NCBI GenBank assembly: GCA_030148425.1 | Contig: JASBTM010000001.1 | Coordinates: 124,001-188,000 of the forward strand | Direction of reading: 5' to 3' | Length of the DNA: 64,000 bases | Origin: Hyphomicrobium sp. | GTDB taxonomy: Bacteria > Pseudomonadota > Alphaproteobacteria > Rhizobiales > Hyphomicrobiaceae | The notes under the pieces: model-generated | Told to the model about the DNA's origin: nothing | Database searches by the model: none | The model's input: only the letters and a program-made list of their open reading frames with translations | Shown here: in pieces, positions 1 to 64,000 of the stretch | How the letters are laid out: the number at the start of each line of letters is the position of its first letter | Position numbering within the stretch: position 1 is the stretch's first letter | Position numbers and translations under genes: made by a program

Positions 1-1
1 T

Positions 2-322
2 TTTAGAGGCGGCGGTGGTGGCTTTAGAGGCGGCGGAGGTTTCCGCGGCGGGCGACGCTCCGACATCAGAGTGAAGCACGACATCATCTTGATCGGCCGG
101 CTTTCGAATGGAATGGGCTTCTACCGCTTTGCATATAACGGCAGCTCGAAACTCTATGTCGGCGTCATTGCGCAGGAAGCCAAGGAAATTGCGCCTCAGG
201 CCGTGGCACGTGATCGCCAGGGCTATCTGAATGTCGATTACGATCGGCTCGGCGTGCCATTTGAAACCTATGAACAATGGCTCGCATCGGGTGCCAAAGT
301 TCCTAAGCTTGATCCGCGCTAG
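2..322 (+). CDS. C-terminal part of a Gly-rich protein with an S74-type (tail-fibre chaperone-like) domain, 5' end outside window
   Basis: The open frame runs in from the left edge, so the ORF-track GTG at 71 is not the true start. The visible part begins with an FRGGGG repeat, then RRSDIRVKHDI and a ~80-residue domain containing YVGVIAQE and a YDRLG-x-WLASG tail. The SDxRxKxDI opening and the GVxAQE motif are hallmarks of the peptidase S74/intramolecular chaperone domain of phage tail fibres. In rhizobia such domains also end non-phage exported proteins with Gly-rich C-termini. No phage genes are nearby. DUF3300 and DUF2950 genes are often neighbours, and DUF2950 follows 17 nt downstream, so the missing N-terminus may be DUF3300; this is inference. 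Confidence 0.7.
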   Translation, partial: FRGGGGGFRGGGGFRGGRRSDIRVKHDIILIGRLSNGMGFYRFAYNGSSKLYVGVIAQEAKEIAPQAVARDRQGYLNVDYDRLGVPFETYEQWLASGAKVPKLDPR

Positions 323-339
323 TCTGCGAGGAGCTAGAC

Positions 340-1296
340 ATGCTTGTATCGCACGATCTTCGAAAGTTTCTGACGACTCTTTATGCGGCGTCGCTCGTGC
401 TGCTAACCGCACCGGTCCCCGTTGCTTTCAGTGCTGATGCACTCAAGACCTTCGCCACACCTGAGGAGGCGGCGAAGGCGCTCGTCGAAGCAGCCAAGTC
501 CGACGATGAAAAAGAGCTTCTGGCGATACTCGGGCCATCGCTGAAACAATGGATCCAGTCGGGAGACCCCGTCGCGGATCGTGCAGCGAAAGAGAAATTT
601 GTGAAGGATTACGAACAGAAGCAGTCCATCGATACGGACGAGAAGGGAAAAGCTATCCTTGTTATTGGCGATGATGATTTTCCGTTCCCACTTCCTATCG
701 TCAAAACTGGCAACGAGTGGTCTTTCGATCCGGAGCAAGGCAAGCAGGAGATCATAGACCGTCGCGTCGGCACCAACGAGCTTGATACGATTCAAACGCT
801 TCTCGCGATCGCAGACGCTCAAAACGATTACGTCGAGCTCGATCCTCAGGGCCAAGGTGCACCCGCTTACGCGCGCCGCTTTATTAGCTCACCTGACAAG
901 CACGACGGGCTCTATTGGCCTTCAGGCGGGTCGGAACCGCAAAGCCCTTTGGGTCTCCTCGTCGCCGACGCCGTTAGCGCCGGCTACAAGCCATCTTCCG
1001 AAGGCGGCGATACATCGAAAAATCCCTATCATGGCTACTATTTCCGCATGCTTACAGCGCAAGGCGCTCATGCTCCCGGAGGTGCCTATTCCTATTTAGT
1101 CAATGGCCGGATGATAGGCGGCTTCGCAGTGATCGCGTGGCCTGCAAAATACGGAACTTCTGGCTTTAAGACCTTCATGATCAATCAGGACCAGATAGTC
1201 TACGAGGCCGATCTCGGACCAGATACTGCGGCAGAGGTTCAGACTATCCGCACTTTCGATCCCGACGAGGATTGGAAGAAGGTCGATGCGAATTAG
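340..1296 (+). CDS. DUF2950 family exported protein
   Basis: A 318-residue protein with an N-terminal hydrophobic segment (about residues 14-30, ending near AFSADA) that looks like a signal peptide, so probably periplasmic. The mature part starts TFATPEEAAKALVEAA and contains the DELLAILGP-like and YHGYYFRML segments that I associate with DUF2950. The start ATG has a GAGGAG element 6-7 bases upstream. It lies 17 nt after the S74-domain gene on the same strand, suggesting one transcript. No biochemical function is established for the family. Confidence 0.85.
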   Translation: MLVSHDLRKFLTTLYAASLVLLTAPVPVAFSADALKTFATPEEAAKALVEAAKSDDEKELLAILGPSLKQWIQSGDPVADRAAKEKFVKDYEQKQSIDTDEKGKAILVIGDDDFPFPLPIVKTGNEWSFDPEQGKQEIIDRRVGTNELDTIQTLLAIADAQNDYVELDPQGQGAPAYARRFISSPDKHDGLYWPSGGSEPQSPLGLLVADAVSAGYKPSSEGGDTSKNPYHGYYFRMLTAQGAHAPGGAYSYLVNGRMIGGFAVIAWPAKYGTSGFKTFMINQDQIVYEADLGPDTAAEVQTIRTFDPDEDWKKVDAN

Positions 1297-1325
1297 GCTA
1301 CGATAGGGCGTGAGAGTCTTTCCTG

Positions 1326-1607
1326 ATGCATGAGCTGCCGAGTAAAAGTGCGAACAAGAGCACCATCAAACGAGTTACATTGACGGCGTCGGGCGCGATC
1401 CTTTTCGCATTGGCTATCTTCTTATGGACGTACGCCACAGGCACCATGACCTCTCTGGTCGAGCATTTTTGGTGCAGCATGGTTGCTGCGGAGACCTGCC
1501 GGTTTCGCGGGTATCAGCATTTTCTCATCTGGACGGTTCTCGGAATTGCCAACCTCCTTATCCTGGGATTACTCCTTGAGTACGCTCGTGGTCGGCTGCG
1601 TCGCTAG
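1326..1607 (+). CDS. small two-helix membrane protein, unknown
   Basis: A 93-residue protein with two clear hydrophobic segments (about residues 21-36 and 66-83) and a short loop that carries three cysteines (FWCSMVAAETCRFRG). It ends in a basic tail (RGRLRR), which predicts a cytoplasmic C-terminus. It follows the DUF2950 gene by 29 nt on the same strand and may be the last gene of that transcript. No family recognised. The loop cysteines could form a periplasmic disulfide, which is speculation. Confidence 0.6.
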   Translation: MHELPSKSANKSTIKRVTLTASGAILFALAIFLWTYATGTMTSLVEHFWCSMVAAETCRFRGYQHFLIWTVLGIANLLILGLLLEYARGRLRR

Positions 1608-1761
1608 CCGTAGAGCTTCATAGTGGGGCGAGAATAAAACGGGAACTCGCTTTATGTTACGAAGCTTTCCTGTCGCTTCGGCCAGTGTCTGAGACGACGG
1701 GAACGAGGCACACTGATTGCACGTTCAGTTGAGATACCGCGTGCTTTTAGAGTTGCGTGCC

Positions 1762-1959
1762 ATGTTTCGAGACAACGTCATTTGGATCGACTTCCGCCTG
1801 TCGAAGGATATTCGTGACAAGCAGGTTTTGTCTTTCGCGCAGCGGATGAAGGACAGCTCAGCGCGAACGCGGCGTCATCTTCAGGCTTCTCAAACCGCGC
1901 TCGAAGTCATCAGGTTGATGTTGGATAAAGAGCCTTTGATCCCCGGACGAGGGCGATAA
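1762..1959 (+). CDS. doubtful small ORF (65 aa), unknown
   Basis: From the internal ATG the ORF encodes a charged helical peptide (IRDKQVLSFAQRMKDSSARTRR...). The ORF track starts further upstream at a TTG. No good ribosome site is visible at either start. Its last 70 bases are antisense to the better-supported gene 1890-2519. The amino-acid composition is plausible for a soluble protein, which is the only reason to list it. Confidence 0.25.
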   Translation: MFRDNVIWIDFRLSKDIRDKQVLSFAQRMKDSSARTRRHLQASQTALEVIRLMLDKEPLIPGRGR

Positions 1960-2519
1960 TCCGCAAAGTTATCGGTTTGCGTTTCGTGGCCGGGGTAGAC
2001 GACAGCGGCGGCTCTTATGCCGAACTGAGAAAATTGCGAGGGGTTTAGCCTGTCTGCGGAGAAAATGACGGGCACTCCAAGGGCCTTCACAGCGTCGTAG
2101 AAATCCAGGGTGTCTGTCTCGACGCTGAACTCAATCAGCACAGTCCAGCCTTTGGTAGATTTCATGAAAACAAGTGCTGCCGCGAACGACGCAAAGGCAT
2201 GCGGACGACGCCTTTCAGTCCCGTACGAGCCGGTGGGAATTACGAATGCTTTGAAATCGTCGCCCACGACGTCCTCGCAATCGGCGTCCGCGATAAGTCC
2301 CATTTTCGGAAACAAGTGTACCGGGTGCGGAGCGACTTCCAATTCACGATAGAGGCGCGCAGAGAAATACCTGTGCGCGACGTGTGGAAAAGTGCAGAGC
2401 ACGAAGTTCAAGCCGTGCAGGTATGATCTTTCTTGCTGAAGCGGTTTGGGATCTTGCGGACGAGGTACCAAAAAACCGCTGCAGATTTTCAGTTTGGCGG
2501 GTCGGACTTGCGAAGACAT
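1890..2519 (-). CDS. hypothetical protein, 209 aa
   Basis: This reverse-strand ORF has a strong ribosome site (AGGAG, 8 nt before ATG at 2519) and an ordinary soluble composition. No signal peptide or membrane segment is seen. Its middle contains DFKAFVIPTGSYGTE and a stretch alternating hydrophobic and polar residues (WTVLIEFSVETDTLDFYDAVKALGVPVIFSADRL) that suggests an alpha/beta fold. I recognise no family. It stands alone between two gene sets on other strands and could be accessory. Codon choice is a little more AT-rich at third positions than in the core genes further right. Confidence 0.5.
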   Translation of the reverse strand: MSSQVRPAKLKICSGFLVPRPQDPKPLQQERSYLHGLNFVLCTFPHVAHRYFSARLYRELEVAPHPVHLFPKMGLIADADCEDVVGDDFKAFVIPTGSYGTERRRPHAFASFAAALVFMKSTKGWTVLIEFSVETDTLDFYDAVKALGVPVIFSADRLNPSQFSQFGIRAAAVVYPGHETQTDNFADYRPRPGIKGSLSNINLMTSSAV

Positions 2520-3154
2520 TGGTCGATCTCCTAGGCGTGAGACCGGAGAGGTAACTTGGCCTCAGGTATCGTCCGAAATATCGTTTCGGAGCGTCCCTGC
2601 GGCGAAAGAAATCCAACAAAATAAGGTCTTTTTGAGCATTTGAATTCGCAACTTGCAACGTATCTTTAGGCAATTCGAACGCGGCGCGAGAAAAGTCATC
2701 CATCTGAATTGGCGGTTGATATTGTCTGGGTTGCAGACGAGCCGCGGCCGGCGGTCCAAGCAACAATCGAGCTTGGTTCGTCGCGGCGAGTGATTGAAGA
2801 CGCATAGCCGCAAAAATTGAATCCGCCCAAGTCAACTTACTGCCGAGCATATGGCGTGTGGAAGCTAACGCTCGACCACATCCACGTATCCGATCTTAAA
2901 ATGCTACTCAACAGAGAGGGAATGTCTCGATCCGGGCTCATGCCAACGCTGGATAATATCGCCGCAGATGTGGTGAAGGCGCGGACAGCAAGCTAATTCT
3001 TGAAAAGATGTCGCTCGCTATCCAGAAGCGGACATCTGCTTCGAAAGCGGGCCCATGTTCGGCAAGTGTAGGCTCGTGGCCGCTTTCTGTTTCGAAGCCG
3101 ACATACCAATTTTAAATCCAAGTTTCTTCGTGACCCAAAGTGCAATCTGCGGGA
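2520..3154. other. 635-nt stretch without a convincing gene; contains a probable rhizobial interspersed repeat remnant
   Basis: Only weak ORFs lie here. A 44-residue open end (stop at 2996) reads like a decayed gene tail. At about 3020-3110 the sequence CAGAAGCGGACATCTGCTTCG, followed by a second AAGCCGACAT-type unit, resembles short non-coding repeats common in Bradyrhizobium and relatives, whose spurious translations read MSALGQKQTF...MSALPPKADM. The reverse-strand translation here gives MSASKQKA...KQMSASG. This match is from memory of the family, not from a search. Confidence 0.35.
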
Positions 3155-4096
3155 TCAATACGGGTTTACGTAATTCAAGATGGCGATCATGCGCAGCATC
3201 ACGCGACGGATCACGTGTGTCGCCTTGACGTGATCTGTGAAGATCGCGACGTCGCCAGTGGCGCCGGCGGGCAGACTAGCGGCCAGCGATGGATCGTCGA
3301 GCGCAATTCGAACGATGAAAGGCGCCGAGGCTATCTCTTTCGGCGTAACGGCGAGCCCCGAGACTTGTGTCTGGCCTGTCGATACTGCTTGCAAGACGCT
3401 TTGGACTTTGCCGGTGAAGATTTTTCCCGGAAGGAATTTGAACGTCACCTCAGCATTTTGTCCGGGCGCGATGTAACGAGCATAGATCTGCGGTATCTCG
3501 GCCGCGAGGATTGTATCCGAGGTGTCGATGAAGGCCATAACCGGAGACAGCGGTAGCGATGCAACGCGTGCGCCTTTGCGAAGCGCGAGATTCGTTACGT
3601 AACCGTCGGCGGGGGCCCGAACCGTCGTCTTCTCGAGGTTCCATTTTGCGCCCTCGATCTGCGCGTTGAGCTGATCGACCTCCGCCTGCCTTTGCTCAAC
3701 ATCGAATTTTCTGCCGGCGGCCTTTTCAGCAAGTTCGGACATCTGCCCCAAGCGCTGAGTTGAAAGCTTGAGCTGCGCCTCGAGCACTTTCACCTGTGCT
3801 TTGAATGGGACGGGATCGATGCGGAAGAGGACGTCGCCCTGTTTGAGCGCCGCATTCGGCTGCACCAGAACATCGACCACCTCCCCAGATACATCGGGCG
3901 TGATCGCAACCGAATGTCGTCCGACGACGAGTGGTCCTGAAGGAGCGCCCCAGCCCATCGGGATGAAAAGTCCGACTAACAATAGCAGCATGACGAGGAT
4001 CGGCGAGATTTTCCAGAAGAGGTTGAACGGAACGAGCTTGAACCAGACGAGGAGGAAGAGAACGAGCAGATATACGTTAAAGAGGAAGACGATCAC
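3155..4096 (-). CDS. yiaV: HlyD-family membrane fusion protein, YiaV-like
   Basis: A 313-residue inner-membrane adaptor. I start it at GTG 4096 instead of the track's 4183: a GGGAGG element lies about 7 nt upstream, and the start overlaps the stop of the DUF3302 gene as GTGA. Two hydrophobic segments at the N-terminus (about 1-20 and 25-42) precede a barrel-sandwich/lipoyl half (VAITPDVSGEVVDVLVQPNAALKQGDVLFRID), a short helical hairpin and the second lipoyl half (TVRAPADGYVTNLALRKG). The DUF3302 + HlyD pairing matches E. coli yiaW-yiaV. No ABC or RND pump gene is adjacent, so the transported substrate is unknown. Confidence 0.85.
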   Translation of the reverse strand: MIVFLFNVYLLVLFLLVWFKLVPFNLFWKISPILVMLLLLVGLFIPMGWGAPSGPLVVGRHSVAITPDVSGEVVDVLVQPNAALKQGDVLFRIDPVPFKAQVKVLEAQLKLSTQRLGQMSELAEKAAGRKFDVEQRQAEVDQLNAQIEGAKWNLEKTTVRAPADGYVTNLALRKGARVASLPLSPVMAFIDTSDTILAAEIPQIYARYIAPGQNAEVTFKFLPGKIFTGKVQSVLQAVSTGQTQVSGLAVTPKEIASAPFIVRIALDDPSLAASLPAGATGDVAIFTDHVKATHVIRRVMLRMIAILNYVNPY

Positions 4097-4329
4097 TTGC
4101 CTGCCTCCCTCTTCGGCACGTCGACGTAGGCCCAGATCAGCGCGACAGGCCAGAGAACGAAGCCGCAAATCACTGTTACCCAACCTGCAACCTCGACGGC
4201 TTGCGCCCAGGGATGTTTACGCGATTTCGCAATATGCCCGGGGGCAGCGGCCATCGCGACGAATAACGCGACGGCCGTGACGAGAAGAAAGATGAGAACG
4301 AACCAAGCAAAATAATCGAGGAAGGACAT
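4093..4329 (-). CDS. yiaW: DUF3302 inner-membrane protein, YiaW-like
   Basis: A 78-residue protein with an N-terminal helix (FLDYFAWFVLIFLLVTAVALFVAM) and a second one (WVTVICGFVLWPVALIWAYV), ending in a basic tail. This is the DUF3302/YiaW pattern. It overlaps the downstream HlyD-like gene by four bases (GTGA), so the two are translationally coupled and probably work as one complex. Function in any species is poorly known. It sits 29 nt downstream of the DUF1254 gene on the same strand. Confidence 0.85.
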   Translation of the reverse strand: MSFLDYFAWFVLIFLLVTAVALFVAMAAAPGHIAKSRKHPWAQAVEVAGWVTVICGFVLWPVALIWAYVDVPKREAGK

Positions 4330-4358
4330 GCCTCGCTCCCGCTCCTAAAAGCTTCGCG

Positions 4359-5465
4359 CTAGTTCTTTCCATCACCGCTGCTTGCTCCTATCGCCGAACT
4401 GTCGCTTCCGGCCAGTTGCGGTTCTGGGAACTTCCACGAGCCATCCAGAATTGCGGTCTGAGGCCGATAGAGCCGAACAGTGTAGTTCCAGCCAGGCAAG
4501 ATCGGCAGGCAGTTCGCGATTTTCCCGTTACAACCACCAAATTGGATATCGACCGATCCATCGGCCGACTTCACCGCGGTAATGTTATTGAGCGAATAGG
4601 CGTTGGAGTCGTTCTTCTGCAGATAGCCATCGGCATTGTAGACGGTAACTGACCAGAACCCGTCGACGGGCACATCTTTGACGTTCAGCTTATAGACTGT
4701 GGTGCCGTCATTCTTCGTCGGCGCGAGGCTTAGATACGTCGCGTCCTTGTCCGGGTTTCCGCCCCATCCGGCTGCGGTGGCAATGAGGTGGCGGACGGGA
4801 TCGACTTCGGTCTTTGGGCCGAATGCATTTTTGAATCCGCCCGTGAACTGGGCAAGCGCCAGAAGCGCCTCACGGATCTTCTTCTGCGAAACTTGATCCC
4901 ACTGCGGCACCTCAAATGTCCCCGCATTCTTCTGGTCCACCTTGATCGAATCTTGGAGGGTGTGGACTTCCTTCAAGTCGTCGGCGTTGTTGGGATCAAC
5001 GAGCGTTCGGATGCCAACCGTCATGTAACGCGTGCCGACATTGTCCCGTGTGAGCGTGTGTTCACCCGGACCGTAATAGACGGCAGGAACGTAATGATCT
5101 TCGTTGATGATCTGAAGCGACATGAAACGCTTGCCCGCGTCGGGCATCGTGATCGTCACAGGGCCTGCATCGAGGTCGAATACACCGAAGGAATAGAGCG
5201 TGTCTCGATTCATGCGAATGACGGTCTGCTTGTCGATAGGCGTCGGTTCGCGATTGTGCTCCAAGGTTCCGAAGCTGCCGTCCTTGATGGCATTGCTCAT
5301 ATAGAGATCGGACTCGGCGCGAGCGAAATTATCGACTGTGACCGGGACCCCTTCGGAAGAGATCGATTTGCTCTCTTCCGCGACTGAGAGGCGTGTCGTT
5401 CCTATAAATGCCAGCGTCGCGCAGACGGCCGCGACTGCGATTTGCCCGTTAAATGAATTGGTCAT
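4359..5465 (-). CDS. exported DUF1254/DUF1214 protein (first of two)
   Basis: A 368-residue protein with a signal peptide (about residues 1-29, cleavage near SVAEES). The DUF1254 part follows (VIRMNRDTLYSFGVFDLDAGPVTI, then MSLQIINEDHYVP), and the C-terminal DUF1214 part carries VDGFWSVTVYNADGYLQKN and a Trp-rich end. AAGGAG lies about 10 nt before the ATG. Catalytic activity of this family is not established; it is common in soil alphaproteobacteria and often duplicated. It is about 30% shorter than the next gene, with which it forms a tandem of relatives separated by 27 nt. Confidence 0.88.
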   Translation of the reverse strand: MTNSFNGQIAVAAVCATLAFIGTTRLSVAEESKSISSEGVPVTVDNFARAESDLYMSNAIKDGSFGTLEHNREPTPIDKQTVIRMNRDTLYSFGVFDLDAGPVTITMPDAGKRFMSLQIINEDHYVPAVYYGPGEHTLTRDNVGTRYMTVGIRTLVDPNNADDLKEVHTLQDSIKVDQKNAGTFEVPQWDQVSQKKIREALLALAQFTGGFKNAFGPKTEVDPVRHLIATAAGWGGNPDKDATYLSLAPTKNDGTTVYKLNVKDVPVDGFWSVTVYNADGYLQKNDSNAYSLNNITAVKSADGSVDIQFGGCNGKIANCLPILPGWNYTVRLYRPQTAILDGSWKFPEPQLAGSDSSAIGASSGDGKN

Positions 5466-5492
5466 TATGATTTCATCTCCTTGCGAGGTTGC

Positions 5493-6938
5493 TCATTTTC
5501 CTTCGCCAGTGCCCGCTCCCAAGGCTGCCGCTTCGACGCTCTCCACATCGGGCAGCCTCCATTTCTTCTCAAAAAATTCTGACTTCGGCCCGTAGACCCG
5601 GAACATCAGCTCGAACCTGTGGGCCGGGTCTGTCGGGATCCAATTTGCCTGTTGGCCCGGAGGCGCCTCGGAGCCGACATAGATGTCGATCGATCCGTCT
5701 GCGTTTTTCTGCACGTCGGCGCTGTTCGACGCGCGGCTTGCGCGGTCGACATTCTTTATGAGTGCGTGCGTTTCCCGATCATACGCGGTCAGCGACCAGT
5801 ACTGGTCGACAGGGACATCGGGCGGAACGCGCAGTCGATACGTCTTTGCGCCGTCGTAGCTGTCGCCGTTTTTGTCCTTGATGTTGATGAGATAGAACTG
5901 GCCAGTGCCCATGCGTTTGATGCCGATGTAAGCGTAGGTATAGGTAAGGCCGCGCTGATCGACGGGATAGCTGTTGGGATCGCTTAAGCCTTGACCGACT
6001 GCCTTGATGAAATCGGGCTGGCCCGGGTAAGTCCAATGCGTGCCCTCGTAAAACGGCGGCATGCCCGCGTCGTATTCCGCCGCCAGCAACAATTGCGCTT
6101 CGCGGATGCCGGCGGCGAGTGCCTGTCGTGTGGTCTCATCGGGCGTGAACGGCTTGCCCTTCTCGATACCAAGTGAGCGCAGCTGGTCGATCATGGCACG
6201 GTCGCGGTCGAGCCATGGCTCGCTCTGGACGATCCGGTTCAGATGCTCGAAAAAACTGACGTCGTATCGAATGGTGGAATCGAAGAGCACGTCCTCGACA
6301 TCCGTGAACACGGTGGGCGGGGGATTTGCCGCTTGCGAGAGGGGATAGACCTTGACCTGCTTAGCGTAGGCTGCCGATTTTGCGATATCCTTGTCGTCAT
6401 GGCTGACAAGGTTCGAGCGGAGTAGCACATAGCTGCCAAGAGAGCCGGGTCTGAGCGGCGCATAGCCATCGGGAATAGATCCCGAGTATCCCGGTGGAAG
6501 AATGAGGAACTTAATGCCTTTGCCCTTGTCGACTCCGAGCCGCCCGGCGTCCTCCAGCGGCAATTGCCAGACGTTGACGAAGTTGGCGTTGAGCGAGCCA
6601 TTTGCATCGGCCGGTGGAATTTCAACCACGATCGGTCCGACATCGCGCGTGTCGAAGAACGACATGAAGTACAGAGTGTCGGGATTTGGCGTCAGCGTCT
6701 GGTTCTTCCAGTCGAGCGGACGCCCCCAATAGATGAACTGGTTCACCTTGCCCGCGGTCTTGCTTTGCATCTCCTGCAGCATGAGGTCGTAGTTGACCGC
6801 AGGCATGCCCCAGATGGCCGCCTCTACCGCGCGGCTCCGAAGCAGCCGGGTTTTTAGCTCTTCGGATGAGAGCGCCTGGGCGTCGCCGGTAGAAATCGAG
6901 GCAAATAAGACCAACGCGGAGAGCAGCAGCTTTCTCAT
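5493..6938 (-). CDS. exported DUF1254/DUF1214 protein (second of two)
   Basis: A 481-residue protein with a clear signal peptide (MRKLLLSALVLFASISTGDAQA). DUF1254 lies at about 50-190 (AIWGMPAVNYDLM, TLTPNPDTLYFMSFFDT) and DUF1214 at about 340-460 (VDQYWSLTAYDRETHAL). It has a textbook AAGGAGG 6 nt before the ATG. The start overlaps the stop of the upstream small gene (ATGA). Together with the shorter paralogue downstream and the yiaWV-like pair it makes a probable five-gene reverse-strand transcript of envelope proteins. Confidence 0.9.
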   Translation of the reverse strand: MRKLLLSALVLFASISTGDAQALSSEELKTRLLRSRAVEAAIWGMPAVNYDLMLQEMQSKTAGKVNQFIYWGRPLDWKNQTLTPNPDTLYFMSFFDTRDVGPIVVEIPPADANGSLNANFVNVWQLPLEDAGRLGVDKGKGIKFLILPPGYSGSIPDGYAPLRPGSLGSYVLLRSNLVSHDDKDIAKSAAYAKQVKVYPLSQAANPPPTVFTDVEDVLFDSTIRYDVSFFEHLNRIVQSEPWLDRDRAMIDQLRSLGIEKGKPFTPDETTRQALAAGIREAQLLLAAEYDAGMPPFYEGTHWTYPGQPDFIKAVGQGLSDPNSYPVDQRGLTYTYAYIGIKRMGTGQFYLINIKDKNGDSYDGAKTYRLRVPPDVPVDQYWSLTAYDRETHALIKNVDRASRASNSADVQKNADGSIDIYVGSEAPPGQQANWIPTDPAHRFELMFRVYGPKSEFFEKKWRLPDVESVEAAALGAGTGEGK

Positions 6939-7285
6939 CGCGCATCCTCCTTGAGAAACACTGTCTTCGAGTCCTGGTCATGTCGACGATGGTCCAGCAC
7001 AATCCGCCGTCGACATCTGCGGCAAGCATTGGGACTGTCGCTCGCTTTCGGCGTTAAACAGCCCATCTCCTCGACAACGCCCTGGAGCTCGGCATTTATC
7101 ACCGGGGTCACATCTATCCAGAATGATTCGAGGCAAACGCGCGGGATCATCTTCTCCTCCGCAAAGTGACGATAAGAGTCCCAGAGAAATGTCCCGCTGC
7201 CTATAAGGACTATGCCGTTGCGCGACAGGCTTCCCTCGTCACCATAAGGCTCGAGAAGTTGAAGGTCGAAGGAGGAAGGGCTCAT
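6935..7285 (-). CDS. hypothetical protein, 116 aa
   Basis: The start is placed at ATG 7285, with GGAGAAGGG 7-8 nt upstream. The ORF-track start at 7303 is a TTG inside that ribosome site. The stop overlaps the start of the DUF1254 gene (ATGA), which supports coupling. The protein is soluble, with a patterned first half (SRNGIVLIGSGTFLWDSYRHFAEE) and a Cys/Arg-rich patch CRRCRRR near residue 88. No family recognised. It could instead be a leader ORF whose translation opens the DUF1254 start. Confidence 0.4.
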   Translation of the reverse strand: MSPSSFDLQLLEPYGDEGSLSRNGIVLIGSGTFLWDSYRHFAEEKMIPRVCLESFWIDVTPVINAELQGVVEEMGCLTPKASDSPNACRRCRRRIVLDHRRHDQDSKTVFLKEDAR

Positions 7286-7303
7286 CGTTCTGCCCTTCTC
7301 CAA

Positions 7304-7739
7304 TTAACCAAATGGCGTTGGGGATTAGCAGCGTCGAAAATTAATGCGCCAAAAGCATCAATCTCAACTCGCACGACTAACGAGTGTGGGTGGTCCGCCC
7401 ACCCACAGATTGGCGGCGGTTTAATAGTCCCGCACACTGGCATCGACGAACTCGCAATGGCATGCGTAGCAACCACCCATCCGCTGACGAAGGGGCGCTC
7501 ACAAGCTATCGTAGTCAATGGAATTCGTCGCTGCACCGCGATTGGCGCATGGGTCTGGCAAATGAACACATACGTTCAAAAAGCGAAGCGTTGCCAATCA
7601 AATGTTGAAAAGTAATCGGGTCTGCTCGAAGGAGGAAAATGAGAAACATACTCCGTTTTCTGCGGCGGTTTCGGAGGCGAATGCTTCACTCTGCGGCCTA
7701 GTGGATGTACGAATTCATTACGCGATATGCGCGCAAATT
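7304..7739. other. 436-nt region with no gene of the usual size
   Basis: Antisense ORFs at 7282-7569 and 7166-7615 overlap each other and neither has a ribosome site or recognisable domain. The only structured signal is a strong GGAGG followed by a 20-codon Arg-rich ORF at 7639 (listed separately). Confidence 0.5.
7639..7701 (+). CDS. possible 20-aa arginine-rich peptide
   Basis: AAGGAGG sits three bases before ATG, followed by a 20-codon ORF reading MRNILRFLRRFRRRMLHSAA. Seven of the 20 residues are Arg, with hydrophobic residues spaced as in an amphipathic helix. It is too short for the ORF track. The ribosome site is strong but close to the start. It could be a small regulatory or membrane-active peptide, or chance. 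Confidence 0.25.
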   Translation: MRNILRFLRRFRRRMLHSAA

Positions 7740-8054
7740 TCATTTCAACACTGGAGTCCGCTTTAACGGGGCAAATTCGAGCAAGTTTCCGAGCTCACGA
7801 CTTTCTCGGCTGGGGGTATCGGATAGGGGGGGCCAATTCACGGGCAACCTATCGCGCTTGTGACAATAAACACGCGTATGGATGTTGTGACAGTGACGGT
7901 AACTTCGAGCATCCGCTAGACGAACTACCTTTTCGGAAGTTGTGCTTTCGGACAGCGTTTCTTTAATTGAAGCATCGGCCGAACTCAAACTACCAGTGCC
8001 GAGGACGAGACAAGTCGCCATAGCTAGTAATGGCGCGGCAGTTCTGTTGGGCAT
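7740..8054 (-). CDS. small exported His/Cys-containing protein
   Basis: A 104-residue protein. I use ATG 8054, with GAGGAG 8 nt upstream; the track's extra two residues start at TTG. Residues 1-29 are a signal peptide ending near SSADAS. The mature part contains SYRHCHNIHTRVYCHKRDRLPVNWPP, with two Cys and four His in 15 residues, a pattern of small exported proteins in Hyphomicrobium-type genomes. Placed at the 3' side of the metal-efflux operon on the same strand, it might bind metal, but this is inference. No named family. Confidence 0.6.
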   Translation of the reverse strand: MPNRTAAPLLAMATCLVLGTGSLSSADASIKETLSESTTSEKVVRLADARSYRHCHNIHTRVYCHKRDRLPVNWPPLSDTPSRESRELGNLLEFAPLKRTPVLK

Positions 8055-8110
8055 GTTCAAAGCTCCTCAAGTTTAGAAATGTCGTCGTGGGTTTGCCTGT
8101 CGACGCCTGA

Positions 8111-8275
8111 TTACCGCGCGACGGAGGAGTTCTCCGGCGCCGAGAGAAGATGATGCCATCGCATTTGCGCCTCTGACTCATTGAGCGCCCACGCCGCCAG
8201 AGCCCAGACACCACCAACTAAAAACGCGGGCCCAGCGAGGATCAGGATGAGTTCACTAAGGAGACGAATGCTCAT
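8111..8275 (-). CDS. 54-aa small membrane protein at the end of the metal-efflux operon (absent from the ORF track)
   Basis: The start ATG overlaps the TGA of the DUF3240 gene as TGATG, indicating translational coupling. The peptide begins MSIRLLSELILILAGPAFLVGG and continues VWALAAWALNESEAQMRWHH, giving one long or two short hydrophobic helices and a His-containing polar tail. It is too short to be in the supplied track. Its position as last gene of czcB-czcA-DUF3240 suggests a small accessory subunit of the efflux system; function is inferred from position only. Confidence 0.55.
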   Translation of the reverse strand: MSIRLLSELILILAGPAFLVGGVWALAAWALNESEAQMRWHHLLSAPENSSVAR

Positions 8276-8631
8276 CAAAGACTATCCGCCTCGGTTTCAT
8301 TCCCACGGGCCGATGTGAGCGGCCGCAGCTGGCCAAAGCGCTCAAGGGGCTCAATCCAGAACGCGATGTGAAGAGCCGGTACTCTTTGCGCGACGGCTTC
8401 AAGAAAGAGATCAGCATCGGCGTGCTTGACCACGGCGGTTATGAGATTTTTTTTGACACGGCCGCGTACGCGCTCATTCACCGTACTACCGGCGAAGCTA
8501 AAGCCATGTCCTTCGGCATCCCATGTCGTGAAGCCTGGAACGGGCGGATCGAGCGAAAGCATCAGTTCGATGATGATGTCGAGGCTGCTAGGGGGGCAGA
8601 CGAGCGTGAGTTTACAAAGGGATTTGTCCAT
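8275..8631 (-). CDS. DUF3240 family protein
   Basis: A 118-residue soluble protein (KLTLVCPPSSLDIIIELMLS ... GFTTWDAEGHG ... LFLEAVAQRVPALHIAFWIEPLERFG). The pattern matches DUF3240, a small PII-like-looking family repeatedly found beside CzcA-type metal pumps. Its start lies 70 nt inside the 3' end of the czcA-like gene and its stop overlaps the next start (TGATG), so it is expressed with the pump. A regulatory or metal-sensing role has been suggested by context only. Confidence 0.8.
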   Translation of the reverse strand: MDKSLCKLTLVCPPSSLDIIIELMLSLDPPVPGFTTWDAEGHGFSFAGSTVNERVRGRVKKNLITAVVKHADADLFLEAVAQRVPALHIAFWIEPLERFGQLRPLTSARGNETEADSL

Positions 8632-11600
8632 GCGAGCTGTCCGGCGAGGTTGGTGGGGCGGTCTCCAGCTATTCCGAAGCGACGGAACAGGATCGGCAGC
8701 AAGATGAGAGTGAGCGCTGTCGATGTGGTGAGGCCACCAATGACGACGATGGCCAGCGGCTTCTGGATTTCGGAACCCGGTCCATTCGCAAATAGGAGTG
8801 GGACAAGTCCGAAAGCTGCAATGCTGGCAGTCATCATCACCGGTCGAAGCCGTCGAAGCGCGCCCTCATATACGGCGTCGGCAACGCTCGCGCCGGCTGC
8901 CAGCAGCTCGTTGAAGTGACTGACGAGGACCAATCCGTTCAATACGGCTATGCCGAGAAGGGCGATGAAGCCGACCGACGCGGGCACCGACAGGTATTGG
9001 CCGGAAATCCAAAGGGCGAGGACGCCGCCGACAAGCGCAAACGGCACGTTGGCTAGGATAAGAAGCGATTGGCGAAGCGAGCGCAGGACGGCGAAGAGAA
9101 CGCCAAAGATAAGCCCAAGGGCAATTGGCACGACGATCGCCAGACGGGCCGCGGCGCGCCGCTGATTTTCGAACTGGCCGCCCCAGACAAGATAATACCC
9201 TTGCGGCAACTGCACCTGAGCCGCAACGGCTCGTTGGGCGTCGTCGACGAACCCGACGAGATCACGGTTCGTGACATAAGCTTGAACGACCGCAAACCGC
9301 GACGCATTTTCGCGTTCGATCTTGACCGGGCCTGCTACACGCTCGAGCTTTGCAACATCGCCGACACGAACGAGGCCACCGTCTCCGGTTGCGAGCTGTG
9401 TTTCAGCAAAAATCTCCGGAGCATCGCGAACCTGACGCTCCCCTCGTATGATGATATTGGTTCTGCGCCCCGGCTCTGCGACGATACCTGCCGAAGTGCC
9501 TTCAATGGTCGAGCGAAGCTCATCTTGCAGCTTCGTTGCGGAAAGCCCGGTACTGCCGGCGGAAAGCCGGTCGATGTTGATCTGCAGAAAGTCAATGGAA
9601 TCGTTGGCGACCGTCGAGACTTCCGCAGCACCTGTGACCTTGCTCAAAGTCTCCTGAATACTCCCGGCGAGTTTGGATAGTGTTTGCAGGTCCGGACCAA
9701 AAATCTTGATAGCCAGGTCGCCGCGCGCACCCGTCAGCATTTCGTTGGTCCGCATTTCGATTGGTTGCGTAAATGCGAACTCATAGCCGGGCTGATTGGC
9801 CATCGCGGTGCGAAGCTGCTCCAATAGCCAAGACTTGTCGGGAGCGCGCCATTCCTTCTTCGGCTTCAAAACCATAAACGTGTCGGTCTCGTTGAGTCCC
9901 ATTGGGTCTAGTCCGAGCTCGTCCGAGCCCACGCGAGCGACGATGCGGTCTATTTCGGGGACTTTCTCCTTGAGCATGCGCTGGATCTGGAGATCACCTT
10001 CGATGCTGGCATTCAGATTGATTGAAGGATGCTTGGTGATCTGCATGATCACTGCGCCTTCATCCATGGTCGGCATGAAGGATTTTCCGATGGCGCTGTA
10101 AGCGACGCCGATAAGGCCGACGCCAATGGCTGCAAGCAGATAGACAGGCAGCGGGAAGGCGAGGCAGGCGGCCAGTAGCGCGCGATAGCCGCGATTGAGA
10201 AGCCGCATCAGCAGGGGCTCGGAATGCTGTCCGGGCTTCAGCAACAATGAGGCAAGAACCGGGATTAGGGTGAGTGACAGGATCAGCGAACTGCTCAGCG
10301 CAAAAGTGATCGTCAGCGCGACTGGCCCGAAGAGCTTGCCCTCAAGCCCCTGCAGAGACAGCAATGGCAAGAAGACAAGACAGATGATCAGAATTCCAGC
10401 CGCGACAGGCGTCGCGACTTCGGCTGCGGCTCGATAGATTGTATGCAGCTTCGGTATTCGGTCCGGCTCATTATTGTGCTGCAAATGCTCAACGGTATTC
10501 TCGACCACGACGACAGCAGCATCGACGATAAGCCCAATGGCAATTGCAAGTCCGCCGAGGCTCATCAGGTTCGCCGACATGCCGAACAGCTGCATCATTA
10601 TGAAGGTCATCAGGGCTGCGAATGGCAACGTGACGGCGACGACAAGTGCCGCGCGCAGATTGCCAAGGAAGGCCACGAGCAGAACTACGACGAGAACCGT
10701 CGCTTCGATCAGTGCCTTCTTGACGGCGCCGACTGCGCTCGTGATGAGATCAGACCGGTCATAGAAGACGTTGATCCGCGCGCCGTTCGGCAAACTTGAG
10801 CTGAGATCGTCGAGCCGCTGGCGGACGGATTTGACAATGGCGCTCGCGTCGGCACCTCGCAGCGACAAAACGAGACCTTCAACCGCTTCGCCCTTCCCAT
10901 CCTGGGTAACCGCACCGTATCGCGTCAGACTGCCGACCTCGACTTTCGCCACGTCGCCTAAACGCAGCACCCGAGAGCCTTCGAGTTTGAGAACGATTTG
11001 CTGAAGATCCTTAGGAGCGTTTATGGCGCCCTGAGCCCGCACGACAAGTGCCTTCTCGCCCTCGCTCAATCTTCCCGCGCCATCATTGCGGTTGTTCGCT
11101 TCTATGGCCGCAGCAACATCCGATATGCCGAGGCCTGCAGCCGCCAGCGCCGCGTGATTGGGTATGACCTCAAATGTCCGCACAAAGCCCCCGAGGGCGT
11201 TGACATCGGCGACGCCCGGAATCGTGCGGAGCGCGGGGCGTATTGTCCAATCGAGCAGGCTTCGGCGTTGCTCGAGTGAGAGACCGTCACCTTCGATGGT
11301 GAACATGAATACATCAGAGAGTGGGGTCGAGACGGGTGCTAGGCCGCCTATAACGTCCTTCGGGAGGTCGCCGCGGACTCCCGCCAGGCGTTCCGCCACT
11401 TGCTGACGTGCCCAGTAGATGTCGGTCCCTTCGGAGAAGTCGAGGGTAATATCTGCGATTGCGTATTTCGCGGTGGATCGCAGAATCGTCTGCCCCGGAA
11501 TTCCGAGCAGCTCCATCTCGATCGGCGCGATGACACGGGTTTCGACCTCCTCCGGTGTCATTCCGGGCGCCTTCAGAATCATCTTCACCTGAACAGGAGC

Positions 11601-11726
11601 GATGTTCGGAAACGCGTCGATCGGGATTGACTGAAATGCGTAGCTTCCGGCAGCGGCGATGAGGCCGAATACCAACAGCGTGAAGACTCTCTGCGTGAGA
11701 GAAAACTCTATGAAACGGCGCAGCAT
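8562..11726 (-). CDS. czcA: heavy-metal efflux RND transporter, CzcA-like inner-membrane pump
   Basis: The start is ATG 11726 (MLRRFIEFSLTQRV), 4 nt after the czcB-like stop; the track's extra 62 residues run antisense-style into the upstream gene and are not part of the protein. At 1054 aa it is full length for the HME-RND class. It has the typical N-terminal helix, a periplasmic loop with the class signature TDIYWARQQVAERL (about 101-114), a TM4 segment IGLIVDAAVVVVEN (397-410), and a periplasmic DPMGLNETDTFMVLKP. In CzcA the TM4 motif has two Asp and one Glu; here D402 and E409 are kept but the first Asp position is A396. It exports divalent metals or related ions by proton antiport. The exact metal cannot be read from the sequence. 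Confidence 0.92.
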   Translation of the reverse strand: MLRRFIEFSLTQRVFTLLVFGLIAAAGSYAFQSIPIDAFPNIAPVQVKMILKAPGMTPEEVETRVIAPIEMELLGIPGQTILRSTAKYAIADITLDFSEGTDIYWARQQVAERLAGVRGDLPKDVIGGLAPVSTPLSDVFMFTIEGDGLSLEQRRSLLDWTIRPALRTIPGVADVNALGGFVRTFEVIPNHAALAAAGLGISDVAAAIEANNRNDGAGRLSEGEKALVVRAQGAINAPKDLQQIVLKLEGSRVLRLGDVAKVEVGSLTRYGAVTQDGKGEAVEGLVLSLRGADASAIVKSVRQRLDDLSSSLPNGARINVFYDRSDLITSAVGAVKKALIEATVLVVVLLVAFLGNLRAALVVAVTLPFAALMTFIMMQLFGMSANLMSLGGLAIAIGLIVDAAVVVVENTVEHLQHNNEPDRIPKLHTIYRAAAEVATPVAAGILIICLVFLPLLSLQGLEGKLFGPVALTITFALSSSLILSLTLIPVLASLLLKPGQHSEPLLMRLLNRGYRALLAACLAFPLPVYLLAAIGVGLIGVAYSAIGKSFMPTMDEGAVIMQITKHPSINLNASIEGDLQIQRMLKEKVPEIDRIVARVGSDELGLDPMGLNETDTFMVLKPKKEWRAPDKSWLLEQLRTAMANQPGYEFAFTQPIEMRTNEMLTGARGDLAIKIFGPDLQTLSKLAGSIQETLSKVTGAAEVSTVANDSIDFLQINIDRLSAGSTGLSATKLQDELRSTIEGTSAGIVAEPGRRTNIIIRGERQVRDAPEIFAETQLATGDGGLVRVGDVAKLERVAGPVKIERENASRFAVVQAYVTNRDLVGFVDDAQRAVAAQVQLPQGYYLVWGGQFENQRRAAARLAIVVPIALGLIFGVLFAVLRSLRQSLLILANVPFALVGGVLALWISGQYLSVPASVGFIALLGIAVLNGLVLVSHFNELLAAGASVADAVYEGALRRLRPVMMTASIAAFGLVPLLFANGPGSEIQKPLAIVVIGGLTTSTALTLILLPILFRRFGIAGDRPTNLAGQLAWTNPFVNSRSSAPLAASTSSSN

Positions 11727-11730
11727 GCCC

Positions 11731-12786
11731 TCAGTCCCCGGCCGAAAGACGTTCGAGCTGGGGCAGCCCGCTTGCAGCGACTTGGGCTTCGCTGATGACC
11801 GACCCGGAGATCGTTGCGATGCTCGAAGATTTGCCGCGCAGTTGTACTGGTACGACCTTGAACCCGACTGGACTGCGGACGAAAACGACAGGCTGATCAT
11901 CGATTCTGACAACGGCCGAAGCCGGAACGTTCACTGCGCCCGTGACCGTCGCGCGGAGAACGCTTACCGAAACGATCTGGCCGGGCAAGAGATGGGAATT
12001 TGCCGGAATCGCCGCAAACATTACTGCTGATCTCGTCGTGCGGTCGAGAGAGCCTCCCACCGAAACCACCCGGCCCTCTGGGCCATTCGCGATCTGCACG
12101 ATGTCACCGGGTTTCACCAGGGGGATGATGTCCACTGGGACTTGAACTCGCACCCATAGCTCATCGCTTGTGTCAACCGTCACAACCCCGGCCATCGCCT
12201 CGACTTTCTCGCCGGGCACGACAAGAGTTTCGGCGACCTTACCTTCGGCCGGCGCCGGAATAACGTACTGGCCATCCTGTCGAGTGATTATTCCGTTCAA
12301 AGCCGTCGCGCGCTTATGCTGCTCAAGGACAGCGCGCACCTTTGCAACCTGCGCCTCCGCTTCATCCGCCAGTGTCGGATTCTGAAAATTCTTGTCTGCA
12401 AGGGCGCGTCGTCGCCGTGCGATTGCTTCAGCGGCCTGCAGCTCCGCTTCGGATTGAGCGAGCTGGCTCTGAGCATCAAGCAACTCGCGGCTGGAAACCG
12501 TTATCAGCGGCGAGCCTTTGCTGATGCGCTGCCCCGGCAGTACATGCACTTCGGTAACGGTTCCTGCGAAAGGCGCGGCTGCGACGAGACGCGAATTTAA
12601 AGGAGGAACCACGGTGCCGGACAGGACAGCGACCGTTTCCGTGCTGGCGTGTTGCGCCCGCTCAATCTGGATGTTGAGATGCCGGATCTGCTCTGGGGTA
12701 ATGCGAACGTCCTTTGCGCCTGCGCTTACCGGCGCGATTAGCGTCACGGAGGCGAGAATGTGAGGGACGAATTTTGTTCGACTCAT
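11731..12786 (-). CDS. czcB: periplasmic adaptor of the metal efflux pump, CzcB-like
   Basis: A 351-residue membrane fusion protein with a signal peptide (about 1-24) and no obvious lipobox. It has two lipoyl halves (AAPFAGTVTEVHVLPGQRISKGSPLI and IPAPAEGKVAETLVVPGEKVEAMAGV) flanking a short Ala/Glu/Arg coiled coil, then a beta-barrel and a C-terminal membrane-proximal domain. It is directly upstream of czcA (4-nt gap). No outer-membrane factor (CzcC) gene is present in the operon, so the pump must borrow one. It is divergent from the two-component genes. Confidence 0.9.
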   Translation of the reverse strand: MSRTKFVPHILASVTLIAPVSAGAKDVRITPEQIRHLNIQIERAQHASTETVAVLSGTVVPPLNSRLVAAAPFAGTVTEVHVLPGQRISKGSPLITVSSRELLDAQSQLAQSEAELQAAEAIARRRRALADKNFQNPTLADEAEAQVAKVRAVLEQHKRATALNGIITRQDGQYVIPAPAEGKVAETLVVPGEKVEAMAGVVTVDTSDELWVRVQVPVDIIPLVKPGDIVQIANGPEGRVVSVGGSLDRTTRSAVMFAAIPANSHLLPGQIVSVSVLRATVTGAVNVPASAVVRIDDQPVVFVRSPVGFKVVPVQLRGKSSSIATISGSVISEAQVAASGLPQLERLSAGD

Positions 12787-12888
12787 CGATGTGCCTTTTT
12801 GCCGACGATGCCGACTGGTTTGCCGAAGATGTCGACTGGCGAGGCATGCGGTGCCGACCTGAAAGGAAGCTGAATTGAAGCTGCAGTA

Positions 12889-12923
12889 AACCTGACGACG
12901 CTTTTTCAGGTTCGTTTCAGGTT
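12889..12923 (+). promoter_or_regulatory. probable OmpR-family operator: tandem TTTCAGGTT repeats
   Basis: Two exact copies of TTTCAGGTT lie at 12904-12912 and 12915-12923, 11 bp apart from start to start, the one-turn spacing bound by OmpR/PhoB-type dimers. An inverted half-copy AACCTGA is at 12889-12895. The site lies in the 173-nt gap between the divergent efflux operon and the regulator gene, 37 nt before the regulator's start. It is likely the autoregulatory/efflux operator of the adjacent response regulator. Confidence 0.6.
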
Positions 12924-12959
12924 GATCGTGTTAAGGAGTGTGAACCGCAGGAGAAGCCC

Positions 12960-13613
12960 ATTCGCATACTGCTGATCGAAGATGATGATGAAATTGCCGA
13001 TCGACTTGTGACCGGTCTTGCGCGGGCGGGCTTTACTGTTGAGCGCGCTGATAATGGGGCTGACGGCTACGCGATGGGTATGGAAGATGCGTATGCTGCG
13101 GTAATTCTCGACCTCGGCCTTCCCCAGATGCGAGGCCTCGACGTTCTCAAGCGGTGGCGCGCGAGCGACTGCAAGATGCCTGTCTTGATTCTCACCGCGC
13201 GAGGCGCATGGGCGGAAAAGGTGGACGGTCTGAACGCGGGCGCGGACGATTATATCACCAAGCCCTTCCACATTCCCGAAGTTGCAGCACGACTCAAGGC
13301 GCTGATCCGCCGCGCCTCAGGAATTGCAAGTTCGCTGATAACCCATCACGGCATCTCGCTTGATACTGCTTCGAGCCGGGTCTTGCTCAATGGCAAACCC
13401 ATCGAATTGACGGCAAGCGAACTTAAGATGCTGACCTACTTCATGTACCGCGTCGGCCGCGTCGTTTCACAGGCCGAGCTCATCGATCATCTCTACGCTC
13501 TTGAGGACAGTCGGGAGTCGAATACCATCGAGGTCTACGTGAGCCGCTTGCGGCGGAAACTCGGTTCGGACGTCATTACGACCGTGCGCGGTCTTGGGTA
13601 CCGGATGGACTGA
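12960..13613 (+). CDS. OmpR-family response regulator, apparent ATT start
   Basis: A 217-residue regulator: receiver domain (acidic pocket IEDDDE, phospho-acceptor D51 in ILDLGLP, T79, K101 in ITKPFH) and a C-terminal winged helix (NTIEVYVSRLRRKLG, GLGYRMD). The ORF track begins at GTG 13008, which would delete the first beta strand and the acidic pocket. In frame there is no ATG, GTG or TTG between the stop at 12876 and 13008. ATT at 12960 has AGGAG 6 nt upstream and gives MRILLIEDDDE, exactly the expected N-terminus. It probably controls the divergent metal-efflux operon with the kinase 5 nt downstream. Confidence 0.88.
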   Translation: MRILLIEDDDEIADRLVTGLARAGFTVERADNGADGYAMGMEDAYAAVILDLGLPQMRGLDVLKRWRASDCKMPVLILTARGAWAEKVDGLNAGADDYITKPFHIPEVAARLKALIRRASGIASSLITHHGISLDTASSRVLLNGKPIELTASELKMLTYFMYRVGRVVSQAELIDHLYALEDSRESNTIEVYVSRLRRKLGSDVITTVRGLGYRMD

Positions 13614-13618
13614 GTGGC

Positions 13619-14983
13619 ATGACGAGTTTGAAATATCGGCTGATCTTGGCCGCCACGCTCTGGATTACCGTTGGAATGATTGCGGCAGGCTTTATTCTAT
13701 CGGAGGTTTTCAAGCGCCATGTGATCAACCAGTTCTATTCAGAGATCTATGAGCACCTCGACGAGCTCCTTCACGTGACCGAATTTAGGACCGATGGGCC
13801 GCCGCAAATCAAGAACCGTCTGAGCGACCCTCGCTACGATATCCCGATGTCCGGCTACTATTGGGAAATCGAGAAATCGGGCAACGTTCTCGCGAGATCG
13901 GCTTCGCTCAAGGGTAAGGTGCTTTTGACCTCGGCGGATCGACCGACAGACATCGGCACTCATACCCGCACCATTGCGGGGCCAACCGGCAATGTTCTTA
14001 TTGCGGAGCGCCTTGTTTGGGCATCGCCTCGCGACCCCCCGATACGCTTTGTTGTCGGGACCGATCAACGCCACGTCGATGATGTCGTGTCTCGATTTCA
14101 CGACATTCTGTCGTGGGCTCTGACGGTATTTGGACTTTCGATGATTCTCGGCGCGGCACTCCTGATCTTGTACGCGCTAAAACCGCTGAACGCCTTGCGA
14201 ACCTCTCTGGCGAATGTGCGAACCGGTGCTTCCAGGAGACTTGAGGGCACATACCCTTTGGAAGTTCTGCCGTTGGTGGATGATCTGAATGCGCTGCTCG
14301 TATCGACGTCTGAACTCATACAGAGGGCGCGGACGCAAGCCGGAAATTTGGCACACGGATTAAAGACGCCTCTCGCTGTATTGGCGGATGAAGCATACCG
14401 TATCGAGGAACAAGGTCTGCCGCAATCATCGGCAACTATCCTCGCCCAGTGTCGCAAGATGCAAACACAGATTGATTATCAGACTGCACGAGCCCGTGCC
14501 GTTGCCATGCGCTCGGTTCCGGGCACGGTAGCTGACGTTCGCAAGTGCTCGGAAGAAGTCGTCAAGGCCCTTCGCCGGTTGTACGGCCAGAGTGGCGTAG
14601 AGATAGCAGTCGAAGTTTCAGATGGCCTCTTGGTTGCTTGCGATCCCGAGGACTTCAACGAAATGCTGGCAAACGTTGTCGACAACGCGTGCAAGCATGC
14701 CAAATCGCATGTTCGCGTGTGGTGTCACGGGCTAGCTTCCGACAAAACCTTCAGTCTCAACGTCGAAGATGATGGAAACGGGCTACCGCCTGAGGCCTTC
14801 GAAGTGGTTTTCGATATCGGCGAACGATGGGATTCCCGTGAGGCCGGCTCTGGGCTTGGACTTGCCATCGTGCGTGATTTGGCTCGGCTCTATGGCGGCG
14901 ATGTCAATCTGCAAAAGTCAAGCATGGGCGGCCTTTGCGTCGTGCTTACACTTCCGGCGGCGTTGCAGGGTGATCGTCTATAA
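13619..14983 (+). CDS. sensor histidine kinase, PhoQ-like
   Basis: A 454-residue kinase with TM1 at about 8-29, a ~135-residue periplasmic sensor, TM2 at about 165-186, a HAMP-like linker, the dimerisation/phospho-acceptor helix NLAHGLKTPLAVL (H246) and a HATPase domain (NVVDNACKHAK, DDGNGLPPE, GSGLGLAIV). The HGLKTPL form of the H box and the overall plan resemble PhoQ and related kinases. It follows the response regulator by 5 nt. The ligand is unknown; the neighbouring metal pump suggests a metal or envelope-stress signal. Confidence 0.9.
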   Translation: MTSLKYRLILAATLWITVGMIAAGFILSEVFKRHVINQFYSEIYEHLDELLHVTEFRTDGPPQIKNRLSDPRYDIPMSGYYWEIEKSGNVLARSASLKGKVLLTSADRPTDIGTHTRTIAGPTGNVLIAERLVWASPRDPPIRFVVGTDQRHVDDVVSRFHDILSWALTVFGLSMILGAALLILYALKPLNALRTSLANVRTGASRRLEGTYPLEVLPLVDDLNALLVSTSELIQRARTQAGNLAHGLKTPLAVLADEAYRIEEQGLPQSSATILAQCRKMQTQIDYQTARARAVAMRSVPGTVADVRKCSEEVVKALRRLYGQSGVEIAVEVSDGLLVACDPEDFNEMLANVVDNACKHAKSHVRVWCHGLASDKTFSLNVEDDGNGLPPEAFEVVFDIGERWDSREAGSGLGLAIVRDLARLYGGDVNLQKSSMGGLCVVLTLPAALQGDRL

Positions 14984-15307
14984 GGCGGCGCCACGTTCGT
15001 CCGTTCAGGCTTGGATAACGGACGGCTCATCGCGAGGCGGCCTATTGCGCTCTTCCCCACGCCAGAAGTCGGCTTTTGGGACGTTTCGTCTAAGTGCGGC
15101 GCACTATCATCTCTCTTCGCCTCGGCCGCTTTCTCTGCATCGCTTCGCTTTGGCCATCGGTAGTTATCAGCCGAGCAATGTCCGCTTCGGGTCAGAGCGG
15201 TCGATCGAGTGCCATCTAAATCGCGTCCGCTTGCGCGGGCAAAGCCGAAGATGAACATCCAAATTTGCGGTCGCGCCGTCTGTCACAGCTCGATCATTCA
15301 GGCGAAG

Positions 15308-15399
15308 AGTTCTCATCTTCATCCGCTACGGTAAAGTTCGATGAGCTGATTTATTTGATCTTTTTTGATGGCGCGCCGGAGATGATGAAGATGAGAACT
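15308..15399. repeat. 92-bp unit bounded by 16-bp perfect inverted repeats
   Basis: AGTTCTCATCTTCATC (15308-15323) is repeated in exact inverted form as GATGAAGATGAGAACT (15384-15399), with 60 bp between. The right arm is followed by TTTTTC. The spacer contains a copy of the 17 bp that flank the tRNA-Arg gene. It could be a small non-autonomous element, an imperfect long hairpin or an old insertion scar. Confidence 0.6.
15363..15379 (+). repeat. 17-bp direct repeat matching the tRNA-Arg 3' end (copy 1)
   Basis: TTTTGATGGCGCGCCGG occurs exactly here and at 16244-16260, where it covers the CCA end and acceptor stem of tRNA-Arg. Direct repeats of a tRNA 3' end are what site-specific integrases leave as attachment sites. 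Here the two copies bracket only 0.88 kb with one cupin gene and no integrase. Confidence 0.5.
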
Positions 15400-15452
15400 T
15401 TTTCATAGGTGTTCGGATTGATTGATTTGTGGCCCAACTAGCCGACAAACCC

Positions 15453-15941
15453 TTATTTGCGGGGATCGTCGGCAGGATTGATATACTGGATGTTCCAGGG
15501 TCCGGTCGCCGTGAGAAGAACCACAGTCTCTTCTTCGTTCCATAGATAGTGAGCGTGACCGCCGGGCAAGGTGAAGCTGGCTCCTGCTCCGAGCTTATCC
15601 CCCTTCTGCCGATCCAGTTTTTCGCCCATCCCATTCCAGACGGTGCCCTTCAGAACGGTGATGACCTCGGCGAAGGGATGGGTGTGGGCAGGGATTTCAT
15701 AATTGGCCGGGAATTTAAGGTAAGCCATGAACACACCGGGCTTGCTGGGGTCTCCCGCGATGAGGGCACTCTCCGCTGACCCAGGTAGCAACGACTCATG
15801 CTTCCATGCAATGCCGTTCAGCTCAAAATTTTCCATCTTGGCTATGGTCAACCGATCTATTTGGTCGCTTTGCGCGAACGCATGTATCGATGCCACTGTG
15901 AAAAATAGGCCCGCAATGCCGACCGCCAGAACTCGTCTCAT
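15453..15941 (-). CDS. exported cupin-domain protein
   Basis: A 162-residue protein with a signal peptide (MRRVLAVGIAGLFFTVASIHAFAQ). The single cupin barrel follows: motif 1 reads PAHTHPFAEVITVLKGTVW, with the usual two His and Glu metal ligands, and motif 2 includes LPGGHAHYLWNEEETVVL. It is therefore a periplasmic metal-dependent small beta-barrel; such proteins range from isomerases to dioxygenases and the substrate cannot be read. It stands alone between repeats and the tRNA gene. Confidence 0.88.
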   Translation of the reverse strand: MRRVLAVGIAGLFFTVASIHAFAQSDQIDRLTIAKMENFELNGIAWKHESLLPGSAESALIAGDPSKPGVFMAYLKFPANYEIPAHTHPFAEVITVLKGTVWNGMGEKLDRQKGDKLGAGASFTLPGGHAHYLWNEEETVVLLTATGPWNIQYINPADDPRK

Positions 15942-16249
15942 TGTCTCTAAATTCCTCGTGCGACTTTCTTTCTCGTCTGCACGAGTAAATCGTATATCTA
16001 GACCTTCGAAGGCACTTTTTTGTGAATGCTTGTGAATGTGAAAACAGATCTCGCGCTCGATGTCTGTGGGGGCGGGCGCGTCGTGCGTACTAGGTTGTTG
16101 GCGCGTCCGTTTGCGCGCGAAATGCGAACACTGCCAGCATAAATTTGACGTGAATTAATGGACCTCAGGCCGCCGTACACTAGCTGAGAGTCCCGCCTTC
16201 ATCCGGTCCTGTGTCATTGCGCAGGTTAACTTGCTTGCCATCCTTTTGA
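15942..16249. other. 308-nt intergenic region, nothing recognised
   Basis: Between the cupin gene and tRNA-Arg. Only an unsupported 60-codon reverse ORF (15998-16180) lies here. No terminator-like hairpin with a T-run was found for the tRNA transcript. Confidence 0.5.
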
Positions 16250-16326
16250 TGGCGCGCCGGGAAGGATTCGAACCCACGACCCCCAGATTCGTAGTCTGGT
16301 GCTCTATCCAACTGAGCTACCGGCGC
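16250..16326 (-). tRNA. tRNA-Arg (anticodon ACG)
   Basis: On the reverse strand the 77-nt sequence folds as a cloverleaf: acceptor GCGCCGG/CCGGCGC, D arm GCTCAGTTGGATAGAGC, anticodon stem CCAGA/TCTGG with loop CTACGAA (anticodon ACG, read as ICG), and a T arm with GTGGGTTCGAATCC. The 3' CCA is encoded. It decodes CGU/CGC/CGA arginine codons. The gene lies alone between the cupin gene and the histidine kinase. Confidence 0.97.
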
Positions 16327-16487
16327 TTTTTTCGTTGCGTTGGGGCTGGAAGCCCATCCGGCGGCGTGGCCGGGCGACGAAGGAACTCTCTCTAGTGGGT
16401 CGCGTCGCGGAGCGCAAGACCCCTCTTTCATGCAGGCGGTGACGTGTCGCCGCGCTTGGAGTTCGGAGCCCCAAGAGGCCACGTTCG

Positions 16488-18002
16488 TCAGTTGGCCAGC
16501 CGGTCCGGAAGCTCGATGCGGAAGCGGGCGCCTTTTTCGGTGTCGACGAGCGTTAGCGAGCCGCCGTGGGCCTGGACAAGCTCGGCTGCGATGACAAGGC
16601 CGAGACCGGTGCCCCCTTTCTTCGTCGACCCCTGGAAGGCCTTGAACAGATTTTCGCGCGCCTTTTTGGGAACGCCGGCGCCGTTGTCCATGACATCGAC
16701 AAACACCCGCCGTCCCTCGCGACGGGCTTCGACGCGGACTTCGCCGTCGGTCTTGCCTTCGACGCTTTCGATGGCCTGAACGGCGTTGCGGATGAGATTG
16801 CTGAGCGCGCGGAAGAGATGCTCGTGATCGGCATCGATGAGAAGCGCCGGGTCGACATTCGCGATGAAGGCGACCGCGCCTTCGCGGGGGAGGCCTTGGC
16901 TGTCCGCGACCTCGTCGACAAGCGGCCTCAGCGGCATCAGCTCTCGCCGAGGGGCCGCTTCGGAAACGCCACCGAACTGCAGGGACGAATTGCAGAACTG
17001 AATGGCGCGGTCGAGCGAGGCGATCAGTTTCGGCACGAAGCGCTGCACGGTCGGATCGGGGATGGCGACGAGACGGTCGGAGATGAGCTGGGCGTTGGCC
17101 AGCATGTTGCGGAGATCGTGGTTGATCTTCGATACGGCCATGCCGAGCTGCGCAAGCCGGTTCTTTTGAGCAAGAAGACTCGAGAGCTGCCGCTGCATGC
17201 TCGCAAGCTCTCGTTCGGCGACGCCGATTTCATCACGTCGGCCAGTGTCCGGCATGATGCGGCTTTGATCTTCGGGGTTTTCCGCGAAGTGCAGCATGTT
17301 CGTCGTGATCTGGGTCAGCGGCTTTACGAATAAGCGGCTGAGGGCGAAGTAGACGACGACAGCCGTCAACAGCGACAGGATAATCGACAGCCAGAGGATG
17401 TTCATACCGTAGCGGATCATCGCCGCCTTGAGCGGGTTTTCCGGAATGACGATCTCGATAAGGCTGTCGTTGTCGGGTCCGCTATGGCCGACGACGCGTA
17501 TGGTGCGATTGCTCGACAGAAGCGTGGTCACGGCATCGCGTGCCTGCTCGAACCGCGTCGACAAGCTCTGCCAGAACGAGGTCGGTTCGGGCGGGAGATA
17601 ATAGATGTAGTCGATCGAGAGATCGCCGTCGGGTGGAAATACAAGACGGCGTTCGCCGGCAGAGCGCGATGCGATCGCCTTCACTTGCGCCGTTCTAAGA
17701 AGATCGGCGCGCAAGGCGGAAGGAATTTGTCCGCCCGGAAAGGCGTCGGACGTCAGGGCCGCGAGCTGGGCTGCCGTCAGTCGCTCCTGCAGCCACGTTA
17801 CGCGGTAGCTGGCGATCGACGGCAGAAAGATCAGGGCTTCCGCGATGAGAACGAACACCGCGGTCAGGATGATGAGCTTGGTTGGAAGCCCGCGGCTTTC
17901 CCAGAAGCGCGCAACAGCATGCCACGGCGCCATCATGCGCGAGGTCGTCTTCCTGGCGCCGGTCTCGTTTTTGTCGTTGCCGTTGAAAATCGCGCGCTGC
18001 AC
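16488..18002 (-). CDS. orphan sensor histidine kinase
   Basis: A 504-residue kinase starting at GTG 18002, with GGAG 11 nt upstream. TM1 is at about 40-62, a ~140-residue extracytoplasmic domain follows, TM2 is at about 203-222, then HAMP, a coiled coil, the H box SKINHDLRNMLANAQLI and a HATPase domain (NLIRNAVQAIE, DNGAGVP, GTGLGLVI). The HDLRN form suggests the HisKA group seen in NtrB-like kinases. No response regulator is adjacent, so its partner lies elsewhere. It is 29 nt downstream of the flavoprotein gene on the same strand and is probably cotranscribed with it. Confidence 0.88.
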   Translation of the reverse strand: MQRAIFNGNDKNETGARKTTSRMMAPWHAVARFWESRGLPTKLIILTAVFVLIAEALIFLPSIASYRVTWLQERLTAAQLAALTSDAFPGGQIPSALRADLLRTAQVKAIASRSAGERRLVFPPDGDLSIDYIYYLPPEPTSFWQSLSTRFEQARDAVTTLLSSNRTIRVVGHSGPDNDSLIEIVIPENPLKAAMIRYGMNILWLSIILSLLTAVVVYFALSRLFVKPLTQITTNMLHFAENPEDQSRIMPDTGRRDEIGVAERELASMQRQLSSLLAQKNRLAQLGMAVSKINHDLRNMLANAQLISDRLVAIPDPTVQRFVPKLIASLDRAIQFCNSSLQFGGVSEAAPRRELMPLRPLVDEVADSQGLPREGAVAFIANVDPALLIDADHEHLFRALSNLIRNAVQAIESVEGKTDGEVRVEARREGRRVFVDVMDNGAGVPKKARENLFKAFQGSTKKGGTGLGLVIAAELVQAHGGSLTLVDTEKGARFRIELPDRLAN

Positions 18003-18031
18003 TGGATCGAGCTTCTCCTACGCGGAGATCA

Positions 18032-19498
18032 TTAACCGAGCTTCGCCAGCAAGGCGATCACTTTGCGCAAAAAGGGGTTACTCGGAAGTGTTGCAAAGTA
18101 ACGGATGGCCGCCCGTTTGTTGATTTCGGAAAATGTGGGGTAGGGCGATATCCATTGGGTCATCGCCTTGATGTTCAGGTTCTCTGAGATGGCCAGAGAC
18201 CACATCTGAATGAGTTCGCCCGCTTCGGCGCCGACGATGCCCGCGCCCACGATCTGGCCGCGTTTAGTCGTGATGACTTTGATGTGGCCTTCGGTCTTGT
18301 GCTCGATCTGGGCCCGGTCATTTTCATGATAGGGCCAGCGCAGGACATTGACGCGGCCGTGCTTCTCGCGCGCCTCCGTTTCGCTAAGGCCGACGGTTGC
18401 CAGCGCAGGTTCGGTGAACATCACGCGCGGGGCGGTTCGTCCCATTGTTTTTGCCGAGCTGCGAAACAACGAGCGGCGCAGGACCACGTCGGCGTGCTCG
18501 CCCGCGATGTGCGCGTATCGGAGGCCGCCCGCAGCATCGCCAATGGCGAAGACGCGCTTGTTGGTCGTCCGCAGTCCTTCGTTAACTCTGACGGCGGTAC
18601 CCGTCATCTTGACGCCGGCGGCATCGAGGCCGAGGTCAGCGATGTTGGCTTTGCGTCCGGCGGCAACGAGCACCGCGTCGCTTTCGATGGTTTCCGTTTG
18701 CTCGCTGCCAGCGATTTCCAATTCGACCAGGATTTTTCCGACGGTTCCTGAGACGCGCTTGATGCGGGAGGCTTCGCGGATGTCGATGCCTTCGGAAGAA
18801 AGCCGCCCGAGCAGAATAACGGCGAGCTCCGCATCTTCATCGGCAAGAGGATGGGCCTGATCGATCACCGTGACGCGCGATCCGAGCCTGCGATGGGCCT
18901 GTGCAAGCTCGAGGCCCGTCGTACCGGCGCCGATGACGATCAGATGCGGTATCGGGCTCTTGTTATCGAAGATCGTCTCGTTGGTGAAATAGGGCACGTC
19001 GGCGAGGCCGGGGATCGGCGGGATGATGGGCGTGGAGCCGGTCGCGATGACGAAGCGGCGCGCCTTGATACGGTGATCGCCAGCAGCGACGGTCGTCGGA
19101 TTCAAAAATTTCGCAGCGGCTGAGATGACGCGAATTCCCATGCCGCCAAAGCGTTCGACTGTGACGTTCGGGCTGATCTCGGCAATGACGCCTGCGACGT
19201 ATCTATTGACGGCGACGGGGTCGATTTGCGGTTCGGGGACGCGAATTCCGAACAGTGAAGCGGTGCGCACGGCGTGTGCCCGATTGGCGGCCGCAAGCAG
19301 GGCGTTCGACGGGACGCTGCCGTAATTCAGACCGTCGCCGCCCATCTTGTGCTTTTCGATGAGAACGACGCGCTGTCCAAAGGCTGCGGCTGTCGTCGCG
19401 AGGGCGATGCCGCCCGCTCCCGCACCGATGATGCAGAAATCGGTCTCGATGGTTTGCGATGCGGGTGCGTTGTCGACCATATCCTTAGGCATGAACAC
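18032..19498 (-). CDS. dihydrolipoamide dehydrogenase-like flavoprotein lacking the redox-active cysteines
   Basis: A 488-residue class-I pyridine nucleotide-disulfide oxidoreductase by fold: FAD motif IIGAGAGGIALA (about 24-35), NAD(P) motif IVIGAGTTGLELA, second FAD motif RVFAIGDAAGG and a dimerisation domain. In relatives the active site reads GGDCLNYGCVPSKALL; here it is GGDGLNYGSVPSNALL, so both Cys and the following Lys are changed. The C-terminal HPYPT-like motif reads SPYPTFSE. It cannot do the usual dithiol chemistry and may be a flavin reductase or quinone reductase. The start is uncertain: in-frame ATGs lie 2 and 6 codons inside. Confidence 0.85.
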   Translation of the reverse strand: MFMPKDMVDNAPASQTIETDFCIIGAGAGGIALATTAAAFGQRVVLIEKHKMGGDGLNYGSVPSNALLAAANRAHAVRTASLFGIRVPEPQIDPVAVNRYVAGVIAEISPNVTVERFGGMGIRVISAAAKFLNPTTVAAGDHRIKARRFVIATGSTPIIPPIPGLADVPYFTNETIFDNKSPIPHLIVIGAGTTGLELAQAHRRLGSRVTVIDQAHPLADEDAELAVILLGRLSSEGIDIREASRIKRVSGTVGKILVELEIAGSEQTETIESDAVLVAAGRKANIADLGLDAAGVKMTGTAVRVNEGLRTTNKRVFAIGDAAGGLRYAHIAGEHADVVLRRSLFRSSAKTMGRTAPRVMFTEPALATVGLSETEAREKHGRVNVLRWPYHENDRAQIEHKTEGHIKVITTKRGQIVGAGIVGAEAGELIQMWSLAISENLNIKAMTQWISPYPTFSEINKRAAIRYFATLPSNPFLRKVIALLAKLG

Positions 19499-19630
19499 AT
19501 CCAGAAATCGCGAGCCAGGGTATCTACCTTAATACGCCGCTTCGATTTTTTATGCCGAGGTTCAGATGCTATCCCCTGCCGTGAATGCGTCTGGACGCTG
19601 TTCTTGCGGTGCAGGCGCGCTTCGGGCTCG

Positions 19631-19659
19631 TTGACTTGGCCTCAAGGCCCCACTATAAG
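19631..19659 (+). promoter_or_regulatory. sigma-70-type promoter for rpmH-rnpA
   Basis: TTGACT (19631-19636) and TATAAG (19654-19659) are separated by exactly 17 bp. The predicted transcription start near 19666 would give a ~135-nt leader before rpmH. This is the best-matching housekeeping promoter I could see in the window. Confidence 0.65.
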
Positions 19660-19800
19660 GGCCGGAATTCCGGAGACATGTGCAATCGGCTGGGGTTTTC
19701 GCCCAGGCGATGTGTATTTGTTAAGCGTCGGAAAAGTAATAGCAATTTCGCCGTGCGGTCTTTCCAACCCCGGCCATGAGAGACTTGGACGGAGAATTCC

Positions 19801-19935
19801 GTGAAGCGCACATATCAACCGAGCCGCCTTGTTCGCAAGCGCCGCCACGGATTTCGCAAACGCATGCTGACCGCTGGCGGTCAGAAGGTTCTCGCACGCC
19901 GTCGCGCGAAGGGCCGTAAGCGTCTTTCGGCCTAG
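19801..19935 (+). CDS. rpmH: 50S ribosomal protein L34
   Basis: The 44-residue product ([22 protein letters not shown]..., ending AKGRKRLSA) is unmistakable L34. It starts at GTG with GGAG 7 nt upstream and is too short for the ORF track. It is followed by rnpA in the same reading frame, the classic bacterial arrangement. It is part of the large ribosomal subunit. The open frame of rnpA extends back to this gene's TAG stop. Confidence 0.97.
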
Positions 19936-19989
19936 TCGGGGTCGCGTTTAGGCCCCGCTGTCCGCTGTCTGCGGCCCCTGGAGGCTGTC

Positions 19990-20382
19990 ATTCCTATCCT
20001 GCCAACGCTCAAGGCGCGTTCTGAATTCCTCGCTGTCCGCGGCGGGCGGCGTCAATCCACGCCGGCATTTCTCATTGAAATGCGCGAACGGCCCGCGGCC
20101 GCGACACGTCGCGGCGTGCGTGAGGACGGGCCGCGCTTCGGCTTTACGATCACCAAGAAAATCGGAAATGCCGTTACGCGGAACCGTATCCGCAGACGGC
20201 TCAAGGCCGCTTTTGCGGCCGAAACCAAAGCGAAGTCGCTCGGCGCCTGCGATTACGTTATCGTGGCGCGACACGCCGCTCTTGACCGTCCCTTCGAATT
20301 GCTGCTTCGCGACGTGGACAAGGCCATCGTCGCCTTACATGCCGTTAAAGTGGCTCGCGCCGACAAAAAAGGGTCAGCGTGA
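19990..20382 (+). CDS. rnpA: ribonuclease P protein component, no canonical start codon
   Basis: RnpA is the protein cofactor of RNase P, which trims tRNA 5' ends. The track starts at ATG 20080, but the frame is open upstream and encodes the conserved N-terminal strand (LPTLKARSEFLAVRGGRR). The RNP signature RFGFTITKKIGNAVTRNRIRRRLK follows. Between the rpmH stop (19935) and 20080 there is no in-frame ATG, GTG or TTG. GGAGG at 19980-19984 lies 5 nt before ATT 19990, my preferred start (130 aa); ATC 19996 and CTG 19999 are alternatives. The frame is the same as rpmH, separated only by its TAG. Confidence 0.9.
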   Translation: MPILPTLKARSEFLAVRGGRRQSTPAFLIEMRERPAAATRRGVREDGPRFGFTITKKIGNAVTRNRIRRRLKAAFAAETKAKSLGACDYVIVARHAALDRPFELLLRDVDKAIVALHAVKVARADKKGSA

Positions 20383-20473
20383 CTGGGTGTCCCCTTCCTT
20401 TTATGACCAGTTTCCGCCATCGCTTCCGGGCCAAAATCGGCCCCTAGAAGCCCGGCTCTGACCCGAGGATTTG

Positions 20474-22369
20474 ATGAGTTCTCCTAGCGATCCAAAAGAC
20501 CAGACCAACCTGATCATCGCAGTGGTGCTGTCGTTCCTTGTGTTGATGGGCTGGCAGTACTTTTTCGCGGCTCCGCAGATCAAGCACGAGCAAGCGCGCC
20601 AAGAGTTCAATAAGCAGCTCGACGCGCAGAACGCCGGCAAAGCGACGTCGGAAAATCCGCCGAACGTCTCGAACGGTCCCGTTGCGCCATCGTCATCGTC
20701 GTCGAACGTTCCTGTCAGCGGCCAGCAGTCCGCTTCCGCGCCGGCAATGTCGCGCGAGGATATTCTGAAGTCCACGCCGCGCGTGACGATCGATACGCCG
20801 TCGCTCGAAGGTTCGATCGATCTCAAGAGCGGTCGCATCGACGATCTCATCTTGAAGAAGTATCGTGAGACCGTCGATCCCACGAGCCCGATGGTCACGC
20901 TGCTGTCGCCTGCTGGTTCGTTCGATCCCTATTTTGCCGAGTTCGGCTGGGTTCCGCAGGTCGGCTCGTCGATCAAGGTGCCGGACCGCGACGCTCTATG
21001 GAAAATCGAAGGCGGCACGAAGCTGACCGCCGACACTCCCATTAGCCTTGTCTGGGACAACGGCCAGGGCGTCATCTTCCATCGCACGGTCTCGGTCGAT
21101 CAGGACTATATGTTCAAGATCGTCGATGAGGTAGAAAACAAGACCAACGCCGAGATCACGCTGTTGCCTTACGCGCGCGTTCATCGCAGCGGGCATCCGC
21201 CGTCGCAGATCTACACGGTTCTGCATGAGGGCCTCGTCGGCATCTCCGGCGATCACGGTCTGATCGAAGACACCTATGCCAGCGCGCTCAAGGAGAGCGT
21301 GCCGAGGACGTTCGAAAATGTCGTCGGCGGCTGGCTCGGCATTACCGACAAATACTGGGCGACGTCCCTCGTTCCGGATCAGACGGCGCCTTACCGCGCG
21401 ACCTATTCGGCGTTGCCCGCGCGCGACCCCTCGGGCCGGGATGCCTTCCAGACGGATTATCTCCGTGGCGCTTTGGCTATTGCGCCGGGAATGCGCAAGG
21501 GCGTGGAAGGGCATCTTTTCGCTGGCGCCAAGCAAGCGTCTTTGATCGACGGCTATGAGAAAGCGCTCAACATTCTGCGCTTCGACCGCATGATCGATTG
21601 GGGATGGTTTTACTTCATCACGCGGCCACTGTTCCGTCTGATGGAGTTCATCAACGGCATCGTTCACAACTTCGGCCTTACCATTCTCGTTCTGACCGTG
21701 ATCGTGAAGGCGGCGTTCTATCCGCTCGCGAACAAGCAGTACGAGAGCATGGCGCGCATGAAGAAGATGCAGCCGGAGATGCAGCGGATCAAAGAGCAGT
21801 TCAAGGACGATCCGCAGAGGCAGCAGAAAGAGATCTTCGAGCTTTACCGCAAGGAAAAGATCAATCCGTTGGCGGGCTGTTGGCCGATCCTGTTGCAGAT
21901 TCCCGTGTTCTTCGCGCTCTATAAGGTGCTGTTCGTCACCATCGACATGCGCCACGCGCCGTTCTTCGGCTGGATCCACGACCTTTCGGCTCCGGATCCG
22001 ACGACGGTCTTCAATCTGTTCGGTCTGCTTCCTTTCGATGCTCCGACCTTCCTGCATCTCGGCGCTTGGCCGTTGATCATGGGCCTCACGATGTGGGTTC
22101 AGATGCAACTCAACCCGCCGCAGCCGGACCCGATCCAGCAGCAGATCTTCCAGTGGATGCCGGTGATGTTCACCTTCCTGCTGGCGAGCTTCCCCGCGGG
22201 TCTCGTGATCTACTGGGCCTGGAGCAATACGCTGTCGATCGCGCAGCAGCTCTGGATCAACAAGAAGAATGGCGCCGAGATTCACCTCTTCGGAAATATC
22301 AGGCGCGCCTTCGCTCCGCTCTTACGAATGCTTGGGATACGGGGCGATGGACCAAGCTCCAGCAAATGA
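20474..22369 (+). CDS. yidC: membrane protein insertase YidC
   Basis: A 631-residue insertase. TM1 is near the N-terminus (IIAVVLSFLVLMGWQYFF), followed by a Pro/Ser-rich linker, the large periplasmic P1 beta domain (about 80-350) and the conserved five-helix core (GWFYFITRPLFRLMEFING, MQRIKEQFKDDPQRQQKE in the cytoplasmic coiled loop, CWPILLQIPVFFALYKVL). ATG 20474 is used; the track adds a TTG codon. It follows rnpA by 91 nt; the yidD gene often found between them is absent. It inserts and folds inner-membrane proteins with or without SecYEG. Confidence 0.96.
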   Translation: MSSPSDPKDQTNLIIAVVLSFLVLMGWQYFFAAPQIKHEQARQEFNKQLDAQNAGKATSENPPNVSNGPVAPSSSSSNVPVSGQQSASAPAMSREDILKSTPRVTIDTPSLEGSIDLKSGRIDDLILKKYRETVDPTSPMVTLLSPAGSFDPYFAEFGWVPQVGSSIKVPDRDALWKIEGGTKLTADTPISLVWDNGQGVIFHRTVSVDQDYMFKIVDEVENKTNAEITLLPYARVHRSGHPPSQIYTVLHEGLVGISGDHGLIEDTYASALKESVPRTFENVVGGWLGITDKYWATSLVPDQTAPYRATYSALPARDPSGRDAFQTDYLRGALAIAPGMRKGVEGHLFAGAKQASLIDGYEKALNILRFDRMIDWGWFYFITRPLFRLMEFINGIVHNFGLTILVLTVIVKAAFYPLANKQYESMARMKKMQPEMQRIKEQFKDDPQRQQKEIFELYRKEKINPLAGCWPILLQIPVFFALYKVLFVTIDMRHAPFFGWIHDLSAPDPTTVFNLFGLLPFDAPTFLHLGAWPLIMGLTMWVQMQLNPPQPDPIQQQIFQWMPVMFTFLLASFPAGLVIYWAWSNTLSIAQQLWINKKNGAEIHLFGNIRRAFAPLLRMLGIRGDGPSSSK

Positions 22370-22376
22370 TTCTTTT

Positions 22377-22409
22377 CGAAGGCCTGGGCCAATCCCAGGC
22401 CTTCGTGTT
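22377..22409 (+). terminator. hairpin after yidC
   Basis: CGAAGGCCTGGG-CCAAT-CCCAGGCCTTCG is a perfect 12-bp stem with a 5-nt loop, followed by TGTTT. It ends 12 nt before engB, so it may attenuate rather than fully stop transcription into engB. Confidence 0.7.
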
Positions 22410-22420
22410 TGGATGCCTGC

Positions 22421-23077
22421 ATGACCGACGCTCAGACCCTATCGGCAGACGAAATTGAGAACGGCCGGCTTCTTTTTACGCGCGCCTGGACGTTTTCGCG
22501 GGGCACGCCCGATCTCGATCACCTGCCGCCTGACGACAGACCCGAGATCGCGTTCGCGGGAAGATCGAACGTCGGCAAGTCGAGCGTCATCAATGCGCTC
22601 GTCGGCCAGCTTCGGCTCGCGCGCGCGTCGAACACGCCGGGGCGCACTCAGGAGCTCAACTTTTTCACGGAGCCCAACAGCGAACTCTATCTTGTCGACA
22701 TGCCAGGTTATGGCTTTGCGGAAGCGCCGAAAGAAAAAGTTGCGGCGTGGAACAAAGTACTTCGCGCCTATCTCGCCGGACGGCGAACGCTTTTGCGGGT
22801 CTTTCTTCTCATCGACGCGCGCCATGGTTTGAAGCCGGTCGATGATGAGATCATGGCGCTGCTCGATGGTGCTGCCGTTTCCTATCAGGTCGTGCTGACG
22901 AAGGCCGACAAGATCAAAGAGACCGATCTCGTAAAGGTTTCCGAGGCGACGCAGAAGGCGCTCGCGAAACATCCGGCGGCGTTTCCGCAGATCCTTATGA
23001 CGTCATCGGAAAAAGCGTTTGGCTTCGAAGAGCTTCGCGGAACGATCGCGCAGCTCCTCGAGGCGCACGGCAGCTGA
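22421..23077 (+). CDS. engB: ribosome biogenesis GTPase YihA/YsxC/EngB
   Basis: A 218-residue GTPase with G1 [10 protein letters not shown]2/G3 [12 protein letters not shown] and DMPGYGFA, and G4 TKADKIK. It acts in late assembly of the large ribosomal subunit. I start at ATG 22421 ([21 protein letters not shown]); the track's start at 22409 is a TTG inside the terminator region. It is convergent with the next gene, with only a 3-nt gap. Placement after yidC is common in Hyphomicrobiales. Confidence 0.95.
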
Positions 23078-23080
23078 GGA

Positions 23081-25210
23081 TCAGTGGCCGAACTTTTTCA
23101 GTAACGCAGTGCCGATCGTCATGCCCGTTTCGCCGAACGTTGCGAGCGCGCCGCCGATGACGGCCGCGATCGTCCAGCCGACGACCCGAGCCAGAGCCCG
23201 GCCGATGTTGGCGCGAACTTTCACCTCGACGATCTGATCGGGCAGCGCGGTTTCGGCCGCGACGCCGTCCGTGCCGACCGTCCGAGCCGAGACGATGATT
23301 TGCAGGTCCGACCAGCCGCGATATTGCGGCGTGATCAGGAAGCGCCAGCTGGCGAAATCATCGCTCGAATAGCCCAGATTGCCTTCGATCCACTGCGTCT
23401 CGGGCGAGGCCGATTCGATGAAAAAGCCGCCGTCGGGCGCCCGCAGACGCACCGACATTGCCCTCGTCACGGCGACGGAATGTTGCCAAACTTGGCCGCC
23501 GCCATCGAGATTGTCCGTCAGCGCCTTGATGGAGGCCTTCGCGATGCGCACCTCGGCGCGGACGGTTTTGCCGACACGCATCGCCCGCGGGATGTTTTCT
23601 GCGAGTTGGCCGGTTTCAACAGGCGCGCCCTTGCTGCGCTTTGCTACGCGCCGGGGCTGCGCTGCGGGTTGCTGCGGTGCTGGCGCGCTAGCCGGCGGCT
23701 GTCCCGGGCGGAATGCCGTGTCTTGGCCGGGGTTCGGCCGCGGGCCAGGAACACCTGTCGGCGCGCCGACGGGTGCATGAGGGCCTGCCATCGGGCCGCC
23801 ATGAGAGAGACTCGGGCCGGGGGCACCAAATTGCGGCGAAGCGCCCTGCTGCGGGGGCATCGCGCCTGGGCTTGCGGGGCGCGGTCCGGGCATGCGCGGC
23901 CCACCAAGTCCCGGCGCTGGGGGAATAGGCGGCGGCTGGACGCGCGACGGCTGCGGCCTTGGCGGCAGGTCGAACATCTCCCGCGGTGGGGCGGGGGCGG
24001 CGCCGGGCGGCGGACCTGCCGTTCCTGGCTGGGTCACCGGCGGAATTCCCTGAGACGGAAACGGCAGAGGGAAGGCCGGACCTTCCTGTCTTGGTCCAGT
24101 GGTTTCGGACTGCGGGTGTGAAGGGCGGGCCGGAAGCGGCAGCGACGGCTCGGACGGGAACGATGCAGGGTTCGTGGCGGGTGGGCCTTGGCCTGAGCCG
24201 GGACCCTGCGTGCCGAACGAAGGTTCCGGGCGCTGGGCATTAGGATCGTGGGATGCCGAGAATCGCGGCTCCGGCGCTGTCGCGGGGGCCGGAGTCGGCA
24301 TCTGCGGTGCTGGTGCGGGTCCGGGGGCAGGCCCAGCGGCAGGACGGGATGGCCACGACTCGGTACGGGGTGGCTCCGTCTTCGGCACGCCAAACGGCGA
24401 TTGTTCGGAAACGGTCCCGATGTCGAAGGAATGCGGCGCGGGTGGGCCGATAGGACCGCTGTCGAAGTTCGGCTCGAATGGTTGCGACGGCACGATGTCC
24501 GGGAGCGGAGCTGTCGCCTCGGCAGGCATATCGAGCGACGGGCCTCGGGAAAGAGGCGGTTCGAAAGGTGGTTCGTTCTGGGCGGGCTCTTCCGAAACCG
24601 GATGCGGTGCCGGAGGAACTGGTCGCGGCAGATCCTTCATGATTTCGCGCAGCGATGGGGCGGAGCGCGATTGCACGCGCTCGCGGGCGCGTGCCAAAAC
24701 ATCGTCGGCGACCGGCGGCTGAGCGGCCGGGGGCGGCGTGGGTTCACGTGGCGGCTGAAGAGCGGACTGCAACGCGCGAATGGCATTTTCGAATGTGAGG
24801 CCGTGCGCTTCGAGGATTTCGGCGGCTACGCTTCGCGCGTCGCCGACGATTGCGGCGAGCACAATGGCGCCGTTGATATCGCGGCGGCGGCTGCCTCGCG
24901 AGGCGGCGGCTGCCGCTTCGAGGATGCGCCGCACCTCCGTGGAGACACCAAGGGAATCTTGCGGCACGCCATGCTGCTCAGCGTTTTGCAGAACGCGGGA
25001 GATGACGTCGCCCTTGATCCGCTCGCTGCTGATATGGCTCGCGTCGAGCACCGCAAGAGCGTCCGGGTCGTCACACAGGGCTGCGAGCAAATGCTCAAGC
25101 GAAACCTCCGGCGCGCCCGTGCCTCCGGCGAATTCAGCGCCACGAGCCAATGTCGCCGCTAGCTCCGGCGACATCGGGATCTGCGCAATATCTGTTGCCG
25201 TCACGCCCAC
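23081..25210 (-). CDS. membrane-anchored Clp_N-domain protein with a long proline-rich linker
   Basis: About 709 residues from GTG 25210 (GGGAG 5 nt upstream; GTG 25204 is an alternative; the track's start at 25282 looks too early). Residues 1-150 are a Clp N-terminal double repeat (VSLEHLLAALCDDPDALAVL ... GVSTEVRRILEAAAAASRG...DINGAIVLAAIVG), the adaptor-binding domain of ClpA/ClpB/ClpC. A ~390-residue Pro/Gly/Ala-rich, low-complexity region follows, then a ~120-residue beta-rich domain (VGKTVRAEVRIAKASIKAL ... TPQYRGWSDLQIIVSAR) and a C-terminal hydrophobic helix. There is no AAA+ ATPase. It could tether Clp substrates or adaptors at the membrane. It is convergent with engB. Confidence 0.75.
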   Translation of the reverse strand: MGVTATDIAQIPMSPELAATLARGAEFAGGTGAPEVSLEHLLAALCDDPDALAVLDASHISSERIKGDVISRVLQNAEQHGVPQDSLGVSTEVRRILEAAAAASRGSRRRDINGAIVLAAIVGDARSVAAEILEAHGLTFENAIRALQSALQPPREPTPPPAAQPPVADDVLARARERVQSRSAPSLREIMKDLPRPVPPAPHPVSEEPAQNEPPFEPPLSRGPSLDMPAEATAPLPDIVPSQPFEPNFDSGPIGPPAPHSFDIGTVSEQSPFGVPKTEPPRTESWPSRPAAGPAPGPAPAPQMPTPAPATAPEPRFSASHDPNAQRPEPSFGTQGPGSGQGPPATNPASFPSEPSLPLPARPSHPQSETTGPRQEGPAFPLPFPSQGIPPVTQPGTAGPPPGAAPAPPREMFDLPPRPQPSRVQPPPIPPAPGLGGPRMPGPRPASPGAMPPQQGASPQFGAPGPSLSHGGPMAGPHAPVGAPTGVPGPRPNPGQDTAFRPGQPPASAPAPQQPAAQPRRVAKRSKGAPVETGQLAENIPRAMRVGKTVRAEVRIAKASIKALTDNLDGGGQVWQHSVAVTRAMSVRLRAPDGGFFIESASPETQWIEGNLGYSSDDFASWRFLITPQYRGWSDLQIIVSARTVGTDGVAAETALPDQIVEVKVRANIGRALARVVGWTIAAVIGGALATFGETGMTIGTALLKKFGH

Positions 25211-25495
25211 AACATCTCCCGAAACGAAGGCCAAGACGGGCAAGACTGGCCGAGACTCATTGCGATAACGTGTCCAAAACACATGCCAATGGCAAGGTTA
25301 TAGCAATGACACGGCGGTTGGCAGGCTGGGAATGTCCTTCGTCCCCAGAAGGGCTCATTTGCCTGCGTCAGGACCGCCCGCCGGGCACCGTGCTGGTTAA
25401 ATCCGTTGAGGCCGTCCGCCGAGAGGTTATAAGACCGCGACGAGGCGTCCGGCTCCCCGCCGGCGCGGAGCATTTTTTGATATAGGGGCAGCTTC

Positions 25496-26452
25496 GTGAC
25501 ATCTGCAAAAAGCCATTCGGAAAAAGTCTCCGCCGCTCCCGCCGAAGCTCCGCTTACGGCGCATCAGCAGGCGCGCATCCTGGCGGAAGCCATTCCGCAT
25601 CTCATCGATTACGATGAAAAAAATGTCGTCATCAAGTTCGGCGGCAACGCCATGGGTGACGAAGAGCTGTTCAAGGCCTTCGCGCAGGATATCGTCTATC
25701 TGAAACAATCGGGTATCAACCCGATTGTCGTGCATGGCGGCGGCCCGCAGATCGGCAACATGCTGCAGAAGCTCGCGATCAAATCCGATTTCGTTCACGG
25801 CCTGCGCGTCACGGACAAGCCGACCGTCGAAGTCGTCGAGATGGTGCTGTCGGGGAAGATCAACAAGGAGATCGTGTCGGCGATCAACCAGCAGGGCGGC
25901 AAGGCCGTCGGCATCTCGGGTAAGGATGCCAACCTGATGATCGCCAAAAAGATCACCGAGATGCCCGACCCACAGTCGAACATCATGAAGAACGTCGACA
26001 TCGGCTACGTCGGCGATCCGCTCGAGATCAATCCGCACATCGTCGAGGTGATTTCGAAGTCGGACCTTATTCCCGTCATCGCGCCGGTCGCGATCAGCCG
26101 CGAAGGCGAGACGTTGAACGTCAACGCAGATACGTTTGCGTCGGCGCTTGCCGCGCGCATGCAGGCCAAGCGCCTGCTGCTGCTGACCGACGTCTCGGGC
26201 GTTCTCGACGAGAACAAGGCGCTCATTCCCAGCCTGACGATCGATCAAGCGCGGGCGATGATCAAAAGCGGCGCCATTTCGGGCGGCATGATCCCGAAGA
26301 TCGAAGGCTGCATCGAGGTCGTCGAGGCGGGCGTCGAAGGTGTCGTCGTCATCGACGGACGGGTGCCGCATTGCGTGCTGCTCGAGCTCTTCACCGAGCA
26401 TGGCGTCGGTACGCTCGTCAAACGGGTAGAGCGCAAGAAGGGCAAAGCCTGA
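25496..26452 (+). CDS. argB: acetylglutamate kinase
   Basis: A 318-residue amino-acid kinase that phosphorylates N-acetyl-L-glutamate in arginine synthesis. Visible motifs are VIKFGGNAMGD (about 46-56), VVHGGGPQIGNML, and the sugar/ATP region LLLLTDVSGVLDE with GGMIPKIEGC. The start is GTG. The alphaproteobacterial ~20-residue N-terminal extension is present. The stop overlaps the HAD gene start (TGATG), so the two are coupled. In this group ArgB is commonly arginine-feedback regulated. Confidence 0.97.
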   Translation: MTSAKSHSEKVSAAPAEAPLTAHQQARILAEAIPHLIDYDEKNVVIKFGGNAMGDEELFKAFAQDIVYLKQSGINPIVVHGGGPQIGNMLQKLAIKSDFVHGLRVTDKPTVEVVEMVLSGKINKEIVSAINQQGGKAVGISGKDANLMIAKKITEMPDPQSNIMKNVDIGYVGDPLEINPHIVEVISKSDLIPVIAPVAISREGETLNVNADTFASALAARMQAKRLLLLTDVSGVLDENKALIPSLTIDQARAMIKSGAISGGMIPKIEGCIEVVEAGVEGVVVIDGRVPHCVLLELFTEHGVGTLVKRVERKKGKA

Positions 26453-27186
26453 TGGCGACGGGCGCGGGGGCAGGCGCGCCGATCGCCGCTGCCCGGCGCG
26501 GATTTGACCACGTCGAGACGTGGGTTTTCGATCTCGACAACACGCTTTATCCGGCCTCTTGCGATCTCTTTTCGCAGGTCGATCAGCGTATGAGCGGCTT
26601 CATCGCCAAGGCGCTGGGCGTGCCCCGCGAGCACGCGCGGCATCTGCAGAAGGCATACTATCGCCAGTTCGGTACGACGCTCGCGGGCCTCATGAAGGTG
26701 CACAAGCTGCCGCCGGGGCCGTTTCTCGAATATGTCCACGACATCGATCTTTCCGTTGTGCCGGAATTGCCGGAACTGGCGGCGGCGATAGAAGCGCTGC
26801 CGGGCCGGCGGCTCATTTTCACGAATGGGTCGCGGCGTCATGCGGAGAATGTCGCGCAGAAGCTCGGCGTGCTGCATCTCTTCGAAGATATTTGCGATAT
26901 CGCGGCGCTCGAATTCGTACCGAAACCGGAGCGGGAAGCCTTCGACCGGATGCTGAAGCTTCATGCCGTGGCCGCGCCGCAGGCGGCGATGTTCGAAGAC
27001 ATGCCGCACAATCTCGAGCCCGCATCGACGCTCGGCATGACGACGGTGCTCGTTCATTCCGACTACATCGATCATCCGGCGCAGCTCAAAGTTCGCGAGT
27101 GGCGTGAGCTGCCGGAACACGTCCATTATCTGACGCGCGATCTTACAAAATTTTTGACGACCGAAACCGGCATGAAAATTCGATAG
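26452..27186 (+). CDS. HAD-family hydrolase, pyrimidine 5'-nucleotidase type
   Basis: A 244-residue HAD phosphatase starting at ATG 26452, which overlaps the argB TGA by one base; the track's longer start lies inside argB. HAD motif I is VFDLDNTLYP, motif II IFTNGSRRHAENV, motif III with K near FVPKPERE, and motif IV MFEDMPHNLEPA. This is the TIGR01993-type subfamily, which dephosphorylates nucleoside or pyridoxal monophosphates. The pairing with argB is conserved in rhizobia without an evident pathway link. Confidence 0.9.
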   Translation: MATGAGAGAPIAAARRGFDHVETWVFDLDNTLYPASCDLFSQVDQRMSGFIAKALGVPREHARHLQKAYYRQFGTTLAGLMKVHKLPPGPFLEYVHDIDLSVVPELPELAAAIEALPGRRLIFTNGSRRHAENVAQKLGVLHLFEDICDIAALEFVPKPEREAFDRMLKLHAVAAPQAAMFEDMPHNLEPASTLGMTTVLVHSDYIDHPAQLKVREWRELPEHVHYLTRDLTKFLTTETGMKIR

Positions 27187-27195
27187 GGCTCCGAG

Positions 27196-27864
27196 ATGTC
27201 ACCCTCTCTTCCGGAGGCATCATCTTCATTTTTGCCTCTGGGGTTTCTTTGGATGTCGCTCCTCGTTGAGCTTACCCCAGGACCCAACATGACCTATCTC
27301 GCGGTGCTCAGCCTTGTTGAGGGTCGTCGCGCCGGATTGGCAATGGTCGCCGGTATCGTGTTGGGTCTCCTTGTCATCGGTATTCTCGCGGCCTTTGGAG
27401 TTTCGGCCTTCGTTGCGGAATCGAAATTTGTGTTTGCGCTTCTGCGGTGGTTCGGCGTCCTCTACATGCTCTGGCTGGCGTACGATATTTGGAGCGGAGG
27501 CGAGCCGAGCGTCCATCACGACGGTCAATCGCAACCCATTCGCGATTATTTCGGGCGCGGATTCATCACGAACGTGCTGAATCCCAAGGCGGCTGTTTTT
27601 TACGTCGCGGTTCTGCCGACCTTCGTCGAGCCGAGCCGGCCAGTGTTGCACCAGACGCTGGTAATGTCCGTCGCTTACGCAGGTGTTGCAACGATCGTGC
27701 ACACGATGATCGTTTTGCTCGCCTCAACGATGCGGCCTTTGCTGCAAGACGCCGATCGAATGCGAATGACGCGACGCCTTCTCGCGATCAGCCTGTTGTT
27801 CGTCGCGGTTTGGCTCTTGTGGTCGACGGCCGAGCCGGGATTAGGCGTCAGCCCCGGCCGATGA
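27196..27864 (+). CDS. LysE/RhtB-family exporter
   Basis: A 222-residue inner-membrane protein with about six hydrophobic segments. The family start [31 protein letters not shown] (TPGPN motif) and the middle [25 protein letters not shown] are diagnostic of LysE/RhtB amino-acid exporters. Substrate not deducible. It starts 9 nt after the HAD gene and its end overlaps the convergent SDR gene by 17 nt. Confidence 0.92.
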
Positions 27865-28606
27865 AGGGCATCGTGGTCGCCATGAGCGTCATATTCTGGA
27901 CGTTGGCATCGAGCGGCAGGTTGGCGATGTAGAGCACCGCGTCGGCAACGTGCGCGACGTCTATGCGCGGCTCGACCATGGTGGCGCCGTTTGCCTGGAG
28001 AATTCCGTTTCCCATTTTTGAGGTGAGGTCGGTCGCGGCGTTGCCGATATCGATCTGCGAGCAGGCGATGTTGTCGGCGCGGCCGTCGAGTGACAGCGAT
28101 TTCGTTAGGCCGGTGATGGCGTGCTTCGTCGCCGTGTAGGCGACTGAGAATGGTCGCGGCACGTGCGCCGAGATCGAGCCGTTGTTGATGATGCGGCCGC
28201 CCTTCGGATCTTGTGCCTTCATGATGCGCACGGCTTCGCGCGCGCAGAGGAAGCAACCCGTCAGGTTGACATCGACGACGCGTTTCCATTCGGCGAGCGG
28301 CAGCTCATCGATGGAGACGCCCTGCGTAAAGGTTCCAGCATTGTTGAAGAGCAGATCGAGACGCCCGAACGCATCGCGGGTTTTTTCAAATGCTTCAACG
28401 ACGCTCGATTCGTCGGCGACATCCGCTGGGGCGACGAGCATGTGGCCGCCGCCCGGCGATGAGGCGCTAGCAGTCTGTTGCAGTTCTGCGACGCGCCTGC
28501 CGACGAGCGCGACGTGGAACCCGGAGGCGGCGAGCTTCAAAGCGACGGCCCTGCCGATGCCGGAACCGGCGCCGGTCACCAATGCCACGCGTTTCGTCTG
28601 AATCAT
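27848..28606 (-). CDS. short-chain dehydrogenase/reductase
   Basis: A 252-residue classical SDR: cofactor motif [20 protein letters not shown] (NNAG), catalytic Ser in NNGSISAHV and [10 protein letters not shown] (YxxxK). The Arg after the second beta strand (VGRR) favours NADP(H). The start ATG 28606 has GGGGATG upstream; the track start is 7 codons earlier at a weaker site. The gene is single and convergent with the LysE exporter. Substrate unknown. Confidence 0.93.
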
Positions 28607-28735
28607 GTTTTCATCCCCTTCGGGCATGCAGAGAAGGGGGCTGCATATCGTGGAATGTCAGTCTGCGCCAGTTTCTGGCGTCATGCGCACGTGCTAGAAG
28701 AGAGCCTGATCGGACGGGAGCGGGGGTTCACGGTC

Positions 28736-29572
28736 ATGACGGATTCCGGAGCGCAACCGGCGACTGGCGCGGCGACGGTGAGCGCGCGATTTTGCTCGAA
28801 TTGCGGGACGGCGCTGCAAGGCAAATTCTGTAGCGCCTGCGGAACCGCCGCGGTGGCGGCTGCTCCGGCCGAGCAGCCTTCGGAAGGTTGGGGCAGCCTG
28901 ACGTCCGAATTCATGAGTTCGCACGGCCGCAACGGCATCTTTTCAGTCGCCCTTTCGTTTTTGCGTCATCCGGTCGATACGATCATCCGGCTGACGGACG
29001 ATCCGACTTACCGTTCGCAATGGGGTTTCCTGACGGCGACCGTCGGCGCGCAGCTGACGCTGGCGTATGTGGTCTTGCCGCGTTTGTTTTCGACCATTTT
29101 CAATTTGCCGAGCGTCGCGAATAGCTCGGGCGTCCTCAGGGACGAGATCGTGCAGTACGTCGGCATGGCGATTCTGACGCCGATCCAATTCTACATCTGT
29201 CGGGCTCTTGGGACGCGGCGGCGCTCACCGATGTCGTATGTGAAGCTTTGTGTTCTCAGCATCAGCTTTGGAGCTTTGCTTTCGATCCTTATCTCGGTTT
29301 TCTTTTTCGCAATCGCCGTCGTTTTGCTGAAGAATGCCGTTGCGGTCGATCTTGCTACGTTGTGGCAAGGCGTGTCGATGATGGCGCTCGTCGGCGTCCT
29401 CGTATTCGTCGCGATGAGTCATCAGCGGTTTTGGGGGATGAAGTGGGCGATCGCGATCGGCGTCACGCTGCTTTTTGCGGCGCTGTCGTGGCTCGTCGTT
29501 TATCCGGGGATCAGCGCGCTTATCGAGCGCGGTGGTATCGTCGGAGCTATCAGCAGTCTTACGGGCGGCTGA
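28736..29572 (+). CDS. zinc-ribbon, Yip1-like multi-helix membrane protein
   Basis: A 278-residue protein. Residues 16-35 hold a double CxxC zinc ribbon (FCSNCGTALQGKFCSACGTA). A cytoplasmic linker and about five hydrophobic helices follow (LTLAYVVLPRLF, VGMAILTPIQFYICRAL, LCVLSISFGALLSILISVFFFAIAVVLL, MMALVGVLVFVAM, AIGVTLLFAALSWLVV). The helix arrangement resembles Yip1/DUF-type bacterial membrane proteins. ATG 28736 is chosen; upstream in-frame codons overlap the divergent SDR. It is convergent with hbd, with a 2-nt gap. Function unknown. Confidence 0.7.
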   Translation: MTDSGAQPATGAATVSARFCSNCGTALQGKFCSACGTAAVAAAPAEQPSEGWGSLTSEFMSSHGRNGIFSVALSFLRHPVDTIIRLTDDPTYRSQWGFLTATVGAQLTLAYVVLPRLFSTIFNLPSVANSSGVLRDEIVQYVGMAILTPIQFYICRALGTRRRSPMSYVKLCVLSISFGALLSILISVFFFAIAVVLLKNAVAVDLATLWQGVSMMALVGVLVFVAMSHQRFWGMKWAIAIGVTLLFAALSWLVVYPGISALIERGGIVGAISSLTGG

Positions 29573-29574
29573 GC

Positions 29575-30504
29575 TTAGCGGGTCGGAACAGGTTTCTCGC
29601 CGCGATAATCGTAGAAGCCGCGTTTGGTCTTACGGCCGAGCCATCCGGCTTCGACATATTTCACGAGCAGCGGACAGGGGCGGTATTTCGAATCCGACAG
29701 GCCTTCGTAGAGGACCTGCATGACGCTTAAGCACGTGTCGAGGCCGATGAAGTCCGCGAGTTCGAGCGGTCCCATCGGATGATGGGCGCCGAGCTTCATC
29801 GCCTTGTCGATGGCTTCGACCGTGCCGACGCCTTCGTAGAGCGTGTAGACCGCTTCGTTGATCATCGGCAGCAGGATGCGGTTGACGATGAAGGCCGGAA
29901 AGTCTTCCGAGACCGCCGTCGTCTTACCGAGGCTTTCGACGAATACCTTGGCGGTGGAAAAGGTCTCGTCTTCCGTAGCGATGCCACGGATCAGCTCGAC
30001 AAGCTCCATGAGGGGCACGGGGTTCATGAAGTGCATGCCGATAAAGTCTTCGGGGCGATCGGTGTTCGACGCCAAGCGCGTGATCGAAATCGACGACGTG
30101 TTCGAGGCGAGCATCGCGGTCGGCTTCAGATGCGGACAAAGTGCGGCGAAGATCTTGTGTTTCAGCGCTTCGTCTTCGGTCGCGGCTTCGATGACCAGAT
30201 CGCAGTCGCCGAAGGCTTCAAGCGTCGGAGCAAATGTAATGCGCTCCAGCGCTTGATCGCGTTTTTCCTCGGTAATGAGGCCCTTGGAGACCTGGCGCGC
30301 CATGTTCTTCGTGACGGCCTCGATGCCCTTGTCGAAGGATTCCTTCTTCAAGTCGTTGATTGCAACCGCATAGCCCGAGAGGGCCACGACATGAGCGATG
30401 CCGCTGCCCATCTGCCCGGCGCCGATGACACCGACCTTGCTGATCGTCCGGGCAGGCTGTGCGCCGACCTTGCCTTTTTCCATCAGCTTCTGAGCTTGGG
30501 GCAT
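29575..30504 (-). CDS. hbd: 3-hydroxybutyryl-CoA dehydrogenase
   Basis: A 309-residue 3-hydroxyacyl-CoA dehydrogenase (NAD motif VGVIGAGQMGSGIAHV, catalytic-loop GMHFMNPVPLMELVEL, and TVSEDFPAFIVNRIL-type helix). It oxidises or reduces (3S)-hydroxybutyryl-CoA. I start at ATG 30504 (MPQAQKLMEKG), with GAGG upstream. It is downstream of etfBA on the same strand (46-nt gap), a combination conserved in Hyphomicrobiales. In methylotrophs this activity serves PHB metabolism and the ethylmalonyl-CoA pathway. Confidence 0.93.
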   Translation of the reverse strand: MPQAQKLMEKGKVGAQPARTISKVGVIGAGQMGSGIAHVVALSGYAVAINDLKKESFDKGIEAVTKNMARQVSKGLITEEKRDQALERITFAPTLEAFGDCDLVIEAATEDEALKHKIFAALCPHLKPTAMLASNTSSISITRLASNTDRPEDFIGMHFMNPVPLMELVELIRGIATEDETFSTAKVFVESLGKTTAVSEDFPAFIVNRILLPMINEAVYTLYEGVGTVEAIDKAMKLGAHHPMGPLELADFIGLDTCLSVMQVLYEGLSDSKYRPCPLLVKYVEAGWLGRKTKRGFYDYRGEKPVPTR

Positions 30505-30550
30505 GAAGTCGTGTCCTCGCGGGTTTCGATGTTGTCTCAGCGCGTTTATC

Positions 30551-31495
30551 TCAGGCCTTGGCTTTCTGCAGTTCGGCATCGAGCTCAGGCAAGGCCTGGA
30601 AAAGGTCCGCCACGAGGCCGTAGTCCGCGACTTGGAAGATCGGCGCTTCGCCGTCCTTGTTGATCGCGACGATGATCTTGGAATCCTTCATGCCGGCGAG
30701 ATGCTGGATCGCACCCGAGATGCCGACGGCGATGTACAAGTCGGGAGCGACGACCTTGCCGGTCTGTCCGACCTGCCAGTCGTTCGGGACGAAGCCAGCG
30801 TCGACGGCGGCGCGCGAAGCGCCCATCGCGGCGCCAAGCTTATCGGCGATCGGTTCGATGTACTTGGTGAAGTTCTCGCCGTTGCCCATGCCGCGACCGC
30901 CGGAGATGATGATCTTGGCGGATGTCAGCTCCGGGCGGTCGGATTTCGACAGCTCAGCCTTTTCGAAGGTCGAGACGCCGACGGCCGCCGGAACTTCGAT
31001 CTTCTCGATACCGGCCGAGCCACCCTCGGGCGCAGCCCCAAAGGCGGCGGTGCGGACGGTGATGACTTTCGTCGCTTCGGGCGATTGCACCGTCTGGATG
31101 GCATTGCCGGCGTAGATCGGCCGCTCGAACGTATCGGGCGATACGACCTTCACGATGTCGGAGATCTGCATGACGTCGAGCTTGGCGGCGACGCGCGGCA
31201 GGACGTTTTTGCCGAACGCCGTCGCGGCGGCGACAATGGCGGAATAGTCCTTAGCAATGGACAGGATTACCGCCGCCACCTCTTCGGCGAGACCGTTCGC
31301 CAGCTGAGGGGCGTCCGCGACGAGAACCTTCGAAACGTCGGCAAGCTTGGCTGCAGCCTCGGCGGCGCTACCAACATCGGAGCCCGCAACCAATACGTGG
31401 ACGTCTCCGCCAAGGTTCTTCGCCGCGGAAAGCGCTCTAGCAGTAGCAGGAGCGAGGGTATTGCCGGAAAGCTCTGCCAGGAGAAGCGTTGTCAT
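30551..31495 (-). CDS. etfA: electron transfer flavoprotein alpha subunit
   Basis: A 314-residue ETF alpha chain with the FAD-binding C-terminal signature [28 protein letters not shown] and the [12 protein letters not shown] loop. It forms a soluble heterodimer with EtfB that takes electrons from acyl-CoA and related dehydrogenases and passes them to ETF-ubiquinone oxidoreductase. It starts 2 nt after the etfB stop. Confidence 0.97.
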
Positions 31496-31497
31496 TA

Positions 31498-32253
31498 TTA
31501 AAGTACTCCTGCTTCGCTTTTCAACTTCTCGACCAGCTCTGCCACACTGCCGACCTTGACGCCTGCTTTGCGCGTCGCCGGTTCGGCCGTCTTCAAAACT
31601 TTGAGCCGCGGGGAGACGTCGACGCCGAAATCTTCCGGCTTCTTGACGTCGAGCGGCTTCTTCTTCGCCTTCATGATGTTCGGCAGCGAGGGATAGCGCG
31701 GCTCATTCAGGCGCAGGTCCGTCGTGATGATGGCGGGCAGCTTGAGCTTCAGCGTTTCGAGGCCGCCGTCGACCTCGCGCGTTACCGAAATCGAACCGTC
31801 TTCCGGTACAACTTTCGACGCGAACGTGCCTTGCGGCCAATCGAGAAGGCTCGCGAGCATTTGGCCCGTCTGATTGCTGTCGTCGTCGATCGCCTGCTTG
31901 CCCAGGATCACGAGATCCGGTTTCTCGGTTTCTACGAGGGCTTTCAAAAGCTTGGCTACGGCGAGCGGTTCGACCGTCGTGCCTTCCGGAACTTCAATCA
32001 GGATGGCGCGATCGGCGCCGATGGCCAGCGCGGTGCGCAGCGTTTCCTGGGCCTTGGCTGAGCCGATGGAGACGGCGACGACTTCCTTGGCGCCGCTTTT
32101 TTCCTTGAGGCGTACAGCCTCTTCGACTGCGATTTCGTCGAACGGATTCATCGACATCTTGACGTTCGCCAAGTCGATGCCCGAGCCATCGGATTTGACG
32201 CGAATTTTAACGTTATAGTCAACGACGCGTTTGACCGGCACTACGATCTTCAT
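31498..32253 (-). CDS. etfB: electron transfer flavoprotein beta subunit
   Basis: A 251-residue ETF beta chain starting at ATG 32253 ([19 protein letters not shown]); the track's first 42 residues are not homologous and are leader. The signature [22 protein letters not shown] and the AMP-site [13 protein letters not shown] are present. A GGGGAG ribosome-site candidate lies unusually far upstream (about 21 nt), with a 6-bp hairpin between it and the start. Confidence 0.97.
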
Positions 32254-32259
32254 GCCATT

Positions 32260-32280
32260 CGCCGGATACCGGCGCTCCCC
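32260..32280 (-). promoter_or_regulatory. hairpin between ribosome site and etfB start
   Basis: In mRNA sense GGGGAG is followed by a CGCCGG-TAT-CCGGCG stem-loop and then AATGGC before the ATG. Folding would bring the ribosome site within normal distance of the start. It might tune etfB translation; inference from sequence only. Confidence 0.3.
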
Positions 32281-32516
32281 TGATTGTTGTTCCCGCGCTT
32301 CGGACGAACGCGGGTTTTCGTTAGCAGCACCGCCCCACCTGGATTGTGCGGAGTTGGCCACGCCCGAGCCGGAATGCACACACCGGCTGAAAGCGCAATT
32401 CTCGCAACTGCGAAAAGAGAAAGCTACGGGTGGGTTTTGCTCAAGTCAATCGTCGCGTGCGTCGCGGCGTGGGCAAAAAAGCCGGTTAACTTACGTCTTT
32501 CGTGCGTTGGCTGTGA

Positions 32517-33098
32517 TCAGCGGTTTTTCCCCGGAACCCACAGGATGTCGCCTTTGCCGCGGTCGTTGACGTAGCGGCTGGCGACGAAAAGAAAATCGGA
32601 AAGCCGATTGACATATTTGAGCGCGGGAGCGCTGACGGTTTCGCCGGGGATATTTACGAGTTCAACCATCATGCGCTCGGCGCGCCGAGAGATCGTGCGC
32701 GCGACATGGAGCGCTGCGCCCGCGGGCGAGCCGCCTGGCAGGATGAAAGACCGCAGCGGATCGAGCTCGGAATTCATTTGGTCGATCTCGGCTTCCAGGC
32801 GGCTTACCTGGCTATCGGCGATGCGAAGGGGTTCGTAGGGAAGCTTTTCTCCCTTGTCAGGCACGCAGAGATCGGCGCCGAGGTCGAACAGGTCGTTTTG
32901 GACGCGCAGGAGCATAGCATCGACATCGGGATCACTGCCCGCAAGATGGGTGCGGGCGACGCCGACGGCGGCATTCGTCTCGTCGACGGTGCCGTAAGCG
33001 GCGATGCGGGGCGATGTTTTCGGGACGCGTTCGCCCGTTCCGAGCGCCGTGGTGCCGGCATCGCCGGTTTTGGTGTAAATGCGGTTGAGTACGACCAT
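32517..33098 (-). CDS. cob(I)alamin adenosyltransferase, PduO type
   Basis: A 193-residue ATP:cob(I)alamin adenosyltransferase: the ATP-binding N-terminus RIYTKTGDAGTTALGTGERVPK, AAYGTVDETNAAVG, and the C-terminal SRRAERMMVEL ... YVNRLSDFLFVASRYVN. It makes adenosylcobalamin for mutases such as methylmalonyl- and ethylmalonyl-CoA mutase. ATG 33098 is used instead of the track's longer start. It lies between HIG1 and etfB on the same strand. Confidence 0.95.
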   Translation of the reverse strand: MVVLNRIYTKTGDAGTTALGTGERVPKTSPRIAAYGTVDETNAAVGVARTHLAGSDPDVDAMLLRVQNDLFDLGADLCVPDKGEKLPYEPLRIADSQVSRLEAEIDQMNSELDPLRSFILPGGSPAGAALHVARTISRRAERMMVELVNIPGETVSAPALKYVNRLSDFLFVASRYVNDRGKGDILWVPGKNR

Positions 33099-33206
33099 GG
33101 ATCTCAAGCCCTGCTTTATTTCACCGGCCGGCAAAACCTCCGGTACCGGCTCCAAGCCCCTCGGATTTACCGTCTGATTTGCCTTTGGGGCGGCCTGCTG
33201 CGGCCA

Positions 33207-33395
33207 TTAGTGGGTCACAATGACGTAGGCAATGATAATGAGAATCGCCACGAACTGAAGCACGACGCGTAGGCGCATCAGTTTTTGGCTGAGGTTGGGG
33301 TTGCCGCCCCTCATCATGTTCCAAAGACCAAGCAGAAGAACAATGAGGACGGCGAAAACGGCAACAGTCGTGGCATGATAGAGAATTGCTTGCAT
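33207..33395 (-). CDS. small twin-helix HIG1-domain membrane protein
   Basis: A 62-residue inner-membrane protein with two helices (VAVFAVLIVLLLGLW and VVLQFVAILIIIAYVIV) joined by a loop with GGNPNLSQKLMRLRV, the HIG1/Rcf1-like pattern. Mitochondrial HIG1 proteins associate with respiratory complexes. Its position at the head of the adenosyltransferase-etf-hbd gene group is conserved in rhizobia, but its role is unknown. Confidence 0.85.
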   Translation of the reverse strand: MQAILYHATTVAVFAVLIVLLLGLWNMMRGGNPNLSQKLMRLRVVLQFVAILIIIAYVIVTH

Positions 33396-33641
33396 CAGGC
33401 GTATCCGCAGTCGAAGCGATCGTTTTGCTTAAGCTTTCCGGGGGAGGCGGGCAATCTTCAAAATGGCCGAAGCGGGCGGCCGTTAACGCGCGGGACTGTC
33501 CGTCCGCAAAGCATTACGCATTTGAAATTTGCTCTCGGCTGCAAATCCCTTAATTTTTCCGCGGCATCATTCGTACTTCCGGCTTCAAGACGGGCAATGA
33601 CCGTTCTTCCCGGCTTTCTGCATTCTTAAACCTGAGGCCCC

Positions 33642-35258
33642 GTGTCAAAGATCCAACCGGAGTCGCGGAAGTTTTGGCCTCGCATAGGCGCAGCGGGTGC
33701 GAGCTTGCGCATCGCCGGTGTCTTGGCGCTGTCGCTTTCGGTTTCGCCCGTGCGGGTGTTGGCCCAAGACGCGATGCCGACCGACCCAAGTACCGCCAAG
33801 CGGATCCTTGAGGAAAAAAAGCACGAACTCGATCTTAACGCGGCCAAGGAGCTGACGATCCAATCGGACGTCGCCGATCTGAATGCCGAGCGCGAACGTC
33901 TGAATGGCCGCCTCATCGACACGGCGGCGCTCATCCAGCGAAGCGAAGGGCAGATGACCGCCATCGAGGGCCGTTTGTCGGAACTCGAGGAGCAGGAGCG
34001 CATCGTGCGCGGTTCGCTGGCCCAACGGCACGGTGAGATCGCGGGGCTCTTGAGCGCGTTGCAGCGCATGGGCCGGAACCCGCCGCCGGTGCTGGTGACG
34101 CGGCGCGAGGACGCGCTGAAGATGGTTCGCAGCGCGATGCTTCTGGCGTCAGCTTTTCCCGATCTCAGAGATCAGGCCTTGAGTCTCGGGACGCAGCTTG
34201 CCGATCTGCAGCGCGTCATGGGCAACATCCGGACGGAAGGCGCGCGTCTGCAGGCGGAGACGGATCGCCTCAATGAGGCGCGCACGCGGCTGGCGAGCTT
34301 GATGGAAGCCAAAAAGCTAACGCTCGCCGACCGGCAAACGCAGCTTGCGTCCGTGAAGCAGGAATCGGCGGACATCTCGAAACGCGTATCCGGTCTTTCG
34401 GATCTCATCGACAAGCTCGATGCGGCCGTGACGGAGAAGACCGGACTCGGCGCCTACGACAACGAACTCAAGAAGCGGCATCAGGCTGAGGGCATGAAGT
34501 CGGCCTCGGCCGCGTCGGCGTCCGGGCCGCAGATCATCACCCCGCCGCCAGTCGATCCGGCCGTCAAGACCGCCGAAGCTGCCGCGGCCGCGCCGGCCGT
34601 TGCGAAGGCTACCGCAGTGGCGGTTGCCGATCAAAAAGCCGCAGCTCCGGCTTCGGCTCCAGCTCCGGCGGCTGATACTGGCGCGAAGGTGTCGCCCGCG
34701 CCCGCAAACGCCAGCAGCAATAGCGGCGGCCAGACGGCGGGTGGCCAAAAATTCGCGATGGTCGAACTCGCCCCGGGCGGAGCGTCGCTCATTCCCGGTA
34801 GTGCGGGCCGCATCAAACCTGCTATTCCGTTTTCGGATGCGCGCGGTAAGCTGCCCTTGCCCGCCCAGGGCCGTCGGGCGCTAACCTTCGGCGAACGAAC
34901 GCAATTCGGCGGTCAATCGAAGGGTATCGTGATCGAAACGCGCGGTTCCGCGCAGGTGACTTCGCCGTGCGATGGCTGGGTTGTCTACGCTGGAGAATTT
35001 CGCAGCTATGGGCAACTCTTGATCATTAATGCAGGCGATGGGTATCATGTCCTGCTCGCGGGGCTGTCTCAGATCGATGTCCAGCCGGGGCAGTTCGTCC
35101 TGACCGCTGAGCCCGTCGGTACAATGAGTGGTGGCCAAAAGAATTCGGCGTCCGCGGCTGTAAGCGGACCGGTTTTATACGTTGAACTTCGTAAAGATGG
35201 ACGTCCTATCGATCCCGATCCCTGGTGGGCATCAGGTCAGCAGAAGGTACAAGGCTAA
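33642..35258 (+). CDS. envC: EnvC-like murein hydrolase activator (degenerate LytM/M23)
   Basis: A 538-residue periplasmic protein starting at GTG. It has a signal peptide (to about residue 42, RVLAQDA), a long coiled coil (about 50-280), an Ala/Pro-rich linker and a C-terminal LytM domain (about 405-535: LPLPAQGRRALTFGERTQFGGQSKG, DGWVVYAGEFRSYGQLLIINAGDGYHVLLAGL, VLYVELRKDGRPIDPDPWW). The zinc-ligand motifs HxxxD and HxH are absent, as in EnvC, so it should activate amidases rather than cut peptidoglycan itself. The stop overlaps the ctpA start (TAATG). Confidence 0.92.
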   Translation: MSKIQPESRKFWPRIGAAGASLRIAGVLALSLSVSPVRVLAQDAMPTDPSTAKRILEEKKHELDLNAAKELTIQSDVADLNAERERLNGRLIDTAALIQRSEGQMTAIEGRLSELEEQERIVRGSLAQRHGEIAGLLSALQRMGRNPPPVLVTRREDALKMVRSAMLLASAFPDLRDQALSLGTQLADLQRVMGNIRTEGARLQAETDRLNEARTRLASLMEAKKLTLADRQTQLASVKQESADISKRVSGLSDLIDKLDAAVTEKTGLGAYDNELKKRHQAEGMKSASAASASGPQIITPPPVDPAVKTAEAAAAAPAVAKATAVAVADQKAAAPASAPAPAADTGAKVSPAPANASSNSGGQTAGGQKFAMVELAPGGASLIPGSAGRIKPAIPFSDARGKLPLPAQGRRALTFGERTQFGGQSKGIVIETRGSAQVTSPCDGWVVYAGEFRSYGQLLIINAGDGYHVLLAGLSQIDVQPGQFVLTAEPVGTMSGGQKNSASAAVSGPVLYVELRKDGRPIDPDPWWASGQQKVQG

Positions 35259-36712
35259 TGCGCAAGACAGACTATGCATTCTGGACATTCCTGCTGATGA
35301 CGGGTTTGGCCGGAGCGACAACGCTCCTCAACGTCACCCAAACCTACTCGGCGACATCGTCGCAGAATTCGGAACTCTATAAGCAGCTCGACCTCTTCGG
35401 AGACGTGCTCGAGCGCGTTCGCTCCGATTACGTCGACAAGCCCGACGATACGGCGCTCATCGAATCCGCGATCAACGGCATGCTCTCGTCGCTCGATCCG
35501 CATTCGTCGTACATGAGCCCGAAGAACTTCCGCGACATGCAGGTTCAGACGCGCGGCGAATTCGGTGGTCTCGGCATCGAGGTCACGATGGAGAACGGCG
35601 TCATCAAGGTTGTCTCGCCGATCGACGATACCCCGGCTTCCAAGGCTGGCCTACAGGCGAACGATCTCATCACGCACCTCGACAACGAAGCGATCTCGGG
35701 TCTGACGCTCGAGCAGGCGGTCGAGAAGATGCGCGGTCCGGTCAATACGCCGATCACGCTGACCGTTTTGCGCAAAGGCAAGGACGAGCCGTTCGACGTC
35801 AAAGTCACGCGTGACGTGATCCGCATCAATCCGGTCAAGTCGCGTGTCGAAGGCGATATTGGCTACGTGAAGATCTCGACCTTCAACGAGCAGACGCACG
35901 CTAACCTTGTGAAGGCCATCGACAGCCTCGACAAGCAGATCGGCCCGAACATCAAGGGCTACATCATCGACCTGCGCAACAATCCGGGCGGTCTGCTCGA
36001 TCAGGCCATCGCAGTCTCCGACGACTTCCTGGAGCAGGGCGCGATCGTGCTGACGAAGGGCCGCAACAACGAAGAGACGCAGCGTGCCAACGCTCGTCCC
36101 GGCGACATCACCGACGGCAAGAAGATGGTCGTGCTGATCAACGGCGGCTCGGCTTCGGCTTCTGAAATCGTAGCGGGCGCGCTGCAGGATCATAAGCGTG
36201 CGACGGTCATCGGTACGCGGTCGTTCGGCAAGGGCTCGGTGCAGACCATCATCCCGCTCGGCGCCAACGGCGCGATCCGCTTGACCACGGCGCGTTACTA
36301 CACGCCGTCCAACCGATCGATCCAGGCGAAGGGCATCGATCCGGATATCGCGGTCGACGAGGCCGTGCCGGATGATCTCAAGGACAAGATCGCATCTGAG
36401 AAGCCGCGCGGCGAAGCAAGCCTCCGTGGCCACTTGAAGAACCCGAACGGTTCCGATCAGACGAAAGACGATGATCTCGCCGAACCATCGGGCTCGCCGT
36501 CGTACGTCGCCAAGGACGCCGACAAGGATACGCAGTTGCAGTATGCGATCAACTTCCTCGACGGCAAGGCGAAGGGGCCGGAAACCTCTAGCGCAACGCC
36601 AGCTCCGGCTCAGACGCCGGCAGCCGTTCCGGCCGACGGCGCCGATAAGGACAAGGACAAGAAGGCGCCTGTGCCGTCCTCGGACGACGATAAGAAGGTG
36701 ACGCCGAACTAA
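35258..36712 (+). CDS. ctpA: carboxy-terminal processing protease (S41)
   Basis: A 484-residue periplasmic serine protease starting at ATG 35258, overlapping the envC stop (TAATG). It has an N-terminal signal/anchor (FWTFLLMTGLAGATTLL), a PDZ domain (about 85-170, GGLGIEVTMENGVIKVVSPIDDTPASKAGL) and an S41 core with catalytic Ser in NGGSASASEIVAGAL and Lys in GTRSFGKGSVQT. A charged, Pro-rich tail follows. The envC-ctpA pair is conserved in alphaproteobacteria and fits a role in cell-wall hydrolase control. Confidence 0.96.
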   Translation: MRKTDYAFWTFLLMTGLAGATTLLNVTQTYSATSSQNSELYKQLDLFGDVLERVRSDYVDKPDDTALIESAINGMLSSLDPHSSYMSPKNFRDMQVQTRGEFGGLGIEVTMENGVIKVVSPIDDTPASKAGLQANDLITHLDNEAISGLTLEQAVEKMRGPVNTPITLTVLRKGKDEPFDVKVTRDVIRINPVKSRVEGDIGYVKISTFNEQTHANLVKAIDSLDKQIGPNIKGYIIDLRNNPGGLLDQAIAVSDDFLEQGAIVLTKGRNNEETQRANARPGDITDGKKMVVLINGGSASASEIVAGALQDHKRATVIGTRSFGKGSVQTIIPLGANGAIRLTTARYYTPSNRSIQAKGIDPDIAVDEAVPDDLKDKIASEKPRGEASLRGHLKNPNGSDQTKDDDLAEPSGSPSYVAKDADKDTQLQYAINFLDGKAKGPETSSATPAPAQTPAAVPADGADKDKDKKAPVPSSDDDKKVTPN

Positions 36713-36740
36713 CGTCCGCGCGTCAAAATAGCAGGTCTTT

Positions 36741-36768
36741 GAAGGGCGCCCTAAAAATGGCGCCCTTC
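36741..36768 (+). terminator. terminator after ctpA
   Basis: GAAGGGCGCC-CTAAAAAT-GGCGCCCTTC, a perfect 10-bp stem 28 nt after the ctpA stop, followed by a mixed T-containing tract (ATGCTATTT). Confidence 0.75.
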
Positions 36769-36809
36769 ATGCTATTTGAGCCCTGACATCAATCACCGAG
36801 GATTTGCGC

Positions 36810-37343
36810 ATGGCCGAGCCGTCAAAGCCGAAGGTCAATCCGGACGACCTTCCCTATCGCCCCTGCGTCGGCCAGATGGTCATCAATCGCGAAGGGCTGG
36901 TGTGGGTCGGGCGGCGCGCCGACATACCCGGCGATGCAGAAGGGCGCGGGACGTGGTGGCAGATGCCGCAAGGCGGCATCGATCCTGGCGAAGATCCCGC
37001 CGCGGCGGCGCGCCGTGAGCTGTTCGAAGAGACCGCGATCGTTTCGGTCGAACAGATCGCTGAGCAGTCGCGCTGGGTGACCTATGATTTGCCGACCGAA
37101 CTGATCGGCGTTGCCTGGGGCGGCCGCTATCGCGGACAGAAGCAAAAATGGTTTGCCTATCGCTTCACCGGCCAGGAAAGCGAGATCAACATCGAGCCTC
37201 CGGCAGGCCTGGAACGGGAATTCGTCGAATGGCGTTGGGTGCGAGCGGATGATCTTCTGAATCTGATTGTGCCGTTCAAACGCGATGTCTACCGGCAGGT
37301 TCTGGAGGAGTTCAGCCCGCTCGCCCACGCCATCGGTGGATAG
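36810..37343 (+). CDS. rppH: Nudix RNA pyrophosphohydrolase, RppH-like (first paralogue)
   Basis: A 177-residue Nudix hydrolase that removes pyrophosphate from 5'-triphosphorylated RNA. It shows the RppH layout: [35 protein letters not shown], the Nudix box [23 protein letters not shown], and the C-terminal [17 protein letters not shown]. The box ends EETAI where the consensus has EExGU, so the Gly is Ala. ATG 36810 is used (track TTG is two codons earlier). It is followed by a second paralogue of identical length. Confidence 0.92.
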
Positions 37344-37412
37344 CGAACCGGAAACAGCTGCTTTTCCGCTTCAATTGCCTAAAAATGCTGCTTGTGATCA
37401 CCGCGTCCATAT

Positions 37413-37434
37413 ATATGACAGTCTAATGTCATAT
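37413..37434. promoter_or_regulatory. 22-bp AT-rich palindrome between the two rppH genes
   Basis: ATATGACA-GTCTAA-TGTCATAT, 8-bp perfect arms with a 6-bp spacer, in a GC-rich neighbourhood. It lacks a T-run, so it looks more like a regulator's operator than a terminator for the first gene. It lies 84 nt before the chosen start of the second gene. Confidence 0.45.
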
Positions 37435-37517
37435 CCCTGCTATGAAATTCTGCAGGAATGACGAGTCGTAAGGGGAATAATCGAATACCCATTGCCGTAA
37501 CGAGGTATGCCCGCGAA

Positions 37518-38051
37518 ATGACTTTGCTGCCAAATCCTTCCAGCCTCTCAACTGACTCTTTGCCGTTTCGGATTTGCGTTGGCATCATGCTGCTCAACCG
37601 CGAAGGCTTGGTCTGGGTCGGTCGCCGGCGGCCAAAGTGGGCTGGCGAAAATCAGGCGCATATCTGGCAAATGCCTCAGGGCGGCATCGAGAAGTTCGAG
37701 GCGCCGCGGATCGCAGCGCTCCGGGAGCTGCGCGAAGAGACTGGCGTGACCCACGTCGAGGTCTTGGAAGAATATCCGGAATGGTTGAGCTACGAGCTGC
37801 CGGCCAATTTGCTCGGCGTCGCGCTCAAGGGCCGCTATCGCGGGCAGCGGCAGAAGTGGTTCGCGATGCGTTTCCTCGGTGACGACAGCGATATCAACAT
37901 CGCTCCGAAAGAGGGCACGAAAGCGGAGTTCGATACGTGGCGCTGGGTGCCGATCGAAACGGTGCCGCAGCTTATCGTGTCGTTCAAGCGCGAGGTCTAC
38001 GAGCAGGTTACGAAAGGCTTTGCGCATTTGGCGCGGCCGCAAGCCGCCTAG
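37518..38051 (+). CDS. rppH: Nudix RNA pyrophosphohydrolase, RppH-like (second paralogue)
   Basis: A 177-residue paralogue of the preceding gene ([64 protein letters not shown]). Its Nudix box is canonical, GX5EX7RELREETGV. The C-terminal half (GRYRGQRQKWFAMRFLGDDSDINI, FKREVYEQV) is closely similar to the first copy. ATG 37518 is preferred over the track's ATG 37458, whose first 20 residues do not resemble the family. If one copy is the housekeeping RppH, this one is the better catalytic match. Confidence 0.92.
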   Translation: MTLLPNPSSLSTDSLPFRICVGIMLLNREGLVWVGRRRPKWAGENQAHIWQMPQGGIEKFEAPRIAALRELREETGVTHVEVLEEYPEWLSYELPANLLGVALKGRYRGQRQKWFAMRFLGDDSDINIAPKEGTKAEFDTWRWVPIETVPQLIVSFKREVYEQVTKGFAHLARPQAA

Positions 38052-38066
38052 CGCCCGCTTGCCTTA

Positions 38067-38213
38067 TTAGACCGTCAAACCCGCCGCCGACATAAAAACG
38101 CGAATAATTACGGCGACGGCGGCGAGTGCGAGCACGCTCGCCGTCCAGATCAGCACGAGCCAGCCGACGCGGCGTGCCCACGACGGCTGTCCTGTCTCGG
38201 CGCTCTTCGCCAT
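38067..38213 (-). CDS. DUF2474 small membrane subunit of the bd-type oxidase
   Basis: A 48-residue single-helix protein (SWARRVGWLVLIWTASVLALAAVAVIIRVFM) that the ORF track hides inside a longer out-of-frame ORF. Its ATG overlaps the cydB stop (TGATG). DUF2474 proteins accompany cyanide-insensitive bd oxidases, as CydX accompanies CydAB in E. coli, and probably stabilise the haem-bearing subunit. Confidence 0.85.
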   Translation of the reverse strand: MAKSAETGQPSWARRVGWLVLIWTASVLALAAVAVIIRVFMSAAGLTV

Positions 38214-39226
38214 CAGTGATAGCCCTCGCCGGTTTTCACCTTGCCGCGGAACACGTGATACGCCCACGCCGTGTAGATGAGGATGAAGGGAATGATGAAA
38301 AGCGCGCCGACGAGCGTGAAGCCCAGGCTCTGAGGCGGCGAGGCGGCATCCCAGATCGAGATGGACGGCGGAATGATGTTCGGCCACAGGCTGATCGCCA
38401 GACCGGTGTAGCCGAGGAAGACGAGAAGCAGCGCGAGTACGAACGGTAGGGCGTGCGTATCGCGTCCGACCGCCCAGAAAATCGCGAGGGTCGCCACCAG
38501 GACAAGGATCGGCACCGGCGAGAAGAACACGATATTCGGGAAAGAGAACCAGCGCGATGCGATCTCTGGATGCGAGAGCGGCGTCCAGATGCTGACGAGA
38601 AGTATCGTCGCGAGCAACGCTGCTGCGACTGGTCTTGCAAGCTGACGCATGCGCGCCTGCAACGATCCCTCCGTCTTGAGGATCAGCCACGTCGCGCCGA
38701 GCAGTGCATAGGCGACGATCAAACCGAACCCCGAGAAGATGCTGAAGGGCGTCAGCCAGTCGAGCGCACCTCCGGAAAATGCGCCGTTCGTCACGGCGAA
38801 GCCATTGATGAAGGAGCCGAGAATGACGCCTTGCGAGAAGGTCGCGACATAGGAACCCCATGTGAAGGCCCTGTCCCACGTCGGCTTGTGAGCATCGTCT
38901 GCCTTGAAGCGAAACTCGAAGGCGACGCCTCGGCAGATGAGGCCCATGAGCATGGCGATGATCGGCAGATATGCGGCGGAAAGAATGACCGAATAAGCCA
39001 GCGGGAACGCGGCGAGAAGGGCAGCGCCGCCGAGCACCAGCCATGTCTCGTTGCCGTCCCAGACGGGGGCGACGGTATTCACCATTGTATCGCGTTCGGC
39101 ACGGTCTGGAATGAACGGGAAGAGGATCCCGATGCCAAGATCAAAACCGTCCATGATCACGTACATCATCAGGCCGAAGCCAATGATTCCGGCCCAAATT
39201 AGCGGAAGATCGATACCGGCATCCAT
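38213..39226 (-). CDS. cydB: cytochrome bd-type (cyanide-insensitive) ubiquinol oxidase subunit II
   Basis: A 337-residue membrane protein with about eight or nine helices. The start MDAGIDLPLIWAGIIGFGLMMYVIMDGFDLGIGIL and VAPVWDGNETWLVLGGAALLAAFPLAY are diagnostic of CydB/CioB. It lies 3 nt after cydA. Together with CydA it reduces O2 to water with quinol electrons, without pumping protons. Confidence 0.95.
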   Translation of the reverse strand: MDAGIDLPLIWAGIIGFGLMMYVIMDGFDLGIGILFPFIPDRAERDTMVNTVAPVWDGNETWLVLGGAALLAAFPLAYSVILSAAYLPIIAMLMGLICRGVAFEFRFKADDAHKPTWDRAFTWGSYVATFSQGVILGSFINGFAVTNGAFSGGALDWLTPFSIFSGFGLIVAYALLGATWLILKTEGSLQARMRQLARPVAAALLATILLVSIWTPLSHPEIASRWFSFPNIVFFSPVPILVLVATLAIFWAVGRDTHALPFVLALLLVFLGYTGLAISLWPNIIPPSISIWDAASPPQSLGFTLVGALFIIPFILIYTAWAYHVFRGKVKTGEGYH

Positions 39227-39229
39227 GGG

Positions 39230-40681
39230 TCAGTCTCCTCGGAGGTTCGGGAACGCCGGAGCGTCGATTTTCGTCTCGACGGCGGAGAGCGGTCGGGCAG
39301 GACGCAGGTGCGGATCGGTATCCGGGTCGGGCTGGCCGCCGCTGCCGCCTTCATCGGGACCTTTGGCGACGACCTTCAGCATATAGGCGACACCCGTGCC
39401 GAAGACGGCGAAGTACAAAACGATGAAGGCTGTCAGGGTGATCGACAGAGCCAGGGCCGAATGGTTCGAAACCGCATCCTTCGTGCGCATGATGCCGTAG
39501 ACGATCCACGGCTGGCGGCCGATTTCCGTCGTCAACCAGCCTGCAAGCAATGCGATCAAACCCGTCGGCCCCATGACAAGCGCAGCGCGCAGGAAGAGCT
39601 CAGACGAAAAGAGATCCTTTTTCCATCGCAGCCACAGGCTCCAGGCGCCGAGTGCGAGCATCAGCATGCCGAGACCGACCATGATGCGGAACGTCCAGAA
39701 AACGACCGTCGAGTTCGGCCGGTCTTCCGGCGGGAATTCTTTCAGGCCCGGGATCTGGCCGTCGAGGCTGTGTGTCAGGACAAGGCTCCCGAGATAGGGA
39801 ATCTCGAGCGCGAAGCGGGTCGTTTCGGCCGCCATGTCGGGCCAGCCGAAAAGGATCAGAGGCACGCTTTCGCCGGGCGTGTTCTGCCAGTGCCCTTCGA
39901 CGGCGGCGATCTTGGCGGGCTGATATTTGAGGGTGTTGAGGCCGTGCTGATCGCCGACGAGAATCTGCAGTGGGGCGAGGACTGCGATCAGCCACATCGC
40001 CATAGACAGCATGGTGCGGATCGCGGGTGACGAGCGGCCCCTCAAAAGATGCCAAGCCGCCGAAGCGCCTACGAACAAGCCGGTCGCCAGAAAGGAGGCG
40101 AGGACCATGTGTGCGAGTCGATATGGGAACGACGGATTGAACACGACCTTCAACCAGTCGACCGGTATGACGCGACCGTTGACGATCTCGAAGCCCTGGG
40201 GTGTTTGCATCCAGCTGTTCGAAGCCAGGATCCAGGTGGCGGAAATCAGGGTTCCGAGCGCGACCATCAGCGTTGCGAAGAAATGCAAACCTGGCCCGAC
40301 CTTATTCCAGCCGAACAGCATGACGCCGAGGAAGCCGGCTTCGAGGAAGAATGCGGTAAGGACTTCGTAGGTCAGCAGCGGGCCGGTAACACTGCCGGCG
40401 AATGTCGTGAAGTAGCTCCAGTTCGTGCCGAACTCATACGCCATGACGAGGCCGGAGACGACGCCCATGCCGAAGTTGATGGCGAAGACCTTCGACCAGA
40501 AATGATAGAGATCGCGATAGACCGTGTCTCGCTTCCAAAGCCACAAGCCTTCGAGCACTGCGAGATAAGACGCAAGCCCGATGGTGATTGCCGGAAAGAT
40601 GATGTGAAATGAGACTGTAAATCCGAATTGGATACGGGCGAGTTCAAGCGCGCTCAATGCGGATGCTGACGTGATCATCAT
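39230..40681 (-). CDS. cydA: cytochrome bd-type (cyanide-insensitive) ubiquinol oxidase subunit I
   Basis: A 483-residue haem subunit: SALELARIQFGFTVSFHIIFPAITIGLASYLA (His ligand of b595 region), FGMGVVSGLVMAYEFGTNWSYF, GWLTTEIGRQPWIVYGIMRTKDAVS. The quinol-binding Q loop is short, the CIO/bd-type seen in Pseudomonas and alphaproteobacteria. Operon cydA-cydB-DUF2474; no ABC cydDC genes nearby. Start codon could be ATG 40681 or 40678. Confidence 0.95.
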   Translation of the reverse strand: MMITSASALSALELARIQFGFTVSFHIIFPAITIGLASYLAVLEGLWLWKRDTVYRDLYHFWSKVFAINFGMGVVSGLVMAYEFGTNWSYFTTFAGSVTGPLLTYEVLTAFFLEAGFLGVMLFGWNKVGPGLHFFATLMVALGTLISATWILASNSWMQTPQGFEIVNGRVIPVDWLKVVFNPSFPYRLAHMVLASFLATGLFVGASAAWHLLRGRSSPAIRTMLSMAMWLIAVLAPLQILVGDQHGLNTLKYQPAKIAAVEGHWQNTPGESVPLILFGWPDMAAETTRFALEIPYLGSLVLTHSLDGQIPGLKEFPPEDRPNSTVVFWTFRIMVGLGMLMLALGAWSLWLRWKKDLFSSELFLRAALVMGPTGLIALLAGWLTTEIGRQPWIVYGIMRTKDAVSNHSALALSITLTAFIVLYFAVFGTGVAYMLKVVAKGPDEGGSGGQPDPDTDPHLRPARPLSAVETKIDAPAFPNLRGD

Positions 40682-40979
40682 TGCGCCTCGGCTAATGCGT
40701 GCAGTCTCATATTCTTCTTCGGCTCGTCGTCGAAAGAATCATACGTTCTCTATTGAGCCAGTTGCCAAGCAATAGAAAGCCCGCGCGTAACACGGGCTTA
40801 ATACGACGTGACATCGGCGTCGGAAGATTTGTCCGGAGGACAATTGCCGGACGGCGGCACATGCCGCCACTCGCCGCTGCTTCACCTAGCGAAGCTAACG
40901 ACCCTGTTGAATTGGGCAAGACGTCTAAGCTGAGAAACGCGGCCTGCGGAGTATTAAACCGTGCGAATTCGCAATCGCG
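40682..40979. other. 298-nt region between cydA and a small exported protein
   Basis: Contains the cydA promoter region and a hairpin (listed). I found no convincing FNR-type box (TTGAT-N4-ATCAA). No gene supported. Confidence 0.5.
40777..40799 (-). terminator. hairpin with T-rich tail (reverse strand)
   Basis: On the reverse strand AAGCCCG-TGTTACGCG-CGGGCTT is followed by TCTATT. It could end the transcript of the small exported gene upstream of cydA. The stem is 7 bp. Confidence 0.45.
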
Positions 40980-41243
40980 TCAGCGACGTTTGACGCCGGC
41001 ATTCGGTGCGATATAGCGGCCGCCGTAACTCGCGGCGGGATTGTTCAGGTCGCGGAGCGGCGCTGGGTAATAAGGGGTCGAGGGAGCAACGCTCCCCGAA
41101 CCGCCACTGCTGGCACCTGTGCTCGGCGGCACGCGGATGATCGAATTCGAGTTGCCCGACGGCTGCGGACTGTTGCTCGATTGAGCGTGACCGGCTGTCG
41201 AGGCTCCAACGATCAGCGCTAAGGTGAAAAGTGCTCGTCGCAT
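40980..41243 (-). CDS. small exported Ser/Pro-rich protein
   Basis: An 87-residue protein from ATG 41243, with GGAG 8 nt upstream (ATAGGAGCGCCGCAATG). A signal peptide (MRRALFTLALIVGASTAGHAQ) is followed by a Ser/Asn/Gly/Pro-rich, probably unstructured mature part ending NPAASYGGRYIAPNAGVKRR. No family recognised. The ORF-track version adds 54 upstream residues without support. Confidence 0.6.
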   Translation of the reverse strand: MRRALFTLALIVGASTAGHAQSSNSPQPSGNSNSIIRVPPSTGASSGGSGSVAPSTPYYPAPLRDLNNPAASYGGRYIAPNAGVKRR

Positions 41244-41353
41244 TGCGGCGCTCCTATTATCCCGCCAGCTTAAACTTACATGGTGTTCAAGGGTTTCCCC
41301 GCAAGGCCGAGCGCTGGAGAGAATTGGGAGGCCAGACACGATTCCCGTCGCCG

Positions 41354-41479
41354 TCAGCGGACGAGGAAAATCGTCCAAGTGGCAATGCCAACCAGCACGG
41401 CGCACAGAAGCGTGAGCAGCAGCGGGTTGGTGTCGGGTGGTCGGTTGCCGTTGTCGGAAGGATCCGGGATTTTGGACAT
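41354..41479 (-). CDS. 41-aa single-helix membrane protein
   Basis: From ATG 41479 the ORF encodes a polar N-terminus (MSKIPDPSDNGNRPPDTNP) and one membrane helix (LLLTLLCAVLVGIATWTIFLV). A longer start at 41536 is possible. No strong ribosome site. The composition is typical of tiny membrane proteins. Confidence 0.4.
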   Translation of the reverse strand: MSKIPDPSDNGNRPPDTNPLLLTLLCAVLVGIATWTIFLVR

Positions 41480-41737
41480 CGATTGATCGAATTCAAAAAA
41501 GATTTGAAGCCAGTATGAGAAAAACTTTAGTCGCATTCTCAGCGGGGCGGTGAATTCCTGTGTCGGGTAGTTGACGGCAGGTAAAAATCGCAGGCGGCGC
41601 CGGATCTAAAACGAATGAGCCCGACGGTCACACTAATCTAACGTTGGAAAGTGACCGATCCGTTTGAAACTTCGTAATCTTTCACGTATTTTAGTAGTAG
41701 ACGGATGTGCCCTGCCGAAGGTCAAGGAGCTTCAAAG

Positions 41738-42019
41738 ATGCAGCGTCGCCGAAACATCTGGAGCGGTTATCTTCCGATCGTGATCGCGGGATTGGGAATT
41801 CCAGCTATCGCGGGTGCCGCCAGAGCGGATTCTGTCCCTGAGAGCATCCGAATCCAGCAAAAAGCGGAAAAAGCTTACGAATCGGCGCCGGTCGTGCCGA
41901 TCGAGCGGGGCAATGCTCACCACCGCGAAGGCCAAAAAGACGAGCAGGGAGGCGACGATGTGCCGCCGGTAACCCCCGTCGCCCCGCCTCGGTCGGAACG
42001 CCGGGATAGCAATCGTTAA
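41738..42019 (+). CDS. small exported protein, unknown
   Basis: A 93-residue protein from ATG 41738, with AAGGAG 9 nt upstream. A signal peptide (to about AARADSV) is followed by a charged, low-complexity mature part (SIRIQQKAEKAYESAPVVPIERGN...DDVPPVTPVAPPRSERR). No family recognised. Confidence 0.55.
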   Translation: MQRRRNIWSGYLPIVIAGLGIPAIAGAARADSVPESIRIQQKAEKAYESAPVVPIERGNAHHREGQKDEQGGDDVPPVTPVAPPRSERRDSNR

Positions 42020-42169
42020 CCGCTTCGGCCTTGTAAGGCTTCAATCTTGATCGGCCTGCCCGGGATTGCTGGGAGGATTGCCCGAACGCGTAAAATCCCG
42101 GCTAAATTTGAAATCGGTTTTAAATCGGCGGAGCCTAAGATTACGGCATCGACCTCTCTGGAAGAGTCC

Positions 42170-42340
42170 ATGTCGGCTTCACGTCATCAACGTCGTCGCG
42201 TTCTGATCGAGGCTCGGCCGAGCTTGCTGGACCGCCTTAGGTTGTGGTTCCACAGAATTCGACATCCTCGTAGCCAGTGGCTAGCGGGGGGCTGGTTGTT
42301 CCGGTCGCGAAAGTCCGACCACCCGCGCGTCCGCGCCTAA
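42170..42340 (+). CDS. small basic protein, 56 aa, doubtful
   Basis: From ATG 42170 (preceded by GGAAGAG) the ORF encodes an Arg/His-rich peptide (MSASRHQRRRVLIEARPSLLDRLRLWFHRIRH...). Twelve or more Arg residues and an amphipathic middle recall DUF1127-like small proteins. No family confirmed. Confidence 0.35.
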   Translation: MSASRHQRRRVLIEARPSLLDRLRLWFHRIRHPRSQWLAGGWLFRSRKSDHPRVRA

Positions 42341-42519
42341 AAGCTTCTTTCTATCGAGCATCATAAGGTCCGAGGTGCGTGCCGCTCGGCGTGTTGCTGC
42401 GGCATTGGCACGTTGGACAATTTGCCCAATGCCCTGATGGATAATGCCGGGACAAGAAGCTACAAACGGGCTTGCGAATATTGCGTGCGCAGAGCCAGGA
42501 TGGTTTCAAGGAGCGGCCG

Positions 42520-43824
42520 ATGAGTGGAGCCTCAGCTACGTTCGAGCGGAATGGTCGCTCGGCGCATAGCGGACACGGCGATGTCAGCGCTGGCGAGATC
42601 GCCATCGGCGTCATCATCGGACGGACGTCGGAATTCTTCGACTTCTTCGTCTACGCCATCGCCTCGGTCCTCGTCTTTCCGAAGCTCGTCTTCCCGCACC
42701 TCGATCCGCTGACCGGAACGCTTTACTCGTTCGCGATCTTCGCGCTCGCTTTCATCGCGCGCCCGATCGGCACCGGCCTGTTCATGGCGATCGACCGCAA
42801 TTACGGCCGAAGCGTAAAGCTGACCATCACGCTCTTCTTGCTTGGGACGTGCACCGTCGCCATCGCGTTTCTTCCGGGCTACGAGCAGATCGGCTGGGTG
42901 TCTGCTCTGCTGCTGGCTATTTTCCGCATTGGCCAAGGTCTCGCGCTTGGTGGCGAATGGGATGGACTTCCGTCACTGCTCGCGATGAACGCTCCGGTCA
43001 ACCGTCGCGGCTGGTACGCGATGATCCCGCAGCTTGGTGCGCCGCTCGGCCTGATGGTCGCTGCTGCGCTGTTCGCTTATTTCGCGGCCAACCTGTCGGG
43101 CGAAGACTTCCTCGACTGGGGCTGGCGCTATCCGTTCTTCGTCGCCTTCGCAATCAACGTCGTGGCGTTGTTCGCCCGTCTTCGCATGGTCGATACACCG
43201 GAATACATCGAGCACTTCGAGCAACAGGATCTCGAGCCGAAGCCGATCGGCGAGACGATGAAGCACGAGGGCCTGCATGTGGTACTCGGCGCCTTCACGC
43301 CGCTCGCGAGCTTCGCGCTCTTCCACATGGTTACGGTGTTTCCGTTGTCGTGGGTGTTTCTCTATACGAACCAGAGTCCGGCACGCTTCCTCGTCATCGA
43401 GTTGATCGGGGCGATCGTCGGTCTCATCACGATCGTTCTCTCGGGATATGTCGCGGATCTCGTCGGCCGCCGGAACCTGCTTTTCGCGACGGCTGCCGTG
43501 ATTGCTGTGTTCAGCGGCTTTGCTCCTCAGCTTCTCAGCGGCGGCGACGTTGGTGAAGTCACCTTCATGGTGCTGGGCTTCATCCTTCTCGGGCTGTCGT
43601 TCGGCCAGTCGTCGGGAACGCTCGCTGAGAACTTCGCCAAGGTCTATCGCTATACCGCCTCGGCCTTCACGGCGGATCTCGCTTGGCTGTTCGGCGCGGG
43701 CTTCGCTCCGTTTGTTGCGCTTTGGCTGTCGAGCCATTTCGGCTTGATGGCGGCGGGCCTTTATCTTCTTTCCGGCGCGGTCTGCACGCTTCTGGCGCTG
43801 GGTCTGAGCCGCCAGCTGCAGTAG
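42520..43824 (+). CDS. MFS transporter, metabolite:H+ symporter (MHS) type
   Basis: A 434-residue, 12-helix transporter starting at ATG 42520 (AAGGAG 6 nt upstream). The N-terminal IGRTSEFFDFFVYAIASVLVFP and FIARPIGTGLFMAIDRNYGR, then RIGQGLALGGEWDG, match the MHS family, which takes up organic acids and osmolytes with protons. It sits beside the oxalate gene group but is convergent with it; a C2/C3 acid substrate is plausible, not shown. Confidence 0.88.
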   Translation: MSGASATFERNGRSAHSGHGDVSAGEIAIGVIIGRTSEFFDFFVYAIASVLVFPKLVFPHLDPLTGTLYSFAIFALAFIARPIGTGLFMAIDRNYGRSVKLTITLFLLGTCTVAIAFLPGYEQIGWVSALLLAIFRIGQGLALGGEWDGLPSLLAMNAPVNRRGWYAMIPQLGAPLGLMVAAALFAYFAANLSGEDFLDWGWRYPFFVAFAINVVALFARLRMVDTPEYIEHFEQQDLEPKPIGETMKHEGLHVVLGAFTPLASFALFHMVTVFPLSWVFLYTNQSPARFLVIELIGAIVGLITIVLSGYVADLVGRRNLLFATAAVIAVFSGFAPQLLSGGDVGEVTFMVLGFILLGLSFGQSSGTLAENFAKVYRYTASAFTADLAWLFGAGFAPFVALWLSSHFGLMAAGLYLLSGAVCTLLALGLSRQLQ

Positions 43825-43860
43825 TTCCGGTTCGTCTCACCGACAACTGCTCAATAATTA

Positions 43861-43890
43861 AAAACGCCCGGTGATGAGCCGGGCGTTTTT
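43861..43890. terminator. bidirectional terminator between convergent genes
   Basis: AAAACGCCCGG-TGATGAG-CCGGGCGTTTTT, with A-run on the left and T-run on the right, placed between the MHS transporter and the CoA-ligase gene. It can serve both strands. Confidence 0.9.
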
Positions 43891-43915
43891 ATTTGCTTCG
43901 ATGTTTGTGCTGGCG

Positions 43916-45436
43916 TCAGGCGAGGCCGAGCTTTTGGGCGAGACCGATGCGCTGCAGCTTGCCTGTCGCACCTTTCGGAATTTCCGGCAGCAGCAGGATC
44001 TTGCGCGGCACCTTGAAGGCAGCGACCCGTGCGACGACGTAGTGGCGAAGTTCGCGCTCGGTTGCGTGTTGGCCTTCCCTGAGCACGACGGCGGCGGCAA
44101 CATCCTCGCCGAGCTTGTCGTGCGGCGTTGCGAACGTCACAGCCTGCAGCACCGCCGGGTGGTCCATCAGCACTTCGTCGATCTCGCGCGGGGAAATCTT
44201 CTCGCCTCCGCGATTGATGATCTCCTTCAGGCGGCCGGTGATCGTGATGTAGCCGTCGGTATCGATCATGCCTTGGTCGCCGGTGCGGAACCAGCCGCTG
44301 GTGAAGGCTTCGCCGTTCGCCTTCGGATTGTTTTCGTAGCCGCTCGTGACGTTCGGGCCGCGGATGACGATCTCGCCGGTCTCGCCGACGGCGAGCAGCT
44401 TGCCGTCCTGATCCATGATGGCGACCTCCGGACCTGCGGCGATGCCAACCGTACCTGGCTTCCGGACGCCGCCGATCGGGTTCGACGCCATCTGATGCGC
44501 GGCTTCCGTCATGCCGTAGGCTTCGACGACGGGGGCATTGAAGGTCTTCTCGAGTTCGCTCAAGACCTGCGGCGGTAACGACGACGAGGACGAGCGGATG
44601 AAGCGCAGCTTGTGGCGCGCGATGATCTCGCGGTTGTGGTGCGCGCGGCCGACGATGGCCTGATGCATGGTCGGGACGCCTGTGTACCAAGTCGGCGCTG
44701 CTTCATCCATGGCGTGGAAGAACCGCAGGGCGTTAAAGCCGTGGGTGCAGAAGATCGAGCCGCCGCGCGAAAGGGGCGCGAGCACGCCCGCGATCAGACC
44801 GTGGATGTGAAAGAGCGGCATGATGTTCAAGGCGCGATCGCCGGCCGTGAGATTCAAAGCTGTCGCGATGTTGCTGGCCGATGCCGCAACGTTGCGATGG
44901 CTCAACGGCACGATCTTCGGGCGCGACGTCGTGCCGGACGTGTGCAGGATAAGTGCCGTGTCGTCGGCGTCCGCGAGGCCGGTCGAAGCAGGTTTCTCGG
45001 CCGTCGTCTCGGCGGCCAACGTGAACGCGCCAGCGCCGCGTGCGGGCTCAGGCTCCAACGTGATGATCAGAATTCCGCGTTCCCTCGCCACGTCGACGGC
45101 CGGCGAAGAGCTGCCCTCCTCGACGACAAGCGCCTTCGTGTTGATGTCCGACATGTAGAAATCGAACTCGTCGTGGCGGTAGGCGGGATTGAGCGGCGCG
45201 GCCGTTGCAGCAGAAGCGATGGCGACGAAGGCCGTCGCCATTTCGGGTCCGTTCGGCAGTACGATCGCGACGCGGTCGCCGCGGCCAATTCCGATATCGT
45301 TCAACTGGCCAACCGTTTGCGTCACAAGGTCGCGAAAGGCGGCGTAGGTCAGCGGCTCCACGCCGGAGGCGCGGATCGCAGGCGCCTGGTCTGCGCCAGC
45401 ATTCAGTAGTTCGTGCAGTGTCGTGCTCGTTGCCAT
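43916..45436 (-). CDS. acyl-CoA synthetase, oxalate--CoA ligase type
   Basis: A 506-residue ANL-family ligase: P-loop LILHTSGTTSRPKIVPLSH, VVEAYGMTEAAHQMASNP, TGDQGMIDTDGYITITGRLKEIINRGGEKISPREIDEVL, and the catalytic Lys in KGATGKLQRIGL. The compact length and PLSHRNV/AYGMTEAAHQM resemble oxalyl-CoA synthetases (yeast Pcs60/plant AAE3 type). It would make oxalyl-CoA from oxalate, CoA and ATP. It is followed upstream (28 nt to ORF, same strand) by a PanE-like reductase, and an OxlT-type antiporter is divergent, which supports the call. A medium-chain fatty acid substrate remains possible. ATG 45436 is used; the track starts at TTG. Confidence 0.82.
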   Translation of the reverse strand: MATSTTLHELLNAGADQAPAIRASGVEPLTYAAFRDLVTQTVGQLNDIGIGRGDRVAIVLPNGPEMATAFVAIASAATAAPLNPAYRHDEFDFYMSDINTKALVVEEGSSSPAVDVARERGILIITLEPEPARGAGAFTLAAETTAEKPASTGLADADDTALILHTSGTTSRPKIVPLSHRNVAASASNIATALNLTAGDRALNIMPLFHIHGLIAGVLAPLSRGGSIFCTHGFNALRFFHAMDEAAPTWYTGVPTMHQAIVGRAHHNREIIARHKLRFIRSSSSSLPPQVLSELEKTFNAPVVEAYGMTEAAHQMASNPIGGVRKPGTVGIAAGPEVAIMDQDGKLLAVGETGEIVIRGPNVTSGYENNPKANGEAFTSGWFRTGDQGMIDTDGYITITGRLKEIINRGGEKISPREIDEVLMDHPAVLQAVTFATPHDKLGEDVAAAVVLREGQHATERELRHYVVARVAAFKVPRKILLLPEIPKGATGKLQRIGLAQKLGLA

Positions 45437-45476
45437 CGTCTCTCTCAAACTCCGTGCCCTGCCGTTAACGGCGTCT

Positions 45477-46481
45477 TCAGGCCTTTTCGACTCTCAATCG
45501 TCCGCCCTCGCGGGCCAAGGTTGCGGCTAGCAACTTCACGCAGGCGAAGACCGTTTCGATCTGCGGCGTTGGGACGTTTGCGATTTGTCCAAGCTCGATC
45601 ACCGAGCCAATCAGTGCATCCGCTTCGATGCCGCGACCGGCTTCGATATCCTGCAGCATCGACGTTTTGTGCGGACCGACGGCTTCGGCTCCGGCGATGC
45701 GCTTTTCGAGCGGAATACGGAAACGGATACCCAATGCTTCGCCGACCGTCTGGGCTTCGCGCATCATGCGGGCTGCGGCATCGCGCGTCGGCTGAAACCT
45801 GCAAATGTCTTCGAGCGTTGCGTGGGTCAGCGCGCTGATCGGATTAAAGCTCAGGTTGCCCCAAAGCTTCGTCCAGATCTCGGCGCGAATATCGGAGACA
45901 ACAGGCGCCTTGAATCCGGCTTTCTGGAGCGCATCCGAAACGCGCGTGACGCGCTCGGTTTTCGAATTGTCGATTTCGGCAATCGAGAATCTATTTCCCT
46001 CGATATGCTTAATCACGCCCGGCTCGGTGATCTCAGCGGCCGGATATACGACGCTTCCGAGCACACGCTCCGCAGGCAGATTATCGGCGACGATGCCGCC
46101 GGGGTCGACGCTTTCGAGGCGGCGATTCTCGTGAGGGCCGCCGACGCGCATGAAGTACCACCAGGGAATTCCGTTCTGCGCCGTGAGCACCGCGGTCTCG
46201 CGACCATACATCGCGGGGAGATCACGTACGACAGCTGCGACCTGATGCGCCTTCATGCCGAGGATAACGAGATCCTGCTCGGAAACGTCGGCGATCTTGT
46301 CGCTCGCCGCGATGCGCGAAACGTTTTCGCTGCCATCCTCTTCGATCAATTTCAGACCGTTCGCGCGTATTGCCGCAAGGTGCGGTCCGCGGGCGATGAC
46401 GGTCACTTCTTCACCGGATTGCGCGAGACGCGCGGCGAGCAGGCCCCCGATACCACCTGCGCCGACGACGCAAATTTTCAT
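45477..46481 (-). CDS. panE2: ketopantoate reductase-family protein, probable oxalyl-CoA reductase (PanE2-like)
   Basis: A 334-residue ApbA/PanE-family dehydrogenase: NADP motif VVGAGGIGGLLAARLA at the N-terminus, AVLTAQNGIPWWYF, and the family's catalytic region EIWTKLWGNLSFNPISALTHATLEDI. In Methylobacterium extorquens the paralogue PanE2 reduces oxalyl-CoA to glyoxylate. Here it is directly upstream of an oxalate-type CoA ligase and divergent from an oxalate/formate-type antiporter, so I infer the same job. A real ketopantoate reductase is the alternative. Confidence 0.75.
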   Translation of the reverse strand: MKICVVGAGGIGGLLAARLAQSGEEVTVIARGPHLAAIRANGLKLIEEDGSENVSRIAASDKIADVSEQDLVILGMKAHQVAAVVRDLPAMYGRETAVLTAQNGIPWWYFMRVGGPHENRRLESVDPGGIVADNLPAERVLGSVVYPAAEITEPGVIKHIEGNRFSIAEIDNSKTERVTRVSDALQKAGFKAPVVSDIRAEIWTKLWGNLSFNPISALTHATLEDICRFQPTRDAAARMMREAQTVGEALGIRFRIPLEKRIAGAEAVGPHKTSMLQDIEAGRGIEADALIGSVIELGQIANVPTPQIETVFACVKLLAATLAREGGRLRVEKA

Positions 46482-46560
46482 CGAATTTCGTCCCTCGATT
46501 TTTTGTGGCGCTGCAGCAAAAAAACTTTGTTGGCACTTCGCTTTAAGGCTGCACTTGTCG

Positions 46561-46578
46561 AACGTGATTTTTCACGTT
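46561..46578. promoter_or_regulatory. palindromic operator in the divergent oxalate promoter
   Basis: AACGTGA-TTTT-TCACGTT, perfect 7-bp arms with a 4-bp spacer, in the 161-nt gap between the divergent panE2-like and oxlT-like genes. The spacing is that of FNR/CRP-family sites and of many dimeric repressors. It could control both directions. Confidence 0.6.
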
Positions 46579-46642
46579 TTAAGTCCGCAGCGCTTTTAGT
46601 GCGAAATGAAAAAGAAATACAAGTCCGAGGGGGATGCCAAGG

Positions 46643-47917
46643 ATGACTATTGACGCGGAGACTCGTGCTCCGGCCTCCAGCGTTGCGACGTCGGCGACCA
46701 GCCGGTGGCTGCAGCTCGCGCTCGGGGTGTTGTGCATGACGATGATCGCCAACCTGCAATACGGTTGGACGCTCTTCGTAAATCCTATCGCCTCCAAGTT
46801 CGGTTGGGAGATGGCCGCGATCCAGTGGGCCTTCACCATCTTCATTCTGACCGAGACGTGGCTCATTCCATTCGAAGGCTACCTTGAAGATCGCTTCGGG
46901 CCGCGCCCTCTCGTGCTGTTCGGCGGTATTATGATCGGCCTTTCGTGGATCCTGAACTCGTACGCCGACTCGCTTACGCTGCTTTACATCGCACAGGCTA
47001 TCGGCGGCGTTGGTGCGGGCGCCGTGTATGGCACATGCGTCGGCAACGCCCTCAAGTGGTTTCCGGATCGTCGCGGTCTCGCCGCTGGCATTACAGCCGC
47101 CGGATTTGGCATGGGGTCCGCGCTGACGATCATTCCGATTTCCATGGTCATCGCCTCCCAGGGATACGAGAAGGCTTTCCTTTACTTCGGACTGTTGCAG
47201 AGCGTCGTCGTTATCATTGCGTCGTTCCTGCTGCGCTCACCGTCGAAAGAGCAAGCTGGCGCGCATGCCGTTCTGGTTTCGGCAAGCCGGTCGTTCGCGC
47301 CGACGGAGATGCTCAAGACGCCGGTCTTTTGGGTCATGTACCTGATGTTCGTGATGATGGCGGCCGGTGGCCTGATGGCGACCGCGCAGCTCGCGCCCAT
47401 CGCGAAAGACTTCAAGGTCGCGGATATTCCGGTCTCACTCATCGGCATCACGCTGCCCGCACTGACGTTCGCGCTGTCGCTCGACCGGGTTCTCAACGGC
47501 GTCACGCGGCCGTTCTTCGGCTGGGTGTCGGACAAGATCGGCCGCGAGATGACGATGTTCATCGCGTTCGGCATCGAAGGACTTGGTCTTCTGTCCCTCG
47601 CGCACCTTGGGCATGATCCCGTGATGTTCGTGCTACTGACGGGCCTCGTGTTCTTCGCCTGGGGCGAGATCTACAGCCTCTTCCCGGCGACGTGCGGCGA
47701 CACCTTCGGATCGAAGTTCGCAACGACGAACGCGGGGCTTCTCTACACCGCGAAGGGAACCGCTTCTCTGCTCGTGCCGTTTTCGAGCCTGCTCACGCAA
47801 GCGACAGGCAACTGGCACGCGGTGTTCTACACGGCGGCAGGCATGAACATCCTGGCAGCGGTGCTCGCCCTTCTCGTTCTGCGGCCGATGCGTCTGAGGA
47901 TGGCGCGCCGCGTTTAA
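46643..47917 (+). CDS. oxlT: MFS antiporter of the oxalate/formate (OxlT/OFA) family
   Basis: A 424-residue, 12-helix transporter. The TM1-2 region LQYGWTLFVNPIASKFGWEMAAIQWAFTIFILTETW and the GGVGAGAVYGTCVGNALKWFPDRRGLAAGI loop are OFA-family features. R289 (NGVTRPFFGWVSDKIGRE) and K371 (LLYTAKGTASL) correspond in context and spacing (82 apart) to the substrate-binding R272 and K355 I recall for Oxalobacter OxlT. ATG 46643 is preferred because AGGGGG lies about 8 nt upstream; the track's ATG 46634 touches it. It probably imports oxalate, with formate or another anion leaving. Confidence 0.85.
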   Translation: MTIDAETRAPASSVATSATSRWLQLALGVLCMTMIANLQYGWTLFVNPIASKFGWEMAAIQWAFTIFILTETWLIPFEGYLEDRFGPRPLVLFGGIMIGLSWILNSYADSLTLLYIAQAIGGVGAGAVYGTCVGNALKWFPDRRGLAAGITAAGFGMGSALTIIPISMVIASQGYEKAFLYFGLLQSVVVIIASFLLRSPSKEQAGAHAVLVSASRSFAPTEMLKTPVFWVMYLMFVMMAAGGLMATAQLAPIAKDFKVADIPVSLIGITLPALTFALSLDRVLNGVTRPFFGWVSDKIGREMTMFIAFGIEGLGLLSLAHLGHDPVMFVLLTGLVFFAWGEIYSLFPATCGDTFGSKFATTNAGLLYTAKGTASLLVPFSSLLTQATGNWHAVFYTAAGMNILAAVLALLVLRPMRLRMARRV

Positions 47918-47945
47918 ACTCGGAACGAGAGAAATTGCTTTTGAG

Positions 47946-47979
47946 CGGGCTGGAACTTAGTTCTGGCCCGTTTGCTTTT
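47946..47979 (+). terminator. terminator after the oxlT-like gene
   Basis: CGGGCTGGAA-CTTAG-TTCTGGCCCG forms a 10-bp RNA stem with two G-U pairs, followed by TTTGCTTTT. It lies 29 nt after the stop. Confidence 0.65.
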
Positions 47980-48002
47980 CAAAGCATGTCAACGAGTGAG
48001 AA

Positions 48003-48566
48003 ATGGCGATGAGAGAAGCCGATCCATCGAAAGCGTATCTGCTGCTCGAGGCCGGTCCGATTGTGCTCGTCGCGACGGCGAACAAGGGCCGCTCGAACGT
48101 AATGACGATGGGCTTTCACATGGTGATGCAACATGCGCCGCCTCTGATCGGCTGTATCATCGGGCCTTGGGATCATAGCTTCGAGGCGCTGAAGGCGACG
48201 AAGGAATGCGTGATTGCCATTCCGACTGTTGATCTTGCGGAGACGGTTGTCGACATCGGCAACTGCTCCGGTGAGCGGCAAGACAAGTTCGAGACGTTCG
48301 GGCTGACAAAAGCCGATGCGAAAGCCGTCGGCGCGCCTCTCATCACCGAGTGTCTGGCAAACATAGAATGCAGGGTGGCGGACGACTCCCAAGTGGAGAG
48401 CTACAATCTCTGGATCCTGGAAGCCGTCGCGATCTGGGTCGATGACGACCGCAAGGAGCGGCGCACGCTGCATCACAACGGTGACGGCACATTCACGGTC
48501 GATGGAAGCAAGCTAGATCTGCGCGAGCGCATGCCTCTCTGGAAGGATTTCCAGGTCGAGCTTTAG
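48003..48566 (+). CDS. flavin reductase-like, FMN-binding split-barrel protein
   Basis: A 187-residue protein with the flavin_reduct fold: AGPIVLVATANKGRSNVMTMGFHMVMQHAPPLIGCIIGP at the FMN site, then SFEALKATKECVIAIPTVDLAETVVDIG. Relatives bind FMN and reduce it, or carry out small oxidoreductase reactions. ATG 48003 or 48009 could be the start. It is 85 nt downstream of oxlT beyond a terminator, and convergent with the rhomboid gene. Link to oxalate metabolism is not shown. Confidence 0.88.
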   Translation: MAMREADPSKAYLLLEAGPIVLVATANKGRSNVMTMGFHMVMQHAPPLIGCIIGPWDHSFEALKATKECVIAIPTVDLAETVVDIGNCSGERQDKFETFGLTKADAKAVGAPLITECLANIECRVADDSQVESYNLWILEAVAIWVDDDRKERRTLHHNGDGTFTVDGSKLDLRERMPLWKDFQVEL

Positions 48567-48579
48567 GCGCAATCGCCAA

Positions 48580-49236
48580 TCAGGTGATGCGCGACTGGCT
48601 GCGGCCGCGGAAAAGAAAGGCAATCGCGAGCCCGGCCACGAACCCGCCGATGTGCGCCATGTAGGCGACGCCGCCGGTGTCGGCGGAGGCATCTGTCCGC
48701 GCAATTGAGCCAACGCCGCTGAAAAGCTGAAGCACGAACCAGAAGCCGATGACGATGAGCGCCGGCATCGACATCACGGCGCGGGCGACGAGCACGTCGA
48801 CGCGCGCCTGCGGATAAAGAAGAAGGTAGGCGCCCAGCACGCCCGCTATCGCGCCCGATGCGCCGACGTTCGGAATGTTCGAATGCGGATTGAAGTAGAA
48901 CTGGGCGAAAGTCGCGGCAATGCCAGCGATCAGGTAGAAGGCCAGATATTTCACATGGCCGAAGCTCTCTTCGACGTTGTCGCCGAAGATATAGAGGTAG
49001 AGCATGTTGCCGAAGAGGTGCATCCAGCCGCCGTGCATGAACATGGCGGTGAAGATTGTCGGCCAATTTGATGCGGGATCTTCGGCGAAGCGGCTCGGAA
49101 TGAACGACCAGCGCTGAATGAATTCGTTGCCGCCGTTCAGCTCGATGAGAAAAAAGAGAACGTTGAGGACGATTAGTCCGGTGGTGACTATCGGCGTAAT
49201 GCGCAGCTGAGAGTCGTCGTCACCAATCGGAAACAT
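48580..49236 (-). CDS. rhomboid-family intramembrane serine protease
   Basis: A 218-residue, six-helix membrane protease: MFMHGGWMHLFGNMLYLYIFG (HxxxN in TM2), catalytic Ser in VGASGAIAGVLGAY (GxSG) and catalytic His in AHIGGFVAGLAIA. All expected residues are present, so it should be active. It cuts transmembrane substrates within the bilayer; targets unknown. It is 13 nt from the convergent flavin-reductase gene. Confidence 0.94.
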   Translation of the reverse strand: MFPIGDDDSQLRITPIVTTGLIVLNVLFFLIELNGGNEFIQRWSFIPSRFAEDPASNWPTIFTAMFMHGGWMHLFGNMLYLYIFGDNVEESFGHVKYLAFYLIAGIAATFAQFYFNPHSNIPNVGASGAIAGVLGAYLLLYPQARVDVLVARAVMSMPALIVIGFWFVLQLFSGVGSIARTDASADTGGVAYMAHIGGFVAGLAIAFLFRGRSQSRIT

Positions 49237-49285
49237 CGCAGGTTCTCCCCTCTCGAAACCGCGTCGCCGCTAGAAACAATGGTGC

Positions 49286-50053
49286 TCAGGCGGCTTTCGC
49301 TTTCGTCGCCGACATCAGGTAGTTCACATCGGTGTCCGGATTTCGCGACCAGACATCCTGCAGCGGATTGTACGTGATTCCCTCGAAACGGATGTCATCG
49401 AGGCCGGCGGCTTTGGCAAAACCCGAAAGCTCATCGGGAGTGATGAAGCGATCCCATTGGTGCGTGCCGCGCGGCAGCCAGCCGAGCACATACTCGGCGC
49501 CGACGATAGCCAAGGCCCAGGCCTTGAACGTGCGGTTCAGGGTCGAAAAGACGGCGAGGCCGCCAGGCGCGACAAGGCTCGCGCACTCGGCGATGAATTT
49601 CGCCGGATCCGGAACGTGTTCTACAACTTCGAGGCATGCCACGATGTCGAACTTCAGTCCTTCGGCGACGAGATCTTCGACGCGCGCCGCCCGGTAGCCG
49701 ATGGAAATGCCTTGGCCTTCGGCGTGGCTTCTTGCGATGGAGATGTTCTTTTCAGAAGGGTCGATGGCGGTGACCGTCGCGCCCATGCGCGCCAGGGGTT
49801 CCGAAACGAGGCCGCCGCCGCAGCCAATATCGACGGCCGTCAAGCCCGACAAAGGCCGGAGCGCCTTTTGATCGCGGCCGAAGCGCTCGACGGCGTTATC
49901 GCGGATGAACGAGAGCCGCGGTGGCCCGATCTGATGAAGGGGGCGGAACTTGCCCGTCGGGTTCCACCATTCGGATGCGAGCCGGGAAAAACGCTCGACT
50001 TCTTCGTTGTCGAGCGTGCGTTCGCCGGCGTCGGATTGCTGCGTTGCGGTCAT
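49286..50053 (-). CDS. ubiG: ubiquinone biosynthesis O-methyltransferase
   Basis: A 255-residue SAM methyltransferase doing both O-methylation steps of ubiquinone synthesis. The UbiG start EEVERFSRLASEWWNPTGKFRPLHQIGPPRLSFI is diagnostic; SAM motif I is AVDIGCGGGLVSEPLARMG, and VACLEVVEHVPDP and LGWLPRGTHQWDRFITPDEL follow. It is divergent from lysC, with a 200-nt gap, the usual arrangement in Hyphomicrobiales. Confidence 0.97.
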   Translation of the reverse strand: MTATQQSDAGERTLDNEEVERFSRLASEWWNPTGKFRPLHQIGPPRLSFIRDNAVERFGRDQKALRPLSGLTAVDIGCGGGLVSEPLARMGATVTAIDPSEKNISIARSHAEGQGISIGYRAARVEDLVAEGLKFDIVACLEVVEHVPDPAKFIAECASLVAPGGLAVFSTLNRTFKAWALAIVGAEYVLGWLPRGTHQWDRFITPDELSGFAKAAGLDDIRFEGITYNPLQDVWSRNPDTDVNYLMSATKAKAA

Positions 50054-50253
50054 TGTCGTCTCCGTCCTCCGCCCTACACGTCAACCGGCCGGTCATCTTG
50101 TCAAGCTATTGTGCCGCGGCAGTCGATTTTCGGTTGTTGCCGGGGGGCTCGCGAGCCGCTAAGAAGCGCCGGACTCAATCCAAATCTTAATGCTTGTCAG
50201 GCCCATGACAGGGGGCCTAGCGGGCTCGCACAGGCACAGAAAGCGCTTCGACA

Positions 50254-51516
50254 ATGGCGACCGTAGTCATGAAATTTGGCGGTACGTCCGTCGCCAACAT
50301 CGAGCGCATTCAGAACGTCGCGCGCCACGTGAAGCGCGAAGTCGACGCAGGAAACAAAGTTGCTGTCGTCGTATCTGCAATGTCGGGGGTCACGAATCAG
50401 CTCGTTGCCTGGGTGAAAGAGGCGTCCCCGCTTTACGATGCGCGCGAGTACGATACCGTCGTCGCGACCGGCGAGCAGGTGACGGCGGGACTTCTCGCGA
50501 TCACGCTGCAGGCGATGGGACTTCGCGCCCGGTCATGGACGGGATGGCAGGTGCCGGTGAAGACGGATGCGGCGCACGGCTCGGCGCGTATCCTCGACAT
50601 TCCCGGAGACGCGATCAAGAAGCGGATCGAAGGCGGCGAGGTTGCTGTCGTCACCGGCTTCCAGGGCATCGAGCCCGGCGAAAACCGCATCTCGACGCTC
50701 GGCCGCGGCGGTTCGGATACCAGCGCCGTCGCGATCGCCGTCGCGCTTGAGGCCGATGTCTGCGATATCTATACCGACGTTGACGGCGTCTACACGACCG
50801 ATCCGCGCATTGTTTCGAAGGCGAAACGGCTTGCGAAGATCTCCTACGAAGAAATGCTCGAGATGGCGTCGCTCGGATCGAAGGTCCTGCAGACGCGCTC
50901 CGTCGAGCTGGCGATGGTCTACAAAGTCAAAACCCGGGTTCTCTCGAGCTTTGTCGCGCCGGACGCCATGAAGCCTTTCAATGCCGAAAACATGGAAAAC
51001 ATCGGCACCATTGTATGCGACGAGGATGAGATCGTGGAACAGCAGGTCGTAAGCGGCATCGCCTATGCGAAGGACGAAGCGAAAATCACGCTTCTCAATG
51101 TTGCCGACAAACCCGGTATCGCGGCGCGTATCTTCGGGCCGTTGTCGGACGCGAACATCAACGTCGACATGATCGTCCAGAACATCTCGGCGGACGGAAA
51201 GCACACGGACATGACCTTTACCGTCCAGGCGGCCGAACTGCCGCGGACGCTCGACGTGCTGTCGAAAGCGAAGGCCGGCATCGGCCACGTCGACGTCAAG
51301 AGCTCGGCGGATGTCGTTAAGATTTCGGTCATCGGCGTCGGTATGCGCAGCCATGCGGGCGTTGCAGCACAGATGTTCAAGACGCTCTCCGAGAAGGGCA
51401 TCAACATCCACGCGATCTCGACGTCCGAGATCAAGGTCAGCGTTCTTATCGACGCGGCTTATGCCGAACTCGCGGTTCGGGCATTGCACTCAGCCTACGG
51501 GCTCGACAACGACTAG
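50254..51516 (+). CDS. lysC: aspartate kinase
   Basis: A 420-residue monofunctional aspartokinase, first step towards lysine, threonine and methionine. KFGGTSVANIERIQNVA opens the kinase domain, VTGFQGIEPGENRISTLGRGGSDTSAVAIA and DIYTDVDGVYTTDPRIV are present, and two C-terminal ACT domains (about 265-410) provide feedback control. An internal GTG start for a separate beta subunit, known in some bacteria, is possible but not assessed. Confidence 0.97.
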   Translation: MATVVMKFGGTSVANIERIQNVARHVKREVDAGNKVAVVVSAMSGVTNQLVAWVKEASPLYDAREYDTVVATGEQVTAGLLAITLQAMGLRARSWTGWQVPVKTDAAHGSARILDIPGDAIKKRIEGGEVAVVTGFQGIEPGENRISTLGRGGSDTSAVAIAVALEADVCDIYTDVDGVYTTDPRIVSKAKRLAKISYEEMLEMASLGSKVLQTRSVELAMVYKVKTRVLSSFVAPDAMKPFNAENMENIGTIVCDEDEIVEQQVVSGIAYAKDEAKITLLNVADKPGIAARIFGPLSDANINVDMIVQNISADGKHTDMTFTVQAAELPRTLDVLSKAKAGIGHVDVKSSADVVKISVIGVGMRSHAGVAAQMFKTLSEKGINIHAISTSEIKVSVLIDAAYAELAVRALHSAYGLDND

Positions 51517-51609
51517 GGACACCGGCGCTCTTTACCTGCCTCGTCTCTTTGTGACTAAGTAGCAATTGCCGGCGCAGGTCCTGCCGGCGGGACAATAGGC
51601 AAGGCAACG

Positions 51610-53901
51610 ATGGCGCGGCGCGACGATCCGAGACCCTTACCGAGCGAAACCTCGCTCCGGGTCATCATGCGCCATCTGCGCGAGATCATGGCCGACGGCG
51701 GCGACGGGCAGGACAAGCTTGACCGCATCGTCAGGCAGATCTCCGGCGTAATGGTCTCCGAAGTCTGCTCGATCTATCTAAAGCGCCAGGACGGCTCGCT
51801 CGAACTCTTCGCTTCTGAAGGTCTCAATCCCGGTGCCGTTCACTCGACGCGCCTGAAGCGGGGCGAAGGCCTCGTCGGGCGTGCGTCCGAGCTGGGCGTG
51901 ACTGTCAACGAGCCGGAAGCTTCGAGCCATCCGGCATTCTCTTACCGGCCGGAGACGGGCGAAGAGATCTATCATTCGCTTCTCGCTGTGCCGATTGCCC
52001 GCTCGGGGCAGGTGCTCGGCGTGCTCGTTATTCAGAACCGGACGCCGCGCGAATATTCCGACGAGGATGTCGAGGTGATGCAGGCGACCGCGATGGTGAT
52101 CGCGGAGAACCTGGTGTCCGGCGCGGTCGCCGGAACGGTCGCGGCAATCGAAGCGTCGCGCTCGCAGCCTCTCGTCGTTGAAGGCGAGCCGCTTTCCGAG
52201 GGCATTGCGCTCGGCCATGTCGTGCTGCACGAGCCGCGCATTGTCGTCACGCAGTTGATGGCGGAAAATCCCGCGCTCGAATTGGATCGTCTCGCGATCG
52301 CGCTCGATAAGTTGCAAGCGAACATCGACGAGATGTTCGAGCAGGATCATCTGTCGAGCGTCGGCGAGCATCGCGACGTGCTCGAAGCCTATCGCATGTT
52401 CGCGCACGACAAGGGCTGGCACCGGCGGCTCAGAGAGGCCGTCGAAGGTGGATTGACCGCGGAAGCCGCGGTCGAACGCGTTCAAAATGCCATGCGCACG
52501 CGCATGCTGCGCCAGCACGACAGCTATTGGCGCGAACGCCAGCGCGACCTCGACGATCTCTCCGACCGTCTGCTTCGCGTGCTCGCCGGGCGGCTCAAGA
52601 GTTCGGAGGACGATGGCGGTCTGCCGCCCGATACGATCCTCGTCGCGCGGACGATGGGGCCAGCTGAGCTTCTGGACTACGACCGGAGCCGGTTGCGCGG
52701 GCTCGTCGTCGAGGACGGTTCGAGCCAGAGCCACGTCGCGGTCGTGGCGAAAGCGCTCGGCATCGCAGCGATCGGTCAGGCAACGGGCATTGTCGATCGC
52801 GTTTCGGCAGGTGACGCGGCGATTATCGATGCGGTCACGGGCGAAGTTCATTTGCGGCCGACGGCCGAGCTGATCTCGGCGTATTCGGACAAGGTGCGGT
52901 TTCGGGCGCGGAGGCAGAAGCGCTATCAATCGCTGCGCGACCGGCCGGCGATCACAAAGGACGGCACGCCCATCGCCCTGATGATGAATGCCGGGCTTCT
53001 CGTCGATCTGCCGCATCTCGAGGAATCGGGCGCCGACGGCATCGGGCTCTATCGCACCGAATTGCAGTTCATGCTGTCGGATTCGTTTCCGCGGCTCGAC
53101 AAGCAGACGCAGCTCTACAAGTCGGTCATCGATGAAGCTGGCGGCAGGCCGGTGGTGTTCCGCACGCTCGATATCGGCGGCGACAAGGTGCTGCCGTATC
53201 TGCGTCAGCCGAAGGAAGAAAACCCGTCGATGGGGTGGCGTGCGATCCGCATGGCGCTCGACCGGCCCGAGCTTTTTCGCTTGCAGGTGCGCGCGCTGCT
53301 CAAGGCGGCGGCGGGACGCGAGCTGCGCATGATGATCCCGATGGTTTCGGCAAGCTATGAGCTTGGCGCGATCCGGGCGTTGATCGAACGCGAAAAGGCG
53401 TTCCTGGCCGGGCACGGGCATGCGCTTCCGGACTCTATCTTGGTCGGGGCGATGTTCGAGGTTCCGGCGCTGCTGTTCGAACTCGACACGTTTTTATCGC
53501 GGGTCGATTTCGTGTCGGTCGGTTCGAACGATCTGATGCAGTTCCTGTTTGCCGCCGACCGGACCAACGCGCGGGTCGCCAGCCGGTTCGACGTGCTGGC
53601 ACCGGCGCCGCTGCGAGCGCTTGCGTCGCTCATCAAGACGGCTGACCGGCATGGGGTGCCCGTTACGCTCTGCGGCGAGATGGCAGGCAGTCCGCTCGAA
53701 GCCATGACGCTCATCGCGCTCGGCTTGCGGTCGCTGTCGATGGCGCCGGCCTCCATCGGCCCCATCAAGTCGATGGTGCTTTCCCTCGACGCCGCAAAGG
53801 CGACGGCCTTCGTCGACGATCTTCTGAAAGAAGGTGCGAAGGACGTACGCATGTCCCTGCAGCAGTTCGCGGAAAGCGAGCGTGTCGCTCTTGACGGTTA
53901 A
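51610..53901 (+). CDS. ptsP: phosphoenolpyruvate-protein phosphotransferase of the nitrogen PTS
   Basis: A 763-residue EI-Ntr. A GAF domain (about 25-165: VSEVCSIYLKRQDGSLELFASEGL) is followed by the EI N-domain, the phospho-His swivel (VVEDGSSQSHVAVVAKALGIAAIG) and the PEP-binding barrel (GIGLYRTELQFM, FRTLDIGGDKVLPYL, FVSVGSNDLMQFLFAADRTN, LCGEMAGSPLEAM). It passes phosphate to NPr and EIIA-Ntr and senses nitrogen status by glutamine at the GAF domain. The swivel reads SQSH where many EI have TSH. It is 93 nt after lysC. Confidence 0.96.
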   Translation: MARRDDPRPLPSETSLRVIMRHLREIMADGGDGQDKLDRIVRQISGVMVSEVCSIYLKRQDGSLELFASEGLNPGAVHSTRLKRGEGLVGRASELGVTVNEPEASSHPAFSYRPETGEEIYHSLLAVPIARSGQVLGVLVIQNRTPREYSDEDVEVMQATAMVIAENLVSGAVAGTVAAIEASRSQPLVVEGEPLSEGIALGHVVLHEPRIVVTQLMAENPALELDRLAIALDKLQANIDEMFEQDHLSSVGEHRDVLEAYRMFAHDKGWHRRLREAVEGGLTAEAAVERVQNAMRTRMLRQHDSYWRERQRDLDDLSDRLLRVLAGRLKSSEDDGGLPPDTILVARTMGPAELLDYDRSRLRGLVVEDGSSQSHVAVVAKALGIAAIGQATGIVDRVSAGDAAIIDAVTGEVHLRPTAELISAYSDKVRFRARRQKRYQSLRDRPAITKDGTPIALMMNAGLLVDLPHLEESGADGIGLYRTELQFMLSDSFPRLDKQTQLYKSVIDEAGGRPVVFRTLDIGGDKVLPYLRQPKEENPSMGWRAIRMALDRPELFRLQVRALLKAAAGRELRMMIPMVSASYELGAIRALIEREKAFLAGHGHALPDSILVGAMFEVPALLFELDTFLSRVDFVSVGSNDLMQFLFAADRTNARVASRFDVLAPAPLRALASLIKTADRHGVPVTLCGEMAGSPLEAMTLIALGLRSLSMAPASIGPIKSMVLSLDAAKATAFVDDLLKEGAKDVRMSLQQFAESERVALDG

Positions 53902-54002
53902 CGCCGTCTACGAGACTTCGCTTTAGGCTTTGACAAAAAAGCGTTTTTAGCCAAGAGTATCCTTAACAATGGGGCCCGGCTGAGTTTGGCCGGGAAGAGG
54001 GT

Positions 54003-54884
54003 ATGCGTCGAGGCGTTGGGCGGAACGTTTCGGTTGGAAGCTATGATCGTGGGCAGCCTAATCAGGGCCGCTACGACGCGTCTTTACAGGCGCAAGCTGA
54101 AAGCCGAGCACTAATCGCACGTTTTTTCATTGATCTTCGGCAGGCTCTTCGGCTGACGGTGCCGCAGGCCGCGCACTATCTCGCTGTCCGCCCGGAATTC
54201 GTCGAGGCGCTTGAAACGGGGCAGGTGGAATATCTGCCCGCGTGGCCGGAAACGTCGGCCATCATCATGACCTACACCTCGATGGCGGACGTCAATGGCC
54301 GCCCGGTCTTGAACGCTATCGGCACGCTCCTGACGCACCTGTCCGTTCCGGCCGCGCCCGCCGCAGAACCGGCCTTTCAGCCGCGTCCGGCTATGCAGCA
54401 GCAGTTTTACGACGAGCCGCGCCCAATGGTGCAGCAGCAGCGGCCTCATCCGGTGCCGCAGCAGCACCCCGCGCCGCAGCCGCAGCGGTCGTTTCCGGTT
54501 CGTCAGATGCCGCAACCGGCGGGCGTTTCCGAACCCGATGTGGCGCAATCCCGACTTGCCGCTTCGAGCCGAAATCTCCTGAAAGCGGGCTCGGCCATCG
54601 CGAACGGGGCGCGGCGCTTTCCTCAGGAAGCGATCAACAGCGTACGCGCCCGGCCGCAGAGGGCGCTTTACGCACTGTCGCTGCCGCTCGGCCTACTTCT
54701 GATTTTGATGCATTCATCGATTTTTGCGACGATTTCCAAGCCGTTCAGCCTGACTGTTCAGTGGGTCAGCAGCTACATGCAGGAGCACTACGGGCCTGTG
54801 CGCGACGGCATGCGCTATATCGAAGTCGACGACCCGCGAACGCGGCGGGGGGATAAATTGCAGATCACGGGCGGTTCGTATTAG
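54003..54884 (+). CDS. RodZ-like HTH and membrane-anchored protein
   Basis: A 293-residue protein. Residues 38-95 form an N-terminal helix-turn-helix ([50 protein letters not shown] split as in RodZ's HTH_25). A Pro/Gln-rich linker (about 120-185) and a basic stretch lead to one membrane helix ([21 protein letters not shown], about 222-242) and a short periplasmic tail. This matches the RodZ-type plan, where the HTH binds MreB. The ptsP-(this)-prfA order is conserved in rhizobia. Role in cell shape is inferred. Confidence 0.65.
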
Positions 54885-54970
54885 ATACGCGCCCTGAAGC
54901 GCTGAAAGCGCTCCTGCATTCTTTATTTTGGCGGCGTTCGTCGCTCGCCATTCCAAAATTCATCGGACAC

Positions 54971-56050
54971 ATGTCAGCACTGCCGCGCGAGAAACTCGAA
55001 CGTCTATCCGAACGCTTCATGGCTATTCAGGACTTGCTGAACCATGGCGTTCCGCAGGCGGAATACGTCAAGCTGAACAAGGAATTTTCCGAGCTCAGTC
55101 CGGTCGTGGCGCAGATCGATGCGCTGCGGAAGGCGGAGGCCGAGAACGCCGATCTCGAACAGATGATCCGCGACCCGGGCGCCGACAAGGAGATGGTCGA
55201 TCTCGCTTATGCCGAGCGCGCGTCGCTGGCTGAGCGCATCACCGATCTCGAGCACCAGTTGCGCATCGCGCTTCTGCCGAAGGACTCGGCGGACGAGAAA
55301 AGCGCCATCCTCGAGGTTCGTGCCGGAACGGGTGGCGACGAAGCGGCGCTTTTCGCGGCCGATCTGTTTCGCATGTACACGCGCTATGCCGATCTCAAGG
55401 GCTGGAAGACGGAAATCATTTCCATCTCGGAAAACGATCTCGGCGGATACAAGGAAATCATCGCGTCGATTACAGGCTCGGGTGTTTTCGCGCGGCTGAA
55501 GTTCGAATCCGGCGTGCATCGCGTGCAGCGCGTTCCGGCGACGGAAGCAAGCGGCCGCATCCACACGTCCGCGGCGACCGTCGCGGTGCTGCCGGAAGCG
55601 GAAGACATCGATATCGATATCCGGCCCGAGGACATCCGCATCGACACGATGCGCGCGGGCGGCGCTGGCGGCCAGCACGTCAACAAGACGGACAGCGCGG
55701 TGCGCATGACGCATTTGCCGACCGGAATCGTCGTGGTTTCGGCGGAAAAATCGCAACATCAAAACCGCCGCCTCGCCATGGCGGTTCTAAAATCGCGCAT
55801 CTACGAGCTTGAGCGCGAGAGGGCGGCGACGGAGCGGTCGGACGCGCGCAAGTCGCAGGTGGGATCGGGCGACCGTTCGCAACGGATCCGGACGTACAAC
55901 TTCCCACAGGGGCGCGTTACAGATCACCGCATCAATCTCACGCTTTACAATCTCGATGAGGTTATGGCCGGGAACGGACTCGATACGCTGGTCGATGCGC
56001 TCATCACCGATCATCAGGCAACGATGCTCGCCGAGCTGAGCGCGGCGTAA
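54971..56050 (+). CDS. prfA: peptide chain release factor 1
   Basis: A 359-residue class-I release factor reading UAA and UAG. The catalytic GGQ lies in [29 protein letters not shown], and the stop-recognition and N-terminal domains are full length. It is followed 11 nt downstream by prmC, whose product methylates this GGQ glutamine. Confidence 0.98.
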
Positions 56051-56061
56051 GGACGAGCGTC

Positions 56062-56955
56062 GTGGGTGCCGATGAGTTTCCGCATATGCGTTTTCATCCC
56101 GATCATACTCTTGCGGACGCCCAGGCTGAGCTAACGCGCGCGCTGGCCGAAGCCCGAATGGAGACGCCGCAGCGGGATGCGCGCTTCCTGCTCCAAGGAT
56201 TGCTCGGGATCGATGGCGCGCAATTAATGTCCGGTTCGGCGCGGATACTCGGCGCCGCCGCCCCGCTCATCGAAGATGCGGCCCGCCGCCGGATCGCGCA
56301 CGAACCCGTTTCGCGCATTCTCGGCCGACGCGAGTTCTACGGCCGTGAATTCATCGTCACGCCGGACGTCCTCGATCCGCGGCCGGACACCGAAGCCGTG
56401 GTTGAGCTGGCGCTCGATCTCTTGAAGCAGCGCGGCCTCTTGGGGCGTGAGCTTTCGATTGCGGACATCGGCACCGGGTCGGGCATCCTGATCGTGACGC
56501 TTCTGGCAGAGCTGCCGAATGCGCGCGGAATCGCGACCGATATCAGCCCCGCGGCCCTCGCCGTCGCCAGCCGGAACGCCGAAGCGCATGGGCTTGCGGA
56601 CCGGGTCCGCTTCGTTGCGACATCAAGTCTCGACGGCTGCCCGGGGCCGTTCGACCTTGTGGTTTCCAATCCTCCTTATATATCCACAGGTGAGATCGCT
56701 ACGCTCGAGCGGGATGTGAAGGATTACGATCCCCTGCTGGCTTTGGATGGCGGCCAGGACGGTCTTGGCATTTACCGTAAGATCGCCCGTAATTCATTGG
56801 ATTTGCAGCGTCCTTTTCTAACGGTCCTGGAAGTTGGGGCCACTCAGGCGGATGCCGTAGAAGGGATTTTCTCTGCTGTTGGCGGCCAGCCCGTGGGGCG
56901 GCGCCGGGATCTCGGGGGGCACCCTCGCGCTGTTGCGCTGGAGATACATCTTTGA
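56062..56955 (+). CDS. prmC: release factor glutamine N5-methyltransferase
   Basis: A 297-residue SAM methyltransferase acting on the GGQ motif of release factors. N-terminal helical domain; REFYGREFIVTPDVLDPRPDTE, SAM motif ADIGTGSGILIVTLLAELPNARG, and substrate motif VVSNPPYIS. The start is GTG 56062, or ATG 56086 (MRFHPDHTLADAQ). Confidence 0.97.
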   Translation: MGADEFPHMRFHPDHTLADAQAELTRALAEARMETPQRDARFLLQGLLGIDGAQLMSGSARILGAAAPLIEDAARRRIAHEPVSRILGRREFYGREFIVTPDVLDPRPDTEAVVELALDLLKQRGLLGRELSIADIGTGSGILIVTLLAELPNARGIATDISPAALAVASRNAEAHGLADRVRFVATSSLDGCPGPFDLVVSNPPYISTGEIATLERDVKDYDPLLALDGGQDGLGIYRKIARNSLDLQRPFLTVLEVGATQADAVEGIFSAVGGQPVGRRRDLGGHPRAVALEIHL

Positions 56956-57390
56956 CCCTGACGATCATTTCTTATTTGCGGAAATACGTTTCCGGGGTAA
57001 TATCTGGCTGAAGAGTTTGATCGGATGTGCGTGGCCAATGATGCCGCTGAAGCGGCGCCCGAGCCTGCCTTCCCATCTCAAGATCATCAGCACAAGCTTT
57101 CGCGGGCCCCTCCGTCCGCTGATCGGGAGTGCCGGGCCTCTCATTCTCCGGCGCGCGTGCTGACATAGCTCCTTTGAGGACGGCTCTAGTATCTTTGCAG
57201 GCGTGATGACTGGGATTACTGCGATTATGCCCGAGGCTGCAGGGGCAAGCGCCAGGGCTGCGATCCACGGGACAAGACCGTGGTGACTTTAGAATCAACT
57301 TTTTGAATTGGATCGGAGGATCCAGGGCGTCGCTTCAGAGAAATTGAGCGAACGCCGATGGTCAATACCAACAAGCATGAACGGGAGCCC
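56956..57390. other. 435-nt region between prmC and the DUF4167 gene, nothing recognised
   Basis: Overlapping weak ORFs on both strands (56879-57163, 56972-57298) lack ribosome sites and family features. No clear hairpin or promoter pair was found. The DUF4167 leader probably starts here. Confidence 0.5.
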
Positions 57391-58413
57391 ATGAGGCAAG
57401 GTCAACAGAACCGTCGCGGTCGCGGACGCAACAACAACAATAATAATAACAACAACCGCAAATCGCAAAATCCCCTGATGCGCAGCTTCGAGAGCTCGGG
57501 GCCGGACGTAAAAATTCGCGGCACGCCCTCGCATATCGCCGAGAAGTACATCAGTCTCGCACGCGATGCTTTGTCGTCAGGCGATCCGGTGCTTGCCGAG
57601 AATTATCTGCAGCACGCTGAGCATTATAATCGCATCATCCTCGGCTATCGCGAGCAGATGGCGCAGCAGGGCGGCGTGGACCCGGCGGGTAACGGCGCCG
57701 CGCGAACGCATTCGCTCGCTGGTCCCGAAGGTGCTGACGACGAGTTCGGCGACGAAGATGGTGACGAGTTCGGTCAGCAGCCGCAGGCTGCCGGTCAGGG
57801 CGGCCAGCCGGATCTGCCGCAACAGCCTTTCCAGCAGCAGCAGCCGCCGCGCAACTTCGACAATCAGAATCGTTACGACAATCGCCCGCCGCGCCACGAG
57901 CGCTTCAACAATAATCGTCACGATCGTGGCGATCGTGGAGACGGTCAGCGTTTCGACAGGGGCGATCGCGGCGATAGAGGCGAGCGCAACAACGACCGGC
58001 AGGATTTCCGCGGTGATCGCGGCGAGCGTTTCGAGCCACGCAATGGGGGCGGCGAAGGCCGTTTCCGGGATCGTGAAGATCGCCGTCCGCAAAATAACGG
58101 CGGTGGCGAAGGTTCTCAGGGCGAAGGCGGCGGTTTCCGCCGTCGCGAGCGCTATCAGGGGCCGAATGGCGGCAACGGAAATGGAAACGGCGCTGAGCGC
58201 GAGCTTGCAAATGGCGGCAGCTTCCAGCCGCCCGCCGCTCCGCCGCAAGCACCGGCTGCTGTCGAGCGGCCAGCGCCACAGGCAGCGGCCCCCGCTCCCA
58301 TCGAGCAGCAGGAGCAGCCCGCTTTCTTGCGCCGTCCGGTTCGCAGGCCGCGTCGTGAAGAGCCGGCCGAGGCTCCGGCCGTGCCGCCAGCAGCAAACGA
58401 AGACAACGAATAG
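57391..58413 (+). CDS. DUF4167 protein with poly-Asn N-terminus and Arg/Asp/Asn/Gly-rich low-complexity body
   Basis: A 340-residue protein from ATG 57391 (MRQGQQNRRGRGR then nine Asn); the track's ATG 57358 adds 11 residues. Residues 30-85 form the conserved DUF4167 domain (SGPDVKIRGTPSHIAEKYISLARDALSSGDPVLAENYLQHAEHYNRII). The rest is RGG/RGDR-like repeats and a Pro/Ala-rich tail. It is universal in Hyphomicrobiales and looks like an RNA-binding or condensate-forming protein, which is inference. Confidence 0.88.
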   Translation: MRQGQQNRRGRGRNNNNNNNNNRKSQNPLMRSFESSGPDVKIRGTPSHIAEKYISLARDALSSGDPVLAENYLQHAEHYNRIILGYREQMAQQGGVDPAGNGAARTHSLAGPEGADDEFGDEDGDEFGQQPQAAGQGGQPDLPQQPFQQQQPPRNFDNQNRYDNRPPRHERFNNNRHDRGDRGDGQRFDRGDRGDRGERNNDRQDFRGDRGERFEPRNGGGEGRFRDREDRRPQNNGGGEGSQGEGGGFRRRERYQGPNGGNGNGNGAERELANGGSFQPPAAPPQAPAAVERPAPQAAAPAPIEQQEQPAFLRRPVRRPRREEPAEAPAVPPAANEDNE

Positions 58414-58431
58414 AGCTTAGCGTAAATTCAG

Positions 58432-58462
58432 AAAGAGCCTCGGTTTCGGGGCTCTTTTTGTT
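58432..58462 (+). terminator. terminator after the DUF4167 gene
   Basis: AAAGAGCC-TCGGTTTCGG-GGCTCTTTTT followed by GTTTT, a classical intrinsic terminator 18 nt after the stop. Confidence 0.9.
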
Positions 58463-58546
58463 TTGTCCCTGGCGACTCCGCTTGGCGGAGCCAGCCGTCA
58501 GGGATGCGGACGGGCGAAGTATCAATGGCCGAAGCGTTTCAGGTTA

Positions 58547-59455
58547 TCACGCTGATGCTTGCGAGCGTTTCGCGACTTCGTAAACGCGGGCGAAGATTGC
58601 TTCGATGTAGCGGCTCGCGGGGCAGAACGACCAGTGCGCGCTCGCGAACTCAAATCCATCAGGGCTCTCGGCGCGCTGGGCCTGGCGTAGCTTCATGACG
58701 ATAAGAGAATTGGCGGGCACCTCTTGTTCTATGCCCGGCATCCGGCAGGACGCTTTATTCTGTCGCGTCACGGCCACCGGCGAGGTTCGTATCTGGTTCC
58801 ATTCGAACGCGGCGTTTGCGTCGGCCGTTGAAGGTTGGGCGAGGACAGCGCGAAGACGCTCGAGGATGACCAGCGAGTTGGCGAGAGTGACGCCGACGGC
58901 GTGCAGGCCATAATCGTCACCACCCGTTGCCTGCAGGATTTCCCGGGCGGCGCGTTTATCTTTGCCCATCAGGCGCGAAGAAAGTCCCTTCCACGGCATG
59001 CGGGCAACTTGCATGATTTGGAAAAGGCCGAAGAGGCGGCTGAATTTCGCGGCCTCGTAGGACGTATCGCCGGGCGCGAGAAATGGATAAGCCGCGGCAT
59101 ACGTCAGAGCGGCGTGGGCAGCGTCGCGGCCGGCGCCGGTCGTGACATAGGTTGCCATCGCCGCGATCGCCGTGTTGTCCCAAGGCGGGCTCTCAATCAT
59201 CGCGTCGAGGCGTTTTGCAAGTGCGCTCTGCGCTGCCGCGCGGTCACTGTTTTCGCGGGGGGCGAACGAGAGTAGCGCGCGACCGTCGCGAAAGAGCGCG
59301 CGGCGCAATCTCAAAATCATCAATCGGTTGAGGAGAGGTCCTTTGACGGCGTACGCACGGTCGAGGTCGGTGCGATCGAGAAGAGCGTCGATCTCACGAT
59401 CGTCGTCAACGTGGACGATCGAGGCGATGCCTGGAATGTGCTGGTAACGGGCCAT
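58547..59455 (-). CDS. unknown protein with a cytochrome P450-like C-terminal part
   Basis: A 302-residue soluble protein. I know no family name. The C-terminal 80 residues follow the order seen after the K helix of P450s: RTSPVAVTRQ, MPGIEQEVPANSLIVMKLRQAQR, then SAHWSFCPASRYIEAIFARV, whose Cys sits where P450s place the haem ligand. The ExxR motif is not intact (NQIR) and the protein is about 100 residues short. It may be a decayed or repurposed P450. Start ATG 59455. It is single, convergent with DUF4167. Confidence 0.55.
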   Translation of the reverse strand: MARYQHIPGIASIVHVDDDREIDALLDRTDLDRAYAVKGPLLNRLMILRLRRALFRDGRALLSFAPRENSDRAAAQSALAKRLDAMIESPPWDNTAIAAMATYVTTGAGRDAAHAALTYAAAYPFLAPGDTSYEAAKFSRLFGLFQIMQVARMPWKGLSSRLMGKDKRAAREILQATGGDDYGLHAVGVTLANSLVILERLRAVLAQPSTADANAAFEWNQIRTSPVAVTRQNKASCRMPGIEQEVPANSLIVMKLRQAQRAESPDGFEFASAHWSFCPASRYIEAIFARVYEVAKRSQASA

Positions 59456-59512
59456 AGATCAGGATTCCCCCGGAACATTCCGTTATCGGTCGCTCGGCCG
59501 AGCCTATCTGAC

Positions 59513-60301
59513 TTAATCCGTGACTTCGAGGGTGTCGCCGATGTTGAGGCGGCCGCCGTCCAAGACGCGGGCGTAGACGCCGAAGTCGGTATGGCCGAGC
59601 GTCTTCGACAGGAACGTCGGGATTTTCATGTCGCGCTCGCCTGTCTCCGGGTCGACGTTGGTCGCGGCGCAGCGCTCGGTGCGCTTGAAGATCTCAAGCG
59701 TTACGCCGCCGGTGCGCAGCTTCTTGCCGACGAGGTCCAGTTCCTGCCAGGCGTCGAGACCATCGAGCACGAGGTTCGGACGGAACCGCCGCGCATCGAC
59801 CGGCGCGCCGAGCATGCCTTCGAGCGCCGTCAGGCTCTGGCGGCTGACGAGGTGCACGCATTTGTCCGCGACGTCCGAAAAGCTATGGCCGGGGCTGACG
59901 ACGACGCGGGGACGGCCACGTAGGCCCGAGGTCACGATCCGGGTGATGGCTTCTTCGATGGTGGCGCGGCCGGTTTCTGTCCGCAGGTCGCCCCGCGCGA
60001 TCTCGGCACCCTCCTTCGAAATAACGAGGGTTTCGGTCGCGTCGTCGAAGAGCGAGCGGACGGTCGCCAGTTCCTCGTTCCGCATCAGCATAACGAAGTG
60101 AACCTTTTGAAGATGCTTTGGATTGGCCGGGTCGAAGGGGCCGGGTCCGTTCTCGATGGCGTAGGCCCGGTCGAAGGGCAGCGTGCGCATTGGGGTCAAT
60201 TCAACGCTTTCGAGGCGTTCCGGCGTCAATCCCTTAACCGGATAGCGATAAAGGGCTTCGATCTTAGCGGTGCCCGAACTTCCCGATCCTAGCGTGCCCA
60301 T
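59513..60301 (-). CDS. MOSC-domain protein with N-terminal MOSC barrel
   Basis: A 262-residue protein: N-terminal barrel (IEALYRYPVKGLTPERLESVEL) and MOSC domain with the conserved Cys in FKRTERCAATNVDPETGERDM and the DFGVYARVLDGG ending. Relatives (YcbX, mARC) bind molybdenum cofactor and reduce N-hydroxylated compounds. The Cys that would bind molybdenum is present. It is 57 nt upstream of the P450-like gene on the same strand. Confidence 0.92.
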   Translation of the reverse strand: MGTLGSGSSGTAKIEALYRYPVKGLTPERLESVELTPMRTLPFDRAYAIENGPGPFDPANPKHLQKVHFVMLMRNEELATVRSLFDDATETLVISKEGAEIARGDLRTETGRATIEEAITRIVTSGLRGRPRVVVSPGHSFSDVADKCVHLVSRQSLTALEGMLGAPVDARRFRPNLVLDGLDAWQELDLVGKKLRTGGVTLEIFKRTERCAATNVDPETGERDMKIPTFLSKTLGHTDFGVYARVLDGGRLNIGDTLEVTD

Positions 60302-60496
60302 GTCGCGAATATCCCTCAGATTTTGTCGACCGTGCCTCTTTTTCGGGCGCTGCCCGATCCTATATCCCAGCCAGTCTAGGGGCGGGCGGGGATGCCGAAC
60401 ATCGGGTCTTTGGCCGCGCTTGGATGATAAATATCAAATCGCATGGCATTCTTTCCGGGCCTCATAGGGCGGAAGGAATGTGCTGGAGGACGCGAC

Positions 60497-63091
<2,595 letters not shown>

Positions 63092-63097
63092 TGCACT

Positions 63098-63130
63098 TTC
63101 GGACGCGATGCGAGGGGCATCGCGTCCGAA
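63098..63130 (+). terminator. strong hairpin after clpB
   Basis: TTCGGACGCGATGC-GAGGG-GCATCGCGTCCGAA, a perfect 14-bp stem with a 5-nt loop, 6 nt after the clpB stop, followed by TATTG. No long T-run, but the stem is very stable. Confidence 0.8.
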
Positions 63131-63160
63131 TATTGATCTCAAGACCACCTAAATAACCTC

Positions 63161-64000
63161 TTAGGCCGCCTTTTTGAGTTCCACTTCGATCGTTACGTGG
63201 GAAAGTTCATCGAGATGGTTGAGCTTTTCGCGGTAGTGTGAGGGCGGCATGGGCTGATCGGAGACAATGGCGACAATCGCGCCATGGTGACCGGGGCCGA
63301 GCTGCCAGACGTGAAGATCGGTGATCCGATCTTTCTCGTTTTCCACCGCCGCGCGGATTTCACCAGACAGCTCCTCGTCGGCCGGGATGTAGTCAAGTAG
63401 AACCCCGCCAGCTTCCCTGATTAGGCTCACAGACCAGTTTGCAATTACAAACGCGCCCACGATGCCCATCACTGGATCTAACCAGATCCAGCCATAGATG
63501 CTGCCGGCGGTTAGAGCGATAATCGCTAAGACTGAAGTCAATGCATCGGCCAGAACGTGGATGTAGGCTGCGCGTAAATTATTGTCTCGGCCCTTGGCGT
63601 GATCATCTGCGGCGTGATGATGCTGATGATCATCGCCGTGGTCGTTACTATGTCCATGTGTGTGGGAATGGCTATGGCCGTGATCATCCTTGAGCAACCA
63701 TGCGCTGGCGATATTGACCGCGAGGCCTAGAACAGCAACGGCAATGGCTTCCGGAAAATAAATAGGGACAGGATTGCGCAGTCGAACAAGGCTTTCCCAC
63801 GCTATCAGCAATGCGATCAGAGCGAGCACAATAGCGCTCGCGAAGCCTGCGAGGTCACCCATCTTGCCGGTGCCAAATGTGAATCGCGAGTTATGGGCGT
63901 TGCGGCGGGCATAGAAGTAAGCAAGCGCGGCGATCACCATGGCGGTGGCGTGCGTCGCCATATGCCAACCGTCAGCGACAAGCGCCATCGAGCCGTAGAC
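63161..64000 (-). CDS. dmeF: cation diffusion facilitator, DmeF-type Co/Ni exporter (5' end outside window)
   Basis: At least 280 residues; the frame is open to the right edge (VYGSMALVADGWHMATHATAMVIAALAY). The DGWHM motif in TM2, in place of the usual HxxxD of Zn-type CDFs, and the His-rich loop (DDHGHSHSHTHGHSNDHGDDHQHHH) are characteristic of DmeF. HVLADALTSVLAI in TM5 carries the second metal-site pair. A C-terminal cytoplasmic ferredoxin-like domain ends the protein. It exports Co2+/Ni2+ from the cytoplasm to the periplasm. Confidence 0.9.
   Translation of the reverse strand, partial: VYGSMALVADGWHMATHATAMVIAALAYFYARRNAHNSRFTFGTGKMGDLAGFASAIVLALIALLIAWESLVRLRNPVPIYFPEAIAVAVLGLAVNIASAWLLKDDHGHSHSHTHGHSNDHGDDHQHHHAADDHAKGRDNNLRAAYIHVLADALTSVLAIIALTAGSIYGWIWLDPVMGIVGAFVIANWSVSLIREAGGVLLDYIPADEELSGEIRAAVENEKDRITDLHVWQLGPGHHGAIVAIVSDQPMPPSHYREKLNHLDELSHVTIEVELKKAA

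Follow-up and report, generated by a model that had tools for sequence, protein, structure and literature searches.

Repeated joint loss of the redox cysteine pair and of a neighbouring VTT gene in a kinase-linked flavoprotein of Hyphomicrobium and related genera

In a flavoprotein of the disulfide-reductase superfamily found in Hyphomicrobium and related genera, loss of the redox Cys pair has been repeatedly coupled to loss of a VTT gene, and the flavoprotein reading frame and an adjacent histidine kinase gene persist under purifying selection. This pattern suggests that the disulfide chemistry served the VTT membrane partner and that the flavoprotein has a second role. The protein was recognised in a stretch of 64,000 nucleotides from a Hyphomicrobium sp. 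genome (the window), where a Cys-less flavoprotein of 488 aa, with FAD, NAD(P) and dimerisation domains and without CxxxxC, is encoded at 18032..19498 on the minus strand. The open reading frame (19498-18032) starts with GTG, with an alternative ATG two codons on, and is free of frameshifts. As located from the DNA and the alignments, the old redox-disulfide motif spans residues 55-65 (D-G56-LNYG-S61-VPS-N65; 19304..19336, minus strand) and reads GGDGLNYGSVPSNALL, with Gly56, Ser61 and Asn65, at the site where relatives carry GGDCLNYGCVPSKALL. The codons, read unambiguously off the DNA, are GGT for the first Cys position (19333-19331), AGC for the second (19318-19316) and AAC for the Lys (19306-19304), each differing by a single base from a Cys or Lys codon. 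The sole Cys of the protein, C22, lies in the FAD strand and is also present in the relatives that retain the pair. The original prediction that both Cys and the adjacent Lys were replaced, with the FAD and NAD(P) motifs intact and the codons clear, is thus borne out by the DNA, the Pfam matches and the alignments.

The window protein has the FAD motif IGAGAGG (GxGxxG type; residues 24-30, 19409..19429, minus strand), retained by nearly all Cys-less copies, the NAD(P) motif VIGAGTTGLE (residues 188-197, 18908..18937, minus strand) with its IGAGTTG and E197, and also E48, ATG, D213 and the GD motif. Since both sites look intact, the protein is probably FAD-bound and may take electrons from NAD(P)H, with quinone or O2 as a possible acceptor, as in yeast Irc15p. 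Pfam searches rendered Pyr_redox_2 (PF07992, 2e-52) and Pyr_redox_dim (PF02852, 2e-26). The AlphaFold2 model (mean pLDDT 86.9, pTM 0.83) resembles mercuric reductase 5x1y and a large number of lipoamide dehydrogenases, with TM scores of about 0.84-0.93, the top solved structure being 5x1y (MerA; 30% identity, TM 0.87/0.93). By its Rossmann motifs and dimerisation domain, as seen with Pfam and in the comparison of the model with MerA and DLD, the protein has the fold of the flavoprotein disulfide reductase superfamily; it falls outside the corresponding enzyme class, having GxxxxS instead of CxxxxC beside the FAD. Of the 25 best-scoring curated NCBIfam models, none passes its own cut-off. The protein was not assigned to the dihydrolipoyl dehydrogenases (TIGR01350, 312 bits versus a cut-off of 408.8; PYPTFSE, without the His of the His-Glu dyad), to MerA (TIGR02053, 308 versus 454.45 bits; neither CxxxxC nor the C-terminal Cys pair), to the soluble transhydrogenases (210 versus 465 bits; GxxxxS rather than CxxxxT) or to the LpdA-type NAD(P)H-quinone dehydrogenases (209 versus 479 bits). 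Annotation by similarity would name Cys-less copies dihydrolipoyl dehydrogenase or mercuric reductase, a chemistry that is impossible without the Cys pair.

An orthologue was present in all 22 Hyphomicrobium genomes, with the Cys pair gone in 17 of them, complete genomes included, and retained in five. The residues that replace the pair in the genus are diverse (G/S, G/G, N/G, S/G, T/S, D/S, S/T and S/S). A survey of 103 genomes of the family rendered Cys-less copies in seven more genera, among them g42 (seven Cys-less genomes; G/S, D/S, I/T and G/C), g8 (six; A/C, V/C and even P/P) and g5 (S/C and S/S), as well as single cases in G034 (R/C), G115 (S/S), G124 (S/S) and G125 (N/T). The first Cys of CxxxxC, which we take to be the interchange thiol, is gone in every Cys-less case, and the second is retained in seven. 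Other members lacking the pair, which had been proposed as something to look for, are therefore found in 17 of the 22 genomes of the genus and in seven further genera, and the idea of a single odd copy was rejected, as most orthologues of the genus share the loss. The opposite picture, in which all close relatives keep the pair and sister strains show frameshifts, was looked for and is not what these genomes present. Two copies deserve separate mention, L205 (G090) and L211 (G092), in which Pro takes the place of both Cys (GGEPLAHGPVARRAL and GGEPLYYGPLATRAL) and GD has become GE or GR; their frame is still full length and the kinase adjoins.

Relatives in the Hyphomicrobiales and Rhodospirillales show the gene order VTT (PF09335, TVP38/COG0398-type), flavoprotein, histidine kinase, the VTT gene, of about 270 codons, lying directly upstream of the flavoprotein where the Cys pair is kept. 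The window locus belongs to this alphaproteobacterial VTT-linked set, as judged by its yidC/rnpA side, the flavoprotein and the downstream kinase; a search of the locus detected no VTT (PF09335) gene directly upstream, and VTT similarity is gone from the stretch of roughly 580 bp that separates rnpA from the start of the flavoprotein (19499..20079). Among 133 distinct orthologues, CxxxxC is present in 97, of which 94 have the VTT gene and three do not; at least one Cys is gone in the other 36, of which 35 lack the upstream VTT gene (none of the seven one-Cys orthologues and one of the 29 without Cys have it). Parsimony on the kinase tree rendered 10 VTT changes and nine Cys changes. With phylogeny taken into account, a model of correlated loss was preferred over one of independent loss (LR 31.9-33.8, p 8e-9 to 5e-8). 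These p-values were obtained with a simple loss-only Markov model and a single quick tree, and are to be read as strong, not exact. In a coarser test, independent pairs changed in the same direction or not at all, never in opposite directions (sign test, median p 0.03). Both orders of loss fit equally (lnL -44.3 versus -43.7), so that Cys loss could also precede VTT loss. The coupling is visible between sister genomes, G021 keeping both Cys pair and VTT gene and G011 having neither, and likewise G111, G112 and G114 as against G115.

Of the loci that depart from the two common states (INTERMEDIATES), G113 combines an intact CxxxxC with an adjacent VTT gene that has fallen into pieces lying in different frames, and the Cys-less G009 has, ahead of its flavoprotein, a 39-aa remnant of the VTT C-terminus (tblastn E 9e-4; profile i-E 6e-4 over 120 frames). 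Judging from their sequences, this pseudogene and this remnant look like intermediates. Exceptions are G124, which is Cys-less with an open but divergent VTT frame, altered at otherwise conserved VTT motifs as judged by eye, and Rhodomicrobium and G050, which retain CxxxxC with no VTT gene upstream, the Rhodomicrobium VTT gene being on another contig. G064 and G068 were uninformative, their contigs ending at or near the kinase. When 20 Cys-less genomes were searched whole (E 1e-8), a TVP38-type VTT was absent from 16; in the remaining four, the window genome included, it adjoins a second, CxxxxC-bearing paralogue without this kinase.

In the window genome this second paralogue (G000:C16:83665-85089; L162, L169) is 49% identical to the window protein, has an intact CxxxxC and adjoins its own VTT gene, with the kinase absent there. 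Its relatives L161 and L163 have upstream an NADH dehydrogenase-like gene, of SelD N-terminal type by eye. In G125, where the kinase-linked copy is NxxxxT and lacks VTT, a CxxxxC paralogue (L212, contig 64) has neither VTT nor kinase in its flanks.

Codon models gave omega values of 0.09-0.11 for the Cys-less flavoprotein clades, 0.04-0.095 for clades that retain the pair, and 0.055-0.065 for the kinase in the Cys-less clades. All 36 Cys-less frames, in several lineages, are full length and free of internal stops. The Cys-less form is real, recurrent and selected, and the view that it reflects a changed activity rather than decay gains from the Cys-less copies forming clades of full-length proteins at these low omega values. 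At 144 positions conserved in at least 95% of the copies with the pair, the main Hyphomicrobium Cys-less clade shows a majority change at 15, and other clades at 9-31. The positions most often lost are Cys56, Asp55, Gln327, Cys61, Ile105, Gly337, Ala35 and Asp112, several of which fall in the CxxxxC motif or in the QFTH segment that follows the GD motif of the FAD site; on the predicted fold, the lost sites would surround the old active site. Since residues round the motif are lost and omega exceeds that of some groups retaining the pair, constraint is, from the sequence comparison, partly relaxed within an otherwise held protein. The FAD glycines, E48, ATG and E197 are retained nearly everywhere in the Cys-less copies, an NAD glycine (Gly192 or Gly195) is lost in eight genomes, and the Asp of the FAD GD motif in four g8 genomes. 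The intactness of the FAD and NAD(P) motifs therefore holds for the window copy but not throughout, as some lineages show erosion of the NAD(P) motif and even of the GD motif of the FAD site, which speaks against a simple retooled reductase everywhere. As for the supposed loss of three residues, both Cys are gone, but the Lys is kept by 63% of the Cys-less copies; its loss is secondary, partial and lineage-specific, and was rejected as part of one event.

Downstream, after a gap of 29 bp, lies a gene for a membrane sensor histidine kinase of 504 aa (16488..18002, minus strand) whose NHDLRN, N, G1 and G2 boxes are intact; the conserved KINHDLRN, N, G1 and G2 and the HATPase_c match (1e-22) identify it as a two-component sensor kinase. 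It adjoins the flavoprotein in all 36 Cys-less orthologues. The original prediction of a pairing with this kinase, put forward as possibly redox-sensing, was right in that the pairing is conserved, but it is equally so in relatives with the Cys pair and therefore did not arise with the loss. As the neighbour that is retained in every case, the kinase would be the best candidate partner for the retained role, a choice made by elimination given that it also adjoins copies with the pair.

The explanation we favour, with modest confidence, is that of a non-disulfide form of the flavoprotein, clade-wide and selected, whose dithiol would have served the VTT system and which would have been kept for a second role. 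In the ancestral set, NAD(P)H would have reduced the FAD and, through it, the CxxxxC dithiol, which would have acted on a process needing the VTT protein. From what is known of the DedA/VTT family, this process would be related to membrane lipids. Once that process was dropped, selection on the dithiol would have ended and its positions drifted to Gly, Ser, Asn, Thr, Asp, Ala, Pro and others; in some lineages the NAD and FAD contacts would have eroded as well. A second task would account for the retention of the FAD- and NAD(P)H-binding dimer, most likely that of serving the co-encoded kinase as an accessory protein or as a sensing partner. More tentatively, the flavoprotein could by now be a pseudoenzyme or a ligand sensor for the kinase, the two genes being a signalling remnant of a dismantled VTT membrane redox system. 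Disulfide, NAD(P) contacts and then FAD contacts would in that case have been lost progressively, and the kinase would read the FAD/NAD(P)H state or simply need the dimer as a scaffold.

It can also be the case, although we regard it as rather doubtful, that the protein is a working NAD(P)H:acceptor oxidoreductase acting on quinone, O2 or another small molecule, selected for catalysis and not for kinase partnership, the disulfide having been needed for the old substrate only. In its favour, the window copy and most Cys-less copies have undamaged FAD and NAD(P) motifs as well as E197, and Irc15p, with neither Cys, passes electrons from NADH to menadione, DCPIP and ferricyanide and not to disulfides (PMC6296175), as M. 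tuberculosis LpdA, cited there, is a quinone reductase; however, frames are kept in the genomes that have lost Gly192/Gly195 or the GD Asp, and positions 56 and 61 share no substitution across lineages, so that no new active site is visible. Slow decay of a flavoprotein made useless by VTT loss and on its way out is improbable: conserved sites round the old motif do erode, NAD and FAD contacts too in some lineages, and at the thresholds applied G100, an almost complete genome from a Cys-less genus, had no flavoprotein and no kinase, but 36 stop-free, full-length frames at an omega of about 0.10, the many conserved residues that no lineage has changed and a kinase always retained alongside argue for maintenance. 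Still less probable is a soluble transhydrogenase-like enzyme. SthA does pair disulfide loss with transhydrogenation and has Tyr for the catalytic His (PMC9460512), and this family has PYPTxSE, but the CxxxxT signature and the NCBIfam cut-off are both missed, and soluble transhydrogenases keep the first Cys, which every Cys-less copy here has lost. A sequencing, assembly or frame artefact might be suspected in a draft genome that is 85.9% complete; it is refuted by the same loss, with other residues, in independent complete genomes.

Superfamily members lacking redox Cys were already known. Irc15p is a lipoamide dehydrogenase relative which, like the window protein, lacks both redox Cys; it contains FAD, accepts electrons from NADH and passes them to menadione, and does not reduce disulfides (PMC6296175). 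In contrast, it is eukaryotic, one paralogue left from a genome duplication, has a microtubule role, keeps the His-Glu dyad and has no operon context, whereas the present loss has happened in bacteria, in many lineages and along with that of a partner gene. SthA/UdhA, which carries CxxxxT (PMC9460512), has the same fold, no disulfide and the Tyr in place of the catalytic His, but its signature is fixed, in contrast to the free variation at these positions, with invariable loss of the first Cys, in the present family. LpdA, of the same superfamily, lacks one Cys and the His-Glu dyad and reduces quinones, not disulfides (as cited in PMC6296175); here seven copies keep one Cys and most have neither. 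MerA is the closest solved structure and shares a Tyr near the C-terminus, but has the CxxxxC and the C-terminal Cys pair that the window protein lacks.

COG0398 DedA proteins, where fused, are most often fused to a PF07992/PF02852 oxidoreductase, and COG0398/TVP38 DedA-like proteins have been reported as essential in Caulobacter and Dinoroseobacter (PMC10127716). The fusions to the same type of oxidoreductase support a physical tie, and the ancestral VTT and flavoprotein pair looks like an unfused version of them, whereas the window species lacks both the VTT partner and the disulfide at this locus. In the open-licence full texts searched, no paper on coupled VTT and Cys loss and none on TVP38 with dihydrolipoamide dehydrogenase was found, the fusion being mentioned only in that DedA subfamily paper; as far as these searches reach, the recurrent co-loss is new. 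The repeated joint loss provides genetic evidence that it is the VTT protein which the disulfide chemistry serves, and it sets apart a second role, independent of the disulfide, to be sought with the kinase. What makes the case valuable is this coupling, together with the puzzle of why the flavoprotein is retained with the kinase, and the Cys-less orthologues and intermediates provide natural 'disulfide-off' variants for testing VTT coupling.

The last loop of the VTT protein before the final helix (e.g. L052, L057 and L097) has a Cys pair in nearly all Hyphomicrobiales copies, which is probably a periplasmic structural disulfide. As a direct dithiol substrate of the enzyme it was rejected, because Rhodospirillales VTT proteins lack the pair and their enzymes keep CxxxxC, and also because positive-inside reasoning places the loop in the periplasm. 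Loci with the Cys pair often have a DUF547 (PF04784) gene ahead of VTT, at ca. 1.8 kb upstream of the flavoprotein (L057, L095, L101 and about 20 more); none was seen in the Cys-less loci. Elsewhere in the window, positions 23081-25282 (minus strand) encode a 733-aa protein with, by eye, a Clp N-terminal repeat-like N-terminus followed by a long Pro-rich stretch.
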